Of a stretch of 64,000 nt of DNA, positions 1 to 64,000 are shown in pieces. Source of the DNA: Tausonia pullulans (lineage: Eukaryota > Basidiomycota > Tremellomycetes > Cystofilobasidiales > Mrakiaceae); the NCBI GenBank assembly GCA_951802195.1, contig OX637636.1:384501-448500 (forward strand), given 5' to 3'. How positions within the stretch are numbered: position 1 is the first letter of the stretch; every line of letters starts with the position of its first letter. Under the pieces are notes generated by a model, which was not told where the DNA came from, made no database searches, and was given only the letters and a program-made list of their open reading frames with translations. The position numbers and the translations under genes were made by a program.

Positions 1-3000
1 GCCGGACTGATGACCGATCTCTTGGCCTTTTGTATCATTCCAGCTTCCGACCCCCTCGCCTTCGATCTCTCGCTCCTGACCTCGACTGCTGACATCCGCT
101 GCCAGACTCGCCTGGTTCTCCATCGCGTGAACGGTCTGCTCCGCCTCCCGCGTGAGAAGGCTGCGAAGGAGTCCAAGAAGTCCAAGAAGAGCAGTAACCC
201 CTCATCGTCGTTGGCCGGAACCAGGGACGACGTCTCCGATGCCCTCATCCGCTGTGTTCGCTTGCTGGAGACACTAGTTTGTGCGAGGGACGTGACGACC
301 GACATCAAGCGGCTCATCCTCATGGATAAGGCAGCCATGGAGCTGCTCATGCTCGAGAAGGTCTCGTCGGAACTCCGCTCCACCATTGGAGCGTTCATTA
401 GGGCGGGCTTTAACCCTCTTTCGGCTGCCGACTGCGAGGTTACCCAAGCCTATCAGGACTGGACGACTAGTGTCCTCGCCTCGTCGTCTGCGAAGTCCCT
501 CGGCAAGGTGAGAAATCACGCACTTCTCGACTCTCTCTGATGCAACCATTGACGAATTCTTCCCTCTTCGCAGCACGCTTCGAGTGTCCTCCCCTGGATT
601 CCCTTCCTTGAAGTCTCCTCGCTTGTCGCCAATGCCGACGCTGTTCTCGCGGCGCTCTCGTTTGCCTCATCCGACAAGTCTCGTGCCTCGCTCGAGTCCC
701 TCCTCGGCGCCCTTTTTGGCGCGCTCCGCTCGCACCCTCCAACAGCTGCGACGCTCGCGCTTGCTCAGCGCTCGCTACCGGTCCTCCTCCCGCTTGGGAT
801 GCTCTCAACTGTCGTCGACCTCCTCGATGTCTCTCTCCCGCCAGGTCACACTGCTAGCTCAGCGGCCATACACGCTCAGCGCTCGATTCGAGACCTCACC
901 GTCGCGGTGGACTCGACCTGCTCCGAGGCGTTCAACCCAGTTTTTTCGACTGTCAGCGGTGCCACAGCTGCTGCCACATTTGGGTCGGATCTTCTTACCG
1001 GAGGCAGCCTCTCCCTCGACAAGGCCGCCCTCTTCACCCCCTTCATCTACCAATCTGGTTTAGCGCGCGACATCTTTGGCGCATGGCTCAAGGAGAACCT
1101 CGCGGGTCTTGCCCAAGCGGATCTTGAGTCGATCGTCAGCCCAACCGCCGCCTTTGTCGAGGTCGCTGCGGTCCAGGAGGACCCGTCGCTGTCAATACCC
1201 GGCTGGTCGACGGTCGTCGAGGCGCTCCCACGGCTCATCAAGACCTATCTCAGCTCAAACGATGCCAAGCAGGCCGTCGCTCTTGAAAGGTCAATCGCCC
1301 TCCTCGCTCATGGCGGGGACGAGGCGTCCGTCGTGGCCAGTCTCGCCGTCGAAGGCCTGCCTGCGCTCCACCTCCCTCGACTCGCCCCGATCTTTGCGGA
1401 TCTCGCCGTCAAAGGCCGCAAAGAGCTCATTAAGCCCATCGATGCCTACGTTGACGCCAGTCTCGAGTGGCTCGTCCGCAAGCTCTCGGACACGGGGTCC
1501 ATCGACGATGCCACGATCACTTTGATGAAGGCTCTTGGTCAGTTACTCTACCCTGTTCTTGATCACCCACTGCGCTGAATTCTGACGCCTCTTCCTCCTG
1601 ACAGCCAAGCTCGTCCGGACTCGTCCCTCTGGCTCGCTGAAGGCGCATCTCGTCGAGCCGGTCTTTACTGTCATTCTTCAGGACCGCATGACGTGCCTTC
1701 CGGCGCTTGAACTCGTCCCGGTCTGCGCTGCGAAGACGACCATGAAAGTGAGAGGATCGCTGGTGCCCTGTCTCAGACCAACAATTGTTGAATCCTCCTC
1801 TTTCTTCCCAGCCCGCTGTCGTCGTCAAGCAGCTCCAGACACTTCTCGCCAACCGGAACTTTTCCGCCTTTTCTTCTTCGTCCGCCGAGGCCGTCGCCCT
1901 CCGGCCAGTTGTCGTCGCAGCCATCCGTGCCCTCTTCGACATGTCCCCCGCGACGTGTTGTCAGCCAGCCCACATCGAGCCCCTCATGACGCTCTATCGA
2001 GGCACACCCGACGAGACGGACCAAACGATTCTCTCCATCTTTCACCTCTTCGAACGCCACCGTAGGATCTCGGTCGGCTCCCTCCTTGTATCGTGGTCGC
2101 CCGACGGTGCTTTCGCTGTTGGCGCTAACCATCAGCCGCTCGACATTGTCGCGTCGCTCGACCCGATCAAGGTGCTTAAAACATGCGCGACCTTCCCGGC
2201 CAGCCGGTCGCTCGACCTTCAGGAGATTGACCCGGACACCACCGAGGGCGTCTACGATCCCGTCTACATTCTCTCCGTGTACGCGGCCGTCCTCGTCGAG
2301 GGCGAGCTCGGGCTCGGGAATGAGCTCTCTGGTCTCGACTGGGTTGAGGTCGTTCGCAGCAATGTCCTCGGCCTTGTCATCTGCGCCCTCTCGTCCCGCA
2401 AGGCCGACATGCGCGAGTTTGCATCTTTCTTGCTCTCTAAGACTTGCTATTACATCAACGTGCGTCTAGCCCGAGCTTTGACCACCTTACCGAAGTACCG
2501 AAGTGCTCAGCCTTCCCGTTCCCTCTCTGCAGGAGATCTTCTTCCATGAACAAGCTCAAATCCTCCACACCCTCAACCTCCTTCGCCACTCGTGCCGCCC
2601 GCCGACGCCGCCTTCGACAACGCCGCACCGGCTGTCACGTCTGATTGCCCTCTTCTTTGCGCATACCCTCCGCGCGATCGGCAACCCGGCGACGTTCCTC
2701 TATCCGGCCGCAAGCCGGTTCCTCCTCCAGCGGCCCCAGCTTGACGCGGGCGATGTGCCTCTGATATACAGCATGCTCTACTCAAGCGATGAGGACTGGA
2801 AACAGGAGAGGAGCTGGGTCCTGCGCTTCCTCCGTGACGGCATGCGCTCTGCCGAGGTCAGTCGCCCAGTCCCTTTCTTTGCAGCTGTGCCAGGACGTAT
2901 AGAAGCTGACGCCATCTACTCGCATATCTTATCTAGGATTGGAGGGTCCTTCAACGCAGGCACACTTTCTCCCTCCTTGCCTCGCTCTTCCAGTCGAGCC

Positions 3001-3880
3001 CGGAGGCGTCCGTCCGGCGGTCAATCCTCGAGGTCACCGCCAACATGACGGCGAACCCGACAGCTTGCGTCGCGCTTGTCCGGTACGAAGGATTTTTATC
3101 TTGGGTTGGGATCCAGATCGGCCTCTTTGGCATCGAGGAACGCAGCAGTGTTGGCGACAAGGTGGTCGCCGCTGAGGCCGAGGGTGGCGCGAGGTCTCTC
3201 GAGACCGCTGCCGCTGAGACGGATCTCGTTGTACTTCGACTACTCGAGAACGTGACGATTCACCTCGGTGAAGAAGATCGCGCTCGAGCCAAGGGCAGGG
3301 AGGACGGTGTTCTCAGCAAGGTCGACTGGAGGGGAGACGTTATAGGCCTCGTTATCAGGCTTCTCACCGGAGCTCGTGAGTGATGGCCCACATGATGGTC
3401 TTTCGCACTTCAGGTGTCTCTGACTCCAGAACTTTCACATCTTTGTGTTCACCAGCCTCGCTTGATTCGGTCCACCTCGCCTCCTCAATCCTTATCCGGC
3501 TCTCACTTCTACCTGTCTCGCTTACCGCGCCGACCCCGGACCTCCCTGCGCTCCTCGCGCTTGTCTCGTCCACGCTCTTCACGCTCGAGACGACTCTGTC
3601 ATCGAGCTCGGCTGCTTCGTCGCCGCCTGCGCGTTCGACCGCCTGGACCTCGGAGGATATCTATTCGGCCCCCTCGTCGACGCAGGCCGCGGGTGCTCTC
3701 TGGACAAGTGCGTCGGAGAACCTCTGGCGGACGGCACTCAGCCTCGGTCCGGCCAAGGTTGCGAAGAGCCTCATGGAAAGACTCAGCGGCAGGGCGCTGG
3801 CTGGACCGGGTGAGCTGGGCCCGTGGGTCCGGCGAGAGTGGCTCAGGGTCCGAGCTGGGGAGTTGACGGGTCCCTTGTAA
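1..3880 (+). CDS. URB1: URB1/Npa1-like pre-60S ribosome biogenesis protein (3' part)
   Basis: The reading frame is open at the left edge, so the N-terminal part lies outside the window. Seven exons (1-507, 574-1537, 1605-1747, 1812-2459, 2533-2856, 2937-3375, 3414-3880) join in frame to 1163 residues ending at TAA. All introns are GT-AG. The long helical-repeat-like body leads to the NopRA1-type C-terminal signature: YSSDEDWKQERSWVLRFL, then (across an intron) DWRVLQRRHTFSLL, then the RRSILEVTANMT stretch. In yeast Urb1 is a nucleolar scaffold of early pre-60S particles; that role is taken from the family. The identification rests on the C-terminal signature; the middle is poorly conserved and low-complexity in places. 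Confidence 0.85.
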
Positions 3881-5190
3881 ACAAAACATGTTTGATAGAA
3901 CCAAATATCAAAAGTGTTATTGATGCGAGACAGATCAGGCAAAAACGATCTTAAAGGCTTCGCGAATGGGAGGCAGGGAGGCGAATCGCCCAGCTGCGGG
4001 GCAAAGTCTACACTGGAAGTTTTCGAACTCAACGGTACGCTCCATCTCTTAAGGGCAAGTGAAGACATGCGATCGACAGAGGGTTTCCGCGTCCGCATCT
4101 CAGTCGGTAGGCTACTAATTGATCTTGAAGTCAACCCTGAATCATTGGGCAAGAGCATATTACGCTCACGCAAGGTGGGTTCTCCCTCCCAGCTTGCTGA
4201 TCTTGCACCGTCCCATTGTAATAGAAAGAGCGGCGATAATCTGGTCTCCTGCAAGGACGACAGGCAAGTTTCGGTGCCTCTGGATGTCGGGTTTTTCGCG
4301 ATATGCAGATTGACAGGGAAAGAGAAAGAAAAGAACAGGCCTGGATTTGCTCGGAAAAGTTGACCACAGTTTAGCGGGTTCAAAACTAATCACGTCGCCA
4401 AGATCTCGATCAGTCTCGATCGGCATGCAGACCTTTCTGAGGAGCGCCCCAGTTCAAAAGGTGACTCCTTCAGCGAGGACGTGTTTTCCTACGCTTCGTT
4501 GAACCTCCAGTACTTTCTTTCTGTCGGGAGAAGAGGAAACAGCGCAAGAAGATAGGATGTAAGAGCGAGAGATCACGCACCCGCAGGCTTGGCGGCAGTC
4601 GGGGTCCACATTGTTCGGCCCGGGATGGGAACTGTCTCTGACCATGAGAGTTCAGGGGTTGGGGAATCCTCATAAAACTACGGCCTAAACTTGAACCAAA
4701 ACTACCGGAAGGTGTGACAATAGAACTTTAGGCGCTACCATTCTTCCCCGTTTATGTGCACTCTTGCAAAGCTTCAAACGTCTCTTTCCTCCCCCTCGAT
4801 CTGGATGGAGGGAGGCAATCAGAAATTTCCATCTTTTTCCATCCTCATCTCATTGATTGTTCCTAGATTTTCAGGCCTTACCTTCAGAGAACAAGTATGT
4901 TGCATATTTGCTTGGGTCTCAGTCTGAACTTTCCCAACTCTCCCGCAGGTTCACGAACAAACAAAAAAAGGGAACTAATCAATCGAATCGAAGAAAGGGA
5001 CAGGACACACACACAGGCTCGGGAAGTACACACGGTTACTCGAATAAGAAGAAACATGTTGACACTCAAACTTTCGGATAGGAGCGCTCAACTCACGCCT
5101 AGAAACACCACACTATGAAAAGAACATGCCCTCCCCAGAGCGCGACTATAGTCCGCGGCAAAGCAAGCTCAGTCAGCAGGAGTTGATACA
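3881..5190. other. Intergenic region between URB1 and the C2H2 regulator
   Basis: About 1.3 kb between two genes that converge (URB1 ends at 3880, the minus-strand regulator ends near 5191). It is less GC-rich than the genes. The longest open frame (3914-4363, plus) shows no domain, no plausible splice pattern and no codon bias, so I do not call it. It presumably holds the two 3' UTRs and terminators. Confidence 0.5.
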
Positions 5191-8100
5191 TCAGAGAGAC
5201 AAGCGCTTTCCACTCACAAAGGTTCGTGCGCTTTCAAGAATCTCACGGAAGACGATTCCCTTGCGCTGGAATTGGTCAACGCCGCGCTGGAAGACCGGAG
5301 GAGACTGGCCCGCAGTGGCGGCGGCCTGGAATGACTCGGCGTCGGTCATAAGGAGATTGAGGAGGATCTTGGCGAACCACCAATACGGTAGCTGCAGAAC
5401 AAGGTCAGCCGAGTAATTGGTTGAAGCGCCATGAGCCCGCGGTCGAAGGTCAAAAGGAACGCACAGCCTCGCGACAGAAGATGGTGTCCGCGTACGGAAG
5501 CCGCTTCCCCCCGTCGCCCTTTGGCAAGCCATTGAGACCCGGAGAGGACTCAGACCTGCTCGGTGTTGATGGCGTATTGACCGAGGCGATGAGAGGCGTG
5601 ATGCAGGCGCAGTCGTCCAGATCAGGCTCGTCCGGGCCCACCGAATCGACGCGACGGCACAAAGTGTCAAAGTCCCATCCCCGGCGCCACTGATGAAGAA
5701 TAAGAATTGGGTTTAGTCTCTTCACTCTGAAAAAGTGTGGGGGGAGCAGCAATGATGTTGCACTGACCCGCTCAAGCCCCGCCTGAACCCTGGTAGGCAT
5801 CTCCTCGTCCGTGTATGTTGTGCACCATGGTGCAGCCTCCTCCTTCCGTTTGCCCTCGCCAAGATCTAATACCTGTCGGACGAGCACGAGACCACATACG
5901 AGCCATGCAAAGGGCCCAACGCTCTTCCGGTGTCCGCTCGAGAGGCAGTCCGACTCCTTCTGATTTGCAGGCGTCTCAAGGATGTTCATCATTCGTTCGA
6001 GCGTGTAGCCGCGGGATGTTGAGAGGATCGTCTGCCACTCCTCGGCGTCTCGAGCCTCCCACAGCGGGTCCGACGCCGGGAGAGGAAAGGCAGCGAGCTC
6101 GGCGGGAGCGATCTGCCGAGGCGTGCCCGTCTCGAGAAAGGCGACGGTGTCGAGGACGAAGAGAAGGAATGCGGTTCTGCCAAGAGTGATAAGCATGCGA
6201 ACAGAGCATGAAGGAAATCAGAGAGCTCAGTTGAGACACACCTGCGAATTCCCTCCCACCGTATCCACTTGTGCCAGGAGTGTTCGAGCGACTGCTCCTG
6301 GAGCGTATAGGCCTGGCCGCGCTCTGGGGCGACGTGCCCATTGGTTTCATCAAACACCCCAATCTGGCGGGCGATCTGCAATAAGGCAGGCCGTGAGCGA
6401 AGAAGGTAGCGATAGTAACAACAAAAAAGGGTAACGCGCACGTTGATGATGGTGCCGAGCTGCATGTGGGCGCTCCAGCGCTGCTCATGGGAATCGCTCA
6501 GGAAGGCGGGTGCATTGTAAAGGATGAGCGCCTGGAGCAGGCCGACGTTATATTCCTGCGGTAGAGGGATGTGATCAGCTCGAAGTGTCTGAAGCAGAAC
6601 AAGGGTCGGGTGTTCTCACAGTGAACAGGACGCCTTGGGAGCGAGTGAATGACTGAATAAGAGCGGCCAGGTCAGGTTCATAAGCCAGCGGATTATTGAA
6701 CAACGAGACTGCAGGAACGCACCTTGATGAGCATGTCGGTCTTCTCCCGCTTGACAACGCTTTTCAGTCCGTCCCAACTGTCGGCACTGGCACTCTCCTG
6801 ATCCCACTGCTGCCTGGCAGAGACAGTGGAGTACTTCCTCTCCGAGTTGCCATCAGGATACTTGGGCCCGTGCCCGCGACGGCGCGGGCCGCCGACGGTG
6901 CAGATGGAGAAGGCGAGGCAACCAGGGACGACGGAGAGGTTGAATGTCGCTGGGTGAACCATGGGGATGTGCGGGACCAGCTGGGTAATCGTCCGCCGAG
7001 CAATTTTGGAGAGGGTGCCGATCGAAGGGATTCGCCAGTGATCAACTGAAGGTAGCCAAATGTCAGCCGAACAAACATAGCGAGAGATCAAGCCCGCTCA
7101 CATCCACTTACCCGCATAACATCCTCGGAACCGGTCGATTGAGATAAAGAACTTGTCACTCGAATCCAGATCGTAAGACGCGAGATCGATGCGGTCAAGC
7201 CGATCGTTGCCCTCCTGGAGAAGCATCTTCCTCTCCGGCTCGAGCTTGTCCCTATGCGGATCGCCGCCGTCCTGCGCCTGCTCCGCCGCATTCGCCCGGT
7301 CGCGCTCGGCCTCCATCGACTCAATGTACGCCTGCGTCTGCTGAAGCTGGTGACGCGCCGTGTTCGGTGATAGAGGGGCCGGAGGCGACGCGGCAGAGGG
7401 AGGGAAGAGCCCCATGCCGTCGAAGAGGAATTCGGCCTCTGGGTGAGGCGAGAGACCATCCAACATGCCTCCAGGGCCTGGGGACCAGAATTTGGGGAAA
7501 GGAAACCCACCAGGCCCGCCGTTGGCTGAAGTCGAAGCGGCGACGCCTCGGAGGGCATCGTTGGACGAGGCACCGCCGCCGCCAGGGCCGCATGACGTCA
7601 CAATGGGTGGCGAGAAGAAGTTCCAGTCGTTGCCGCCGAGGAAGGCAGAGGTCGTACGAGGCGAGGGGACAAGAGAAGGCTGCACTGGGGCGGGCTGGGG
7701 CTGAGCGCCGTCATTCACAGGCGCGTTGAAGGCCTAATGTAACCACAATGGTTGAATAGAGCGAGATCAGGTCAGGAGGTCATGGGTGGTCTGAGACAGC
7801 TTACAAATGCTAGTGACTGACATTTGGCTGCTGAGAGTGAGACACCCCTTGCTGGTGATGCTGCTGCTGCTGCTGGGCGACAAAGTTCGGATAGGCGAGA
7901 GCGAGTAGGGCCAGGGGATCCGCCGCATTGAGGTGGGGTGGCAACGGCACAGACCCGTCAGACGGGATCGTTGGAAGAGGGTAGTAGCCATCGTCCACGG
8001 GAGGGATGGCGATGCCGGACGACCGCGAGGAGGTCGTATCCGCCGTGTATAATGATCCCGCATTAGAGCTCGGCGTCGAGGCGGAGCCGGACGGGGTCTG

Positions 8101-9204
8101 CAGTTCGGGGTGCTGGCCAGCCATCTCATGATCTTGGCCGCCTCCATCCCCCCGAATCCCGCTTGATCTCGAGGTCGGCGTAAAGTTGGTTGTCTGGGAC
8201 GTCAACCGGTGGGGATGGGGGTACGGCGCGACCTGCTCGCGTCGGGAATCGCGCGTGGAGCTGGACGCCGGAGGCGGCCGGCTTCGTTCGGAAGCGCCAT
8301 AGACGGCATGAAGAGGGGCGGAGCCTCCATTGGTGGCGACAGGGGAGATCGAGTGCTGGTCGTGGCTGGAAGAGGAAGAGGGGGAGCCATCATGAAGTGG
8401 AGGGTCGCGACGCGACGCGTTCCTGTTCGAGGCAGCAACACCAGCGGCCGGTGTGGCGTCAAAATCGACGTCCGGGTGGCAACGCCTCTTGTGACGAAGA
8501 AGTACGTCGCTATGGTTTGATGGAATAGCGTATCAGTCGGGATGTCACAGAAGGGCAAGCAGGGAAGGGTGAGTGATGGATGGAGGAGGAAGGAGAGGGA
8601 CCTCTTTGACACAAGTCCTCCTCCAAATATCCATCTTTTTCGTCTCTCATCTCGCATAAGCCGGGCCCATTCATCGTGCCGAGTGAAGTGACGGGGAGAC
8701 GAGAGCGCGGCTGCTGGCCGGACACCGACGAGACAAAGAGCACAGCCAGCAACGCACGCTACGCTCGCCGGCCGGCCACCGGCGAGCGAACGCGGGTCAG
8801 GAAGGTGCGAAGCTAGAGGGCTCACCTTCGCGCGAAGCTCTTGGAGCATTCCGAACAAGGGAATGGCTTGGAATCCTGGTCTGGCGTTTTTGAAGGGTGT
8901 CAGCGCCACAACGAGGTGAAGTGGAGGGGAGGCTGGCGGAGAGGAAGGCGAGGCAGCCACATCCCGAATACTTGAGGGTGACTGACGTTTCCTCTCATGC
9001 CTTCTGAGGTATTCAAGCCTGTACAGCCGGGAGAGGATGTCAGATGGCTGGATGGGTCGAAAGGAAACAAACAACGACAACGACGAGGCCGAAGAAGGGG
9101 AGGGGCGGAGCAAGGGCTAACCTCGAGTAGCTCTTTCCGCATCCAGCCTCAGTACAGACGAACTGCGTCTTCTCCTCTCCCCTGGAAGAGCCAACACCTG
9201 CCAT
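5191..9204 (-). CDS. C2H2 zinc-finger regulator with fungal transcription-factor (middle homology) domain
   Basis: Nuclear DNA-binding regulator. The first exons (9204-9122, 9018-8987, 8880-8826, 8509-7822, 7733-7112, 7045-6723, 6652-6620, then more to the stop) were joined by hand. The two zinc fingers are each split by an intron: CTEAGCGKSYSR + LEYLRRHERKH, and FPCSECSKSFAR + SDVLLRHKRRCH. A long Ser/Gln/Pro-rich linker follows. The downstream half carries a PF04082-like region (HPATFNLSVVPGCLAFSICTVGG area, then LHxxxI-type helices and a C-terminal WWFAKILLNLL stretch). I chose ATG 9204 because it directly precedes the fingers; an upstream in-frame ATG at 9474 would add only Pro-rich sequence. 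The C-terminal end is uncertain: a GTGAGT just before the stop may start one more short intron. The architecture resembles the Adr1/Rsf2 type; target genes are unknown. A LINE ends about 280 bp upstream of the start. Confidence 0.8.
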
Positions 9205-9796
9205 GGTTCGTGGCTCGGAAAGAATGTGGGGGGGGGGAGGAGGACGGCCGGGGTTAAGCGGAAGGTTGGGAGAAGCAGAAGGAGCGGATGGGCGGTGAAG
9301 GTGGAGGTGTGGGCGAGCCAGGGCGCCATCCTCGCGGGTGGAGCGAGGGCCGGTGGAAGGGGGCGCGACGCTGGGGAGCCGACGACGAGGCTGAGGTTGG
9401 TGCGCCCCGAGTTCATGGCAGGAGCTATTGAATGCCACCTTTTGAAAATGGATGTTGCTTCGGGGAACAGACATACTGTATATTTTTTGTATTCAAGTCA
9501 TGAGTTATCCGTATATGACGATGTAACCCTATGAGAGATGGTGAGTCGTAGCCAGATAGAGGGAGGGCGAAGATGAAAGAAGAGGTGGAAGGAAAGTAAA
9601 AGATGGGTCATGGACATAGGCCCATTAGATAAACGAGAAATATCCATGGGAAAGAGCGTTGATTGGAGATGACAGATGTAGGCGGTAAGAGGGGGAAGGG
9701 TAAGGTAGATCTTAAATTACATATTAAGATGGCCAGCTATGTCGAGCGGTGGCTATTGTCTATGGTCTACATACTTCCCCGCCCTTGGCCTGCTTT

Positions 9797-12700
9797 TCAC
9801 CCAGGACCGATGGCGACGCCGGCAGCAGTATCAGCCATCTGGCCACTGCGAGCCATCCACCTCGTGGTCGACCGCCGGTGTGTCTGCCGGATCGTAGACG
9901 CGATCTTGCGGATCTCATCGTCCGTGACAGGGTCAAGGGCTGTGTTCTTGCTGTACCTCCGCCTTCGGACGAGTCGCCATATCCGGGCTACAAAGATGCA
10001 GTGGAAGAGGAAGGCCGCCCTCGGCGGCGACGGTGTCGGGCAGACAAGCGTCTGGAGGGAGGGAGGATGGGAGGAGGGTGAAGGAGAGGCACGCGCTACC
10101 GCAGCCGACCAGATAGCGCGCACGACGGGACACGGCTCGTCGAAGAGGTGGAAGAAGGACTCGACGGGGGCCGTCAGGCACAGCGCACATCGCTTGGACC
10201 TGTTGTGCGGCGTAGCGGTTCCGTCGGCGAGGAATGCCGCAGCAGTATGCTTTCCTGGGTGGAGGCTGTACAGCGAGAATCGGTGGGCCAAGTCGACGTC
10301 TTCGGGCGACGCTCGGGACACGGCCTTGAGCAAGCACCACTGACGCTTCCAATCGATCTTGGTAAGCACCGGAAAGTGGTCCTGCCAGCCCTTTGGGATG
10401 ATGAGGCCGCGGTTGGCTAGAGTACGACTGTGTGCGCCGTGGGGCTCACGAGGAACGTTCAGCCGGCCAAGGTTTGTGTGGATAGGGTGGAGACCCAGCC
10501 GCAACTGGCTATCTGTACCGAACGTAGACATCCAGTGGACAGCGTTCCTCCAGCGGTTTTGATTCCAGTAGCTCGTGTCAAAGCTGATTTCTTCGAACCA
10601 TGCCCGGAGGTAAGCCTGCCATCGTGCAGGGAGAGCTCCTTGGAGCGTTGTGATGGCATTCCACCAGACGGCTGGGAAGAACCATTGACCTTCCACTGGG
10701 GAAAGGAATACGCCTAGCCAGCTGAAATTGGCGGGCCGAGGTCCTCTGATGAACTCTCCATCCCGGAAGATGGTGCGAGTCAGCATTCTATAAGCCCCTG
10801 GGTCGAGGCTCATGGTATGGATGATCCGCTTGCGAATACGGATCGATGCGGGAAGCTCCGGTTGGAAGAGCACATCGCCAGCCCACTGAGCTCGCGCTTT
10901 GATGAGCCGGAATCGGAGTGGCGTGAAGCCGAAGCCGCCGAGGTCTCGAGGGGTTTCAAGACGCTCCCTGCTGACGTCATGGTGTTTCGATCGGTAGAGG
11001 GACTTGTAGGCCGTTGCCTCGAGTTCTTCCAGGATATCGTCTGGGCACGGCAGGAAGCGGTCCAGGTAGATGATCTTCGAGTAGATGTACTGGTTGATGA
11101 CGTTGCACCGCGCAAGGAGAGGGAGGTCGTGCAGCGGGATGCGCGCAAGTCGAGCCTTCAGTTTGCCGATGACATCTCGCCAGCAAGCAAGCACGTTGAT
11201 CGTGCGACCGCAGGGGACACCGAGGAACTCGAACGGCAGCGTCCTGACACGCCATTCGTGGTGCCACGCAGGTGCCTCTGTCCTTCATGTACCTAAAGGA
11301 TAGAGGAAGGATTTTTGGTAGTTTAGCTTGCTTGCTGCGGCTTTCTCGTACTCTCGGAGGCAGACCGTCGCCTCGTCGACCTCCGACCAGGTCCGACACC
11401 GGATACTTAGATCGTCTGCAAAGAGGAGGACCTTCCGCTCGTGTAGAGGGGGCGGATTGGCTGGTGGGAGGCGATGGCGGAGCATACATGCCAGCGGCTC
11501 CAGGAGGAGGGCGAAGATCGTCGGTGCCGCGGGATCGCCCTGTCGGACACCAGACCGGATGTCGATGGCTTGACCCATCCATCCGTTGATCATGAGCCGA
11601 GCTGTCTGAGAGGTCATCGTTGAGGTGATCCACGCGGCGGCGCGCGGACCGAACCCCATGTGGCTGAGGCAGGGGCCAACGAAGTCGTGCGATACTCTGT
11701 CGTATGCCTTCTCAAAGTCGACCTGGGCGAGGACGCCAGGCAAAAGGTCTTCGTCGTCAATGGCGAGCTGGAGAGAGGAGATGTTGCGACCCGAGTCGCG
11801 GCCAGGGAGGAAGCCTGTCTGGTCCCCGTCGATGAGGGTGTCCACGACGGTGAGCAGGCGGCTGTTGATGGCAAGGGAGAAGATACGAGCGTCAACATTG
11901 ATGAGCGAGATCGGACGATAGTTGGCAATCTGGTCGCGATCTCCCTTCTTCTTGAAGATGAGATGGATATGGGCCTCGCGCTGTGAGGCGGATCGGAGGC
12001 CTGTCCCCGGAACGAGGTTCAGTAGGCTGAGGAGGATCGGGCCGACGACAGCCCATGTGGCCTGGTAGAACTCGACGGGGATCCCGTCACTTCCTGGTGT
12101 CTTGTTACGGTTCGATCTGAACGTGGCTCGCCTGAGCTCGTCCAGTTCGAAAGGAGACTCGAGGGTCCGACTCTGGGAGTCGTCGAGTGTGTTGGTGACA
12201 TATCGGAGGGCGTTGGCGTGCTCGGCAGCTGGCGTCGGCTTGGGCTCATAGAGAGTCGTGTAGAAGGCATGTGCTGTAGTAAAAATGCTCTCGTTGTGTG
12301 TGGCGGCTGCGGCTGCTGGGTTGTCGAGTGGCCGCAGGGCTGCGATGGTGTCGGCCTGGCGGACGATCTTGAGTCGCTGCTTGACGGCGTACTCGCTTGT
12401 GTTGGCTGGTTCGAGGTGGGCTCGAAGAGCGTGGCCTTGGAGGATCGACCTAGGTGGGTCCCCGCCTGTCACTCTGCTCATTCGGGCGAGGTGTCTTGAG
12501 ATGCAAGACGCCTCCTGCGCTATCTGAAGCTTGGTCCGATCCCAAGCCTCGAAGGGGTTCTTGCCCTCGGTGAGCGCAACTTGGTACCACTTGGGGATAT
12601 GGTAGAGGAAAAACTCAACGAAGCCTGTGATCTTCAGCAGGTGTGTGCCAATCTTGTACGATCCAGGACCGTGCTCCATTGCACCTGGGAAGGTGAGGCT

Positions 12701-13475
12701 GATTTCGATCGGCTTGTGGGTAGAGTAAAGATGGCCGGTCGGTCGTGGCAGGAAGCGCTGTCTTACGGCTCGGCTAGCGAGTAGAGAGAGGAGACAGGTA
12801 GAAGCGATCAATGCGGCGATCTGCTCGCGTGATGCCAGTATAGTTAGTGTATTGACGCTGGAGCGGGTATAGGGATCGGTATGGGTCGGAGAGGGCAAAG
12901 TCCCGGGCCAGCCGGCACATTTCCTCCTTTCCCACGTTCTGGGTAAATTGGCTCATCCCGTCGAGGTAGATGTCCTCCACACAGTTCCAGTCCCCACCCA
13001 GCAGGAGAGGAATGTCAGAGTGGGCAGGGATCTTGCGAGAAAGAGTAGAAATGAACTCCTTTGTTGAACGGCCATTCGTCTGGCCGTCTCGGCAAGGGAC
13101 ATAGACTGCAGCCACCCTGACGGCTTCGCCGGCTATGGTGAAGACAGCATCCGTCAGGTTGGTTCGTAAGATGGGGGAGGAGCGGGAGATGGATCTGATC
13201 CTAGTTGGAGGGGTATCAGGAGGAAGGAATCGAGAGGCATGCCGCCAGAGGATGGCAGTCTGGCAGCCGACCGTAAAGATCGAGCCGAAGCCCATATCTT
13301 CACACTCGGCTGTCCAGGTAGCTACCTGTTCTAGTGATGTGCATGCTACTTCTGAGAGAAGGTATATGTCAGCCTTGGATCGTGAATAGAGGGAGAGGAG
13401 GAGACTGCGGGCGCGATCTCGCGTGAACACCCTCTGGATGTTCGCCGCGACGATCTGTACATCGTTGTACATCAT
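9797..13475 (-). pseudogene. LINE ORF2: APE endonuclease, reverse transcriptase, C-terminal Cys/His motif (interrupted)
   Basis: The first part (13475-12774) shows the APE endonuclease motifs: ANIQ, SEVA, VYVPC, GGDWNC and RIDRFYLSP. The frame then changes near 12775, and the adjoining frame supplies the remaining endonuclease histidine motif (STHKPIEI) and the RT. RT landmarks are NKTPGSDGIPVEFYQ, PISLINVDARIF, QTGFLPGRDSGRN, VDFEKAYDRVS, GVRQGDPAAP and the catalytic FADD. A TGA at 11287-11285 interrupts the thumb region. The same frame continues to LPFEFLGVPCGR and to a CX2C...H...C motif (CALC...HLFDEPC). The stop is at 9797. With one frame change and one stop, this copy is probably inactive but not old. 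Confidence 0.85.
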
Positions 13476-14749
13476 TATTCTTCCATGTCCTCGGCTTCAG
13501 CCAAGGTCACGAGGGTGTGCTCGATGGATGCCTGGGAGGACGGCGTGGAGGGGATGAGAGAAGGAGTGGAGGGTGGGTTCAGGAGGAGCGAAGATGGCGG
13601 GGATGGCGATGGGGGTGGGGGAGACGATGGTGACAGGGGGGGTGGAGTGGGAGGTGGATGCTCGTCTTCGACCTGCATCCCGTCTTCTGTCCTCGCCATA
13701 CCCCCCTCGTTGTCATCCTCTAGGGCGCTCAGGGTGAGAACGGGTTGCGAGCCCGCATTGCGCGGTGCTTGCTCTGAGTGGGAGTGGGAGGAGTCGGCGT
13801 GGGCAGGAGGTGTGGTCACCTCCGTCGCGGCTCCAGTCGGTCTGTTCAGTGACCTCCTTTTGGATCTTTGTACGAGCTGGTATCCATCCAGGTCTGGTCC
13901 CGGTTCGACAGGCCGTTGGGGGGGTCCTTCGGTTGGTGCTCGCGCACTCGCTGGAAGGTTTGCCTTCGGACGACCTGGGCATCGGGTCGATGGGTGGGCG
14001 CGCGATCCGCATCCGCCACACTCTGGAGCGGTGGGACACTTGGCACGAGCGTGCTCAAATGAGTGGCAGTAGTAGCAGTATGACGAGGCTTGACGGGATG
14101 GAGAGTTTGTCGCAGAGCTAGTCTGGACGGGTTTGAAAATGACATCGCAGTTGACCCAGCCGGGGAACTGCTGGGTGAAGGCATTTGCCCTCGGCATCGT
14201 CTTGGAGCCAGAGAGGTCGAGCAGGACTCTAACCCGGCCAGTTGGGGAGGTAGGTGCGCTGGGGTGGAATTGACGCTGGAAGAAGATGACTCTGTCTCCG
14301 GAGGCCTCTACCTGCTTGCGAAACTCATCCTCCGATCCTTTGATGTTTTCGAAGTTCTTCAGCAGGCCTTCCTGCAGGAGCTTGTTTTGGGTATTGTAGC
14401 ACGCGTGAATCTGAGGTTTCACCCCTCTCACGTTCAGCGGGAGGGACTGTAGTTGGGTCAGGATGTCTTGAGTGTTTTCTTCAGGGTCGACTTGGAGGAG
14501 CATTCTGTCTTTGGGGTCCTTGAAAAGACGGATCAGGGTGGTCAGCCGTTCATCGCACTTGCCAATTGCGATAGAGATCTCAAGGGGGGTGGTATCTCGA
14601 GGGACGGAGATGGCTAGACAGTTCCCGCGATTGGTAGCCAAGGCTGGGGCGATTGGGGTAGTATCCTGCGGAGGTTGCTGAGCGGCTCCGAAGACGAAGG
14701 AGAATTGGGGCTGGGTGCCAGACGAGTCACGTTGCCTCGCAGTAGCCAT
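13475..14749 (-). CDS. LINE ORF1 protein with two CCHC zinc knuckles
   Basis: An uninterrupted 424-residue frame. The central part contains two CX2CX4HX4C knuckles (CYYCHSFEHARAKC and CGGCGSRAHPSTRC), typical of RNA-binding ORF1 proteins of non-LTR elements. An upstream region around residues 60-210 may be an RRM-like fold, but I cannot confirm this. The C-terminal third is acidic and Ser/Pro-rich. Its stop codon TAA overlaps the ORF2 ATG by one base (TAATG). The protein presumably packages the element RNA. Confidence 0.85.
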   Translation of the reverse strand: MATARQRDSSGTQPQFSFVFGAAQQPPQDTTPIAPALATNRGNCLAISVPRDTTPLEISIAIGKCDERLTTLIRLFKDPKDRMLLQVDPEENTQDILTQLQSLPLNVRGVKPQIHACYNTQNKLLQEGLLKNFENIKGSEDEFRKQVEASGDRVIFFQRQFHPSAPTSPTGRVRVLLDLSGSKTMPRANAFTQQFPGWVNCDVIFKPVQTSSATNSPSRQASSYCYYCHSFEHARAKCPTAPECGGCGSRAHPSTRCPGRPKANLPASARAPTEGPPQRPVEPGPDLDGYQLVQRSKRRSLNRPTGAATEVTTPPAHADSSHSHSEQAPRNAGSQPVLTLSALEDDNEGGMARTEDGMQVEDEHPPPTPPPLSPSSPPPPSPSPPSSLLLNPPSTPSLIPSTPSSQASIEHTLVTLAEAEDMEE

Positions 14750-14755
14750 TTTTAT

Positions 14756-15050
14756 TTTTTTTTGTATTTAAGTCATGAGTTATACGTAGAGAACGAGGTA
14801 ACCCTATGAGAGATATCGAGTAGTAGCCAGATAGAGGGAGAGCGAAAGTAAATAACAGGTAGAAGGAAAGCAATATATGGGTGTGGACATAGGCCCATTA
14901 AAGAGGTAAGATATTAAGATGACCAGCTACATCAAGCAGTGGCTATGGACCAGCCATACTTCCCCACCCCAGACCTGCTTGTCACCCAGGATCGATGTCG
15001 GCGCCGACCGCAGTTCCATCCATCTGGTCCTTGCGAGCCAAGGTGGGGCG
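14756..15050 (-). mobile_element. 5'-truncated LINE copy (last about 290 bp)
   Basis: In minus orientation it begins near 15048 inside the end of ORF2. The last codons encode LARKDQMDGTAVGADIDPG and a stop, aligning residue for residue with the end of the full LINE (MARSGQMADTAAGVAIGPG). A recognisable 3' UTR and an A-tail (about 14755-14763) follow. The 5' end abuts the A-tail of the next element (15051-15061). Differences from the full LINE in both protein and 3' UTR show it comes from a separate subfamily. Confidence 0.85.
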
Positions 15051-15433
15051 TTTTTTTTTTTGTATTTAAGTCATGAGTTATACGTAGAGAACGAGGTAAC
15101 CCTATGAGAGATAGCGAGTTGTAGCTAGATAGAGGGAGAGCAGACATGACCGAGCGCGAGAACGTCGGGCGAGGCGCCGTGGGAAGAGGGTTGGCCGAAC
15201 CACTGGGGATGGTTGGCCGGACGGCGTGATGGGCGCCGTGGGAGGGGGGTTGGTCGAACCACTGGGGATGGTTGGCCGGACGGCGTGATGGGCGCCGTGA
15301 GAGGGGGGTTGGTCGAACCACCGGGGATGGTGGTTGGCCGGAAGGGGGTTGGTCGAACCACTGGGGATGGTTGGCCGGACGGCGTGATGGGCGCCGTGAG
15401 AGGGGGGTTGGTCGAACCACCGGGGATGGTGGT
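15051..15433 (-). mobile_element. SINE-like composite element: tandem-repeat head plus LINE 3' tail
   Basis: The last about 85 bp (15062-15145, read on minus) nearly match the 3' end of the truncated LINE copy, including the terminal CTTAAATACA before the A-run at 15061-15051. Upstream of that the sequence is unrelated to the LINE: about 45 bp of unique sequence, then a GC-rich array of 59-bp units. A second copy with the same unique segment and the start of the array lies at 63294-63515, flanked by a target-site duplication, so this is a mobile unit. No coding frame is supported. A GGTTCGA core in each repeat resembles part of a tRNA B box, but a full Pol III promoter is not evident. Confidence 0.75.
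15189..15432. repeat. GC-rich minisatellite, about 59-bp unit, 4-5 copies
   Basis: Units start at about 15189, 15247, 15306 (shortened to about 40 bp), 15346 and 15405 (partial). Each carries GGTTGGTCGAACCACTGGGG followed by a segment with CGGCGTGATGGGCGCCGTG. Units differ by few substitutions (CTGGGG/CCGGGG, GTGGGA/GTGAGA). The array forms the 5' (head) part of the SINE-like element. Confidence 0.9.
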
Positions 15434-15503
15434 TAGGCGCTTCGACAAGAAAGAGAATTGAATATATGGAGGATCTCAACCACTTAGTTGATGACCAAAC
15501 ATC

Positions 15504-15583
15504 AATGGTGTGGTGAAGTGGCTATCATTGGTGCTTGCCACTGCAGCATGCACTAGGCCCGGGTTCAATTCCCGGCACCATTA
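15504..15583 (+). tRNA. tRNA-Gly (anticodon GCC) with an 8-nt intron
   Basis: The cloverleaf folds by eye. The acceptor stem AATGGTG pairs with CACCATT (discriminator A), the D-stem is GTGA/TCAT, the anticodon stem is GGTGC/GCACT, and the T arm is CCGGG-TTCAATT-CCCGG. The anticodon loop reads TTGCCA with GCC as anticodon; eight extra bases (CTGCAGCA) after position 37 form a canonical intron, leaving a 72-nt tRNA. The internal promoters are a near-consensus A box (15511-15521) and the B box GGTTCAATTCC (15562-15572). A T-run at 15587-15590 is a Pol III terminator. Confidence 0.88.
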
Positions 15584-17321
15584 TAGTTTTACTGAATCCG
15601 CCTCTGGACGTTTAGTTGCGCTCGCTTCTGGTACTTGTATGAGATAAAAAAGGACACCGTATCTGAAATTCCTTCCACTTTGTCGCACCAACGGCCATGC
15701 GAGCTTCCTTTCTCTACTCAACTGCCTGCAAGACGGGCAAGGGTATCTCACGACGACAGCGCTGAGCCAAGCACCGCGAAGGGACGGACTCCCTGACACA
15801 TGACCTCGGCTGTTGCTGTCCTTCCTCGCGCACTGACGTTGCCGCATAGGAGACTGGGCAACGTGATCTCCCGCTGGCTCGTGACAACAGAACGACAGCG
15901 GGCGGCTTTCGAACTGGACCGCCGCTATTATTCTTCTCAAGCGTTAGCATGAGCAAGATAGCGCTCATATGCGAGCGCATTTTAAATCCTGGTGGCGTGC
16001 CTACACCTGGATCTGAGCCTACCGTCTGTACATGCCATGAAGGGAAGGAAGCATGATAGATTATCGCAGATTGCCACGCGCGCTTCGCATTATCACATGG
16101 CGCGTCTGATGAGATCTTCCCCGCAATGGAGGCAAGCTTGAGCAATGAACGACAACGGAAGGAGTCCCGATTCCCGGGAGCGATCACATCTCATCGCTTA
16201 AATTTTATCCGTTGGATCCGAGGCTATCTCTTAGCGGCCCACAAGGTGAAAGATTGGTGAACTGACCTCACCTTCACCCGAAAGTACTGGTGGCGCAGTG
16301 GTTAAAGGGGAGTGGTCGTTTTGCTGGGTCTAGAGCAGCCGATGATCTGATGCCTGTCAAAGGTCGAGCGCGGGGAAGAGGGGGACCGACGCTCGCCCTC
16401 GACGGTCGGCGGAGTTCCTCAACGCCCGACATGACCGCAAAGAAGCCTGCTGAGGCAGGGATTTCGACCATTTCCTTTCCCGTCCGTCTTGTGTGGAATG
16501 CTTATTGCAATACTCACGTCACCATTGCATATTCGTCGCAAGCCAGGACCCACTGTCAAGCCCTCCGCCGTGTAAGGGATCGTGCTTGCGGCCGAAGGGA
16601 GAAACCGCGGTGTAGATGTGGATCATCATAGGCAGAGAACAGGCTGGTTCAAAGCTGGCGGTTTCCTCTTGCTTGCTTCTCGATGCAACGCGTACCCCAC
16701 AGCCAAGCTGGTCATCGAGCGATGGCGACAGGGCTCAACATCATTCATGGGACAAGAGGGAGAGGAACCGAGATAGACATATGCAAGTGAGGTGGCCAAG
16801 CGATTAGGGAACGCAATAGGCCACTCGCCCAGCACGCCGTTGACACTTGAGACGCTGTACATTGCGAGCTCTTGGGACGAAAGGCCAGCATGGCTGGGTT
16901 TCAGAGGTAATTATCGGTGGCCGATTGCCCGATTTGACCACGCGCTACTAGCTCTCTTTTCTTGCTTGGCGATGATGGAGCAAAGGCTCCGTCGTTTAGT
17001 GCGCACCGAACAACTCGGCAAAAGCGCTCCCGCGGTGAGAGTAAGGAGCATCTTCCCCAGCTTCTCGCCTGATGTCTCAATATCCTCCGAGCGTTTTCAA
17101 ACTGGGCCAAGCGTAAAGGGGTAGCACATGGTATCCTGTGGGCAAAAACCTCATGTGGGCACGCATGGCACCTCTACAGGGGTCTTGTTACATCGGACCG
17201 GTCGGTCGATCCCCCCCTTAACATTGCCTTCCCTCTCTCGACTCGACTCATTCTTTCGCTTTTAACCCCCACCAGCAATCCCTCCTCCCCTCCTTCCCGT
17301 TCCTCCATCTTTCTTTCCAAC
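15584..17321. other. Intergenic region between tRNA-Gly and the OPT gene
   Basis: About 1.7 kb with no convincing gene on either strand. Isolated tRNA-like A-box strings occur near 16300 and 16790 but lack partners for a full cloverleaf. The last about 150 bp before 17322 are CT-rich, as expected for the OPT core promoter and leader. Confidence 0.5.
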
Positions 17322-20300
17322 ATGGCGTCCACCGCCCACTTCCAGAACCTGGGTACGGGCCTCCAGGGCGCTGTCATTGATGCGCATGACCCTATCGCCA
17401 TCAACACCCTCTCTCGCCAGGAGGAGACTGAGCAGGAGAAGGTGGACGAGAAGAAATACGGCTACACCTCGGAGAACGTTGATGCTGCGGACAGCGACAT
17501 CATGAGCCTCAAGCAGACTGAGGCCATCGTTTTCGAGATGGTCAGTTTTCTCTCCAGCGCGCGCCACCAGACAAACATGGAATACCGGGCGCCCCTGGCT
17601 TGGCCTGTCATGTTCTTCCTTCCTCATATCTGACTCGTTTCTGCTTACCCCTGAATAGAACGGAGACCCCTTCCCCGTCGACCCAGATGCCCCTGTCGAG
17701 GGCAATCAGCTTACGATCCGTGCCTGCCTGGTCGGAACTCTCCTCGGATTCGTCGTCGGTGAGTCTGAGGAGACCTTGATGGATAGGGCGCCTAGAACTG
17801 TTGAGCTGAGACCCGGATCCTTTCCTCTCTTTCCTTCTAGGTGCCTCCAACGTTTACCTCGGTCTCAAGACCGGTTTCACCTTCGGTGCTACCCTCTTTG
17901 CCGCTATTGTCGGATATGGTATCCTCAAGACCTGGTCCGTTTTCGCACCCCTCCGGTTTGGTGGAGGTTATTTCGGCCCCAAGGAGAATGTTACCGTCCA
18001 GTCCGCCGCCGGTGCTGCGGGTGGTCTTTCGGGTCTCTTCGTTGCCGCTGTCCCCGCCATGTCAGTGTTCAGATTGACAGAGAGGCCGGTGGAATTATCT
18101 CTTACCATTTACTGTTGCTTCTATTCCCCTTCAGGTACCAGCTCGACCTCCTCAGGACCCCGCAGTTAGACATTAGCCGCCTTATTGCTCTGTCCTTCAT
18201 CACCGCCTTCTATGGTCTTTTCTTCGCGATGCCGCTTCGCAAATACTACGTCCTCCGCCAGAAGCTCACTTTCCCTTCGGTAGATTCTTCCATCTGCCTA
18301 TCTCACTCGCCACGACGCGCCACTGAGACCTTTTTGACTCACCTACTGCGCCGTAATTCAGCCCACCGCCACTGCATTCACCATTCGCTCCCTCCACTCT
18401 GCCGTTACTCCTGAGGCTCGCAGGGCCGCCGGCAAGAAGATCAAGATTCTCGTCTACTCTTTCATCTTCTCTGTGGTGTGGACGTGAGTCATGTATCTGC
18501 AAGGCCTTTGCAGAAGTCACGCTCCCTAACGATTTTGCGTTTCGTCTCCCTCAGTGTCGTCACCAAGTACATTCCCGGTGTCCTCTGGGGCTGGGACCTC
18601 GGATGGTTCTTTTCGTCGTGGGGATGGCACGGTGCTATCGCCCTTTCCAACTGGGGATGGTCAATCCAGTTCACCCCGGCTTTCACCGCCGTCGGTTTCC
18701 TTACCGGACCCAACGCTGCCTTCTCCTGGCTGTAAGTAATTTATTCGACGGATGGGATTGTATCCGTCCTCAGTCTACTGGGTAGCTGACGTTCCTTCGC
18801 TCTGATCTCGCTCAGAGGAGGCGCGATTCTCGCCTACGCCATCATCGGACCTATTCTCGTCGCCAAGGGAGCTGCTTACTCGCCCTTCCTCGACGAGGCT
18901 CTGGGGTACCGTAACAACTTCTCAATGTCGACCATCAACGTCAAGGACAAGGTCACCGGCGTCGTCACCACCATCGCCAGCAGAGGTACTGCGCGATACT
19001 GGCTCCTGTTTGTCTTTTTTTTTTTTTTTACCCCTCGATCTCCTCCCAAACGAGCCCAGCTGATAACTATGAATCCTCTGTCGCTCTGATGAACAGCTGG
19101 CCTGGAGTTCTCATCATGCTCGTCGCTTCCTTCACCGAGCTTTTCCTTCAGGCGCCGCTCTTTTACCGCCTCGGACGCCAGCTCGTCAACGAGACCCGCA
19201 AGATCATCGGCGAGAAGCGCGGAAAGGACATGTCCCACATTCAGGAGGCCATCCCCGAGGGAAGCCCTGACCCCGCCCCTCCCGCTGAGCAAGTCAACAC
19301 CCTCACCTGGGTCATCGGTGCCACCGTCTCGGTTGTCCTCACCATCGTCCTCGGCAAGACTGAATTCGGCCTCAACCCGGGACTCACCATCCTTTCTCTC
19401 ATCCTCGGTTTCGTCTTTGCCTTCATTGGTGTTAACGCCTCGGGTACCACCGACGTCAACCCCATCGGAGTCATCGCCAAGGCCGGCCAGCTCATCATCG
19501 GAGGAGTGACTAAGGGCACTGCTGTTCCCCTCAAGGACGCCCAGCTCACCAACCTCATCGCTGGATCAATCGTCGGCCAATCGGCTGCCCACTGTGCGTT
19601 TCTACTCACTTTCTTGCCTCTTTTGTTATGTTCTGTTGCGTCTGATTAAAACCCTCCTGTGAACAGCCGTCGACATGGTTGGTGACCTCAAGACCGGTCA
19701 CCTCATCGGCGCCTCGCCCTCGGCCCAGTTTTGGGCTCAGCTCGTCGGATCCATCGCCGGTTTCGCCTTCGCCCCGGCACTTTTCCTTCTCTTCACCAAG
19801 GCCTATCCGTGCATCTACGTCCCTGAGCTTCAAGGTCAAAAGTGCCCCTTCTCTGCGCCCTCTGTTGCTGCTTGGAGGGCTGTCACCAGTGAGTGCCCCC
19901 TTCCATCCTCAATCACCTCATACTTCATCTGACCCTGTATTTGTGTCTTAAAAAGTTGCGGTCACTGCCCCCGAACTTCCCATCACGCCTTCGTCCGGCT
20001 ACACCGCCATCGGTCTCGGCGTCCTTGCGGGAGTCGTTCACACACTTCGCCACTTCTTTCCTCAGCACCGCAACAAGCTCCCCAACATGAACGCCGGTGA
20101 GTCGAAGTACGGAATTTGCTCTAAGCGAGATATTGCATGGCTGACAACTTATCTGTGCTACAGTTGGACTGGCTTTCGTCGTCCCGCAGGTGTACTGTGA
20201 GTGGGACGCTTGGCTCAGCTTGGGGGCCTTCTTGACCACGGCCTGACGTTTCTCCACCTTTTTTTTCAATATCTTAAACAGACGCGATTGCTATGGTCAT

Positions 20301-20643
20301 TGGTTCCACCATCGCAATGCTGTGGGAGTGGAGGCGTCCGCGTTCCTGGGAGGTGTGGGGATTCGCCCTCGCCGCCGGGCTCATCGGTGTGTCCGCGACT
20401 CTTCCGCTGCACCGCCTTGCGCCTGCACCGGGGCTGACTTGATTCCCCACTCTCTACAGCCGGAGAGGGCATCGGAGGTGTCATCACCGCTATTCTGACC
20501 ATCGCCGGCGTTGATGGCGGAGAGTACGGAAGCGCTGTCGGATGCATTATGAACGAGGTCCGTCCCTTCCATCGCCATCCCTTCTAGACGGGACTCCTTT
20601 CTGACTTCCGCGCTTGTTTTCGGTCATAAAGTACTGCGGTTGA
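17322..20643 (+). CDS. OPT-superfamily oligopeptide/metal-chelate transporter
   Basis: Polytopic membrane transporter of 760 residues in 14 exons: 17322-17540, 17659-17758, 17841-18060, 18135-18279, 18362-18483, 18555-18731, 18816-19007, 19097-19593, 19667-19888, 19956-20096, 20164-20196, 20282-20386, 20460-20557, 20632-20643. Family landmarks are QLTIRACLVGTLLGFVV, GASNVYLGLKTGFTFGATLF, SAAGAAGGLSGLFVA, GVNASGTTDVNPIGVIAKAG and DLKTGHLIGASPSAQFWAQ. It resembles the YSL-like/YGL114W branch of OPT proteins rather than classic Opt1. The N-terminal about 70 residues are hydrophilic. The final exon encodes only Tyr-Cys-Gly and the stop. Intron 7 has a long T-run. The substrate cannot be read from sequence (peptide, glutathione-type or metal complex). 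A broken partial copy lies at 62985-63610. Confidence 0.92.
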
Positions 20644-22856
20644 GCGTATATTGCTGTCTGTTTTCTCTGTCTACATCCTTTTTGTATTGCCTCATTGGTT
20701 TAAATCGTTGTCGAGCATTTGCTCATCGCTGGGGGGTCGTTATAGTGTCTTTCCACTCATCTTCATGGGTCTCATCACCATTGCCATCCACGAAAAGATG
20801 TCGCCTCCCCAAATCAGAGTCAAATTCCTTCTATCACCTCATAAATGTCTCTGCCGGATACATAAAACTATGTGCGACCTGTATGCAGCTGACAATTCAC
20901 GTTCCTGCCACTCTGTCGTCTTTCTCATCAAGCATGCTTTCGCCCACCATACACGACGACGCTATCGCGCCGAAATCAACGACGCGGATAACATGCGGAT
21001 TTTTTTTTGAGCCGGATCCTTAATGAGGTCGTCGGAGATATTCTATCTGCTGCGTCGCCGGCTTCGACCTACAAGTATGGGGTCCAGATGAAGGTGCAAT
21101 AAGACTACAGTCGGGTGCGAATGAGCCTGATAAATCGAGATCGTGCTGAGCATAGGTTAATGATGAGTTGGGATGAAATTGGGAGGGAGAGGCGAGCAGA
21201 AGCGAGTTGAAAGAAGGAAGAACCGTGACGTTTGGGAGAAAGCAAAGGGAAGGCTGAGTCCCAGACGAGGAGAGCGAGAGAGGAAGCATGAACGTACAAA
21301 ATTACAAGCTGGCTAGACCGTCCGCCAACAATACTCCATCTTCCTCCCCTTAGAAGCCAATCTCAGAAACAGCAGCTGGTTTCGATCAATTGTTTTACAC
21401 ATAGGCCAATAAGTTGAAATCTAGGATTTATTCCTGGGATCTGGCAGCCTGAAGGTGAAAGAGAAGTTCAGTCCCAGCGTCACTTCCTAGCCTCGCATCG
21501 CTCACTGCCGTCACTCTGCCGGCTGCGCTGGAAACTCTTTGGACGAGCGTAGCCAGCCAACTCGTCGCGTCCTCTCGCCTGCACAACTGTTTGACACTCG
21601 TCGAGGCTCTTCCACCGAGCAAGGGTGGCTTCCTCAGCTATCTGGATCCGCTCGTTTTCTCGACCCTTGTTGCACTCATCCCCGGTGTACAGAACTTTGT
21701 CTCTAATCGAAGGGGCGGCGAGTTCGGTCATGTTTGTTATCCTTTTGTTTTGCATTTATGCCCTCACGATTACCACATCGACATGTATTTTCTGTTTTAC
21801 TTTCTACGCTGCTCAGCATCAAGTCAGCCTTGTGATAAAAAAATTCAGCTCTATCGCCCACTGATACTGTACTCGCTCAGCTTTGACTCATGACCAACAC
21901 CCGCCGCTCGGTCCATGGGCGAGCTTGCACTGATTCCGCAAAACGTGAGAAGCACTGAGGGAAGGGCTGATCGCAAGTCAGAACAAGAAGCTAAGTGTTC
22001 ATATAGAGAGTGCAGATCCTCGGTCTGCCATTGCGTCGAGCACTCACGTCGTGAGTCCGAACCGCTGATCACAGACCGTGGTGGAGGAAGATTTTGCGAG
22101 AAGAGTAAGACGAAGGGGATGTCCGGCGGTGGCGAAATGGAGTAGAGCCAGCTTGGCGAGCGCAGGTCTCGTCCGGAGAAGGCCGACGGGAGGGAGGTGT
22201 AAGGGAGGAAAGGCCGGAGCAGGAGACCTTCAGTGAACTTACCGAGAAGCAAAAAGGTACTCTGCTGATCTCATTGGTCATCCAGGGTATATCAAACCAA
22301 AACTTGACCGATGGCCGGCGGATAATAGAGGCAAAGGAGTGAGCGACCATTCACACTCGCTCATGCGGATCGCGTTGACCGGGGGATAGTACGAGACTTT
22401 CAACCCTCTGAGACGAGCACGCAGGGACGGACGAGAGCTGTAGTTTTGATGACCAGTCTAAATAACAAGGAATTATGTGCTCTCGCCCTCATCAATTGCA
22501 ATGCCTTGAGAACGAATGGCGAGTCTGGCAAGCGTGATTGAAGTTATGTCCGTGTTCGGAACAGCTTGGTGCCCGCTGGTGCTCGCGTTCCCGTGGGGGA
22601 ACAAAAAATAACTGTTCTCTTGGATTGTCAGATTGGTATGCACTTAAGCAAGATGAGAATGTGAAAGACCTTCTTGCACTTTCCCCCAGGAGGCTGAGTC
22701 CATCTCCAGTCGTCAAGGGACTCAACCGAGGCGCGTGCGCGAGTTCTCAACGGCCCTCTCCCCAGCTGTTTGTGTCTCCTTCTCAACTTTCACCATCCTC
22801 TCGGACCAAAGCATTGCTCGGGAGTCACCAGGAGCCTTCGGACATCTCACACTAAC
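20644..22856. other. Long intergenic region downstream of OPT
   Basis: About 2.2 kb, AT-richer than the genes at 20650-21480 and 21730-21900. It holds the OPT 3' UTR and the promoter of the next gene. A minus-strand frame at 21731-21480 (84 codons, highly charged) is the only plausible small coding sequence, but nothing else supports it. Confidence 0.45.
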
Positions 22857-25800
22857 ATGGAGCCCGACCCTTGGTCGTCTCCCTGGTCCAACGACCCTCC
22901 ACTCGACGCGGCTTCCTCAACCGGCAACCGGCCTCGCGCATTCTCCGGAGGCGCTTGGGGCCATCCAATGCGTGAGGAAGAGGAGGGAGTCGAGGAGGTC
23001 GGATGGGGAGGTGCTGCTGGAGGAGGCTGGGGTGCTTCCATTGAGGAGGAAGGCTGGGGGGCGCCTGTATCGACCACGCTGACCACCGCCCTCGACGCGA
23101 CGATGGCGCTCGCGCCTGAAGACCTTGACGAGATCGAGGAGCCAACCCGGGATGTCCTCCAGGCCAGTCATCAGAGAACTCAGCCAGCGGACGACTTGGG
23201 TGCTCTTCAAGAGACTAGCCTCGAAAAGCATTCGCGATCTTCGTCGCCATCTCCCGCCGAGGTCTCGCTCCCACTCTCGCCTACACCCGGCGCCTCGTCG
23301 CCTTCATCGCCTCCCCGAGCCTTCATGCTCCCTCCATCTCCGCCTCCACCTCCGACATCTCCGGAACCCTTCACTGCTTCACCTCTCCCGAACACGTTCC
23401 CCATGTCGCCCTCGGGTGACTTTGGCACGTTTGCGTCGTCGAGCGCGCACGCTCTCCCGGACGACGAGGACGACCCTTGGGGAACGCCCTTCTCCGGCCG
23501 TAAGCCCGACGGCGAGGCCGACGGCGATGACGGTTGGGAAGAACCTGTCTCGGTCTCTCTAGCTACCATCAATCATGATGACGACGAGGACGACGCCTGG
23601 GGAAAGCCCGCCTCAGCGCGCGAATCGGATAAGCCTAACGTCGACGAGTGGGAGGCCGCTCGGCAGCTCGCGACTCGTAAGGAGGCAAGAGCAGTGAGCA
23701 ACGCCTGCAGGGTGTTGGAAGCGCGTAGAAAGTTCCTGAACTCACTTCTTTGCTACTTACCCAGCCAACTCATGTCATCGCGGCCCTCTCGCGCGAATGG
23801 CTCGCTTTGGCCAAGGCGGCTTACCCCGATCCCAGCCCAACCTCGGATGACGTTGCTGCCTCATCGTCTTCGCTCAAATCTGCATCTCTCGATACACCTC
23901 CAAACGAGGTCGACGCCGAACTAGCCCTATCACTGGAAAAGCTGTGAGCCTTAACTCCCTGCTGTTCAGAAGCGACGTTTGCTGACAGCTCATTGCAGCA
24001 CCTCCGTCTGCCGCGCCGAGCTCATTGCCCCGCCCCCCTCGGCATTCACAAAGTCTTTCAAAGAGTCGACTACCGCTCAACGCTTTCAAAGCGCCATCAG
24101 CCGCACCTCGGCCTTCTCCTCGTCGAGTTCCTTCCTTGCAGCGAATCCGCATCGTCGCGCGCGAGAGCGCATGGCCTCTTCAGCCGAGAATGACAATCTT
24201 GGAGCGGCCACCTCGGACGGCTGGAGCATCAATCGGTCGTACCTCGGAGAGCCTGAGGCAGAACTTGATACCGCTGCATCGACCGAGTCGTTCGACGATG
24301 CGCCGGCCAGGGGAGGACTGCTCGGCTTCTTCGGCAGAAAGGGCAGCCAAGGCAGCATATCAACTGGGTCCTCGAAGCCTGGTATCCCGTCGAGACTCTC
24401 GTCTCTCGAGAGTCTCCCCGTTGTCGCGGCGGCTTTGACAGAAAAGGTAGCGGCAGAGAAGGCCGCTGCCGGGATGGTCTCACCAATCTCGCCCATGACA
24501 TTGACGAGCGAAAGACCTTCGACCTCGTCCGCGAGGGCTTCATTGGAGGTATCTACCATCGCTAGCGCGTCAGGCTCGAGGTCTGCCTCACCGGCTCCTG
24601 GTCTACCCGCAGCGCCATCAGCAGCATTGGCAGTTCCGGATCACCTCCAGGCTTCCGCCCCTTCGGCGCCTTCGGGAGTCTCACGCTTCTTTGGAAGGTT
24701 CGGGCGCAAGTCCACGCCTGTTGTCGCTGCTGCCCCTGCTGGTAGCGCTCCTGCCGCCAGCAAGCAGAGCGACCTCCAGCTCTCGGCGGGCGACTTTGGC
24801 TTCCTTGAGGAGGTCGAGGGCACGAGTTCAACTCCTTCAGGCGCGGACGACGACTTTTTCAGCTTCACCGAGTCCCCTTTAGAGGCGGCCAAGCCGATGC
24901 CGTTGCCTAAGCCCCTTGCGCCTCCACCTTCCTCCTCAGGTCTGCGATCGACGATGCCGTCTTCGTCGAGAGAACCGTTGTCTGTGGCGCCTGCCCGCAA
25001 ATCATCGGCCATGTCGGAGCTCGACTTCCTTGACTTCGGGCCGAGCTCCTCGACGAGCATCGTGCCGGCACCGTCTTCGTCTTCGGCGGCCTCGACTGCC
25101 TCGTCTCCGCTGGTGACAGCCTTTGACGCTTGGGACGACTTCATGACTGCTCCAACGTCTCCAATGGCAGTCCCGTCCATTCTTGCCGCCTCTGCATCTC
25201 GCATCTCGACACCTCCAATCCTTTCCTCGCCCGTCGCAGCGGCCCCGGCCCCGGCTCAGTCGTCTCCGCTCGCGCACTCTTTTGCCCCTCTGCCGACGTT
25301 CATTTCTAGCCCATTGGCGACGGAGCGGCCAAGCTCCGCGGCCCCTCCTTCGTCGATCTCCATTGACCCTCTGGCCAAATCGGCCACCGCGAATGATGCC
25401 AACAATGACTTTGGGGACTTTGGGTCTTTCGAGCCGTTTCAGGCGACGCCCGTGGCTGCTTCGTCGTCTGCGTTCCCTGCGCCTTCGTCGTTCGACGACT
25501 TTGACGACTTTACAGCCGCTCCGCCCACTCTTAGCGCAGCGTCCTCGGCAGGGCCATCAGACTTTAGTGTTCTTCCTAAGACCAACCCGCCCGGCTCGTC
25601 CAACTCGCGTCTCTCGATGCCCTCCATCAACGGCTTCCCCGACATCTCCTCTTCTCCCTCCCCCTCGCGGTCCCCCCACCCTCCCATGCCGCCAACTAAA
25701 TCTCCCCGGCATCGTCAGACGGCTTCCACCGCTGTATCGACGCCAGGTGCGATCCACACCTTCTCCTCGACGCCTATTTCACCGTTCCCCTCTCGTCGGC

Positions 25801-26177
25801 CGAATGCCGCGGGCGTCGAGAGTGCGGTTCGGGAGATGGATAGCTGGCACCAGGCTGCTGCCACTCCCTCGCCTCCGCTGCCACCGCCGGCGCCTGCGGC
25901 CCTGCCAAAGCCGCTGGCTCCTCCGCCGGGCTGGAGTGGAGGAGGAGGGAAGAAGATCGACTTCTTCGGTGATGACGATAACGACAAGGCATTGACCTCG
26001 CCTGTTGTTGGCTCAGGACTCACGGCGACACCGCGGACGAGCACGCCGATGCTCTCGGCTCCGACGCCTTCCTCTACAACGTTTGAGAGCAAGAAGGCCG
26101 GGGGGGCTGCTGCGTCGGCCCGTGACCGTGGTGGTGGATTGAGCGGCGCCGATCTGGACTTTTTTGACTCGTTGTGA
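22857..26177 (+). CDS. Disordered DFxDF/DPW-motif protein, probable clathrin/AP accessory factor
   Basis: Three exons (22857-23693, 23765-23943, 23999-26177) give 1064 residues. The ATG at 22857 has a good context; an in-frame upstream ATG at 22770 is less likely. Most of the protein is Ser/Pro/Ala-rich and disordered. Short motifs known to bind clathrin adaptor ear domains recur: DDPWGTPF, DDAWGKP, DFGFLEE, FGDFGSFEPF, FDDFDDFTAA, KIDFFGDD and the C-terminal DLDFFDSL. One compact conserved-looking part spans exon junction 1-2, around EWEAARQLATRKEARAP and VIAALSREWLALAKA. The layout recalls aftiphilin/gamma-synergin and yeast Laa2, so a role in AP-1/clathrin traffic is inferred, not shown. 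No catalytic domain is seen. Confidence 0.5.
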
Positions 26178-26353
26178 ATGTGGAGAATGCCATATGAATG
26201 AAGCTTCTGCTTGTATACCTGAAGGATCGGTGTAACAAGAGATGCTGAGTCGTGAAGAACCGGAGTCACGGGCCGGTTGCTCCTCAGCTTCCTCCCATCA
26301 CCCTCTCCCTCGCTTGCCTAATTCCCTCGTTTTACCTACCCCAAACGACCATC

Positions 26354-27240
26354 ATGTCCCTCTCCTCGTCTCCTGCCCCTCTCCCGAAGGAGCTCCACTC
26401 TATCGTATTTTCGTCCCCGACCCCGGAGCCGACTGTCGCACTCCAGATCGCCTTCTCGGACAAGCACCAGGTGGTCTCGGGCCAGAAGCTTCCCCTCGAG
26501 GCCGTCCAAGCGTTCCCGAGCCGGATCGACTATGTCGCTGCCGGTCGTAGCAGCGATGCTAGTGGTGCCTTGCACACGCTCGTCCTCCTCGACCCAGGTA
26601 TTTACACTCAAGAGTCGATCATTGCGTGCAGTGGACCCATTCGTTGCTGACGCCGTTACCTCTCGCTAAACCAGATGCTCCCTCGGCGGCCTCCCCAACG
26701 TCCAGATCCTTCCTCCACTTGATCCAACCCAACATCCGCTCGCTCTCCCCCGATGAGCTCGTCCATCTCGCGGCGAGTGCCTCAGCCTCGTCCTCATCGA
26801 ATGCGACTGCCGCACTCGGCGAGAACGCGTCTCGGTCGTCGACGGTCCATCTCCCGGAGGAGGGCCTCATGCCTTGGAGGGCTCCGGGGCCGGGCAAGGG
26901 GTCGGGTCCTCATCGCTATGGTGGGTGGCTCTTTCCCTCCCCTTGAGCAGATTTTAGGCCGATAGCAGGAATCGCTGCCCGAGCGACGAGGACCGATGGC
27001 CTCCTCGTTCGAGCCCCTTCATGCCGCGACTAACCCGGCTCTCCCCTTAACTTCTCAGTCTGGGTTCTCCTCTCGCAGCCTGACGGCGAGGTCTCGTTCG
27101 CCAAGGACCACCCGCTCCGCGAGGGGACCAATCCGGCGGCCCGGCGGCACTTCGACGTGAGCAAGTTCGCGAAGAAGGAGCTCGGCGAGAACAGCGAGTG
27201 CGTCGGCGCGGTTTGGATGGTCGTGGAGGCGGAGGAGTGA
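26354..27240 (+). CDS. PEBP-family protein (phosphatidylethanolamine-binding/Tfs1-like)
   Basis: Three exons (26354-26597, 26675-26920, 27059-27240), 223 residues. Landmarks are LVLLDPDAPS split by intron 1, FLHLIQPNI, and the ligand-pocket segment PWRAPGPGKGSGPHRY with VWVLLSQ after intron 2. Length and motif order match cytosolic PEBP/Tfs1 proteins, which bind anionic lipids and inhibit carboxypeptidase Y or kinases in other organisms. Compared with many members, a Ser/Ala-rich insertion separates the NI and PGP motifs. No signal peptide is seen. Confidence 0.85.
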
Positions 27241-27447
27241 TTTATGTCTATGTCTGAATGGTGCACCCCTGCGTGCTGAAGGTTGCCATTTGGGCGTTGA
27301 TGAGAGACTGCGGGGAGAGAAAGAGAAGAGAGCTATCTTGCCGCCCAGCCTCCCGGACTCGGAGATGGCCGGCCACGCTTTGCCCGTCACTCACTCGTCA
27401 CTCTTTGACCCTCGGCCACCATCACCCTCCACCCTCGTCACACAGCT

Positions 27448-28682
27448 ATGTCTACCTCCCGCCACATCCGCCTCGCCCTCCTCATCTGCGACACTCCGAA
27501 CCCGCTCGTCCTTGCCGCACATGGCGACTACCTCGCCATCTTCCGCGATCTCCTCGCCCGCTCGCTCGCCCTCACCCCCTATGCCGCGGCGGGTGTGACG
27601 TTTGAACTCGATGGGTTCGATGTGAGAAATGGCGAGTTCCCGCCGGAGGAGATGCTTACCGAGGGCAAGGAGGGCGCGTATGAGGGGATTCTGATCACGG
27701 GCTCGGGTGAGTCGTGGAACACAACGACGCGTCGAGCATGGACGCGCGCGCGTTTTGCGCCTGTTGGACTGACATAGCGAGTATGCCCATGGGGAAAGCG
27801 GCCACTTCCTACGACGACGAACGATACCCTTGGATCCTCCCTGCTGTCAAGTTCCTTCGACAGCTTGGGGACAAGCACTCGCACGTTCGGATAGTCGCCA
27901 TTTGGTTAGAGTCGGCCTGTTTTCTCTTGACTTCAGGGTGACAATTGACAGGTTTTCACCATCGCAGCTTTGGCCTTCAGCTCCTCGTCCGTGCATACGG
28001 TGGCGAGGTCTGCCGTAACCCGAAGGGGTGGGAGGTACGCGCGCGCCATGGCGACGTGTCTGCTGTCCCTCCAGCTGCTAACAAAGAGGGGGAGGGACGA
28101 AACAGATCGGTACCTATGCCCTCGACCTCACCCCTGCCGGCCAGGCTCTCCTCCCTCCGCTCTCGACGGAGAGCCCAGCGGCGTCGGCCTCGACGCTCAA
28201 CATCCAGCAGATGGTGCGCTCCCTTCTCTTCCTTCCTGGGACTGTCTTCTCCCATGGACTGATTCCGTCTCTCAAAGCACGCCGACCACGCCGCCGCCAT
28301 CCCGCCCGAAGGTGGGCCCTGGGAGCTCCTCGCCTCGACTGCCAAGTCCAGCGTTCATGGCTTCTTCCGGAGGCGCGATGAGGGCAAGGGCAAGGTCGGC
28401 CTGCTGGCGATCCAGGGTCACCCGGAGGTGCGCCTCTACGCGCTTTCTCTCTCTCTCAATCCCTCTCCCTCTTCTCGCTCATTCGCTGACACGCGTGTGT
28501 ATGCGGGCTGGCAGTTCACCCCCTCGATCACCAACAAGGTCATCGACGTTCGCTCTGAAGCCGGCATCTTCACGCCGGAGATCACGGCGGAAGCCAGGGA
28601 CCGCGCCATCAAGGACGACGATGGCGCAGGCAGGTTCGGACGGGTTATGTGGAGGGTACTGCTTGACGACGCAGAGGTCTGA
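27448..28682 (+). CDS. Class I glutamine amidotransferase-like protein (YLR126C type)
   Basis: Six exons (27448-27706, 27778-27904, 27968-28034, 28106-28213, 28278-28427, 28515-28682), 292 residues. The fold markers are ALLICDTPNPL, GILITGS, YPWILPAVKFL, then the nucleophile elbow ICFGLQLL with its cysteine codon split by intron 2, RNPKGWEIG and the catalytic-His region LLAIQGHPEF split by intron 5. These match stand-alone GMP-synthase-like GATase proteins. The Cys and His are present; a Glu partner is not obvious by eye. The partner and acceptor substrate are unknown. It converges with the YjbQ gene, with 52 bp between stops. Confidence 0.82.
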
Positions 28683-28734
28683 GAGCGGGCAAGCAAGAAT
28701 GAAGATCTAGAGACAAGTTCTATGGGGCCCTGCT

Positions 28735-29990
28735 TTACTCTCCGCTGAACGAGGGGCAAGAGGGGCGAGTCAGCCCAACGTCTTCTTCCCACCACGAGGA
28801 ACGGGGGTGGGGGGCGAGGAACTCACAGGACGGTGGCTGTAACGGTCCGCGTGTGGGCGAGGTGTCGGAACTCCATGAGGTAGACTTCCGGGGAAGGGCC
28901 GTCAGGGTCGGCGGAAAGAGAAACGAAGGGGAGAGACGGGTAACTGACTGCCCTGCCACGTGCCAAGAGCAAGCTTTCCGTTTGTGATCTGCACACACAG
29001 AATCAGAGCTTCTTCAGCTCAGCCCCAGAACGAATGCGTGCAGGCAGGCGTACAGGCATCGAGACGGTAGTTCCCACGAGCGCCGTCTTGGTGTGCGAGA
29101 CGGAGTCGTCGGGCCCCTCATCGGTGTGCTTCCAGGGGAGGGACTCGGGGACAATGGCGTCGAGGGCCATAGTCCTGCGAGATTGCATCTCGGGTTAGCG
29201 CCGGGATGATTGGCTGACGATGACGCGGGGTCGAGGGCTCACATCTGCGCATATGGCGAACGCGCCGTCTGTCAGCGACCAAGCTCGTCTGAACAATCTA
29301 CCGGGAACGACGAAGACACGTACGTCTCTTCGGACATCCGAGTCAAAGTTCTCGTTGAGCGTGAGGCCGGCCGAGGTGTGCTTGCTGTTTCGCATGGAAA
29401 CAGGGTCGAAACAAGTCAGATCCTAGTATGGCAACTGATATGCGCGGAATATTTACATGAACAGGAAGAGCATGCCGAACTGGAGCGTTTTGTTGTGGTC
29501 AGTCAAGTTCAGGAGAGAGGGCGTGGACCAAGATGCGAGGTTGTTTGCAGCCGCTCTCTGTCTCCAGTGAGCGAGCACACTCTTGGCAATGGTCCGTCCT
29601 CCTCATCTCCGGTGAAGGCTCCCAACTTGTCGATGAAGAGTCATCATCCCTAATTAATGGTGAGAGCCTGCCTTCGTGGCGTCTGTCGCTCTCGTCAGCC
29701 CAAGCTCGGCCAGACTCGAGCTACGGCAACGAGCAGAACAGCTCTCTCCCCAGCCGACCATCTCCTTTACCCGCTATTTCTTCTCTCCTAATATAATATC
29801 AGAGCAACAGCTCCGCATCCTAGAGAATCCAACCCCCTCCCTCACCAAGACAATGGCCAGGTCGGTCGCGTCGCATTCTACATACCTTGATCCCCTTGAG
29901 GCTGTCGCCGAGCGCAGAGACAACCTCGTCCGTGACGAGGTGGGCGCCTTTGGAGCGGCGGCTGAGCTGGAAGGTCTTCTGGAAGCCCAT
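28735..29990 (-). CDS. YjbQ/UPF0047-family protein (proposed secondary thiamine-phosphate synthase)
   Basis: Eight exons (29990-29886, 29479-29457, 29384-29324, 29244-29243, 29174-29054, 28988-28949, 28884-28827, 28744-28735) give 139 residues, the normal family length. Conserved blocks appear in order: MGFQKTFQLSRRSKGAHLVT, FGMLFLFIKHTSAGLTLNEN, FDSDVRRDM, LPWKHTDEGPDDSVSHTK, GTTVSMPITNGKLALGTWQG, IYLMEFRH and the terminal TATVLGE. The clustered histidines are those thought to bind metal. E. coli YjbQ has weak thiamine-phosphate synthase activity; the fungal role is unknown. Exon 4 is only two bases (AT); a 26-nt version using an upstream AG would also stay in frame, adding eight residues. 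Intron 1 is about 406 nt, long for this genome. Confidence 0.85.
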
Positions 29991-30430
29991 ATCGAGGGGT
30001 TGCTTGCGAAGGGAAGGTGAGGTGACGACGGTAGTAGACGTTGAGGTTCGCTCAAGAGTCAGAGAACAGGCCGAGTCGAGCTGTGACGTACTTCCCTCGT
30101 TGTCAAGGGAGCTTGATTTACTGTTTGCAGAAGATTTGAAGTCGTGGTCTAAATGTCCATCGCTTCAATTGTATGGAAAAAGAGGCGTCACGGCAGAATG
30201 CCGACTTACTCCACGACTGACGACCGCGCGCGCGAGCCACCGCTGTCATTCAATATCTCTCTCTCACGATGGCGCTGACAAGCTTGCGGGTTTGCAAGCT
30301 GAGATGTTCTACAGCGGGAGCAACCTCATGGTTTGCGAGCCGGCGACTTCGCATTCGGAGAGATCATCGTGCATGCGCGGCCCGATCTCTCCTCTCACTC
30401 TCTCGCGCTCGCTCTCAGCGGCTTGGCCCA
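29991..30430. promoter_or_regulatory. Divergent promoter region, YjbQ gene / Zn2Cys6 regulator
   Basis: About 440 bp between the minus-strand YjbQ start at 29990 and the likely plus-strand start of the Zn2Cys6 gene. It must hold both promoters and leaders. No TATA box or binding site is clear by eye. Confidence 0.4.
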
Positions 30431-33400
30431 ATGAATAGGCGGGGCAGGACGGTTTGCTCTGATTCGTGTGAGCTCGAGAGTCAGACTGAGGAGGTGGAGG
30501 ATCTGCGGTATGTGATCGATGGCCGGGGAGCCCGATGGAGGTGGCCGAGCCGAAGTCTCCTCTGGTCTGGGCCGCTGCCGAGCGGTCCCTTTCTCTCCTT
30601 TGTCCGCCACCAGCCGAACGAACACGCGTCTTTCCCCATCCTTTTCCATCCAGGCCGGGAGCTAGCGGGTCTCTCCCTTACAGACGCACACGTCCCCCCC
30701 ACACACGGCCCATCGCCACCCCGACTCCCCTCGCCCGTCGTTCCGGTGTCCGGCTCTTCGTACCCCAGTATCCGGTTCGTCGTCGAGACGGGCGGGCCTT
30801 CCGGCGCCTACGCCTCGTCCTCGTCCCGCCGGGGCTCGCTCCAGGCCGACGAGAGCGACGGCGACGACAACGGAAGTGCCGATGATCGGTCTTCGAGCAA
30901 GGCCAGAGGGAGGGGCGAGACGACAGCGGCCTCCTCGAACGATGGCCAGACCGCGGACGTTCTCAGAACGAAACGCGTCTCGAATGCCTGCTTGCTCTGC
31001 CACAGGTGCGTTGGGTCGTGCCTGCAATCCAAGACGACGGCGTCACTCTCCCGACCCTCCAGCGGTACCCTGCCGCGACCGAAGCACGAGCTGACTCGCC
31101 CTCTTTCTTGCTTGCCTTTTGATTGACTGCTCCTGGTTTCCCGGCCCACACAGCAAGAAGGTCCGCTGCTCAGGCTTCCCGCCCCCATGCGTCAGTTGCA
31201 AGGCCAGAGGTCTCGTCTGTGACTTTCCAGATGTCACTGCCCGCCCATCGCGTCGTAAGGCTGGGGGGGCGGCGGCGGAAAAGAAAAAGCATCAACATCA
31301 GGAGGGGTCGCAGCCCCACGCCTCTATTGCCTCGTCATCGTCGACATCGGCGCTGTTGCTCAGCGAGGAGGAAGAATCACGACAGATGGATGTCAAAGGG
31401 ATCACGAAGCGCAGAAGAGTCGACGACGAGAGTCGCGATGCTCAGCAGATCGACGCGCCGGACGCCCTTATGTCATCCAACCACGGCCACTATCCCCAAC
31501 AGCAGCGGGTCCAAGGCAGCTCTTCAACGTCCTCGCTCAAATATGAGCCATACGACGCGTCGGTTGGTCCTTCTCGCTATCAGCTGCAGGGCGTAGACGA
31601 CGCGGGGCCATCATCGTCTTCTGGCACCTTTGGCAGTGGTGCTTCGCTAAGCGACCAACGATCTCAACAACGGCAGACCTCGTCGACAACGACGACAACA
31701 ACTACAACATCCAATGGCGTGCGACAACCTTACTTTCGCTGGCTCGGTGAGCCTTGTCCCCCGCCCGTGTCCCCGTGACCTTTGAAGCATGTATTCATTC
31801 TGCCTCCATTTTCACTCGTACAGGCCCAACCTCGATCGCTCCCCCACTCTCTGGCTCCTTCCGCCAAATCTCCCTCAACGTTGTCAAGGACGAGGCTAAG
31901 GCACCCACTGCTTCCTCCGCTTCGCGGGTTCCTCCAAGCGGGCCCTTCTTTGACCCTTCTGCGCTCACCTCCCTTCCCTCGTCCTCCTTCGTCTTTCGAC
32001 CGCACCCTCCCCACCCTCATCCGGAATCCAATCCCTCTGCATTTCCCTCTCGGAGCCGCACGCCCAGTCCCGATGCTCCCGAGAGCGGAGTAGCTAGCGA
32101 CCCGGATCCTCTTCCACGCACTCCTAGCGCGGCAACTCTCGCTGTCTTTTACGACCACTACGCCAACTGGCTCCCTTATCTCACCGCCGAGGACCTACGC
32201 GGCCGCGTCGAAGGAGGCACGGCAAGCGAGGTCCTCCTCAACGCCATGGCGGCTCTCGCCGAGCGAGCCCGGCCTTCGAGACCAGACTACGGCAACGGTG
32301 CTAGGTCACTACCGGAGCGGTATGCCGATCGGGCAAAGAAGCTTCTCCTGCCGCATCTCGCACTGCCGTCGCTCGACATGGTCATCTCGCTCAACTTGCT
32401 CGCCATCCACGAGTTTGGTGAAGATCGTGACTCGGGTCTTTGGCTTTGGCTCGGCATGTAGGTGTCATCGTCATCCGCCTCTCTAGTCTTCAATGTCTCT
32501 AACCCTGCTTTTTTCTTCTTCTTTATTTGTCTTTTTACGCGGATCATAGGGCCATCCGCGTTGCTCTCGACCTCGGTCTCCACATGCAGTTCTCTAACGA
32601 GCAAGCCTCCGCCCTCGGCCTGGACGAGACTCAAACCGACCTCCGCCGACGCGTCTTCTGGAACGTCGTCTGCCTCGACCGCATCATCTCATGCGGCACA
32701 GGTCGCGTCTGCACCATCATCCGCAACCAGATTGAGGTCGATGTCCCTCCTTCGGACATGAAAATCCGGACCAACGACGGGTTACAAAGGTCGCTCGTCG
32801 ATCCGTACCCGTACTTCTGCCGGCTCATGCTTCTTTTGGGAAGCGTGTCGGACGAGCTTAATTCTCATCTCCGGGCGCGGCAAACCAAGACTGCCGCAGC
32901 GACATCACCCACGGCGATGGGGGATGGAGGAGGACCGTTCGAAAACGTCCTGAGCCCGGGGGGGTCTGAGTCGATTGAGCTCAGTCTGAGACCCTTCCAG
33001 CAGCAAGTGACCGATTTCTATGCGAGTCTGCCTCCGGATCTTCACTTCAACGTCGTACGTATTATTTGTTTCCATCGAGAGCGTTTGAAACTGATTCGGG
33101 CTTTTGGCCACAGCACAACTTCCAAGCGTACGTGAGCGCCAAGCACTCGCAATGCTTCCTCCTTCTCTCGCTCTGGTACCACGCCCTCCTCTTGTTCGTC
33201 GGTGCTGTTAGCTTTCTCCGCATGTCACCCAAATTGAACCTTTCTTGCTCTCATTACAGAGCCGTTTATTCCCCTTCGCTCGTTTATCCCAAGGGCGTCA
33301 AAAACGAAGGCTCGGGAACGGGCGGCGCCCCCGAACTCAGTCGATATAGCGCCATCAGTCTGGGCGACATGATCGCCTTCGCCGATCTCATCCACGCCGA

Positions 33401-34590
33401 CTCGTTCTTGTTGTCCCCTTGGGTCTCGCAGCCCATTTTGCTGGCAGGCACGTGCCTTGTGTTTTGCCGTCGTGCCACTCTGTCTATTTTCTGTCAAGCT
33501 GACTTTTCTTTTCTTTTTTTTTCTTCCCTCCAGGTTGTGCCTCCCTCATTCAGCTCCGACTCGCCACTTCGATCTCTTCGCCATCCACAGACGGTGGTCG
33601 ACCTACAACGACGTCGACTGTCCCGCAAGCAACCAGTCCCGCCGAAGTCGCTCTCCATCGCTCATTCACCATCTGTCAGTCGGCGCTCGCTCGAGGCCAG
33701 CAGATCTGGAAGGGCTGGTCGTGGTTGCTCTCGACGTGGGTCACCTTTCTTGCTGCTTGTTCGGTCCAAATTCACTTATACTCCGAGACACTTTCAGGCT
33801 CTCCTCCCTTGCAGCCTCAGAAGCTGAGATCGAACTTAAGACGTCTGGCCGAATCCGGACGCGTGACCGAGGTCTCGTTCGACGAGCGACGCTCGATGAG
33901 CAAGTGCGCACTTCTCTCACGCTTGGCTTTGCACGACGACACCACTGATCATGATTCTAACAGACGAGGACGTGGCTCAAGCGCGCCATGGACGCCGCAG
34001 GGGCTTCAGCGGGAGGAGGACCCGATCAGCGTGAGCAAGCAGCCATTCCTCTCCACCAAGTCCCTTATCCCGCAAGCTGACCCGTTCACTCTCCTCTCTT
34101 CCAAGTCCTCGGCTTCTCCGTCGCCGGCTACGTGAACGACCCCACCGCCGCGTCCTTCTCCTTCTTCGGCGCTGGCGGCCTCGGTGGGCCATCCGGCGCC
34201 TCCTCCATGGCCATCGCGGCGCCATGGCAACAGGTTCCCCCTCCTACTGGTGGCGATGGTGGTGGTGGTGTCGACTTCTCCTCCGCTCTCAACTTGACTC
34301 CAGCTGCCCTCAACGCGCTGAGTGGCAACATTGCCCCTGCTTCCCCCAGACAGCAACAGGACACCAACGAATTTTTCCAGTCTCTCATGGAGGGCGGGAT
34401 CGACGATGTTTTTGGGACGCTTGGTTGGGCGGCGGGCGATTTTAGCGGAGGTGATGAGGCAGGCGAGGCGGAGGCGGCGTCGGTCGCGAACAGCTTTTCT
34501 GCAGGGGGTGCTCGTGATGGGGGGGGAGAAGGAAGAGGGGGAGACGATTTGGTATCGGCTGCTGGAGGAGTCGGGGGCGGAGGGGTCTGA
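30431..34590 (+). CDS. Zn2Cys6 binuclear-cluster transcription factor with fungal TF domain
   Basis: The DNA-binding cluster ACLLCH + SKKVRCSGFPPPCVSCKARG...C (CX2CX6CX6CX2CX6C) is split by an intron (exon ends at 31006, next begins at 31154). Further exons are 31154-31744, 31824-32457, 32550-33054 and 33114 onward. The middle homology domain is clear: LAVFYDHYANWLPYL, DMVISLNLLAIHEFGEDRDSGLW and AIRVALDLGLHMQF with RRRVFWNVVCLDRII. The C-terminal region is Gly/Ala-rich with EFFQSLMEGGIDDVFG before the stop at 34590. The start is uncertain; 30431 is the nearest in-frame ATG upstream of a long Ser-rich segment, and a 5' intron could change it. Exon borders after 33180 are approximate. Targets are unknown. 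Confidence 0.82.
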
Positions 34591-34685
34591 GTGTCTTTGT
34601 GGAACAGAAGGATGGCAAGGCTAGGCGATATCATCAATAATCAAGATGTAATTGTATGCACTATATAAGGGGAAGGGCAAGCCCT

Positions 34686-36630
34686 CTAGTGGTGGTACTT
34701 GGGGGCGGAGTCCTTGACGAGCTCCCACGCCTGGTCGACGCTGGTTCCGAGGCAAGGGCTGTCAGCGTATTTTGTTGCCCAGCGAGGGAGAGCGGCATGA
34801 GAGCTTACGCGGCAACGACATCCTCCGGCAGAGGGCCCTTCTCAAAGTCCTTGAGGTTCTGTGTGGAAGCACGTCCGCGGATCAGACGAGGGAGATCGAA
34901 CCCACTCAACAACACAACAAGGAGGAGGGTACGAACCTGGTCAATGTGGTTCGACGACGAGGCACCAACAATGATTGCATCATCGTTCTCCCGCTTGAGG
35001 ACAGAGTGGTGCGAGAGCCATCGCAGCGAGATCTCAGCGAGAGTGAGCTGGTGCTTCTCCGCAACCTTTCAAACCACGAAACGAAAATGGTAAGCACACG
35101 AGGGAAAGACGAAGCCATCTCCGGGCCGATGAGGTGACGAACAGGCTTGAGCGCGTCGAGAGCGCTGAAGTAGGCGTCCTAGTGATGAGAGAGATATATT
35201 AGTCAGCCTCTTGCCTTCCAAATCCGAACAGCTCCTTCTTGAGAGTATACTCACGTTCCAGTAGCGCCCACGGTAGAGCTGGCCCTGCCTCTTCTCCGGG
35301 TCGAACTGCGGGCATTCGTTGTCATCCATATCAGCGAGTGGCAATCTCAGGCAGCAGCGGCAAGCAGTCGCAACACACCCTGGAGCCCTTTTCAACGGGT
35401 CCGTCCTTGGAGAAAGATCCGGCGAAGAAGCCTCCTCCGAGCGGGTTGAAAATGTAGAGCGCGAGACCATGCTTGCGGAGGACGGGGGTGAGCTCAGGCT
35501 CGATGTTGCGGGCGATCGCGTTGTAGACGCCTGAATCGAGCGCCGTCAGGACGAGGGACATGCGGAAGGCTCGCCAGAGAGGGTTAACTGACCCTGATAG
35601 ACACTGGGAGCGACCCAGCCGTTCTTCTTGGCAATCGAGACGAGTTGTTCGACCTCGTCGGCCGTGTAGTTCGACTACAAGGAGAGAAACCAAAAGGATC
35701 AGTTGACCCATCGCGCGCTTTGGTGGAAAGGCAATCTCGACATACGATGCCGAAGCGCTCGAATTTGCCGGCCTCGTAGGCCTTGTTTACCGCTCCCAGA
35801 GTCTGAGGAGGCGAGATGAAGGTCAATGAAGCTCAGAGTAAGAAGTAAAGCCCGCCATCATCGTTGAATTACCTCCTCAAACGGGGTCTCTCGGTCCGGA
35901 GCATGGAGGTAGAAGATATCCATCTTGGAGGTTTTCAGAGCCGCGAGGGAGTCCTGTTTAAGGCAGTACAGCACGCATCCAGTCAGCCAAGCGGCTCTTC
36001 AGCGGGCGTCGATACAGACGATAGAGAAATGACATTGATGGATCGCTCGCTGGACGATCATCAGAGGACGGTGTTTGTTAGTTGTCAGAATATACCATCT
36101 TGGCCACTTCGAACGTAGATACTCACATATCAGCAGAGCTGTGCGTGTAAAGCGTCTACAAGGCGTTTGAGAGATGTCAGCTTCAGGGTCACAAGAAGGA
36201 ATGAATACTTTCATGTTTACTGACCCAGGTTCCAACGGCAGATGAACGGGCAGAGGGGAAACACTTGGACGAGACCTTGAACCCCTGAGCCTCTACATTG
36301 AGCTTGGCGAGCATCTCCTCGCTGGAGCCTTGCCCATAGACGCGAGCCTGATGAGGGAGGAACCACCCGTCATCAGCAAGAGAGCATCTTCACGGGGGCT
36401 CGCGGTCGTTTCCTGACCGTGTCAAGCTCGTTGTGACCATGCGACTTGAAGATGTCCAAGATCTTCTGAGCCTCCTTGAGGTCGTGCACTCGGACCATGT
36501 CCTTGCCCTCCTCGCCGAACGTCATTGTGCCTAGTAAGACAGGGATCAGTGACATGGCGTCATTCACCCGGCTTCTTCATAGGAGTGCGGGCTAACCAAA
36601 GACGATCTTGATCTCAGTGTTTGCGGACAT
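34686..36630 (-). CDS. Aldo/keto reductase (AKR7/aflatoxin-aldehyde-reductase-like)
   Basis: Multi-exon NADPH-dependent oxidoreductase. The start is ATG 36630 (MSANTEIKIVFG, then GTMTFGEEG across intron 1) and the stop is TAG at 34688-34686. Landmarks in order: HGHNELDTARVYGQGSSEE with the catalytic Asp and Tyr, KMDIFYLHAPDRETPFEE with the active-site His, GKFERFGISNY, YQGVYNAIARNIE, GLALYIFNPLGGGFFAGSF and the cofactor segment DAIIVGASSSNHIDQNL near the end. The C-terminus reads AWELVKDSAPKYHH. Members reduce dialdehydes and 2-carboxybenzaldehyde-type substrates; the in vivo substrate here is unknown. About eight short introns interrupt it. Confidence 0.88.
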
Positions 36631-37167
36631 TGTTGGTTTGAGGCAGAAGAAATGAGAAGTGATGAGAGAGGGGATGGTCGTTGATAGGCAATGGCTGGCT
36701 GTCCAGCGGGCGTCAGCTTTAAAGGCGCTCGGAGGTGGAGGGAGTGGAGGCCGCCGGGTGGAGGTGGAGGCGCGCAAAACCCAAAAGCAATTCACCGATG
36801 GGGAGAGAATCAAGGTGAAACCAAGGTGAATGGATAAGAAGAGAAGTATATGATGATTTATACTCGATTGATTTATTTTTGTAGAGCGGACCTGGCGGCC
36901 TCTTCAAAGCGCGCGCCACTGTTCCAACCCTCTCTAGCTTGCGTCACGGCTGCAGCGGCACGTCTGAGGTCCAGCGTGATCATTAAGACAGAAGCAGACG
37001 AATGAGGTAAGATGCGGTGCAGGGTATGGACGGCGAGAACGAAATGGAGAACCAGCGCACAAATGTGCGGAGAGAGATGAGAGAAGAACAAAGAGATGAT
37101 AGAAGAACAAAGCAAAGTACAAAAAGCTTGATGTGAAAAGCGGCAACAGAAGCGGAACAACGAGAAA
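36631..37167. other. Intergenic region between two minus-strand genes
   Basis: About 540 bp holding the aldo/keto reductase promoter and the 3' end of the RAX1-like gene. The part near 36870-37150 is AT-richer. No gene is seen. Confidence 0.5.
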
Positions 37168-38937
37168 TCACAGCCGATGGCCCGGGATCCACAAGAAGAT
37201 GGCCAATTCAGCAAACGTCCCAACGAGAATGACGGCCTGGAGGGCGATGGACCGCTTGCGGAGGAGGCGGCGAACGTAGACCTCGCCGAGAGGAAGATGG
37301 CGGAGCATAGTCGTCTCAGAGCGATTGAAGAGGAGGACGAGGTGCGGGTCGAGGGCGTAGAGCGAGGAGAAGAGGAGGTGGGTCGAGAAGTAGAAGGGGA
37401 CGAGGAGCTGATGGAATTGGCGTCAGAGTACATACAGAGCACAGGAGGGAGCGCGCGAGAGAGGACCAACGGTGAGCCGGAGCCGCATCGGTTTAATGTC
37501 GAGAAAGATGAAGCAAAAGCCCGCGACGAGCCCCGCCCAGAGGAGGGCGAGCCCAAGGAGGAGCCTCAGGAAGGTCGTCGCGGGGGTGAGGTTACCAAAC
37601 GCCTTCGCCCGCAGGAACCGTGGGAACGCGTCCCGGACGAGCGCCGTGTGGATGTAAGCCTTTTGATCGACGAACATGTCTGGGACTGAGGCAATTGCCG
37701 AGGCATCGTCCTCGAGCGTTTGCGAAGGGTGCGCTGAGAGCTGGGAGGGGAGAGGAAAGGAGGGAATCCGGAGGGAGGGCCTGCGGGTACAAGAACGCGT
37801 CAGTCGCGTCAGAGTTGTCGTCGCGTCAAATCAATAACGAAAGAGAGGAAACAACTGCATCATCCTCTTCGTCTCTTGTGCTTGAGACTTACGGCAGGTA
37901 GATCTCCTTCTCCCCGCCATGCAGTAGATACCGCGCATAGATCCTCTCCGCGCTCAGCAGAAGCTCCCCCCTCGTGATTGCTGATGACCTCGGAATGACC
38001 GTCGGCGCCTTGCTCTTCCTCCTCGACGTCTTGCTCGCCGGGCCTCCTACGCCCGAGCCCGAGATGGCGCCTGTCCCCCAAGCAGTCGAGGCCTGTCGGA
38101 TCGACGGCGAGGACGCGTGGTGTCGAGACGAGTTTGGGTCCGAAAGCCGGCGGTCACCGCTCATTCCTCCGGGCTGCTGCTGCTGACCTTGCTCTTCTGG
38201 GAGCAAGGGTCCCCTGGGCGTCGTCGGCGACTCCACCGTCTGCTGCTGCTGGAATCGCGAACCTGCCTCCGTCTCCCTGGGCGACAGGGGAGGCTTCTCA
38301 TTGTAGTACCCCGTCCCAGTCCCGCTGCTGTTGTCCCCTGCGAATGACGACGGCGACCTCCACCCACTCGCGAGGAGCGGCGGGCTCAGCGGCGTCGAGC
38401 CGTTCCCCCCGCCATCATTCCTCAGCTGAGCCTGAGCCTGCAGGGCCTGCGACCGCCGACTGTTGCCACTCCCAGATGTTGTCGAGAGGCCCGTGACGGC
38501 GTCGTAGGACGAGCCACGCTCCATCGCGAGCGAGTGATACGCGGGCCATTCTTCCTTGAGCGTGCGGCCAGTCTTGCGGAGATCCTTGAAATAGGCGCTG
38601 TGGAGCCAAGCCAGGAGGGGAGGTGAGCAGACAATGGGATGGGGTGCGAGGGACAGGGGGTCGGTCGCAAGAGGGAACGCACCGACAGAGGTTCTCATGT
38701 TGATGGACGTCAAGCCAAAAGTCGAGAGCGTCCTCGTTACCCTCGCGCTGGAGGAAGATCTATGTGTGTCGGGGGGAGGAGTGCTCATAAGTGTATGTGG
38801 AGAGAGAGGCAGCGTACAGAACAGGGACGGACATAGAAGCAGAAGAGGTCAACGGGCGGGCGCGTCTTCCTCAGGAGGACCTCGTCGAGTGTCGGAAGTC
38901 GGTTGCGAATGCCGTTCTGGGCGGAGGGGCGCTCCAT
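37168..38937 (-). CDS. RAX1: RAX1-like RGS-domain membrane protein
   Basis: The start is ATG 38937 (MERPSAQNGIRNRLPTLDEV) and the stop is TGA at 37170-37168. The N-terminal RGS half reads VLLRKTRPPVDLFCFY, FLQREGNEDALDFWLDVHQ and HENLCRAYFKDLRKTG across three exons. A long Ser/Gly/Pro-rich insertion (about 170 residues) follows, then SAERIYARYLLHGGEKEIYLP, the late RGS helix HTALVRDAFPRFLRAKAFGN, and three hydrophobic spans (about FLRLLLGLALLWAGLVAGFC, a middle span, IALQAVILVGTFAELAIFLW), ending PGHRL. Yeast Rax1 marks bud sites with Rax2; in other fungi such proteins affect polarity and G-protein signalling. Function here is by family only. Confidence 0.85.
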
Positions 38938-39537
38938 GGTGGGGCGATGGGTGCGGATGGAAGGAGCGTGGGAAGGTGGTGGATGGAGGGTGGTTGAGAA
39001 TCAAGAGTGGAACGGGCGCTGGACATGGAGGAAGAGGCGAAGGCGAGACACGCGCCTGGAGCCTGCGGTATCGTCAATACACCCGCTCGCCGCTGACCCA
39101 GAGCAACCAACATCGAGGCAACTTGCTAGGATTAGGATTTGCCCCGGGGAGAGCCACGAACATTCAGTGACTCGGGCGTCAGGCGACCCATAATGCTCGC
39201 ATAGCAACGGGCGATGAAGAGCCATAATTCGATGATCAAGAGCCTCGGAGATGGGTCGATCTGAGCCCCAACTCAGCACTTGAAGCTTCCAGTTGGACTC
39301 GCCAATACGGGATATATCCGGCAAGAGTGGCAACGTCAGCGGTCGCCGTCGTCAATCAACAAGACCCACGACGCGGGCGGCGCGGCCAGACGCGACACAC
39401 GCGCCCGCTTTCTCTGCCCTTCGACGACGACCACCAAACTCTACCCACCGCTTCCCCCTTCCGCATCACCTCCATTGCTCGCCTTCTGCACCCAACCCAC
39501 CCCCGAACACACGCCCCACACTAACCTCGGAAGCGAG
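38938..39537. other. Divergent intergenic region, RAX1-like / ASE1
   Basis: About 600 bp between two divergent genes; both promoters must lie here. The side next to ASE1 is a C-rich, CT-tract leader. No other gene is seen. Confidence 0.5.
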
Positions 39538-42312
39538 ATGGCCCTCCTTCCCCCGCAACTCCTCGCCCTCCTCGAGCTGCTCGCCGTCCCGCCAGAGGCC
39601 GACGCGACGCGGCTGTCCCGGCTCCTCGAGGCCGAGACGCAAAAGATCATCGAGGAGCGGTCGGCGGAGGTCGCTGAGTGGCGAAGCAAGCTGGATGGCT
39701 TGAGAACAGGTGCGCTACGCTCATAGGGGTCGAGGCGGGGTGGCGGACGTCTCCGAGACAGTTGGGGAAGGCTGGCTGACCCAACATTCCTCGCCAGACT
39801 GCGATCGTCTCGCCGCTGCCCTCGGGGTCAAGAGCAGCGCAGAGCTCTGGATGGGCGAACCGTCTGAGGTGGGTGGTCTGTCTGCCTTTCTTGTCGTCGC
39901 CTAGGCGCCAAGTGTTGAGCTTCAGCCGACCCTTCCATTCCCAGATCCTGCCCAAGCGATACGCCATGCTCGAGTCGCACCAGAAGAACTCGCTTTTGTC
40001 CATGTATGAGACGCGAATGGCCGAGGTCAAAGGTTCGTTCGTTCGCTCGGAAGTCGACCACATGCGCGCGAACTCCGCACACATTCACGAGGCCCAGATT
40101 CTGACCCGCTACGCTCCTCAGCGCTCATGAGCCAGCTTGACACCCTTTCCCTCATCCTCCCCGCTTCATTCCCTCTATATCCTCGTGCGACGACGGTCTC
40201 GTCCTTAATGCCGTCGATTGGTCTCGGCCGACCAGGGGATGCCGCTGTGCCATCCTCTTCAACAGCAGCAGTCGACAAAGGCCCATGGGAGGACGCCAGC
40301 GAGGCGAGGATCGCCGAGCTCAAGGCGTGTGTCCAAAGAGGCCAGGATGAACGGGTTCGTCCAGCGATATCTGTACATCGCGCGGAGTTTGCTGGCTGAT
40401 CTTCTCAGAATGCCCCCTTCTAGGTCCGACTCCTGGTTCACCTCAAATCTCTCCTCATCACACTCTTGGATCTTCTCCCCGAAGTGGAGATTGACATACC
40501 CCTCCCTTATCCGCTTCCAACACTCGCCAGCATCGAAATCTCCTCGTCTTCGTCTGTCCTGTCGCCAACACCCGCCAGCAGCGTCCCCCCGCAATCTGAG
40601 CAGGAGAAGAGCTTCTACATCATCCTTGAAAAATTCGCCCAATGGGAGACCACCTGTCTCACCGACACTTTGACGACTCCCGGCGGGCTTGAAGGCGTCG
40701 AGCCGACTGTTGCACTCGTCAACTGGGTCGGGCGGACGATCGATGAGATCAAGCGCATCAAGGAGTCGAGGGAGCAAGCGATCCAGGACATCTACGATGC
40801 GCTCGAGCCGCTCTGGTGCACGCTCAATACGCAGGCTGAGGACATCGACGCGTTTATGGAGGCCAATCGCGGTTCATCGGAGGCTTCCGTCGCCAACGTG
40901 AGACTCCCGCAAACTCTTCGGTGAAGGTCCTTTGCTGATGATTGATGTAAACAGTACCGAGCCGAGCTCAAACGAATGCTCGCACTCAAGCTCGAATACA
41001 TGGAGACGTTCGTCCTCGAGGTCCGGGAGCGAATCAAGACTGTCCAGGATGAACTTCTTCTCGGTGAGGAGGAGCGTGAGGCGTTCAGCCCGTTCTGGGA
41101 TTGTTCGTGATTTCTCTCCCTCTCGTCTTTGGGCTAGCGGAGGATTGACACATCCCCTCACCTCACCTGGCAGACAACTACACGGAGCAGCTCCTAGAGC
41201 TACACAACGAGGAGCTCGCCCGCCTGACGGACGAGGCCGACTCGAAACGGCAACTGATGAGCAGTGTACTCCAGTGGAGGGCCATCTGCGCCGAGGAGCA
41301 AGAGCTATTGGTACACTACTCCTCCTCGTTCGCGTTTGTTGCGTACTGTTTGGCACTGACCGATGAACGTGACACTCCTGTAGGAAGCCTCTCGCGATCC
41401 GAGCCGACTCACAGGTCGCGGACGACCAGGCCAGATGCTCCGTGAGGAGAAGATCCGCAACAGAGTTGAGAAGCTTAAGCCCAAGGTCACTTCACCATCG
41501 ACCTCTCCTCCAGATCTCAACATCGTCAACCTGACTTTTCCCCCCTTTGCCCTGCAGCTGGAGCGCGACCTGTTGGACCATCTCCCAATCTGGGAGGAGC
41601 GCTACGGCCGTCCTTTCCTTGTCCACGGCGAGCGAATTATTGACGTCATTGAGGATGCTATCTTGGCGAAGGAAGCGGAGAAGGAGCAGCGCAAAGTATG
41701 TCATCCTCCTACTTGCCCCTTGTCTCCATCGATCCTGCCTGACGCTTCCTCTGTCTTTCCTCCCAGCGAGCCCGTCAAGGCGGAGCAGCCACCCCCGCTG
41801 TCAGCGTCCGATCCCACACCCCTGCTCGCGCCGCTGCCACCCCGCGTGTCACCCCTGGAAGTAGTTTCCGTGCGCACGTCAAGCAACCGCTCGCGACGCC
41901 ATCAGCAGCGACGTCCAAACCCAACAAGCTCGCTCGTGGGATGACGCCGTCTTCTTCTCTCCGGGCGTCCACGGCTTCTTCATCTTCGAGCGGCATGCAA
42001 GTGCCACTGACGGCGTGTCGGCTACCGCAACCGGCTCGCAGCGTCGGCGGAGGAAGCATGTATATGACGCCGAGAGCGAGGCTCGTGTCGGGTGCGTCAA
42101 GCGTTGCATCAAGCTCAGCATACTCGAATGTGTTTGGCGGAGGGGGTGTGGCCTCGTCGCGGGCGACGAGCGTTAGTGGAAGAAGCGGCGCGGGATCTGT
42201 TGCTGGGGGAGGAAGGAGGAGAGAGAGCTTCAAGCCGAGGAAGAGCCAACTACCTCCGCCAGAACACCTCCAAAGACCCAGTTGGTCTTCCCCTATTGCT
42301 GAGGACCGATGA
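39538..42312 (+). CDS. ASE1: Ase1/PRC1/MAP65 microtubule cross-linker
   Basis: Ten exons (39538-39709, 39798-39868, 39945-40032, 40122-40354, 40424-40897, 40955-41102, 41174-41310, 41384-41485, 41558-41695, 41767-42312) give 702 residues. Coiled-coil-rich dimerisation rods at the N-terminus lead to the family's spectrin-like microtubule-binding signature: TGRGRPGQMLREEKIRNRV, LERDLLDHLPIWEERYGRPF and LVHGERIIDVIEDAI. The C-terminal about 180 residues are basic, Ser/Thr-Pro-rich and disordered, as expected for the CDK/Aurora-regulated tail. Family members bundle antiparallel spindle midzone microtubules. Confidence 0.9.
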
Positions 42313-42538
42313 AGGAGGGAGGGCGAGGTTGGGTTTCTTGTTCTGATTTTGTGCTTTTGTTCTTCGCTTTTGATTTCCCATTTGCCTGTGCTCTACCCCC
42401 CGTCGTCCGTCATCTCGAAGATGTTATGCCTCTATTCATGTCACACACCAAGTCCGCGCAGAAGGGTAGCCATACATTTGAGAAATAGTCGTTTCCTACT
42501 GTGTGACGCCCTCCCTCCTCGCCCTCTGCCCTCTCGCC

Positions 42539-44457
42539 TCATGGCAGCCTCACCCCGTAGCTCTTTGCTGTCCTCTCCAGTAGTTCCCCCAGCCTCGACC
42601 CCTCCTTCTCTCTATCCCCGTTCTCCCCCGCTTCTCCACCCAGGCCTTGCATCTTCCTCCTCCTCGAAGAAGACGGGCTTCCACTTCCGCCGATCTCGAA
42701 CCTCGTCGGACTCACAAGCGACGCTGTTGGAGGAACGCGCCGCCTTGGGATGAACGAAGGCGACGCGTACGGGGTTGAGGACGATCGGTGGTGTGCGGGG
42801 CGGGACGGGGAAGAAGGGAGGAGGATGGTCGAGTCGAGAACGGTAGAGGTGGCCGGCCGTCGCTGAGAAGAAAGTGAGGAGAGGTGGTTGTTCAACTGGG
42901 ATGTGGAGGGGGGTGCCGATGATGAGTTATGAGGCAACTGCCAGGTGTGGCTCGCTTCTTCTGGTGGAGGAAGGGCTGCAGGAGGAGTGAGGATTGTCGA
43001 GCTGAAAGCTGATGAGCCCGATACGGATCGTCTTGCGGGAGCCGCAACGGATAGCGCGCGATTGGCTTCCTCCATCATGAGCGCGAGCTTGGAGTTGAGG
43101 GAGTCGAGGTGGGCGTCCATGTCGTCGTCTTCGTCGTCTTCCTCTGCAGTAGGGCCCTGGAAAGGTGGTTGAGGCAAGAGCGCATTGAGCGCTAATGAGG
43201 AGGGGGGAGGAGGGGAAGATGGGCGGTAGGTATGTTTCTGGGGAGAGGCGTGTGGCTAGATGGATGATGCAAGGTCAGCCATCGCCTCGAGTCGCGCATA
43301 TTGAGGTCTTTTGACGGACCTGGCCATGATATGACTCGTACGCCGGCGGGGGCGGGCTAAGGAAGTACCCGCGCCCAGCTTCAGCTATAGGCGGAGGCTC
43401 GTCGACTATCGCCTCTTCGTCCCTGTGACCCAAGCTCCTACTTGGAAGAGAGAACAATGTCGGGGGCCCTTGCCCTCCCATCTCGCCCTCGGCGTGGACT
43501 CTCGATTCGACTGGGAGAAGGAGTGCCGGTCTTGGTGAACGCCGACGATGGCTTGCACTGTTGGCGGCTCTGATTGATGACGAGCAGGAGGATGCCCCTC
43601 GGGGTTGTCGTGCTGGTGGGAGGTCCGAGGCCTGGGGGACGTGTTTACCCCTATCTCGCCATAGTCTATATGCCGTGCTGGAAGACGAAAGTAGCGGTTA
43701 GTCAGCTTTGACTAGGGAATTCGAAGAGACGACAATTGAGGTGGCGCGCAGGGGTCGATGTGGGATTCCTCGGCGAACAGACGACAGGAGGACCCCCTGA
43801 GTCGGAGATAGACTCCTAAGTTGGCCGACGGACGCGTCCAATCCTTGCCCAGAGGGGAACAGACTGGCGATGGACATGGGATGACTCACATTCCCGCCAC
43901 GGCAGTAAGAATGCCGACAGACAGCGAGGCAGAGGCCGCTGCAAAAGGATGAGGAACAGGGGTTGTGTTCAGCGAGAGGAGGTCTCGTCACGTCCTTTTC
44001 TCTCTCTCGAGCGGGAGACAGGCTTCCTCACCGACGCGTGCTCCATCGACCAGAGTGCCCGCCACACCGCGCCGTCGTTTGGACGGAGGCTGCTCCTCAT
44101 CTGGAGGATGTCGATCGAGAGGTGTGCGTCAGCGAGGCGCTTCCTCGGCTTGTGCTGCCCTCTGGCCAACACACCTCGACTCAATTGCTCCTCATCCGTG
44201 CCCAGACCAAGCCCCCACCCCCACCCGCGCTTGACCGTCGGTGCCACTGCCGAGCTCAGGGCCGATGGGCTGTCCATGCGGTCGTCGTCGCCGCCACCGT
44301 CTGTGGGCCGTATTCGCCGCCGGCCATTGTCGTCTGGCGGCGGGAGAAAGGCCCTCCTCTGGGAGAGTCGGGGATCGGTCGAGCGAGGCGGCTTGGACCG
44401 GAAAGTGAATTCGAAGGGAGCCGAGGCTGAAGGAGGAGGAGGCGTGGGATCAGCCAT
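42539..44457 (-). CDS. Unrecognised protein with one putative membrane span and a short coiled coil
   Basis: Five exons (44457-44175, 44100-44032, 43938-43890, 43677-43320, 43255-42539) join to 491 residues. Order: a disordered N-terminus with FEFTFRSKPPRS, an acidic-basic patch DEEQPPSKRRRGVAGT, a single hydrophobic stretch ASLSVGILTAVAGITAYRLW followed by basic RDRGK, a Ser/Arg-rich stretch, a PPPPAYESYHG motif resembling a PPxY ligand, an acidic DDEDDDMDAHLDSLNSKL coiled coil, and a conserved-looking end LGELLERTAKSYGVRLP. The small exons around the span match neither strand's long frames, so simple ORF calling misses it. An in-frame ATG at 44607 is possible but lies too close to the neighbour. 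No function can be assigned. Confidence 0.6.
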
Positions 44458-44622
44458 AGCTGACGGAAGGTTGTTGTTGTGAGAGGAACGAGGGTGCTGG
44501 CCGGAAACAGGGAGAGCAGTGCTCGAAGAGGAGGCCCAGCCGTCGTCGGATTCCTCCGAGGTCGCCTTCTCTCTCTCTTGTGTGTCTCTTCCATCAACCA
44601 CCCCCAAGGGTCCAGCTCTGAC
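44458..44622. promoter_or_regulatory. Short divergent promoter between the unrecognised membrane protein and DCR2
   Basis: Only about 165 bp separate the two chosen ATGs, on opposite strands, so both genes probably share a compact bidirectional promoter. A CT-rich stretch leads into the DCR2 start. No binding site is recognisable. Confidence 0.45.
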
Positions 44623-47600
44623 ATGCCGAGACCGGCCCTCAAGCCGCCCAGGCTTCTTTACCTCCGCTCATTGCTTTCCCCACTCCTTATCGGCTCCATC
44701 CTCGTCTTCACCCTCGGCTCGTACTTCCTGCTCTCCAATCCGGCGCCCGCGGCTCAGACGACCTCTAAGATCGGCTGGCAGAGCTGGGATACCGTCGAGG
44801 AGGCTCGTGTGAAATCCCCTACTCCTGGAGGGGGTGCCACAGCTGGGTCGGAGCCCGGTAAGGGGAACGGGACGACGTCGGCCAGCGGGGACGACGCGTA
44901 CATCGATGGGAGTCTACCGCTGGATGTTTGGGATCCGCTCTTGCCTCATCGGACAGGATGTGGGTACTGGTATGATCAGATGAGCAGTCGATGTGGGGAG
45001 CTGATGTCCATCTCGAGGTTGGTAGTAACCGAGATTTCAGGTGAGTTGCATGGTCGTCGGCTCGGCATGATGATCACGCACTTTTGGGGAGATTCCGGCA
45101 TTGCAATAGGAGAGAACCCAGTAAAAGAAATTGCTGGAGTGGTACCATATGGTCCGGTATGGCGATGGGACCAGGGAGATCCAGAACCAAACAGTGGCGC
45201 ATGTAAACCCAACCACCGACCAGTTTTCCCTGGATCCAGCCGTTGCTCGCCATTCCGTCGTTCCCAGACTGAATTTGATCGCACCGTTGCAGTCCAGGCT
45301 TGCGGTTTGCGTGAGTGGTTAGATTTATTGTCGAATCTGATAGGCTTGATCTCACCCTCTATGCGGCTCCTTCCTTGTTTCAGCTCCTAGCTATGTCGGC
45401 GGTTTCTGCGCACCGAAGACGACGCCCGAGGACGATTCTCGTCTTGGAAAATGGGTCATGGTGGAGAAGGGTGAGGAATGTGCTGATATCGAGACGAGAT
45501 TGATCTGACGCTGCCCGTGGTAGACCTTAACGTCGCGACGGGGATTTGGTACCTCAACATCTGGTACCGTCGCTCACGGAGGTTTGATGGTACAGCTTGG
45601 TCCCAGGTCCCCAGTCCCGCAAGTGGTTTTGTTTGACTCCTTCTCCTCCTGTAGTGCCCTATGTGACATCCATCAAGCTCATTCCCTCCAAAGATCCTAT
45701 CCCACCCGGATACACTGCCGCCAAAGGGGACGATCTTCATTCCGGTGTATGGCCGACGCAAGCCGGTCTCCGCCTGGTCTATCGACTAGAGGACCCTAGT
45801 ATCGGCAGGCTCGGCCAGGGGGCTGATACCCTAGATGAAGCTCGCGTGGTGACGGAGATCGACGTGCTGTATGGGGAAGGAGAGCCGTGGTGGGGGTTTG
45901 ATAGGATCGAGCCGAAGGTTGTGGAAAAGAGCCGGAAGCATACGGAGGGGGTGGCTCTGGTCGTTCGGATGGGGGTCAAGAGTGAGCCGCTCGAGCACAT
46001 GGTGTTGGGTGATGGTTGACTTGCGTCCGTCACAGGCTTGCCGCCAACGCCGGAACTCAGGATGCACGCCAACGGTACTTTCCGGATCATGCAAGTCGCC
46101 GACCTACACTATTCTGTCGGAGACGGGTTCGTATTTACTTATTTTACCCGTATTATGTCTCCCTTCCGCTGAACTCTCCCCTGTACCAGCGTCTGTAAAG
46201 ACACCACCAAATCGCCCTGTGTTGGTGACGTCGATTCAGCCTCGCTTCTCGCTCAGGTCATCGATGCCGAGCGACCGGATATTGTCATATTCTCCGGCGA
46301 CCAGTTGAATGGGCAAGGAACGAGCTGGGACTCGGTCTCTGTAATGGCCAAGTGCGACCGTCTATATTTTGCTTCTTGTCGCTCGGATTCTCAGACCTGA
46401 CCATACCTTCCATCATCCCTATAGGTTTGCTCAGCCTGTCATTGATCGCAAGATGTACGTTGTTTCTCTCCATTCCTACTCTAAATGTCATACTTACTGA
46501 GATATCGCTTACAGCCCCTGGGCCGCCGTCTTCGGAAACCACGACGCCGAGGACGACCTCCCTCGTGACAAACTCATGCGATACCTCTCCCAGATGCCCT
46601 ACTCTCTCTGTGCAGCTGGGCCTTCAAGCATCGATGGCGTGGGCAACTATCTCCTCAAAGTTCATTCACACGACGCGTGCGTCATCGCCATTTTCCCTTC
46701 CCTCGACGACCAAGTTTGCTGATCGATCGATCGAACAGGTCCAAGATCCACCTTGCGAGTCTCTACCTCCTTGACTCCGGCGCCTACTACCAGCCACCGA
46801 ACCCGTTCGCACAGAAGGAGTACGACTGGATTAAGGAGAGTCAGATCGAGTGGTACCTCAAGACGTCCGCAAGAGTGGATCCGGTCGAGAGGCCGTTTAG
46901 ACCGGATGGGGCAGACGATCTGGGAGATCTTTGGACAAAGAGCCGACGGAGCGAACCGAGGCGACTGCGGAGGGCGGAGGAAAAGAGGACGCTCGTCAAA
47001 CCAAACGCTCTGTGAGCTCTCAGGTTTGGCGACGAGGAGAGAGGAGACTTACTGGCTGACTTTGAGCTCCTCACGCCAGGGCCTTCTTCCACATTCCTCT
47101 CCCAGAACACAACAGCCCGGCCGATCTTCACCCCGTCGACAAGTAAACAGCCTTTTCTATCTAGACGTGCATACTCAAGTTTACTGACGCGGTCCTCTTC
47201 TTAGGGTTCCGCTCGACGTGGGCCAAATGCTCGACAGTGGCGGCTCGCCGAAGCACAACTCAGAGTTCTTTGCCAAGGGGCTTCTTCAGGCAAAGAGCGG
47301 GGAGGTGACGGCGAGTGGAAAGGAGCTGAGCGAGGTCAAGGTATGGATGGCTTTTTGGCTTGACGGTGAGAGCGGTCCACACGCTGATCTCGTTCTGTGT
47401 TGATAGGTGGTGGCGAATGGACACGTCCACATTGTGAGCGTTGCGGTGTCCTCCTTCTGCTGCTTGGCGAGCGCGATCATTGATCTGTTCTGATTTTATC
47501 CCCTCCCGTCAGGCCGAGAATTGCCGGCGAGTCGAAGGCATCTGGATGTGCTTCGGCGGCGGAGGCTCTTACTGTCCGTGTCTCGTCTGCCCTCTTTCTT

Positions 47601-47800
47601 CGTTGTATCTCGCAACGCTGCTGAATCTAAACCCCCTCCTTCACCAGCTGGATACGGCCGCATTGGCTTCGAGCGCCGTTTCCGGATCTTCGACCTCTCC
47701 TCGTACGGCGAGCGCATCTCGACGTACAAGCACACCGAGAGCGGCCAAATCCAAGACAAGATGGACCTCGTCGGGGGAGAGGCGCCTGGATTCGTCTAGT
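44623..47800 (+). CDS. DCR2: DCR2-like calcineurin-fold phosphoesterase, type II membrane protein
   Basis: Fifteen exons (44623-44959, 45026-45040, 45384-45470, 45524-45589, 45655-45981, 46036-46126, 46190-46351, 46425-46454, 46515-46676, 46739-47011, 47090-47142, 47205-47340, 47407-47433, 47513-47573, 47648-47800) give 659 residues. A short cytosolic N-terminus precedes one membrane span (about residues 13-36). The fungal N-terminal segment has HRTGLTEIS, VGGFCAPKTTPED and NIWYRRSRRFDVPYVTSI. The metallophosphatase motifs are QVADLHYSVGDG, FSGDQL, FGNHDAEDD and NGHVH, plus AFFHIPLPE typical of Dcr2. Exon 2 has only 15 nt and supplies LTEIS, between introns of 66 and 343 nt. Yeast Dcr2 dephosphorylates Sic1 and Ire1; whether this holds here is unknown. 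Confidence 0.88.
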
Positions 47801-47869
47801 CGAGAGCAATTATTCATATGTTGATTTATCAATATTGGCAAAAATAAATAAAGAAAAAAAGCCCAAAAC

Positions 47870-50800
47870 CTAGGATGGGACGGCTTGGGCGAGTAGCAAG
47901 CGGTTGAGCGGCGCGAGGAACTGCTCGGCTATAGAGGACGACCAATAAGCGAACTGGCTGTCGTGAACTTTGATGATGTTGTGCGCTGTCGAAGTGGAGA
48001 GTGGTCAGTCAAGCGATAAGTAAATTGTGAAGGGACGGCTGGGGACATACCAATCTCGTGGGCAAGCGAGAAATACCTAAGAAAAAAAGGGTGTGATCAA
48101 CGCGAGTTGGAGAATGGAAAAAAAGTGAGAAACTCACCAGTTGGTCAATGCTTCGCTCGTCTTCCCAGCCTTGACGGCTTCATCATGCCAGGCCATGTAA
48201 TAGCGGAGGTTGACGAAAACTTGGGGTGGCAAGCAAGTGTCAATGACTGTGTCAGTGAGAGAAAGAAAGCCCGGAACGTACGTGATCCGCCCCGGTTAAA
48301 GGCGATAAGAGGGCCAGTGAGATCGTAAAAGATGTGAAGGGAAGAGGGATTGAGCTGTAAGAGGTCGACTGGGGATCAGCAGATAGACAAAGAGAAAGTG
48401 AACGAGTGAGGGCCGACCTTGAAGACGTCTCCGAGCGGGACGACGACCTTTACGGCGAACCGAGCGAGCGGCCCGGCGAGATCCGTCATGACCTGCTGTG
48501 GGTTTGGCACGGCCTTGTCGACGAAAAACTGAGAAGCAGTATTCGTGTCAGCGAATGAATAGTTAGGGTTTTAAAAAGACGGAGCCTTCACCTGAAGCTT
48601 CGTGTCGCGCTGCTCGGCGACATAGCCCAGGTTAGTGTGCGCCCCTGTGGTATCGCCTGTAGAAAAGACAGACGATCAGTAAATGCTGCGATAAATTACA
48701 TTGGATAGTGGAGACCAACAGTAGTTCTCCTTCGCCTCACGGACAGGCGTGATTTGCCGGTCCGAGACGAGCGAGCTCGACCGATTGCCTCGAGAAGCGC
48801 TGGGTGCGATAAGTCAGAATCGACGTTCCAATGACTCGATCGAGGGCTGTAAGGGCTTACTTGACCGCCTTCTCGACTGCCGCCTTAATATTGGCCGGCG
48901 GCGTGATGGTCGTGCTCTTCTGGCTCTCAATGGCCCGTTGTGTGGCTTGAGCGACGTTCGTCGGCCGTTCAGCGGCTTCTCCTGCCAGTGTTGGATTTGG
49001 CGTAGAGTCTGACCCGTTAGAGAGAGAAGACGAGGGCGAGGGGCGTCGGATGCTCTCCTGCATGCGGTTGAAGAGACCCTTGCCCTTTGATCCAAGAAGT
49101 CCGGTCGATGAGGTTGGCAACGCCTGCGGCAGGAGAGGTTTGCTTGAAGGAGGCGGAGGCATTGCCTTCTGCCGCTTCGGGTAAGGCTTCTCGAGCAGGG
49201 CGTTCGAAGAACTTGTCAATCGGTTCTCATCCGCAGGCTGAGCGGCAAGGACGGCCGCGAGGTACTCGGGGTCGCAATCGGGGAACAACTAGTGCGAGCA
49301 TCTCAGTCAGCTAATTATCAATGCGCTAGAGGAGGATGTCAGACACACCTCTTGGATCTCCCGAGCGTCGCTGGCGAGTTTGTCATTCTCGGCCGACCTG
49401 GCTTTTTCGGCCTGTTCCAACGCAAGCCGCTCGGCCTTCTTGGCTTTTAGGATCCGACTGAATTGGGACGTAAACGTTAGCCGCCTTCTTAGTGCGCTGG
49501 GGTGCGGCGAAGGCGCACTCAATGTTGTATCCACGCCGTTTGAGCGCCGTCAGGGGCGTTGAAAGGATGGTGAGCAGCAGCAAGGCATCGGCTGGGCGTG
49601 GCTTGGCGACCACGAGCCGAACGAGAGTAGCAGCGACCTCTGACCAGCAGAGCAAGCGAGTAATTAGCCTAAGGTGTCTTCTCAAACATGATGGACACAG
49701 ACGGACCGTAAAGGTCGAGCTCGAGAGCTCCCGAAATCGTCAGAATGACCGACGAGCTGCTCCTCGTCGCAGCGGCCGAAGCGGGCTCGGTGCGAGTCTG
49801 CACGATTGATCCTCCCGTATAGGTCCGCTTGAGTTGGAGCGAGCGGACCTCAACGACCCGGAGCGAACGCCGAAGAGTCTCGGTCGAGATAAAGACCTTG
49901 GGTTGCTCATGGAGGAAGAGCGGCAGGCGTTCCAGGACAAGAGCCTTGGTATTTTTCGCGAGCTGGAGAGGCGGAAAACGTTATGGGTATGAGCCGCAAG
50001 CCATGCTGGGGCTCATGGGGACAAGACTGACGATGCTATCCTCCTTGCTCGATCCGTCGACTCGGTATTCGGATTTGACTCGCGATGACAGCCGTTGAGA
50101 GCCGAGGGAGATGTAGAAGCTTTGGATTTACGTCAAGACGGAAGGCTTGGAAAGCAAGCAATCAGAAGCAACGTACTCCTCAAAGATAATCTCCTCTGGG
50201 CAGCCTAGGATGTGCTCGACAAAGAGAGAGTGCGATACCGGGTCATCGAGGATGGCGATCTAGAGCAGCCAGAACATGTATCAGCCCCCGGTCTCTGCCA
50301 AAAGGTCGAGGAAGAGACAACTCACATCGCTCGCCTTGGCTAGCTCAGAGACGAGCTCGTAGTCATCGTCCTCCTGCTGGTCACCCAGCTTAGCAGCCCC
50401 ATTCACGGCCTTGATCCTGACGCGCCTCTGACCAAGGAGCATTGGGGCTATAGTCATCTCCTTGCGCGTCGCGTTCGGGATGCTGAACGCGCTGCTGGCA
50501 ATGCTGCGGAGAACATCGAGGTAGATGGCTGAAGTCCCTGCCTGGTTGAGGACGCGTTGAGGGTTCTTGACGAGCAACTTGGCGACCTCGGCAATCGTCG
50601 GCTCTGGTTGGACACCGATCGAGCGGAGAAACGTGTTGGCCTTGGGACCAAAGTCGATATAGGTGAAAAGAGCCCGGTACATGGCCGACGCTTGCTTGTC
50701 TGTTGCCAGTCCAGCTCCCTCGTCCGCAATGAAATAGACTTCAGAGGGAAGGCGCATTTGCACATCCTTGCCAGTCTTGGTGACGGGGACAATGCGGGTG

Positions 50801-53800
50801 GTTTGTAGCCGGCTGATGGCGGAGGAGCTGAAATTGGAGATGCGCGAGGCGAGGTACTGCAGAGACAGTGGTCAGCGCAGCAAGAAGAGGTCCAAAGGAA
50901 GTCATTATACATGCCTCAAAAATCTTCCGTGCAGACTCCTGATCCTTGGGCGGCTTGGCAACGAGCGTCTCAGCGAGTAGCGCAGCCGGCGGATCCGACA
51001 GGATCTTGAGCTTCTGGATGGCCTCGACCCTTGCACTGCTCGCAACGACATTGAACCCGAGCACAGCGCACTCGCCGTTCGTAAACGTCTCGCTGGGCGT
51101 AGCGAGGAATGCGGTGGCGTCCGACCCTCGGATGCTTGGGACAAAGGCAACGGAGCGAGCAACGGAAGAGACGAGGTACATATCCTTGTAGACCTCGTAA
51201 AAGTGGGAGAAGAAGTACTCGAGCGACGAGGAACGGAGGGAGATGTCTGTCGGATGAGCAGCGAGTGGGAGGAGCGTCTCGAGCGAGGGGTGGCGTTGGA
51301 CACCGAGGGAGAAGAGGAGCTTGGCTGCAGAGGCCAAATGTCACCTCCTTGAAGGATGAGCGAAGGGAGAGGAAGAAGTGACGCACCTTCATCGGAATTC
51401 GAGCGCCATTTGACAGTTCCCCAGTCAAGAATCGGCAACTTGAGCTTGCGCAGCTCGTCCGTCGGCTCAAAGAGGCTCGCAGGCGTCTGCCTCGTCGATA
51501 ATCCCTCTACAGGAAAGGCCGGGGTGTTCCGTAGCTTGTCCATCTCGGTTGCAGAGAGCTCGTCCCGGACCGAGACAAGGTATTTGACCAGATCAAAGAC
51601 CGTCCAGCCCCCCGCATGGAGGAGACGGTTGAAGACGAGCTGAAGCTCGACGTGTCGACGGACACCGAGGGCAGTGAGGAGCTTCTCCATCGAGCCCTTG
51701 ATGGGTGTGCTCTTCGGGAAGGCGATGATTCTTGGTCACATAGCTGGTCAGTTGACAGGCCGATCAGTCGCTTAGTCCCAGCAAACACTCACGGGAGATC
51801 CGGGAAGAGAGAGACGTTGGGGAAGTAAGCCTCGCCGGGGGTGACCATGCCCGAGCGGGAGGGGATGATCTTCTGGTCCGAGAGGAGGGAGAAGATCCGC
51901 GCTTGACTAGAGGCTTTTTGCGCCTGGAACGCCTTGGCGATAACGCCAAGGACCCTCTCCGCAAAGACGGCTGAGACGGCGATATCCATCTCTGGTGAAG
52001 CCTCGGGCGAGCCTGTGAGCGCGGGTGAGACAATGTACGCGATCCAGTCGGCAAGAGAGAGCTCTCGGAAGCCTAGGGCGTGTGGAAGCCGTTCGGTTTG
52101 GAGCGCCTTTGAGACCGCGAATGGGAGAGACGTCAGGGGGAGGGGGACGTCGGCGGGGATTGTCGAACGGCGTGGATCGTAGTACGATTCTATCGAGGCG
52201 AGTGCGATGGGCGGGGAGGAGGAAGACATCTTCTCGTCGGTGCTGCTAGGGGTAAAGACGGCAACGTCGAGGAGCCTCGACTTAAGCTCAGTATCAAAGC
52301 CGGGAACTTCGGAAAGCGCAATCCACCACTGGAGGCAAGCGATCATCTCCTGCTCGTTCAGAACTCGACTCTTCAGCTCCCCGAGGACATCCTCGAGCAG
52401 GACGTCGCGAAGCAAGCCGCGCTCTCGGAGGCGGGCAACCATTGGCCCAGCCTCAGTGAGGACCTCCTGCGGGACGACGGGGACGCGAGTGACAAACTTG
52501 GCGAGTGCGTCGTGTGGCATGCGGACTTCACGGGCGGCATCGAAGATGCCGCGGGTGGAGATGATGCTGAGGTCCGTCTTGGAGCATACAAAGAAGGCGG
52601 CTTCGATCTTGGGGGAAGAGAGGGGATCCGTCTGTCAGTCAAGAGAGAACCTGGCAAGAAAGAATTACCTCGCACCTGGCGAGAGACCGTCGCAGATGGA
52701 GTACTCGTGTGAAACGTAAAAAACCGGAGGGCGTGGAGTGCCCGGCCGATGAGCCACTTGCGAACATCCTCAGCGGGCTGGGCGCCAGATGACGAGCCCT
52801 GCCAGAGCATGCGGACCTCGTAGCACTCGAGCTCGTAAATGGCGCGCGCGAGGAAGCCTGGTGTATAGCATCAGATCGCTCTCCCAGTGGTGGATCAAGA
52901 AAAATAATAGACGAACCTGCAATGTAGAGCAACTGGGAACAACAGATTCTTCGACTGTCAGCAATAGAAGCGCCTCAGTGTCTGTGGGCGCGCAATGACG
53001 CACCTCCTTGTTCCAGATGGCGACGTGCCGGTCCACGAGGTCGATAGACTCGCGCTCGACAGTTGGGATGAACCTCGCCGAAATGTGCCCGCCAATACCC
53101 GTCGTCTGACCTGTCGCGTGGCCCTGGCCGAGAACAGGGATATCAGTCTCGAGTCCTCCACACAGAAGAGGACAATAATGGCGCACGATGAAGACCTTCG
53201 CGAGTCCCCTTCCATCCAGGTCCGCCCTAAGCCCGCGCCAAATCGTCCCCACCCTCTCGTTCTCAGCCATGGCAGTCTCCCCCGCGTTGACCTCTGCCAC
53301 GGCCTCGGCCTCACCAGCCTCCCACTCTTCTCGCCCCGTAAAGACCATAGCAACCTGAGTCTTCGACGGGGGTGCCTTTTTGGTCGCTCGCTCGAGCTCG
53401 ACCGCGAACGCTCGCGAGATGGTGACGGAAACGTCAGCAGCCATGATCTTGAGATTGAGAGTTGTCGTTAGGGCTTCGAAGGGGTCCTTAGGTCGTGGTG
53501 GCGGAACTGGCGGCGCGAGAGGTGCTGGCGAAGGTGTGGAGCGGGAGAAGAAGGCCGAGCTGAGCATTGACGCAAAGGAAGTCGCAGGTAGGGGAGCTTT
53601 GATTGGCTGCTTAGGCGGTGGGGGAGGCGAAGAAGCGGCCTGATAGACCATCCGAAGGATCTTAGCGGACATGCGGACGCCTGTTGATTCAATACCCTCG
53701 ACGCGCATCATTCCGCCCTCACTTCGCCTCTCGAGTCCCTGAGGAACCTCGACGAGCTTGGCAGTTCCTGCCTCTTTTTCAACCAGCACGAGAGGAAGAT

Positions 53801-54939
53801 CGTCGAGGAAGAGCTCGGCCCGGATGATGCGCTGCATAAATGTCAGGCTCGTTGTGAGGAACCGAGCGAGGTCGAGCGGCGATGACGGCATGGGAGAGGG
53901 AGAGCGGAGGTCCATGGAGAAGGAGGTCCAGGGCTTGGAGAACGGGGAGAGCGGAGAAGGAGTGGTGGCGTCTGGGCTGAGAGCACCGGCTCGGGCGAAT
54001 AGCTAGAGCGATGCGGGGTGAGCATATCTGGCCGTGTCTCTTCCCATGACGAGTGTGACCGACCTGGTCTCCTCCTCCCTTCCAATGGAAGGCCATCCAT
54101 GTTCCATTCGATTCGACGTAGGGCTCCTCAGTGATAGAGAAGAGCGAGTAGAAGCCGACGCCGAACGCTCCAATCTGAGGATAGGGAGACGTATTAACAG
54201 CAAATCAGACGAAGCATTGGCGTGTAATGCCCACCTTGGACTCGTCCGGGTTACCCGAGGCAATGGATTTCAATCGGGCCCAGTCCTCGGGTCGGAAGGG
54301 TTGGCCGTCGTTGAGAAAAACATAGCGGTGGATCTTACGATCGACGCAGATGCGCTAGTCAGCCTTTCGCTGCATGTCGTGCGTCTTCGGCTCACTCCCT
54401 AACCTCGTCCGTCTTGAAGTCCGGTACCCTCTTCGACTTCACTGTTTCCTCGAGGGAAGAAGGACGAGCAACACCTTCTCCTCCTGTGGCATCCTTGGCC
54501 TCGGCGCCAGCCTTGGTATAGAAGCGGATCTGGACGGAAGTCGCTCCAGCGTCGTCTGCATTTTGGAGAAGCTCTCTGTGGGAAAGGAATGGAGAGAAGA
54601 GGAGATGAGCGATGTGTTTGAAGCACAACCATAACTCGAGAAAGGCCGTTGCATGGTTGTCACTGTCACCACACGACCTCCACCCCTTCTCCAGTGGGAC
54701 ACGCCCATGCCCTTGAACCGTCCTTCTCTCACGTGTCTGCCCGCCCACCCGCAACTCTCCGAGGTACTCCCAGTAGCAACCCTTATACACCCCAGGCCTT
54801 GCTAAACGCATCCGGCTATTCACCTAAAAATTGTGTTCTCGCCCGAGTAACGCGCAAGGACCTTGTCGATCAGCGCCCGCTGGTTGACTGAGACGGCCTC
54901 ATCCTCGCCCTCGTCCCAGAGTTTCGTGCGGTGGTTCAT
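47870..54939 (-). CDS. Giant sacsin-like protein, GHKL ATPase N-terminus and DUF3684 body
   Basis: The start is ATG 54939 (MNHRTKLWDEGEDEAVSVNQ) and the stop is TAG at 47872-47870; roughly 2000 residues in many exons. The N-terminal GHKL/HSP90-type nucleotide site is clear: RELLQNADDAGATSVQIRFY, DKIHRYVFLNDGQPF-like lid, and IGAFGVGFYSLFSI. The long middle follows the fungal DUF3684 pattern, with LYIAGFLARAIYELE, WWIALSEVPGFD and GVRRHVELQLVFNRLLHAGG. A linker with PPPPSSKPLLPQ precedes the last domain: FFVDKAVPNPQQVMTDL, RFVNLRYYMAWHD, WYFSLAHEIAHN (split by an intron) and FAYWSSSIAEQFL. Sacsin relatives are chaperone-like; this family's role is unknown. The HEIAHN...H motif is discussed as a finding. 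It converges with DCR2, 69 bp between stops. Confidence 0.85.
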
Positions 54940-55677
54940 GGCCGTCGTTTGTTCCTCCTTGCTGAGTGTTGGATATAGGAAGGGCTTGTGTACGCTTGTA
55001 TGCGTCCTAGATGGGTAAGGCTATGGGTTCGGAGGGAGAGAGGTCCGTGTCGGATCGGCTCCGTCGGCTGTCGTCGCCTGGTCGGTGAGACTGGTAGAGT
55101 GAGAAAGGGTTCTAAAAAGGGGTTCAAAAAGTATGAAAAGAAGTCGGCCAGAGGATTTCATGTGTCTCAGTCAAGCTCGGGATCGACTGGCCAGCTGGCG
55201 ACGGGCGAAGACGATGCGCGTTCAGCACACCGGGGAAGGGGCTCACTGAGACAAGACAAAGCAAGGCTCCCAGCGCCCAAGGGAAGGATGTGAGAGAAAG
55301 CCGTGAGACCGGCGAAGAGAGAGTGAGAGGAAGTGTGCCGAGGGAGTGGGCGGACCGAAGGTCGCGTCGAAGGTGGAGGTCGAGAAGGTAAGAGGACAGC
55401 GCCCGGCTCAAGCCGTCCCCTCGCTGTGTCGTGCCCAACACTCCCAGATGCGTGCGCATACACAAGGTAGTCATGACAGGTCTAATCATCGCCTCCTCTC
55501 ATGTGTGCTTCTCCCTCCGAGCTCTTTTTTTCTCCCGCTTGTTCGCTGCCAATCGCAGTCAAAGAGATGGGTCGTCATGGTCATCACCGCCGCTTTGTCT
55601 GGCACGCGTCTCCGCCATCCCGTCTCATACCAACGGGCATTCAGTCTGAGGACTACCTCTTTCTCTCTTCCGTTCCC
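54940..55677. other. Intergenic region between sacsin-like gene and RUB1
   Basis: About 740 bp: promoter of the minus-strand sacsin-like gene and 3' UTR of RUB1. Open frames here are not supported by splicing signals or domains. Confidence 0.5.
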
Positions 55678-56361
55678 TTAACACCGACCTCCACGGAGCT
55701 GTCCAGTAGCCGAGGCCAGAGTTAGCTTCTCGTTCTGATCGCGAAGACACCTGCACACAACGTAGAACTGCTCAGACAACGCGACGTACGGCGAGAACAA
55801 GATGGATGACATTTCCCGATTGAATTCCGTATGACTTGAGCGTGTTGGTGTCGATCCTACAGAGCAGTATCGAGGAGGGGCAAGGGAAAACAGAGCCAGA
55901 GCAGAGCCACTTGTCAGGACTAGTCATCATCCATCATGGGAGAAGGTAAGCACACGACTGACATGGCCTTGCCCGAATAGATAAGCCGCTGCTGCGTCGG
56001 CGGGATGCCTTCCTTCTCCTCCATCTTGTTCTTGACGTCCAGAATCTGCGAATGAGGGGCGTCTCAGACTTCGGTAACGCGGAGCCAGGGAACGGCACGA
56101 CGGACCTGGTCGTCCTCATCGACATCGAGCTCAATCTGGAGGGAGAATGCATGTAAGAGGAGAGTCAGATAGGCCGTTACTGGAAAAGGAAGCAAAGGAG
56201 AGATGATGGCCGACCTCCTTGCCGGTGAGAGTCTGTCAGAGGGTCGATGAAAGGGACGGGTGGGTGAGCGAGCGCGTCTCAGTACGTCAGCGACAGGACG
56301 CCCGCATGGTCGGTCTCCTTCGAGCAATCTCTCTTGTGCTTACCTTGACCTTGAGCAGCAT
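55678..56361 (-). CDS. RUB1: RUB1/NEDD8 ubiquitin-like modifier
   Basis: Six tiny exons (56361-56344, 56232-56215, 56135-56106, 56045-55963, 55856-55790, 55698-55678) join to 78 residues. The sequence starts [20 protein letters not shown], contains [20 protein letters not shown] and [16 protein letters not shown], and ends HLVLALRGGRC. Ala before Leu-Arg-Gly-Gly (position 72) marks NEDD8/Rub1 rather than ubiquitin, which has Arg. Only two residues (Arg-Cys) follow the Gly-Gly and would be removed before conjugation to cullins. Lys48 is kept. The first three exons encode 6, 6 and 10 residues, so open-frame scans miss the gene. Confidence 0.93.
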
Positions 56362-56899
56362 ATTTACGGATAAGGAGGTGAGGAGAAAGGGAAGAGAGCA
56401 GGATTGTCAGGCCGAATGGGTTGGTCGATGTTGGTGGTTGGAGAGAGAGGAGCGGGGGCAGCCAGTCCGTAACGCCCGTCATCGCATCTGCCTCGCACTG
56501 TCGACAACGCATATCGGAAAATCCTCGAGAGAGAGGCTGGTCGTGGAAGGTAGTCCAAGGAAAGATACTGACCCGTCTGTTATTATCGAGTTACCCTAGG
56601 CTCAGCAACAGCCGGTGTTGCCTCCCATCAGCGCGCGCATTCGTCTGGAACCGGCCCTTGACCTATTTTTACAAGGTGCATTTCGGGAACTGGAAATTCA
56701 GCTCACCCTCTTCTAATCATCTTCTAGTGGTGCAAGCTGCTGGTTGAGAAGCAGTCGCTCTGAGGGGATCGATGTGAGGGCTGTGCGCGGGTATCTCGCT
56801 CAGGTCCGCGGACTTGCCTCAACGTCAGCCCATTCCCTCTGTCCCCCTGCCCCTCTTGTAAACCCCTTCAACGATCATCGGCCAATGTCATTTATAAAC
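56362..56899. promoter_or_regulatory. Divergent promoter region, RUB1 / nucleotidase
   Basis: About 540 bp between the RUB1 ATG (56361, minus) and the nucleotidase ATG (56900, plus). Both promoters must lie here. No clear element is recognised. Confidence 0.4.
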
Positions 56900-59800
56900 A
56901 TGCGTCAGTCAAACCAGACCAAGCATGAGCGGGACTCTGTCGGTAGCACTGCGGCTGACACCCGGATTTGGCAGCGACGGCGACCAGTACCCAGCTTCCG
57001 ATCCTCCAGTGCGCTCCATCAACCGGATGCTCCTAGCCATGACTCGTCTCTCTGACTTCCCCTCGCACGACAACCAGCTTCAACGACGTTTACCGCGTCT
57101 CCCAGAAGTATACTCCGCCAGGCCCAACTCCGAGCTCCTCGACCGCTGTGTCGTCATCGTCCTCGACTTCACCGTCCTCGCCTGCTCCTCCGAAGCAAGA
57201 GTACATCTCGGCTGCCCAATTCGCTCAGCAGCTCGCTATCCTCAGGGAGCAGTGGCCTGAGAGGAAGGACGGAGAGCGCGATGGGCTGGTCCTGTTCAGC
57301 GGAGGTGAGCGACGAGCGAATAAGGAGGGCAAGAGATCATCGTGGCTCGAAGAAGGGCAAGGACCGAGGCTGATCCTCTATACCTGCAGACGTTTTTTCG
57401 CCGAGTGTCGAGTCGACGTGAGTGACGAGCTCCCTAGCTTTGAGAGCAGGAGGAGGGAGAACAGGTCGTTTGCTTGGCAGGAGGTTTGGAGGCTGACGCG
57501 TCACGATCGATCGCCCAACCTCCTGACAGCATCACTCGAGGCTCGCACATGGTTCCTCTCCTCAACGCACTATCCATCGACGCATCGGTGACGGGCAACC
57601 ACGACTTTGGTTCGAGGTCGTCCTGCTAGGGCTGGACCCATTCCGCGATCAAGCTGGGCTGACCCTCTGTCGACCTCCTTCGCCTTCCTCTTGCCAGACC
57701 ACAGCTACGCCCATCTGACCAAGCTCATCGATGCCTGCAATTTTCCCTGTAAGTCGGTTGAAACCTTCGGATGGCCGCCGCGATTGTCCTCCTTTATTCT
57801 CACTTAGATATGTGTTCGCTGCACAGGGCTTCTAAGCAACATCCACGACAAGACCACTGACGCCGTCCCAAAGCCGCTGAAGGAATTCCTCATTTTTGAC
57901 CGATGCGGCGTCAGAGTGGGCATCATCGGTCTCGTTGAAGCGTGCGTTGCTCACGTGCCCACGCGCACTTACACACAGACTCGGACACACTCACCTGACC
58001 AAGAACTGCGTGTCGCTTTGGCATATCCAGCGACTGGATCGCCACCATTCCTTCCTTCCCCCCCGAATTCAAGCACCTTCCCATGAAGGAAACCGCTCTT
58101 TCCCTCTCGAAGAAGCTTCGAGATCCCGAGGGCGAACACAAGGTCGATCTCATCATCGCGCTCACCCACTCGCGCGTCGGGAACGATATCCGGCTCGCGA
58201 GCGAGTTGGGAGCTGTCAGTGGTCTTGGGAAGGACGCGGGGCATGGGGTTGATATGCTCTTGGGAGGGCATGAGTGAGCTTCTCTCCCTTGCCACTTCTC
58301 ACGAATAGTTGGACTGACGAAGTTCTCACCGCTCAATCAGCCACATCTACTATGTGCGCCGCTGTGTTGCTGTGAGAAGGAAAGCGTTACGATGTCGACT
58401 GACTCCCCCATACAGATCGGCAAGGGCGCAACTGAGTGGCAGGGGTGGGACCGACCAGAGAGCATACCTGGGACGGAGGAGGATTCGAACGCGATGTGAA
58501 AGAGCTTTCCCTTCTCCACCGACTTTCTTACGCCCCATCTGACCTTTTAAAACCTTTTCTTTGGCAAGGCTCATTAAATCGGGAACCGACTGTAAGTAAA
58601 GCTCGTGGTTGCTGCTCACGTGATGATGACTTACGCCTGATCGCCTTGCTATTCTTAGTCCGCGATCTCTCTTCCTTCACCCTCGAGCTCGCCTCTAACC
58701 CCTCATCCTCAATCCGAAGCAAGATCATCACATCCATCTCGCACGGCACTCGTCATCAGATTACGCCCGGGACACCAACTTCGCAGCCTGTGCAGGACCT
58801 GATCGACTCGTTGATCAAGAACGTCTCGGAGACGCTCGAGAAGCCAGCGTGTCTCTCGCTGACTGAGTGGGATTGTCGGAGCGAGGTTGTCCGTGAGTAC
58901 GGGGGTTGTCACGGGGTTTAATGCGACAATGCTGACGATACCGACCTTCAGGGACGGGCGAGAGCGCGTTTGGAAACTGGGTGGCGGATGTCCTCGTCCA
59001 CGCTTATTCCGAATCGCTCGACGGCAAGGCCGACTGTGTTATCAACTGCGGGGGTCAATCTGTCTTGCCCAGGGACCGCAGCCGAAGAAACGAACCTTCC
59101 GGCTGATGAGATGCGATTAAAACAGGCACTCTCCGCGGAGACTCGACGTATGGCCCCGGCCTCATCACGCTCGGCGACATCCTAGAGATCCTCCCTTTCG
59201 AGGACCCTGTCGTCGTCATTGAGATGGATGGGCCAGGCATCTGGGCGTGCATGGAGTCGGCGCTTTCTAAATACCCGGCGCACGAGGGGTGAGCTTTATC
59301 TCTCCCTTTCCCCTCACATTCGAAGGACCTCTCCCTGACCATGAGCGTGCTCTCATGCAGTCGGTTTCCCGTCATCTCGGGCCTCAACGTAGTCTGGGAC
59401 TCGCGTCTCCCTCCCGGCCAACGCGTCAAGTCCATTGACTTCATCTCCCACCTGTCCAAGCCCCAAAAGCCCGGCAAGAAGGAGAAAAATGCGGCCGCAT
59501 TTCTCCCCGCTACCCCCTCTCCGGAGGAATCCAACTCTGGTGAAGACGACAGCTCGGACGATGAGGGGGTCTGCATTGAGCTCCGCGAGCAGCCCGACGG
59601 GACCAAGCTCGACATTCGAAGGCCTCGGAACGCCCATGTCGAGCCTGTCTTGCGGGAGAAGGGCGGGAGGACGTACAAGGTTGTCACGAGGGAGTATATG
59701 GCGGAGGGGTATGATGGGTTTGACGTGATGAAGGGATGCAAGTATCTCGTCGGTGAGTTGCCTTGTTTGGGAAGAGAGAGACGTCTTGCTGACAGTCGTT

Positions 59801-60531
59801 CGCCTCGTCAGACGGCGAGAATGGTGCTATGATGTCGCTCATCATCCGTCATTTCCTTCTCGGGTGCGTCGAAATATATTGGTTCGAGCCAACTTCCTTT
59901 CTCCTTACTCTATGGTTCTCGACAGTTCGACCTACATCTGGCGCAAGAAAAAGCTCCTCGCCCGCTTGGGCCGCACATCTCCCACACCCCGCAACGGTGA
60001 AGCGACGACGACTTACTTGAGCCCCAAGACACGACACATCCTCCAAAGGAAGCAGTCGAGCGCTGCTGCTCCCATCGAAGGTGTACAGGGAAGTGCTGGC
60101 GAAAAGCAGGACCCTGCGCCTGAAGTGGTGAAACACAGGTCGGTCGACTTCTACTTTCCTTGACATTTGCAAAGCTGATTAGCCTTCTTGATGGCAGCTG
60201 GAGCTCCATCCGCAACGCCCTCCGCATCTCTAGGGCCGAGCACATGTCCGAAGTTGACTCCTTTGTGCGTCGCGACTCCCCCTCATTTTTCCTCCCTCAA
60301 AACCATCTGACTCCCTCTTCACTCTTTCTTCAGGACGGCGAGGCCTCTCGTCAGAGGTGCCTAGAGCCTGCCTCGGTGAATGCCGATGGTGGCAAAGAGG
60401 AGGAGCTATGCTCCACACGGACCATTGACGTCAGCGAGAAAAGCAAAGGTGACTTTAGACAGATGGAGGAGGACGTCGCCATCGTCGCGCCAGCCATTGA
60501 TGGGAGGCTCAAGGACCTTGCTAGGAGCTAG
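56900..60531 (+). CDS. 5'-nucleotidase/2',3'-cyclic phosphodiesterase-family phosphoesterase
   Basis: The first coding exon is only four bases (ATG C, 56900-56903), followed by 56975-57008, 57078-57304 and about ten more exons to TAG at 60531. The spliced start reads MPTATSTQLPILHFNDVYRV. Calcineurin-type metal motifs follow: LFSGDVFSPS, TGNHDFDHSY, ALTHSR and LGGHDHIYY. The C-terminal 5'-nucleotidase domain contains ESAFGNWVADVLVHAY, INCGGTLRGDSTYGPG, LGDILEILPFEDPVV and EYMAEGYDGFDVM. There is no signal peptide or GPI signal, so an intracellular enzyme is likely. The C-terminal tail after the domain is polar and disordered. Substrate (nucleotides, cyclic nucleotides, UDP-sugars) cannot be told from sequence. 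Confidence 0.87.
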
Positions 60532-61118
60532 TGAGAGACGGGCAGCAGGGTATGCTATGTGGGTCTCTATCACAGCAGCCTCCGAGTGGGTGTTCGCCGA
60601 GCGAACGGCGGCCGGATCCGGATCATGGAAGACTGAACTGAACGGCTACCCGGTGGCTGCCGGTCACCGGTTACAGTCGCTTCTACGCATGCCCGTAGTC
60701 TTCAGCCCAAAGTTGAATCATGCGTCATGGCAGACAGAGCGTAAAAATACTTTGAGAGCCATCATAGACCCGTGTAAAGTGAAAGCGAGAAGGAGAGATC
60801 GAGAAATCGAGGCCTAGGCCGCCGCCGGAAGCGCCAGGGAGAGCTAAGAGGGGAGGAAGTCCAGCATATATTTCGAACCCGGAAGCAGAAAGCGCGCGGC
60901 ATTAACCCTCACGGCAAACGTCATAAAATGATCGGAGGGCTCGCGTCACCATTCCTCTTGTCTCATTATCCGGGCAGCGAGATCCTTAGATGTGTAGTCG
61001 CACCCGGGTCCCTCTTACCTGCAACCACCACCAACTTTCCCACACTAACTCCTTACGACTCACACTCAAACTACTTGCACACTACTCGGAAGGACAAAGG
61101 AACGAACAAGCAACCATC
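60532..61118. other. Intergenic region upstream of the Gly/His-rich gene
   Basis: About 590 bp with the 3' end of the nucleotidase gene and the promoter/leader of the next gene. The last 150 bp are CT/AC-rich, as in a fungal leader. No gene is seen. Confidence 0.5.
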
Positions 61119-62665
61119 ATGACGTTTGTCCAGCTGCTCGCTCCCGTCTCTCACTGTTTTGGCTCGCTCCATCACCACCACCCAGAACTGATGCTGGCCT
61201 TCCGTAACCGCTTTCCTCCTCACAGATCTCGCGACGCAGTCAAGGAACCCAGTGAGTCGTTGAGCGAGAGGAATTTGACGAGCGAAGAGAAGCCAGAGCT
61301 GCAACCTGACTCATCTCGTCGTGATCTCCAGCCATCGAGTACTCGGACTCGACCCTCACCGCGCCTGTCGAGAACAAGGCCTATGGTGACCCCCGCGTCT
61401 ACGGTGAAAACCCCAACCCGGACCACAAGTGAGTACACTCGCCCTCTCTCAGGGTTGCTTCTCTTTGCATGCACTCGTTCATCGGCTGACTCGAGCTGTC
61501 ACTCTGCCCAAAGCGTCACCTCCTTTGGCCGGGATACGCACGTTAACCAGTCGGCCATCGTCGGCGGAGGCGGCAACCACAGCGCCAGTGGTGGCCTCTC
61601 GTCCCAAGGCCTGTCTGGCTCTGGCGTCCCGGGTGCCCAAGGAACCGGCCCTGACAACACCGCCGATCGCAGCGGGGGACTCAGTCACCGCCAAGATACT
61701 CACAGTGGTGTCGCCTCCGGTCTTGGCGCTGGTGCTGGAGCTGCTGGTCTCGCTGGACATCACAGCGCCCGCGGTGCTACGACGGGAGCTGGCGTGCCTA
61801 GCTCTCAAGCCTACTCGGGCGGTACGGGCGAGATCGGCCACATCGGCTCGGGCTACACCCAAACACTTAACTCTGGCGTCGCCGGAGCGACGAACACCGG
61901 GCCAACGAGTGGCCAGGGTCATGGCCGTGCTGTTGGAAATACTTCCAGCGAGCACGACGTTGGAGCGGGCCTTGGATCTGGGGCCGGACCCGGGGGTGCT
62001 GGTGTTGGTTCGACCACGGGCTCCCATGGAGTCGCCCCGACGGGAACTGGCGTCACCACCAACCACGAGCACGGCACTAATCCCTCTGCCCCCTCAGGAC
62101 ACTCTGTCGCTGGTGCTCCACTTGTCGCGGGAGCCGGTCTGGCGGGGGCTGGACTTGCATCCGGAGCCGCTCTCGATTCGAGCCACTCTAAGCACGGAGA
62201 ACATGGCGAGCACGACCACACGCACGGCGAGCTCCTCGCCAACCACGAGTCCGCCACGGGCAAGAACAAAGCTCGGCGGCCGATTATCGAAGAGGACAAG
62301 AAAGGCAAATATTCGGATGCTGCGCCAGGGGTGCCCATCGGTGGCATCGCGTACCCGGACGAGATTCCTCAGGGAGGCATCCGCTCGGACTGTAAGTTAT
62401 CAACGTTTGCCGAGTTTGAGTTGTCTCAGCTCTTTGTTGACGTCCGGTTGTTCCTCCACCAGACGATAAGGTCGGCAACCGCGTCGGTCCCGGCCATCCC
62501 GATGGCCACACTTACGCCGAGGAGGACCACTCGTCCAAGACGGGCATCGTCGACAAGATCAAGAGCAAGCTCGGCATGGCGTCAGGTCCGGAGCACAGTC
62601 AGCACGACGGCGCCGACAAACTTGCCGCGGAGGAAACCAGGAAGCACACTGGGCCCGGACTTTAA
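61119..62665 (+). CDS. Gly/His/Ser-rich hydrophilic protein, hydrophilin-like
   Basis: Five exons (61119-61123, 61226-61251, 61332-61428, 61514-62391, 62463-62665) give 402 residues. The first exon holds only ATG AC. The spliced start reads MTSRDAVKEPTIEYSDSTLT. The body is low-complexity Gly/Ala/Ser/Thr with many His, including histidine-rich HGEHGEHDHTHGE, and no transmembrane or catalytic motif. The end HTYAEEDHSSKTGIVDKIKS is charged and could be an amphipathic helix. Such composition fits stress-induced hydrophilins/LEA-like proteins of fungi, but I recognise no family; metal binding by the His clusters is only a thought. It is the last intact gene before the repeat-damaged region. Confidence 0.6.
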
Positions 62666-63285
62666 ATCGAATTTACCAAGGATTCACTTCTCTCTGTACT
62701 TTATTCATATTCATGAGACTTGTGTGTTATTGTTTGTCTGCGGTCGCAAGATCAAGAGGGAGAAAGATGTAATGTGGCAAGACCGCGCCGAATCCATGTC
62801 CAGCGACTGACCGGTGAGATATGCTCGCTATACCTTCCTCGAACCTCGAACCCTTGCCTCATATCGAGGTAAGATCACGCCGAAATTGTGGAGAGAACAC
62901 TCTTGCTGTTGAGAATGAGTGAGGGGCCGACCTCACCTCTTCACTCCCTCCATCCACCAAGTCCCTGTGCTTAACCCTTGTCAATGGAGATGGGATCCTC
63001 GCCTGCGCCATCGTTTAAACACTTCTCGTCACCCAGGGAGTTGCTCTCTCGCCCTTCGTTGACGAGGCTCTTGGGTACCGTAACAACTTCTCAATGTCGA
63101 GCATCAACGTCAAGGACAAGGTCGCCGGCGTCGTCGCCACCGTCGCCAGCAGAGGTACTGCGCGATACTGGCTCCTGTACGTCCTTTTTTGCCCCTCGAT
63201 CTCCTTTCAGACGAGCCCAGTTGATAACTATGAACCCTCTGTCGCTCTGATGAACAGCTGGCCTGGAGTTCTCATCATGCTCGTC

Positions 63286-63293
63286 GCTTCCTT
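63286..63293. repeat. Target-site duplication, left copy
   Basis: GCTTCCTT before the element; the same eight bases recur at 63516-63523, and the intact OPT gene has them once (in GTCGCTTCCTTCACCG). The last T residues merge with the T-run, so the true length could be six to eight. Confidence 0.8.
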
Positions 63294-63515
63294 TTTTTTT
63301 TTTGTATTTAAGTCATGAGTTATACGTGGAGAACGAGGTAACCCTATGAGAGATAGCGAGTTGTAGCTAGATAGAGGGAGAGCGGACATGACCGAGCGCG
63401 AGAACGTCGAGCGAGGCGCCGTGGGAAGAGGGTTGGCCGAACCACTGGGGATGGTTGGCCGGACGGCGTGATGGGCGCCGTGAGAGGGTGGGGGGGGGGG
63501 GGTCGAACCACCGGG
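63294..63515 (-). mobile_element. Second copy of the SINE-like element, inserted in the OPT relic
   Basis: In minus orientation it starts within a repeat unit (CCCGGTGGTTCGA), has an expanded C-run, runs through the unique segment, and ends with the same LINE-derived 85-bp tail and an A-run of about ten or more bases. It has only about one and a half 59-bp units, against four to five in the copy at 15051-15433, so it is 5'-truncated or carries fewer repeats. Its tail is nearly identical to that of the other copy. Confidence 0.85.
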
Positions 63516-63523
63516 GCTTCCTT
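63516..63523. repeat. Target-site duplication, right copy
   Basis: GCTTCCTT directly after the element, matching 63286-63293 and the uninterrupted site in the intact OPT gene. The OPT similarity resumes here without a gap. Confidence 0.8.
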
Positions 63524-63610
63524 CACCGAGCTTTTCCTCCAGGCGTCGTCGCTCTTCTACCGCCTCCGACGCCAGCTCATCAACCAAACCGGCAAAATCG
63601 GACGAAATAT

Positions 63611-64000
63611 AATTATTTCGCACAGCCGAACGGACGGACGTTCGAGAATCTAGCTGATCGATAATGGACTGCGGCCGGGTGATCCTTCCGCTGGCTCGTC
63701 GCCTCCTTGGCTTGAGGTTACCTCGGTGAGAGAGCCCTATTTTGATGTGCTAGTATTCAAGCTTATCCCTTTCCATGATCGATGGCAGTCCAAGAAGTGG
63801 AAAGTGTTAAGGTCAAGGTTCCCCGTTTTGGCAGTGTGTCAGGATCTCGCGGACTTGCTACCTCGACCCTGTGCCTGGCCAACGCGGCGCCAGTATAGCC
63901 TATCTTATTCTTTGTTTGATCAGCATTTCCAGTTCTTTATTCCTTTGTTGCCTCATCTGTCCCACACTCTTTGCTTTCTAAATTTCCCATCACTCCCTTG
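63611..64000. other. Right-edge region without a recognised gene
   Basis: About 390 bp after the OPT relic. No coding sequence, RNA gene or repeat is recognised. Confidence 0.4.

Follow-up and report, generated by a model that had tools for sequence, protein, structure and literature searches.

The window, meaning the whole stretch of 64,000 nucleotides that was analysed, carries on its minus strand a SINE-like element at 15051-15433 (15435 with a leading CA), with its 5' end at 15433 and its 3' end at 15051. The 5' part of the element is an array of 59-bp units and partial units of about 40 bp (15174-15433, minus strand), delimited by TRF, unit matches and the 5' boundary, and on the minus strand it begins ACCACCATCCCCGGTGGTTCGACC. 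TRF detects a 59-bp period at 15173-15331 (95% matches) and a 99-bp higher-order period at 15241-15434 (98% matches). Between the array and the tail lies a segment of 36 bp (15138-15173, minus strand). According to sequence comparison with a neighbouring LINE, this segment is mostly unique to the element, its final 12 bp or so aligning also with the LINE. The 3' tail of about 94 bp (15056-15149, minus strand), delimited by alignment with the LINE 3' end, is common to both elements, and the sequence terminates in an A-tail of 11 A (15051-15061, minus strand). The target-site duplication of this copy amounts to just 4 matching bp. A second copy was found by within-window BLAST at 63293-63516 on the minus strand (94%). 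Its array is shorter and its 5' end falls about 9 bp short; the motif GCTTCC flanks it on either side and was read by eye as a target-site duplication. The same search gave tail-only matches at 14755-14843 and 9483-9576. Sequence, TRF and BLAST thus agree with the coordinates and the anatomy of array, segment and LINE tail given in a preliminary description of this DNA, as well as with its two copies of different array length, one of them with a clear duplication. Its lengths needed revision: sharing with the LINE is confined to the 3' tail as proposed and extends over about 94 bp instead of about 85 bp, and the unique segment, put at 45 bp, exists and measures 36 bp, including the 12 bp or so that can be aligned with the LINE.

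The neighbours of the main copy belong to two kinds. Directly 3' of it and in the same orientation lies a 5'-truncated LINE copy (14756-15038, minus strand) corresponding to nt 5565-5853 of the LINE, and its tail is 96-97% identical to that of the element. Stacked behind it is a longer 5'-truncated LINE (about 9483-14742, minus strand), which starts from LINE nt 680, has one TGA in the ORF2 frame and carries a tail about 85% identical to the element's. On the other side, a tRNA-Gly(GCC) gene, interrupted by an 8-nt intron, is located on the plus strand at 15504-15583 (ARAGORN with introns; Rfam RF00005, 51 bits). Its 5' end faces the 5' end of the element at a distance of 71 bp. No tRNA gene was detected beside the second copy at 63293-63516. 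Elsewhere in the window, a gene with a DUF3684 domain (52770-53915, minus strand) has named relatives mostly in Agaricomycetes and one in Linderina. Together with the Microbotryum relatives of the LINE described below, this makes a fungal host likely, as the preliminary description assumed, and probably a basidiomycete.

The family was searched in the 23.9-Mb assembly of 21 contigs that contains the window. The element as query gave at least 125 genome matches (357 first-look candidates, 40 of them scored), and a 78-bp query made of the segment and the adjoining array gave at least 52, of which at least 41 were full length (179 candidates, 40 scored). Forty loci were analysed, comprising 20 clusters (L031-L050) and stretches of 1.2-1.3 kb at 20 further places matching the segment (L051-L070). 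These loci hold 56 SINE-like copies, in which the array ahead of the segment ranges from 0 to 1,002 bp. Of 55 copies compared over the 116-nt 3' part, 31 are identical and 47 differ by at most one mismatch, and this near-invariance suggests a recent spread of the family. A-runs of 5-22 were found in 50 of the 56 copies measured. Target-site duplications of at least 5 bp were recognised in 14 of 32 tRNA-side copies, SINE and LINE together, versus 1.6% of re-paired flanks (maximum 9.7%); the other 18 show none of that length. For this count the 5' flank was compared with the sequence after the A-run, and copies whose A-run could not be read or whose 5' start was unusual were excluded. The genome search by unique segment and array, which the preliminary description had recommended, therefore yields a dispersed, multi-copy family with A-tails, duplications and variable arrays, and the description's view of a dispersed non-coding element whose LINE sharing is restricted to the 3' tail is upheld. 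Across the analysed loci the element tail is 83-100% identical to LINE tails over about 94 bp, and 60 of the 75 tail cores found belong to two forms. The shared tail is predicted to fold into the same hairpin in both elements, with z values of -3.05 for the SINE tail and -1.72 for the LINE tail.

The partner LINE is represented by one whole copy of 5,853 bp, assembled across the adjoining loci L040 and L041. In this copy ORF1 starts at nt 37, after a 5' UTR of 36 nt that leaves hardly any space for a promoter, and comprises 636 codons. Two CX2CX4HX4C motifs can be recognised in it by eye; none is reported by Pfam. ORF2, with 1,224 codons, contains a clear reverse transcriptase (RT; Pfam, E 1e-25); an AP-type endonuclease is matched weakly (E 0.0074, below the Pfam cut-off), and no RNase H domain was detected in ORF2 by Pfam. 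An open frame of 1,231-1,233 residues surrounds the RT domain in about 50 LINE copies (53 by count). Among the best 120 of 161 relatives listed, the nearest named ones are from Microbotryum, with about 40% identity. The first nine bases, CAACCACCA, are common to SINE and LINE. On contig C2, six LINE RT domains follow each other on one strand at 365962-397562 with a spacing of 6.1-6.3 kb, forming a head-to-tail stack with a SINE and a tRNA-Ile gene at its end (L049). The members of a second RT family, which score about 129-137 bits, are frequently arranged in facing pairs or near contig ends, for example at C6:151453 and 162346, C12:84552 and 108014, C1:4415, C3:8624, C11:3022 and C9:1324806; they might mark centromeres or subtelomeres.

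The main finding concerns the position of the SINE-like copies relative to tRNA genes. Twenty-one of the 56 copies are stacked, with the tail of another SINE or LINE no more than 60 bp in front of them. The remaining 35 are exposed; in 31 of these the 5' end of an antiparallel tRNA gene lies at a distance of 47-119 bp (median 80 bp), and 13 tRNA isotypes are represented. For random positions in L031-L050, 1.4% of trials gave an antiparallel tRNA gene at 40-130 bp, and ARAGORN places a tRNA gene somewhere in 17 of these 20 loci. Within 200 bp, the nearest tRNA gene is never parallel to the SINE or LINE copy. The arrangement seen at the tRNA-Gly(GCC) gene is that of the family. The preliminary description was right about an element composed of a repeat and a LINE tail, and it overlooked both the neighbouring tRNA gene at 71 bp and the recurrence of this position throughout the family. 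ARAGORN found no tRNA gene beside four exposed copies, namely those of L042, L044 and L070 and an old, degraded copy in L047. A low-threshold Rfam search gave no tRNA match at the copies of L044, L070 and L047 or at the second copy of the window; near L042 it returned a sub-threshold tRNA half of 15.3 bits (gathering score 29). At L042:3642-3755 (minus strand) a weak match to YrlA, a Y RNA-like family (24.9 bits, gathering 69, E 0.0045), overlaps this tRNA-like half beside the SINE 5' end. In L044 a T-arm-like stretch can be seen by eye at a fitting distance and was left out of the tRNA-gene count. In the seven of 70 loci searched with Rfam at gathering thresholds, tRNA was the sole Pol III target, with no 5S or U6. 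No specific helical period was evident in the distances between element and tRNA gene; for periods of 10-13 bp the resultant length was 0.29-0.33. On contig C6 the tRNA genes predicted by ARAGORN are crowded, with 10 in the 9 kb of L038 (C6:1020000-1029000), eight in L037 and six in L039.

The LINE occupies the same position. After matches that are SINE tails were left out, the loci contain 51 LINE entries, and 15 of them have an antiparallel tRNA gene at 71-124 bp; they differ in truncation point and include 5'-truncated copies, and three of the 15 consist of the shared tail only and could be either element, a fourth (from LINE nt 5755) being borderline. Of the others, 28 are stacked and one lies 230 bp off, and six cut by the end of the locus and one internal fragment were set aside. 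Since 39 of the 40 loci (all but L031) were picked through SINE matches, these LINE entries are no independent sample. A SINE-independent test used 73 RT matches assigned by score band, with the LINE 5' end set 3,440 bp upstream. For three of the 73 predicted 5' ends, one of only 63 listed tRNA genes lies at 62-93 bp, in each case antiparallel. In 192 shifted controls the corresponding number averaged 0.07 and never exceeded one.

Stacked SINE and LINE copies share one orientation. In L032 a 24-bp target-site duplication contains the start of an older element, which indicates a second landing at the same place. The copies nearest to the tRNA genes are not significantly younger than the stacked ones (P 0.34), so the order of insertion is unproven.

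Several attributes of SINEs are present: the element is short, dispersed and multi-copy, it shares its 3' tail with a LINE, and it has an A-tail and target-site duplications. An internal type-2 Pol III promoter consisting of A and B boxes, likewise expected of a SINE, was not found with own-genome promoter profiles based on 36 A boxes and 51 B boxes. The best A-box score in the element is 1.2, compared with 8.9 for the lowest own-genome value. Each intact unit contains the B-box-like GGTTCGACCAA, which is borderline with a score of 8.1 versus 8.6 for the lowest own-genome B box, and among 2,000 shuffled units 100 scored as high. These profiles do not support a complete Pol III promoter. As no A box was found, the label SINE is based on size, a shared tail and target-site duplications. 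The element could still be a classical SINE whose array holds the type-2 promoter and which is transcribed by Pol III. The near-B box repeated in every unit and the absence of TTTT from the sense strand of the main window copy would fit such a SINE; given the missing A box and the frequency of B-like scores in shuffled units, we consider it unlikely.

Taken together, the SINE-like element is best described as a short, non-autonomous, retrotransposon-like element built of a variable tandem repeat and a LINE 3' tail, which in 31 of the 35 exposed copies faces a tRNA gene head-on from 47-119 bp upstream and which is likely copied and inserted by that LINE. The probability of this reading is put at roughly 80%. 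The shared tail and the shared target site point to probable mobilisation in trans by the LINE proteins.

Other origins have to be weighed against this reading. The element could be a truncated or rearranged LINE whose 5' region bears a tandem repeat, as the common tail of about 94 bp with its A-tail and the nine identical first bases might suggest. The preliminary description had named head and repeat inside full-length LINEs as the sign of such an origin. They were looked for in the one whole 5,853-bp copy, where the best match of the head reaches E 0.72, and in L031-L050, where all matches to unit and segment lie outside LINE bodies; SINE copies with different arrays, moreover, have one common 3' part. 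The element is not just a truncated LINE, in that its head is absent from the whole copy compared, and this explanation, highly improbable, was dropped. Comparably remote is the idea that tRNA loci were duplicated together with an adjoining element, so that the linkage would be inherited and would not reflect repeated targeting. It could draw on the clustering of tRNA genes on C6, where 10 lie within 9 kb, and on the very similar SINE arrays of L035 and L039, but L035 lies beside a tRNA-Glu gene and L039 beside a tRNA-Ala gene. Thirteen isotypes, differing flanks and LINE truncation points, private target-site duplications and one common distance are also hard to reconcile with duplicated loci.

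A further explanation concerns the way in which the site is chosen. Insertion into open, nucleosome-poor DNA upstream of tRNA genes, with no contact to Pol III factors, would agree with distances ranging over 47-124 bp and with the few copies away from tRNA genes. However, each of the 46 copies counted runs antiparallel to its tRNA gene, and open chromatin alone is disfavoured since it would not set an orientation; it is regarded as a rather improbable account. The combination of 13 isotypes with one distance and one orientation instead argues for targeting through Pol III factors and not through sequence, so that the target is likely read through TFIIIB or TFIIIC bound at the tRNA gene.

In the preferred reading, LINE and SINE likely form a pair aimed at Pol III genes, by analogy with TRE5 of Dictyostelium. 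The ORF2 protein of the LINE would recognise the shared tail hairpin and the A-run of the SINE RNA, and the LINE proteins with the bound RNA would reach a tRNA gene via its Pol III factors. ORF2 would then nick the DNA upstream of the tRNA gene and reverse-transcribe the RNA there. Later copies would land between the tRNA gene and older copies, and such re-landing would give rise to the stacked head-to-tail clusters, which can be seen as a natural record of repeated landing. Positions marked by Pol III would also be low-harm insertion places in a compact genome. The array may hold a promoter or TFIIIC-like sites. A more far-reaching and tentative model, held with considerable doubt, is that of a fungal LINE/SINE pair homing to Pol III genes: the non-coding SINE would inherit the exact landing site of the LINE, and the targeting would lie in the LINE proteins and the 3' tail. 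In this model the tRNA locus may supply the promoter, because the LINE ORF1 starts after only 36 nt and both elements share their first nine bases; the Pol III promoter region might drive elements that land at a fixed distance facing away from it, and the array would consist of TFIIIC-like sites in a row. Since the non-coding partner contributes only RNA and has the same landing place, the question of which part carries the address becomes approachable.

The layout of the element has parallels in several known systems. SVA elements of hominids are non-autonomous, depend on a LINE for mobilisation and possess a GC-rich tandem array of variable length, together with Alu-like and SINE-R parts. 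They are not known to target tRNA genes, and the analogy to SVA drawn in the preliminary description holds for the layout, with no kinship implied. AfuSINE2-1a from Aspergillus fumigatus is likewise a fungal SINE with a 3' end resembling a LINE 3' UTR; unlike the present element it has a tRNA-related 5' region, and a search of its description gave no mention of a tandem array or of proximity to tRNA genes (PMC5063351). Ty1-Ty4, the Tyl elements and others of yeasts are fungal retrotransposons inserted upstream of tRNA genes (PMC7175516, PMC5911963). They are LTR elements with an integrase, in contrast to the LINE/SINE pair with A-tails described here. Dewa, NeSL-1_TV and the planarian LIN families are non-LTR elements tied to tRNA genes (PMC3706591, PMC4640811), each described as specific for one type of tRNA gene or its spacer, whereas 13 isotypes are approached at a distance by the present pair. 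In the largely open-access literature searched, no fungal non-LTR element or SINE located upstream of tRNA genes was found (PMC5911963, PMC5006619, PMC5391098, PMC4640811, PMC3706591, PMC7175516, PMC5063351).

The closest counterparts are found in social amoebae, the only hosts named in a review table for non-LTR cases targeting tRNA genes, which lists TRE5, TRE3, NLTR-A and NLTR-B (PMC5911963). NLTR-A and NLTR-B insert 2-6 and 39-64 bp upstream of tRNA genes (PMC5911963); an RNase H domain replaces the zinc finger in them, unlike the LINE ORF2 described here, in which Pfam found no such domain. TRE5-A of Dictyostelium discoideum inserts in the opposite orientation within a narrow interval upstream of many tRNA genes, and its non-autonomous partner TRE5-A.2 shares this target (PMC5911963, PMC5391098). 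TFIIIB is contacted by the ORF1 protein of TRE5-A, and targeting is lost when the B box is mutated (PMC5911963). The present elements resemble TRE5-A in their upstream interval at many tRNA genes and their opposite orientation, seen in the 31 exposed SINE copies and the 15 LINE entries, and the SINE resembles TRE5-A.2 as a non-autonomous partner with the target of its LINE. They differ from TRE5-A in a median distance of 80 bp compared with about 47 bp. TRE5-A.2 lacks ORF2, and a test element like it keeps ORF1, whereas the present element, compared with the whole LINE copy, showed no LINE sequence outside its tail: no ORF1 remnant of the kind expected from a TRE5-A.2-like internal deletion was found, the head having no LINE match better than the E value given above. 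A further difference from TRE5-A is that the host here is likely a fungus. In the literature searched, only social amoebae are described as hosts of non-LTR elements that home to sites upstream of tRNA genes of many kinds, fungi being represented by LTR elements with an integrase; a fungal LINE with this habit would represent an independent origin in another kingdom.
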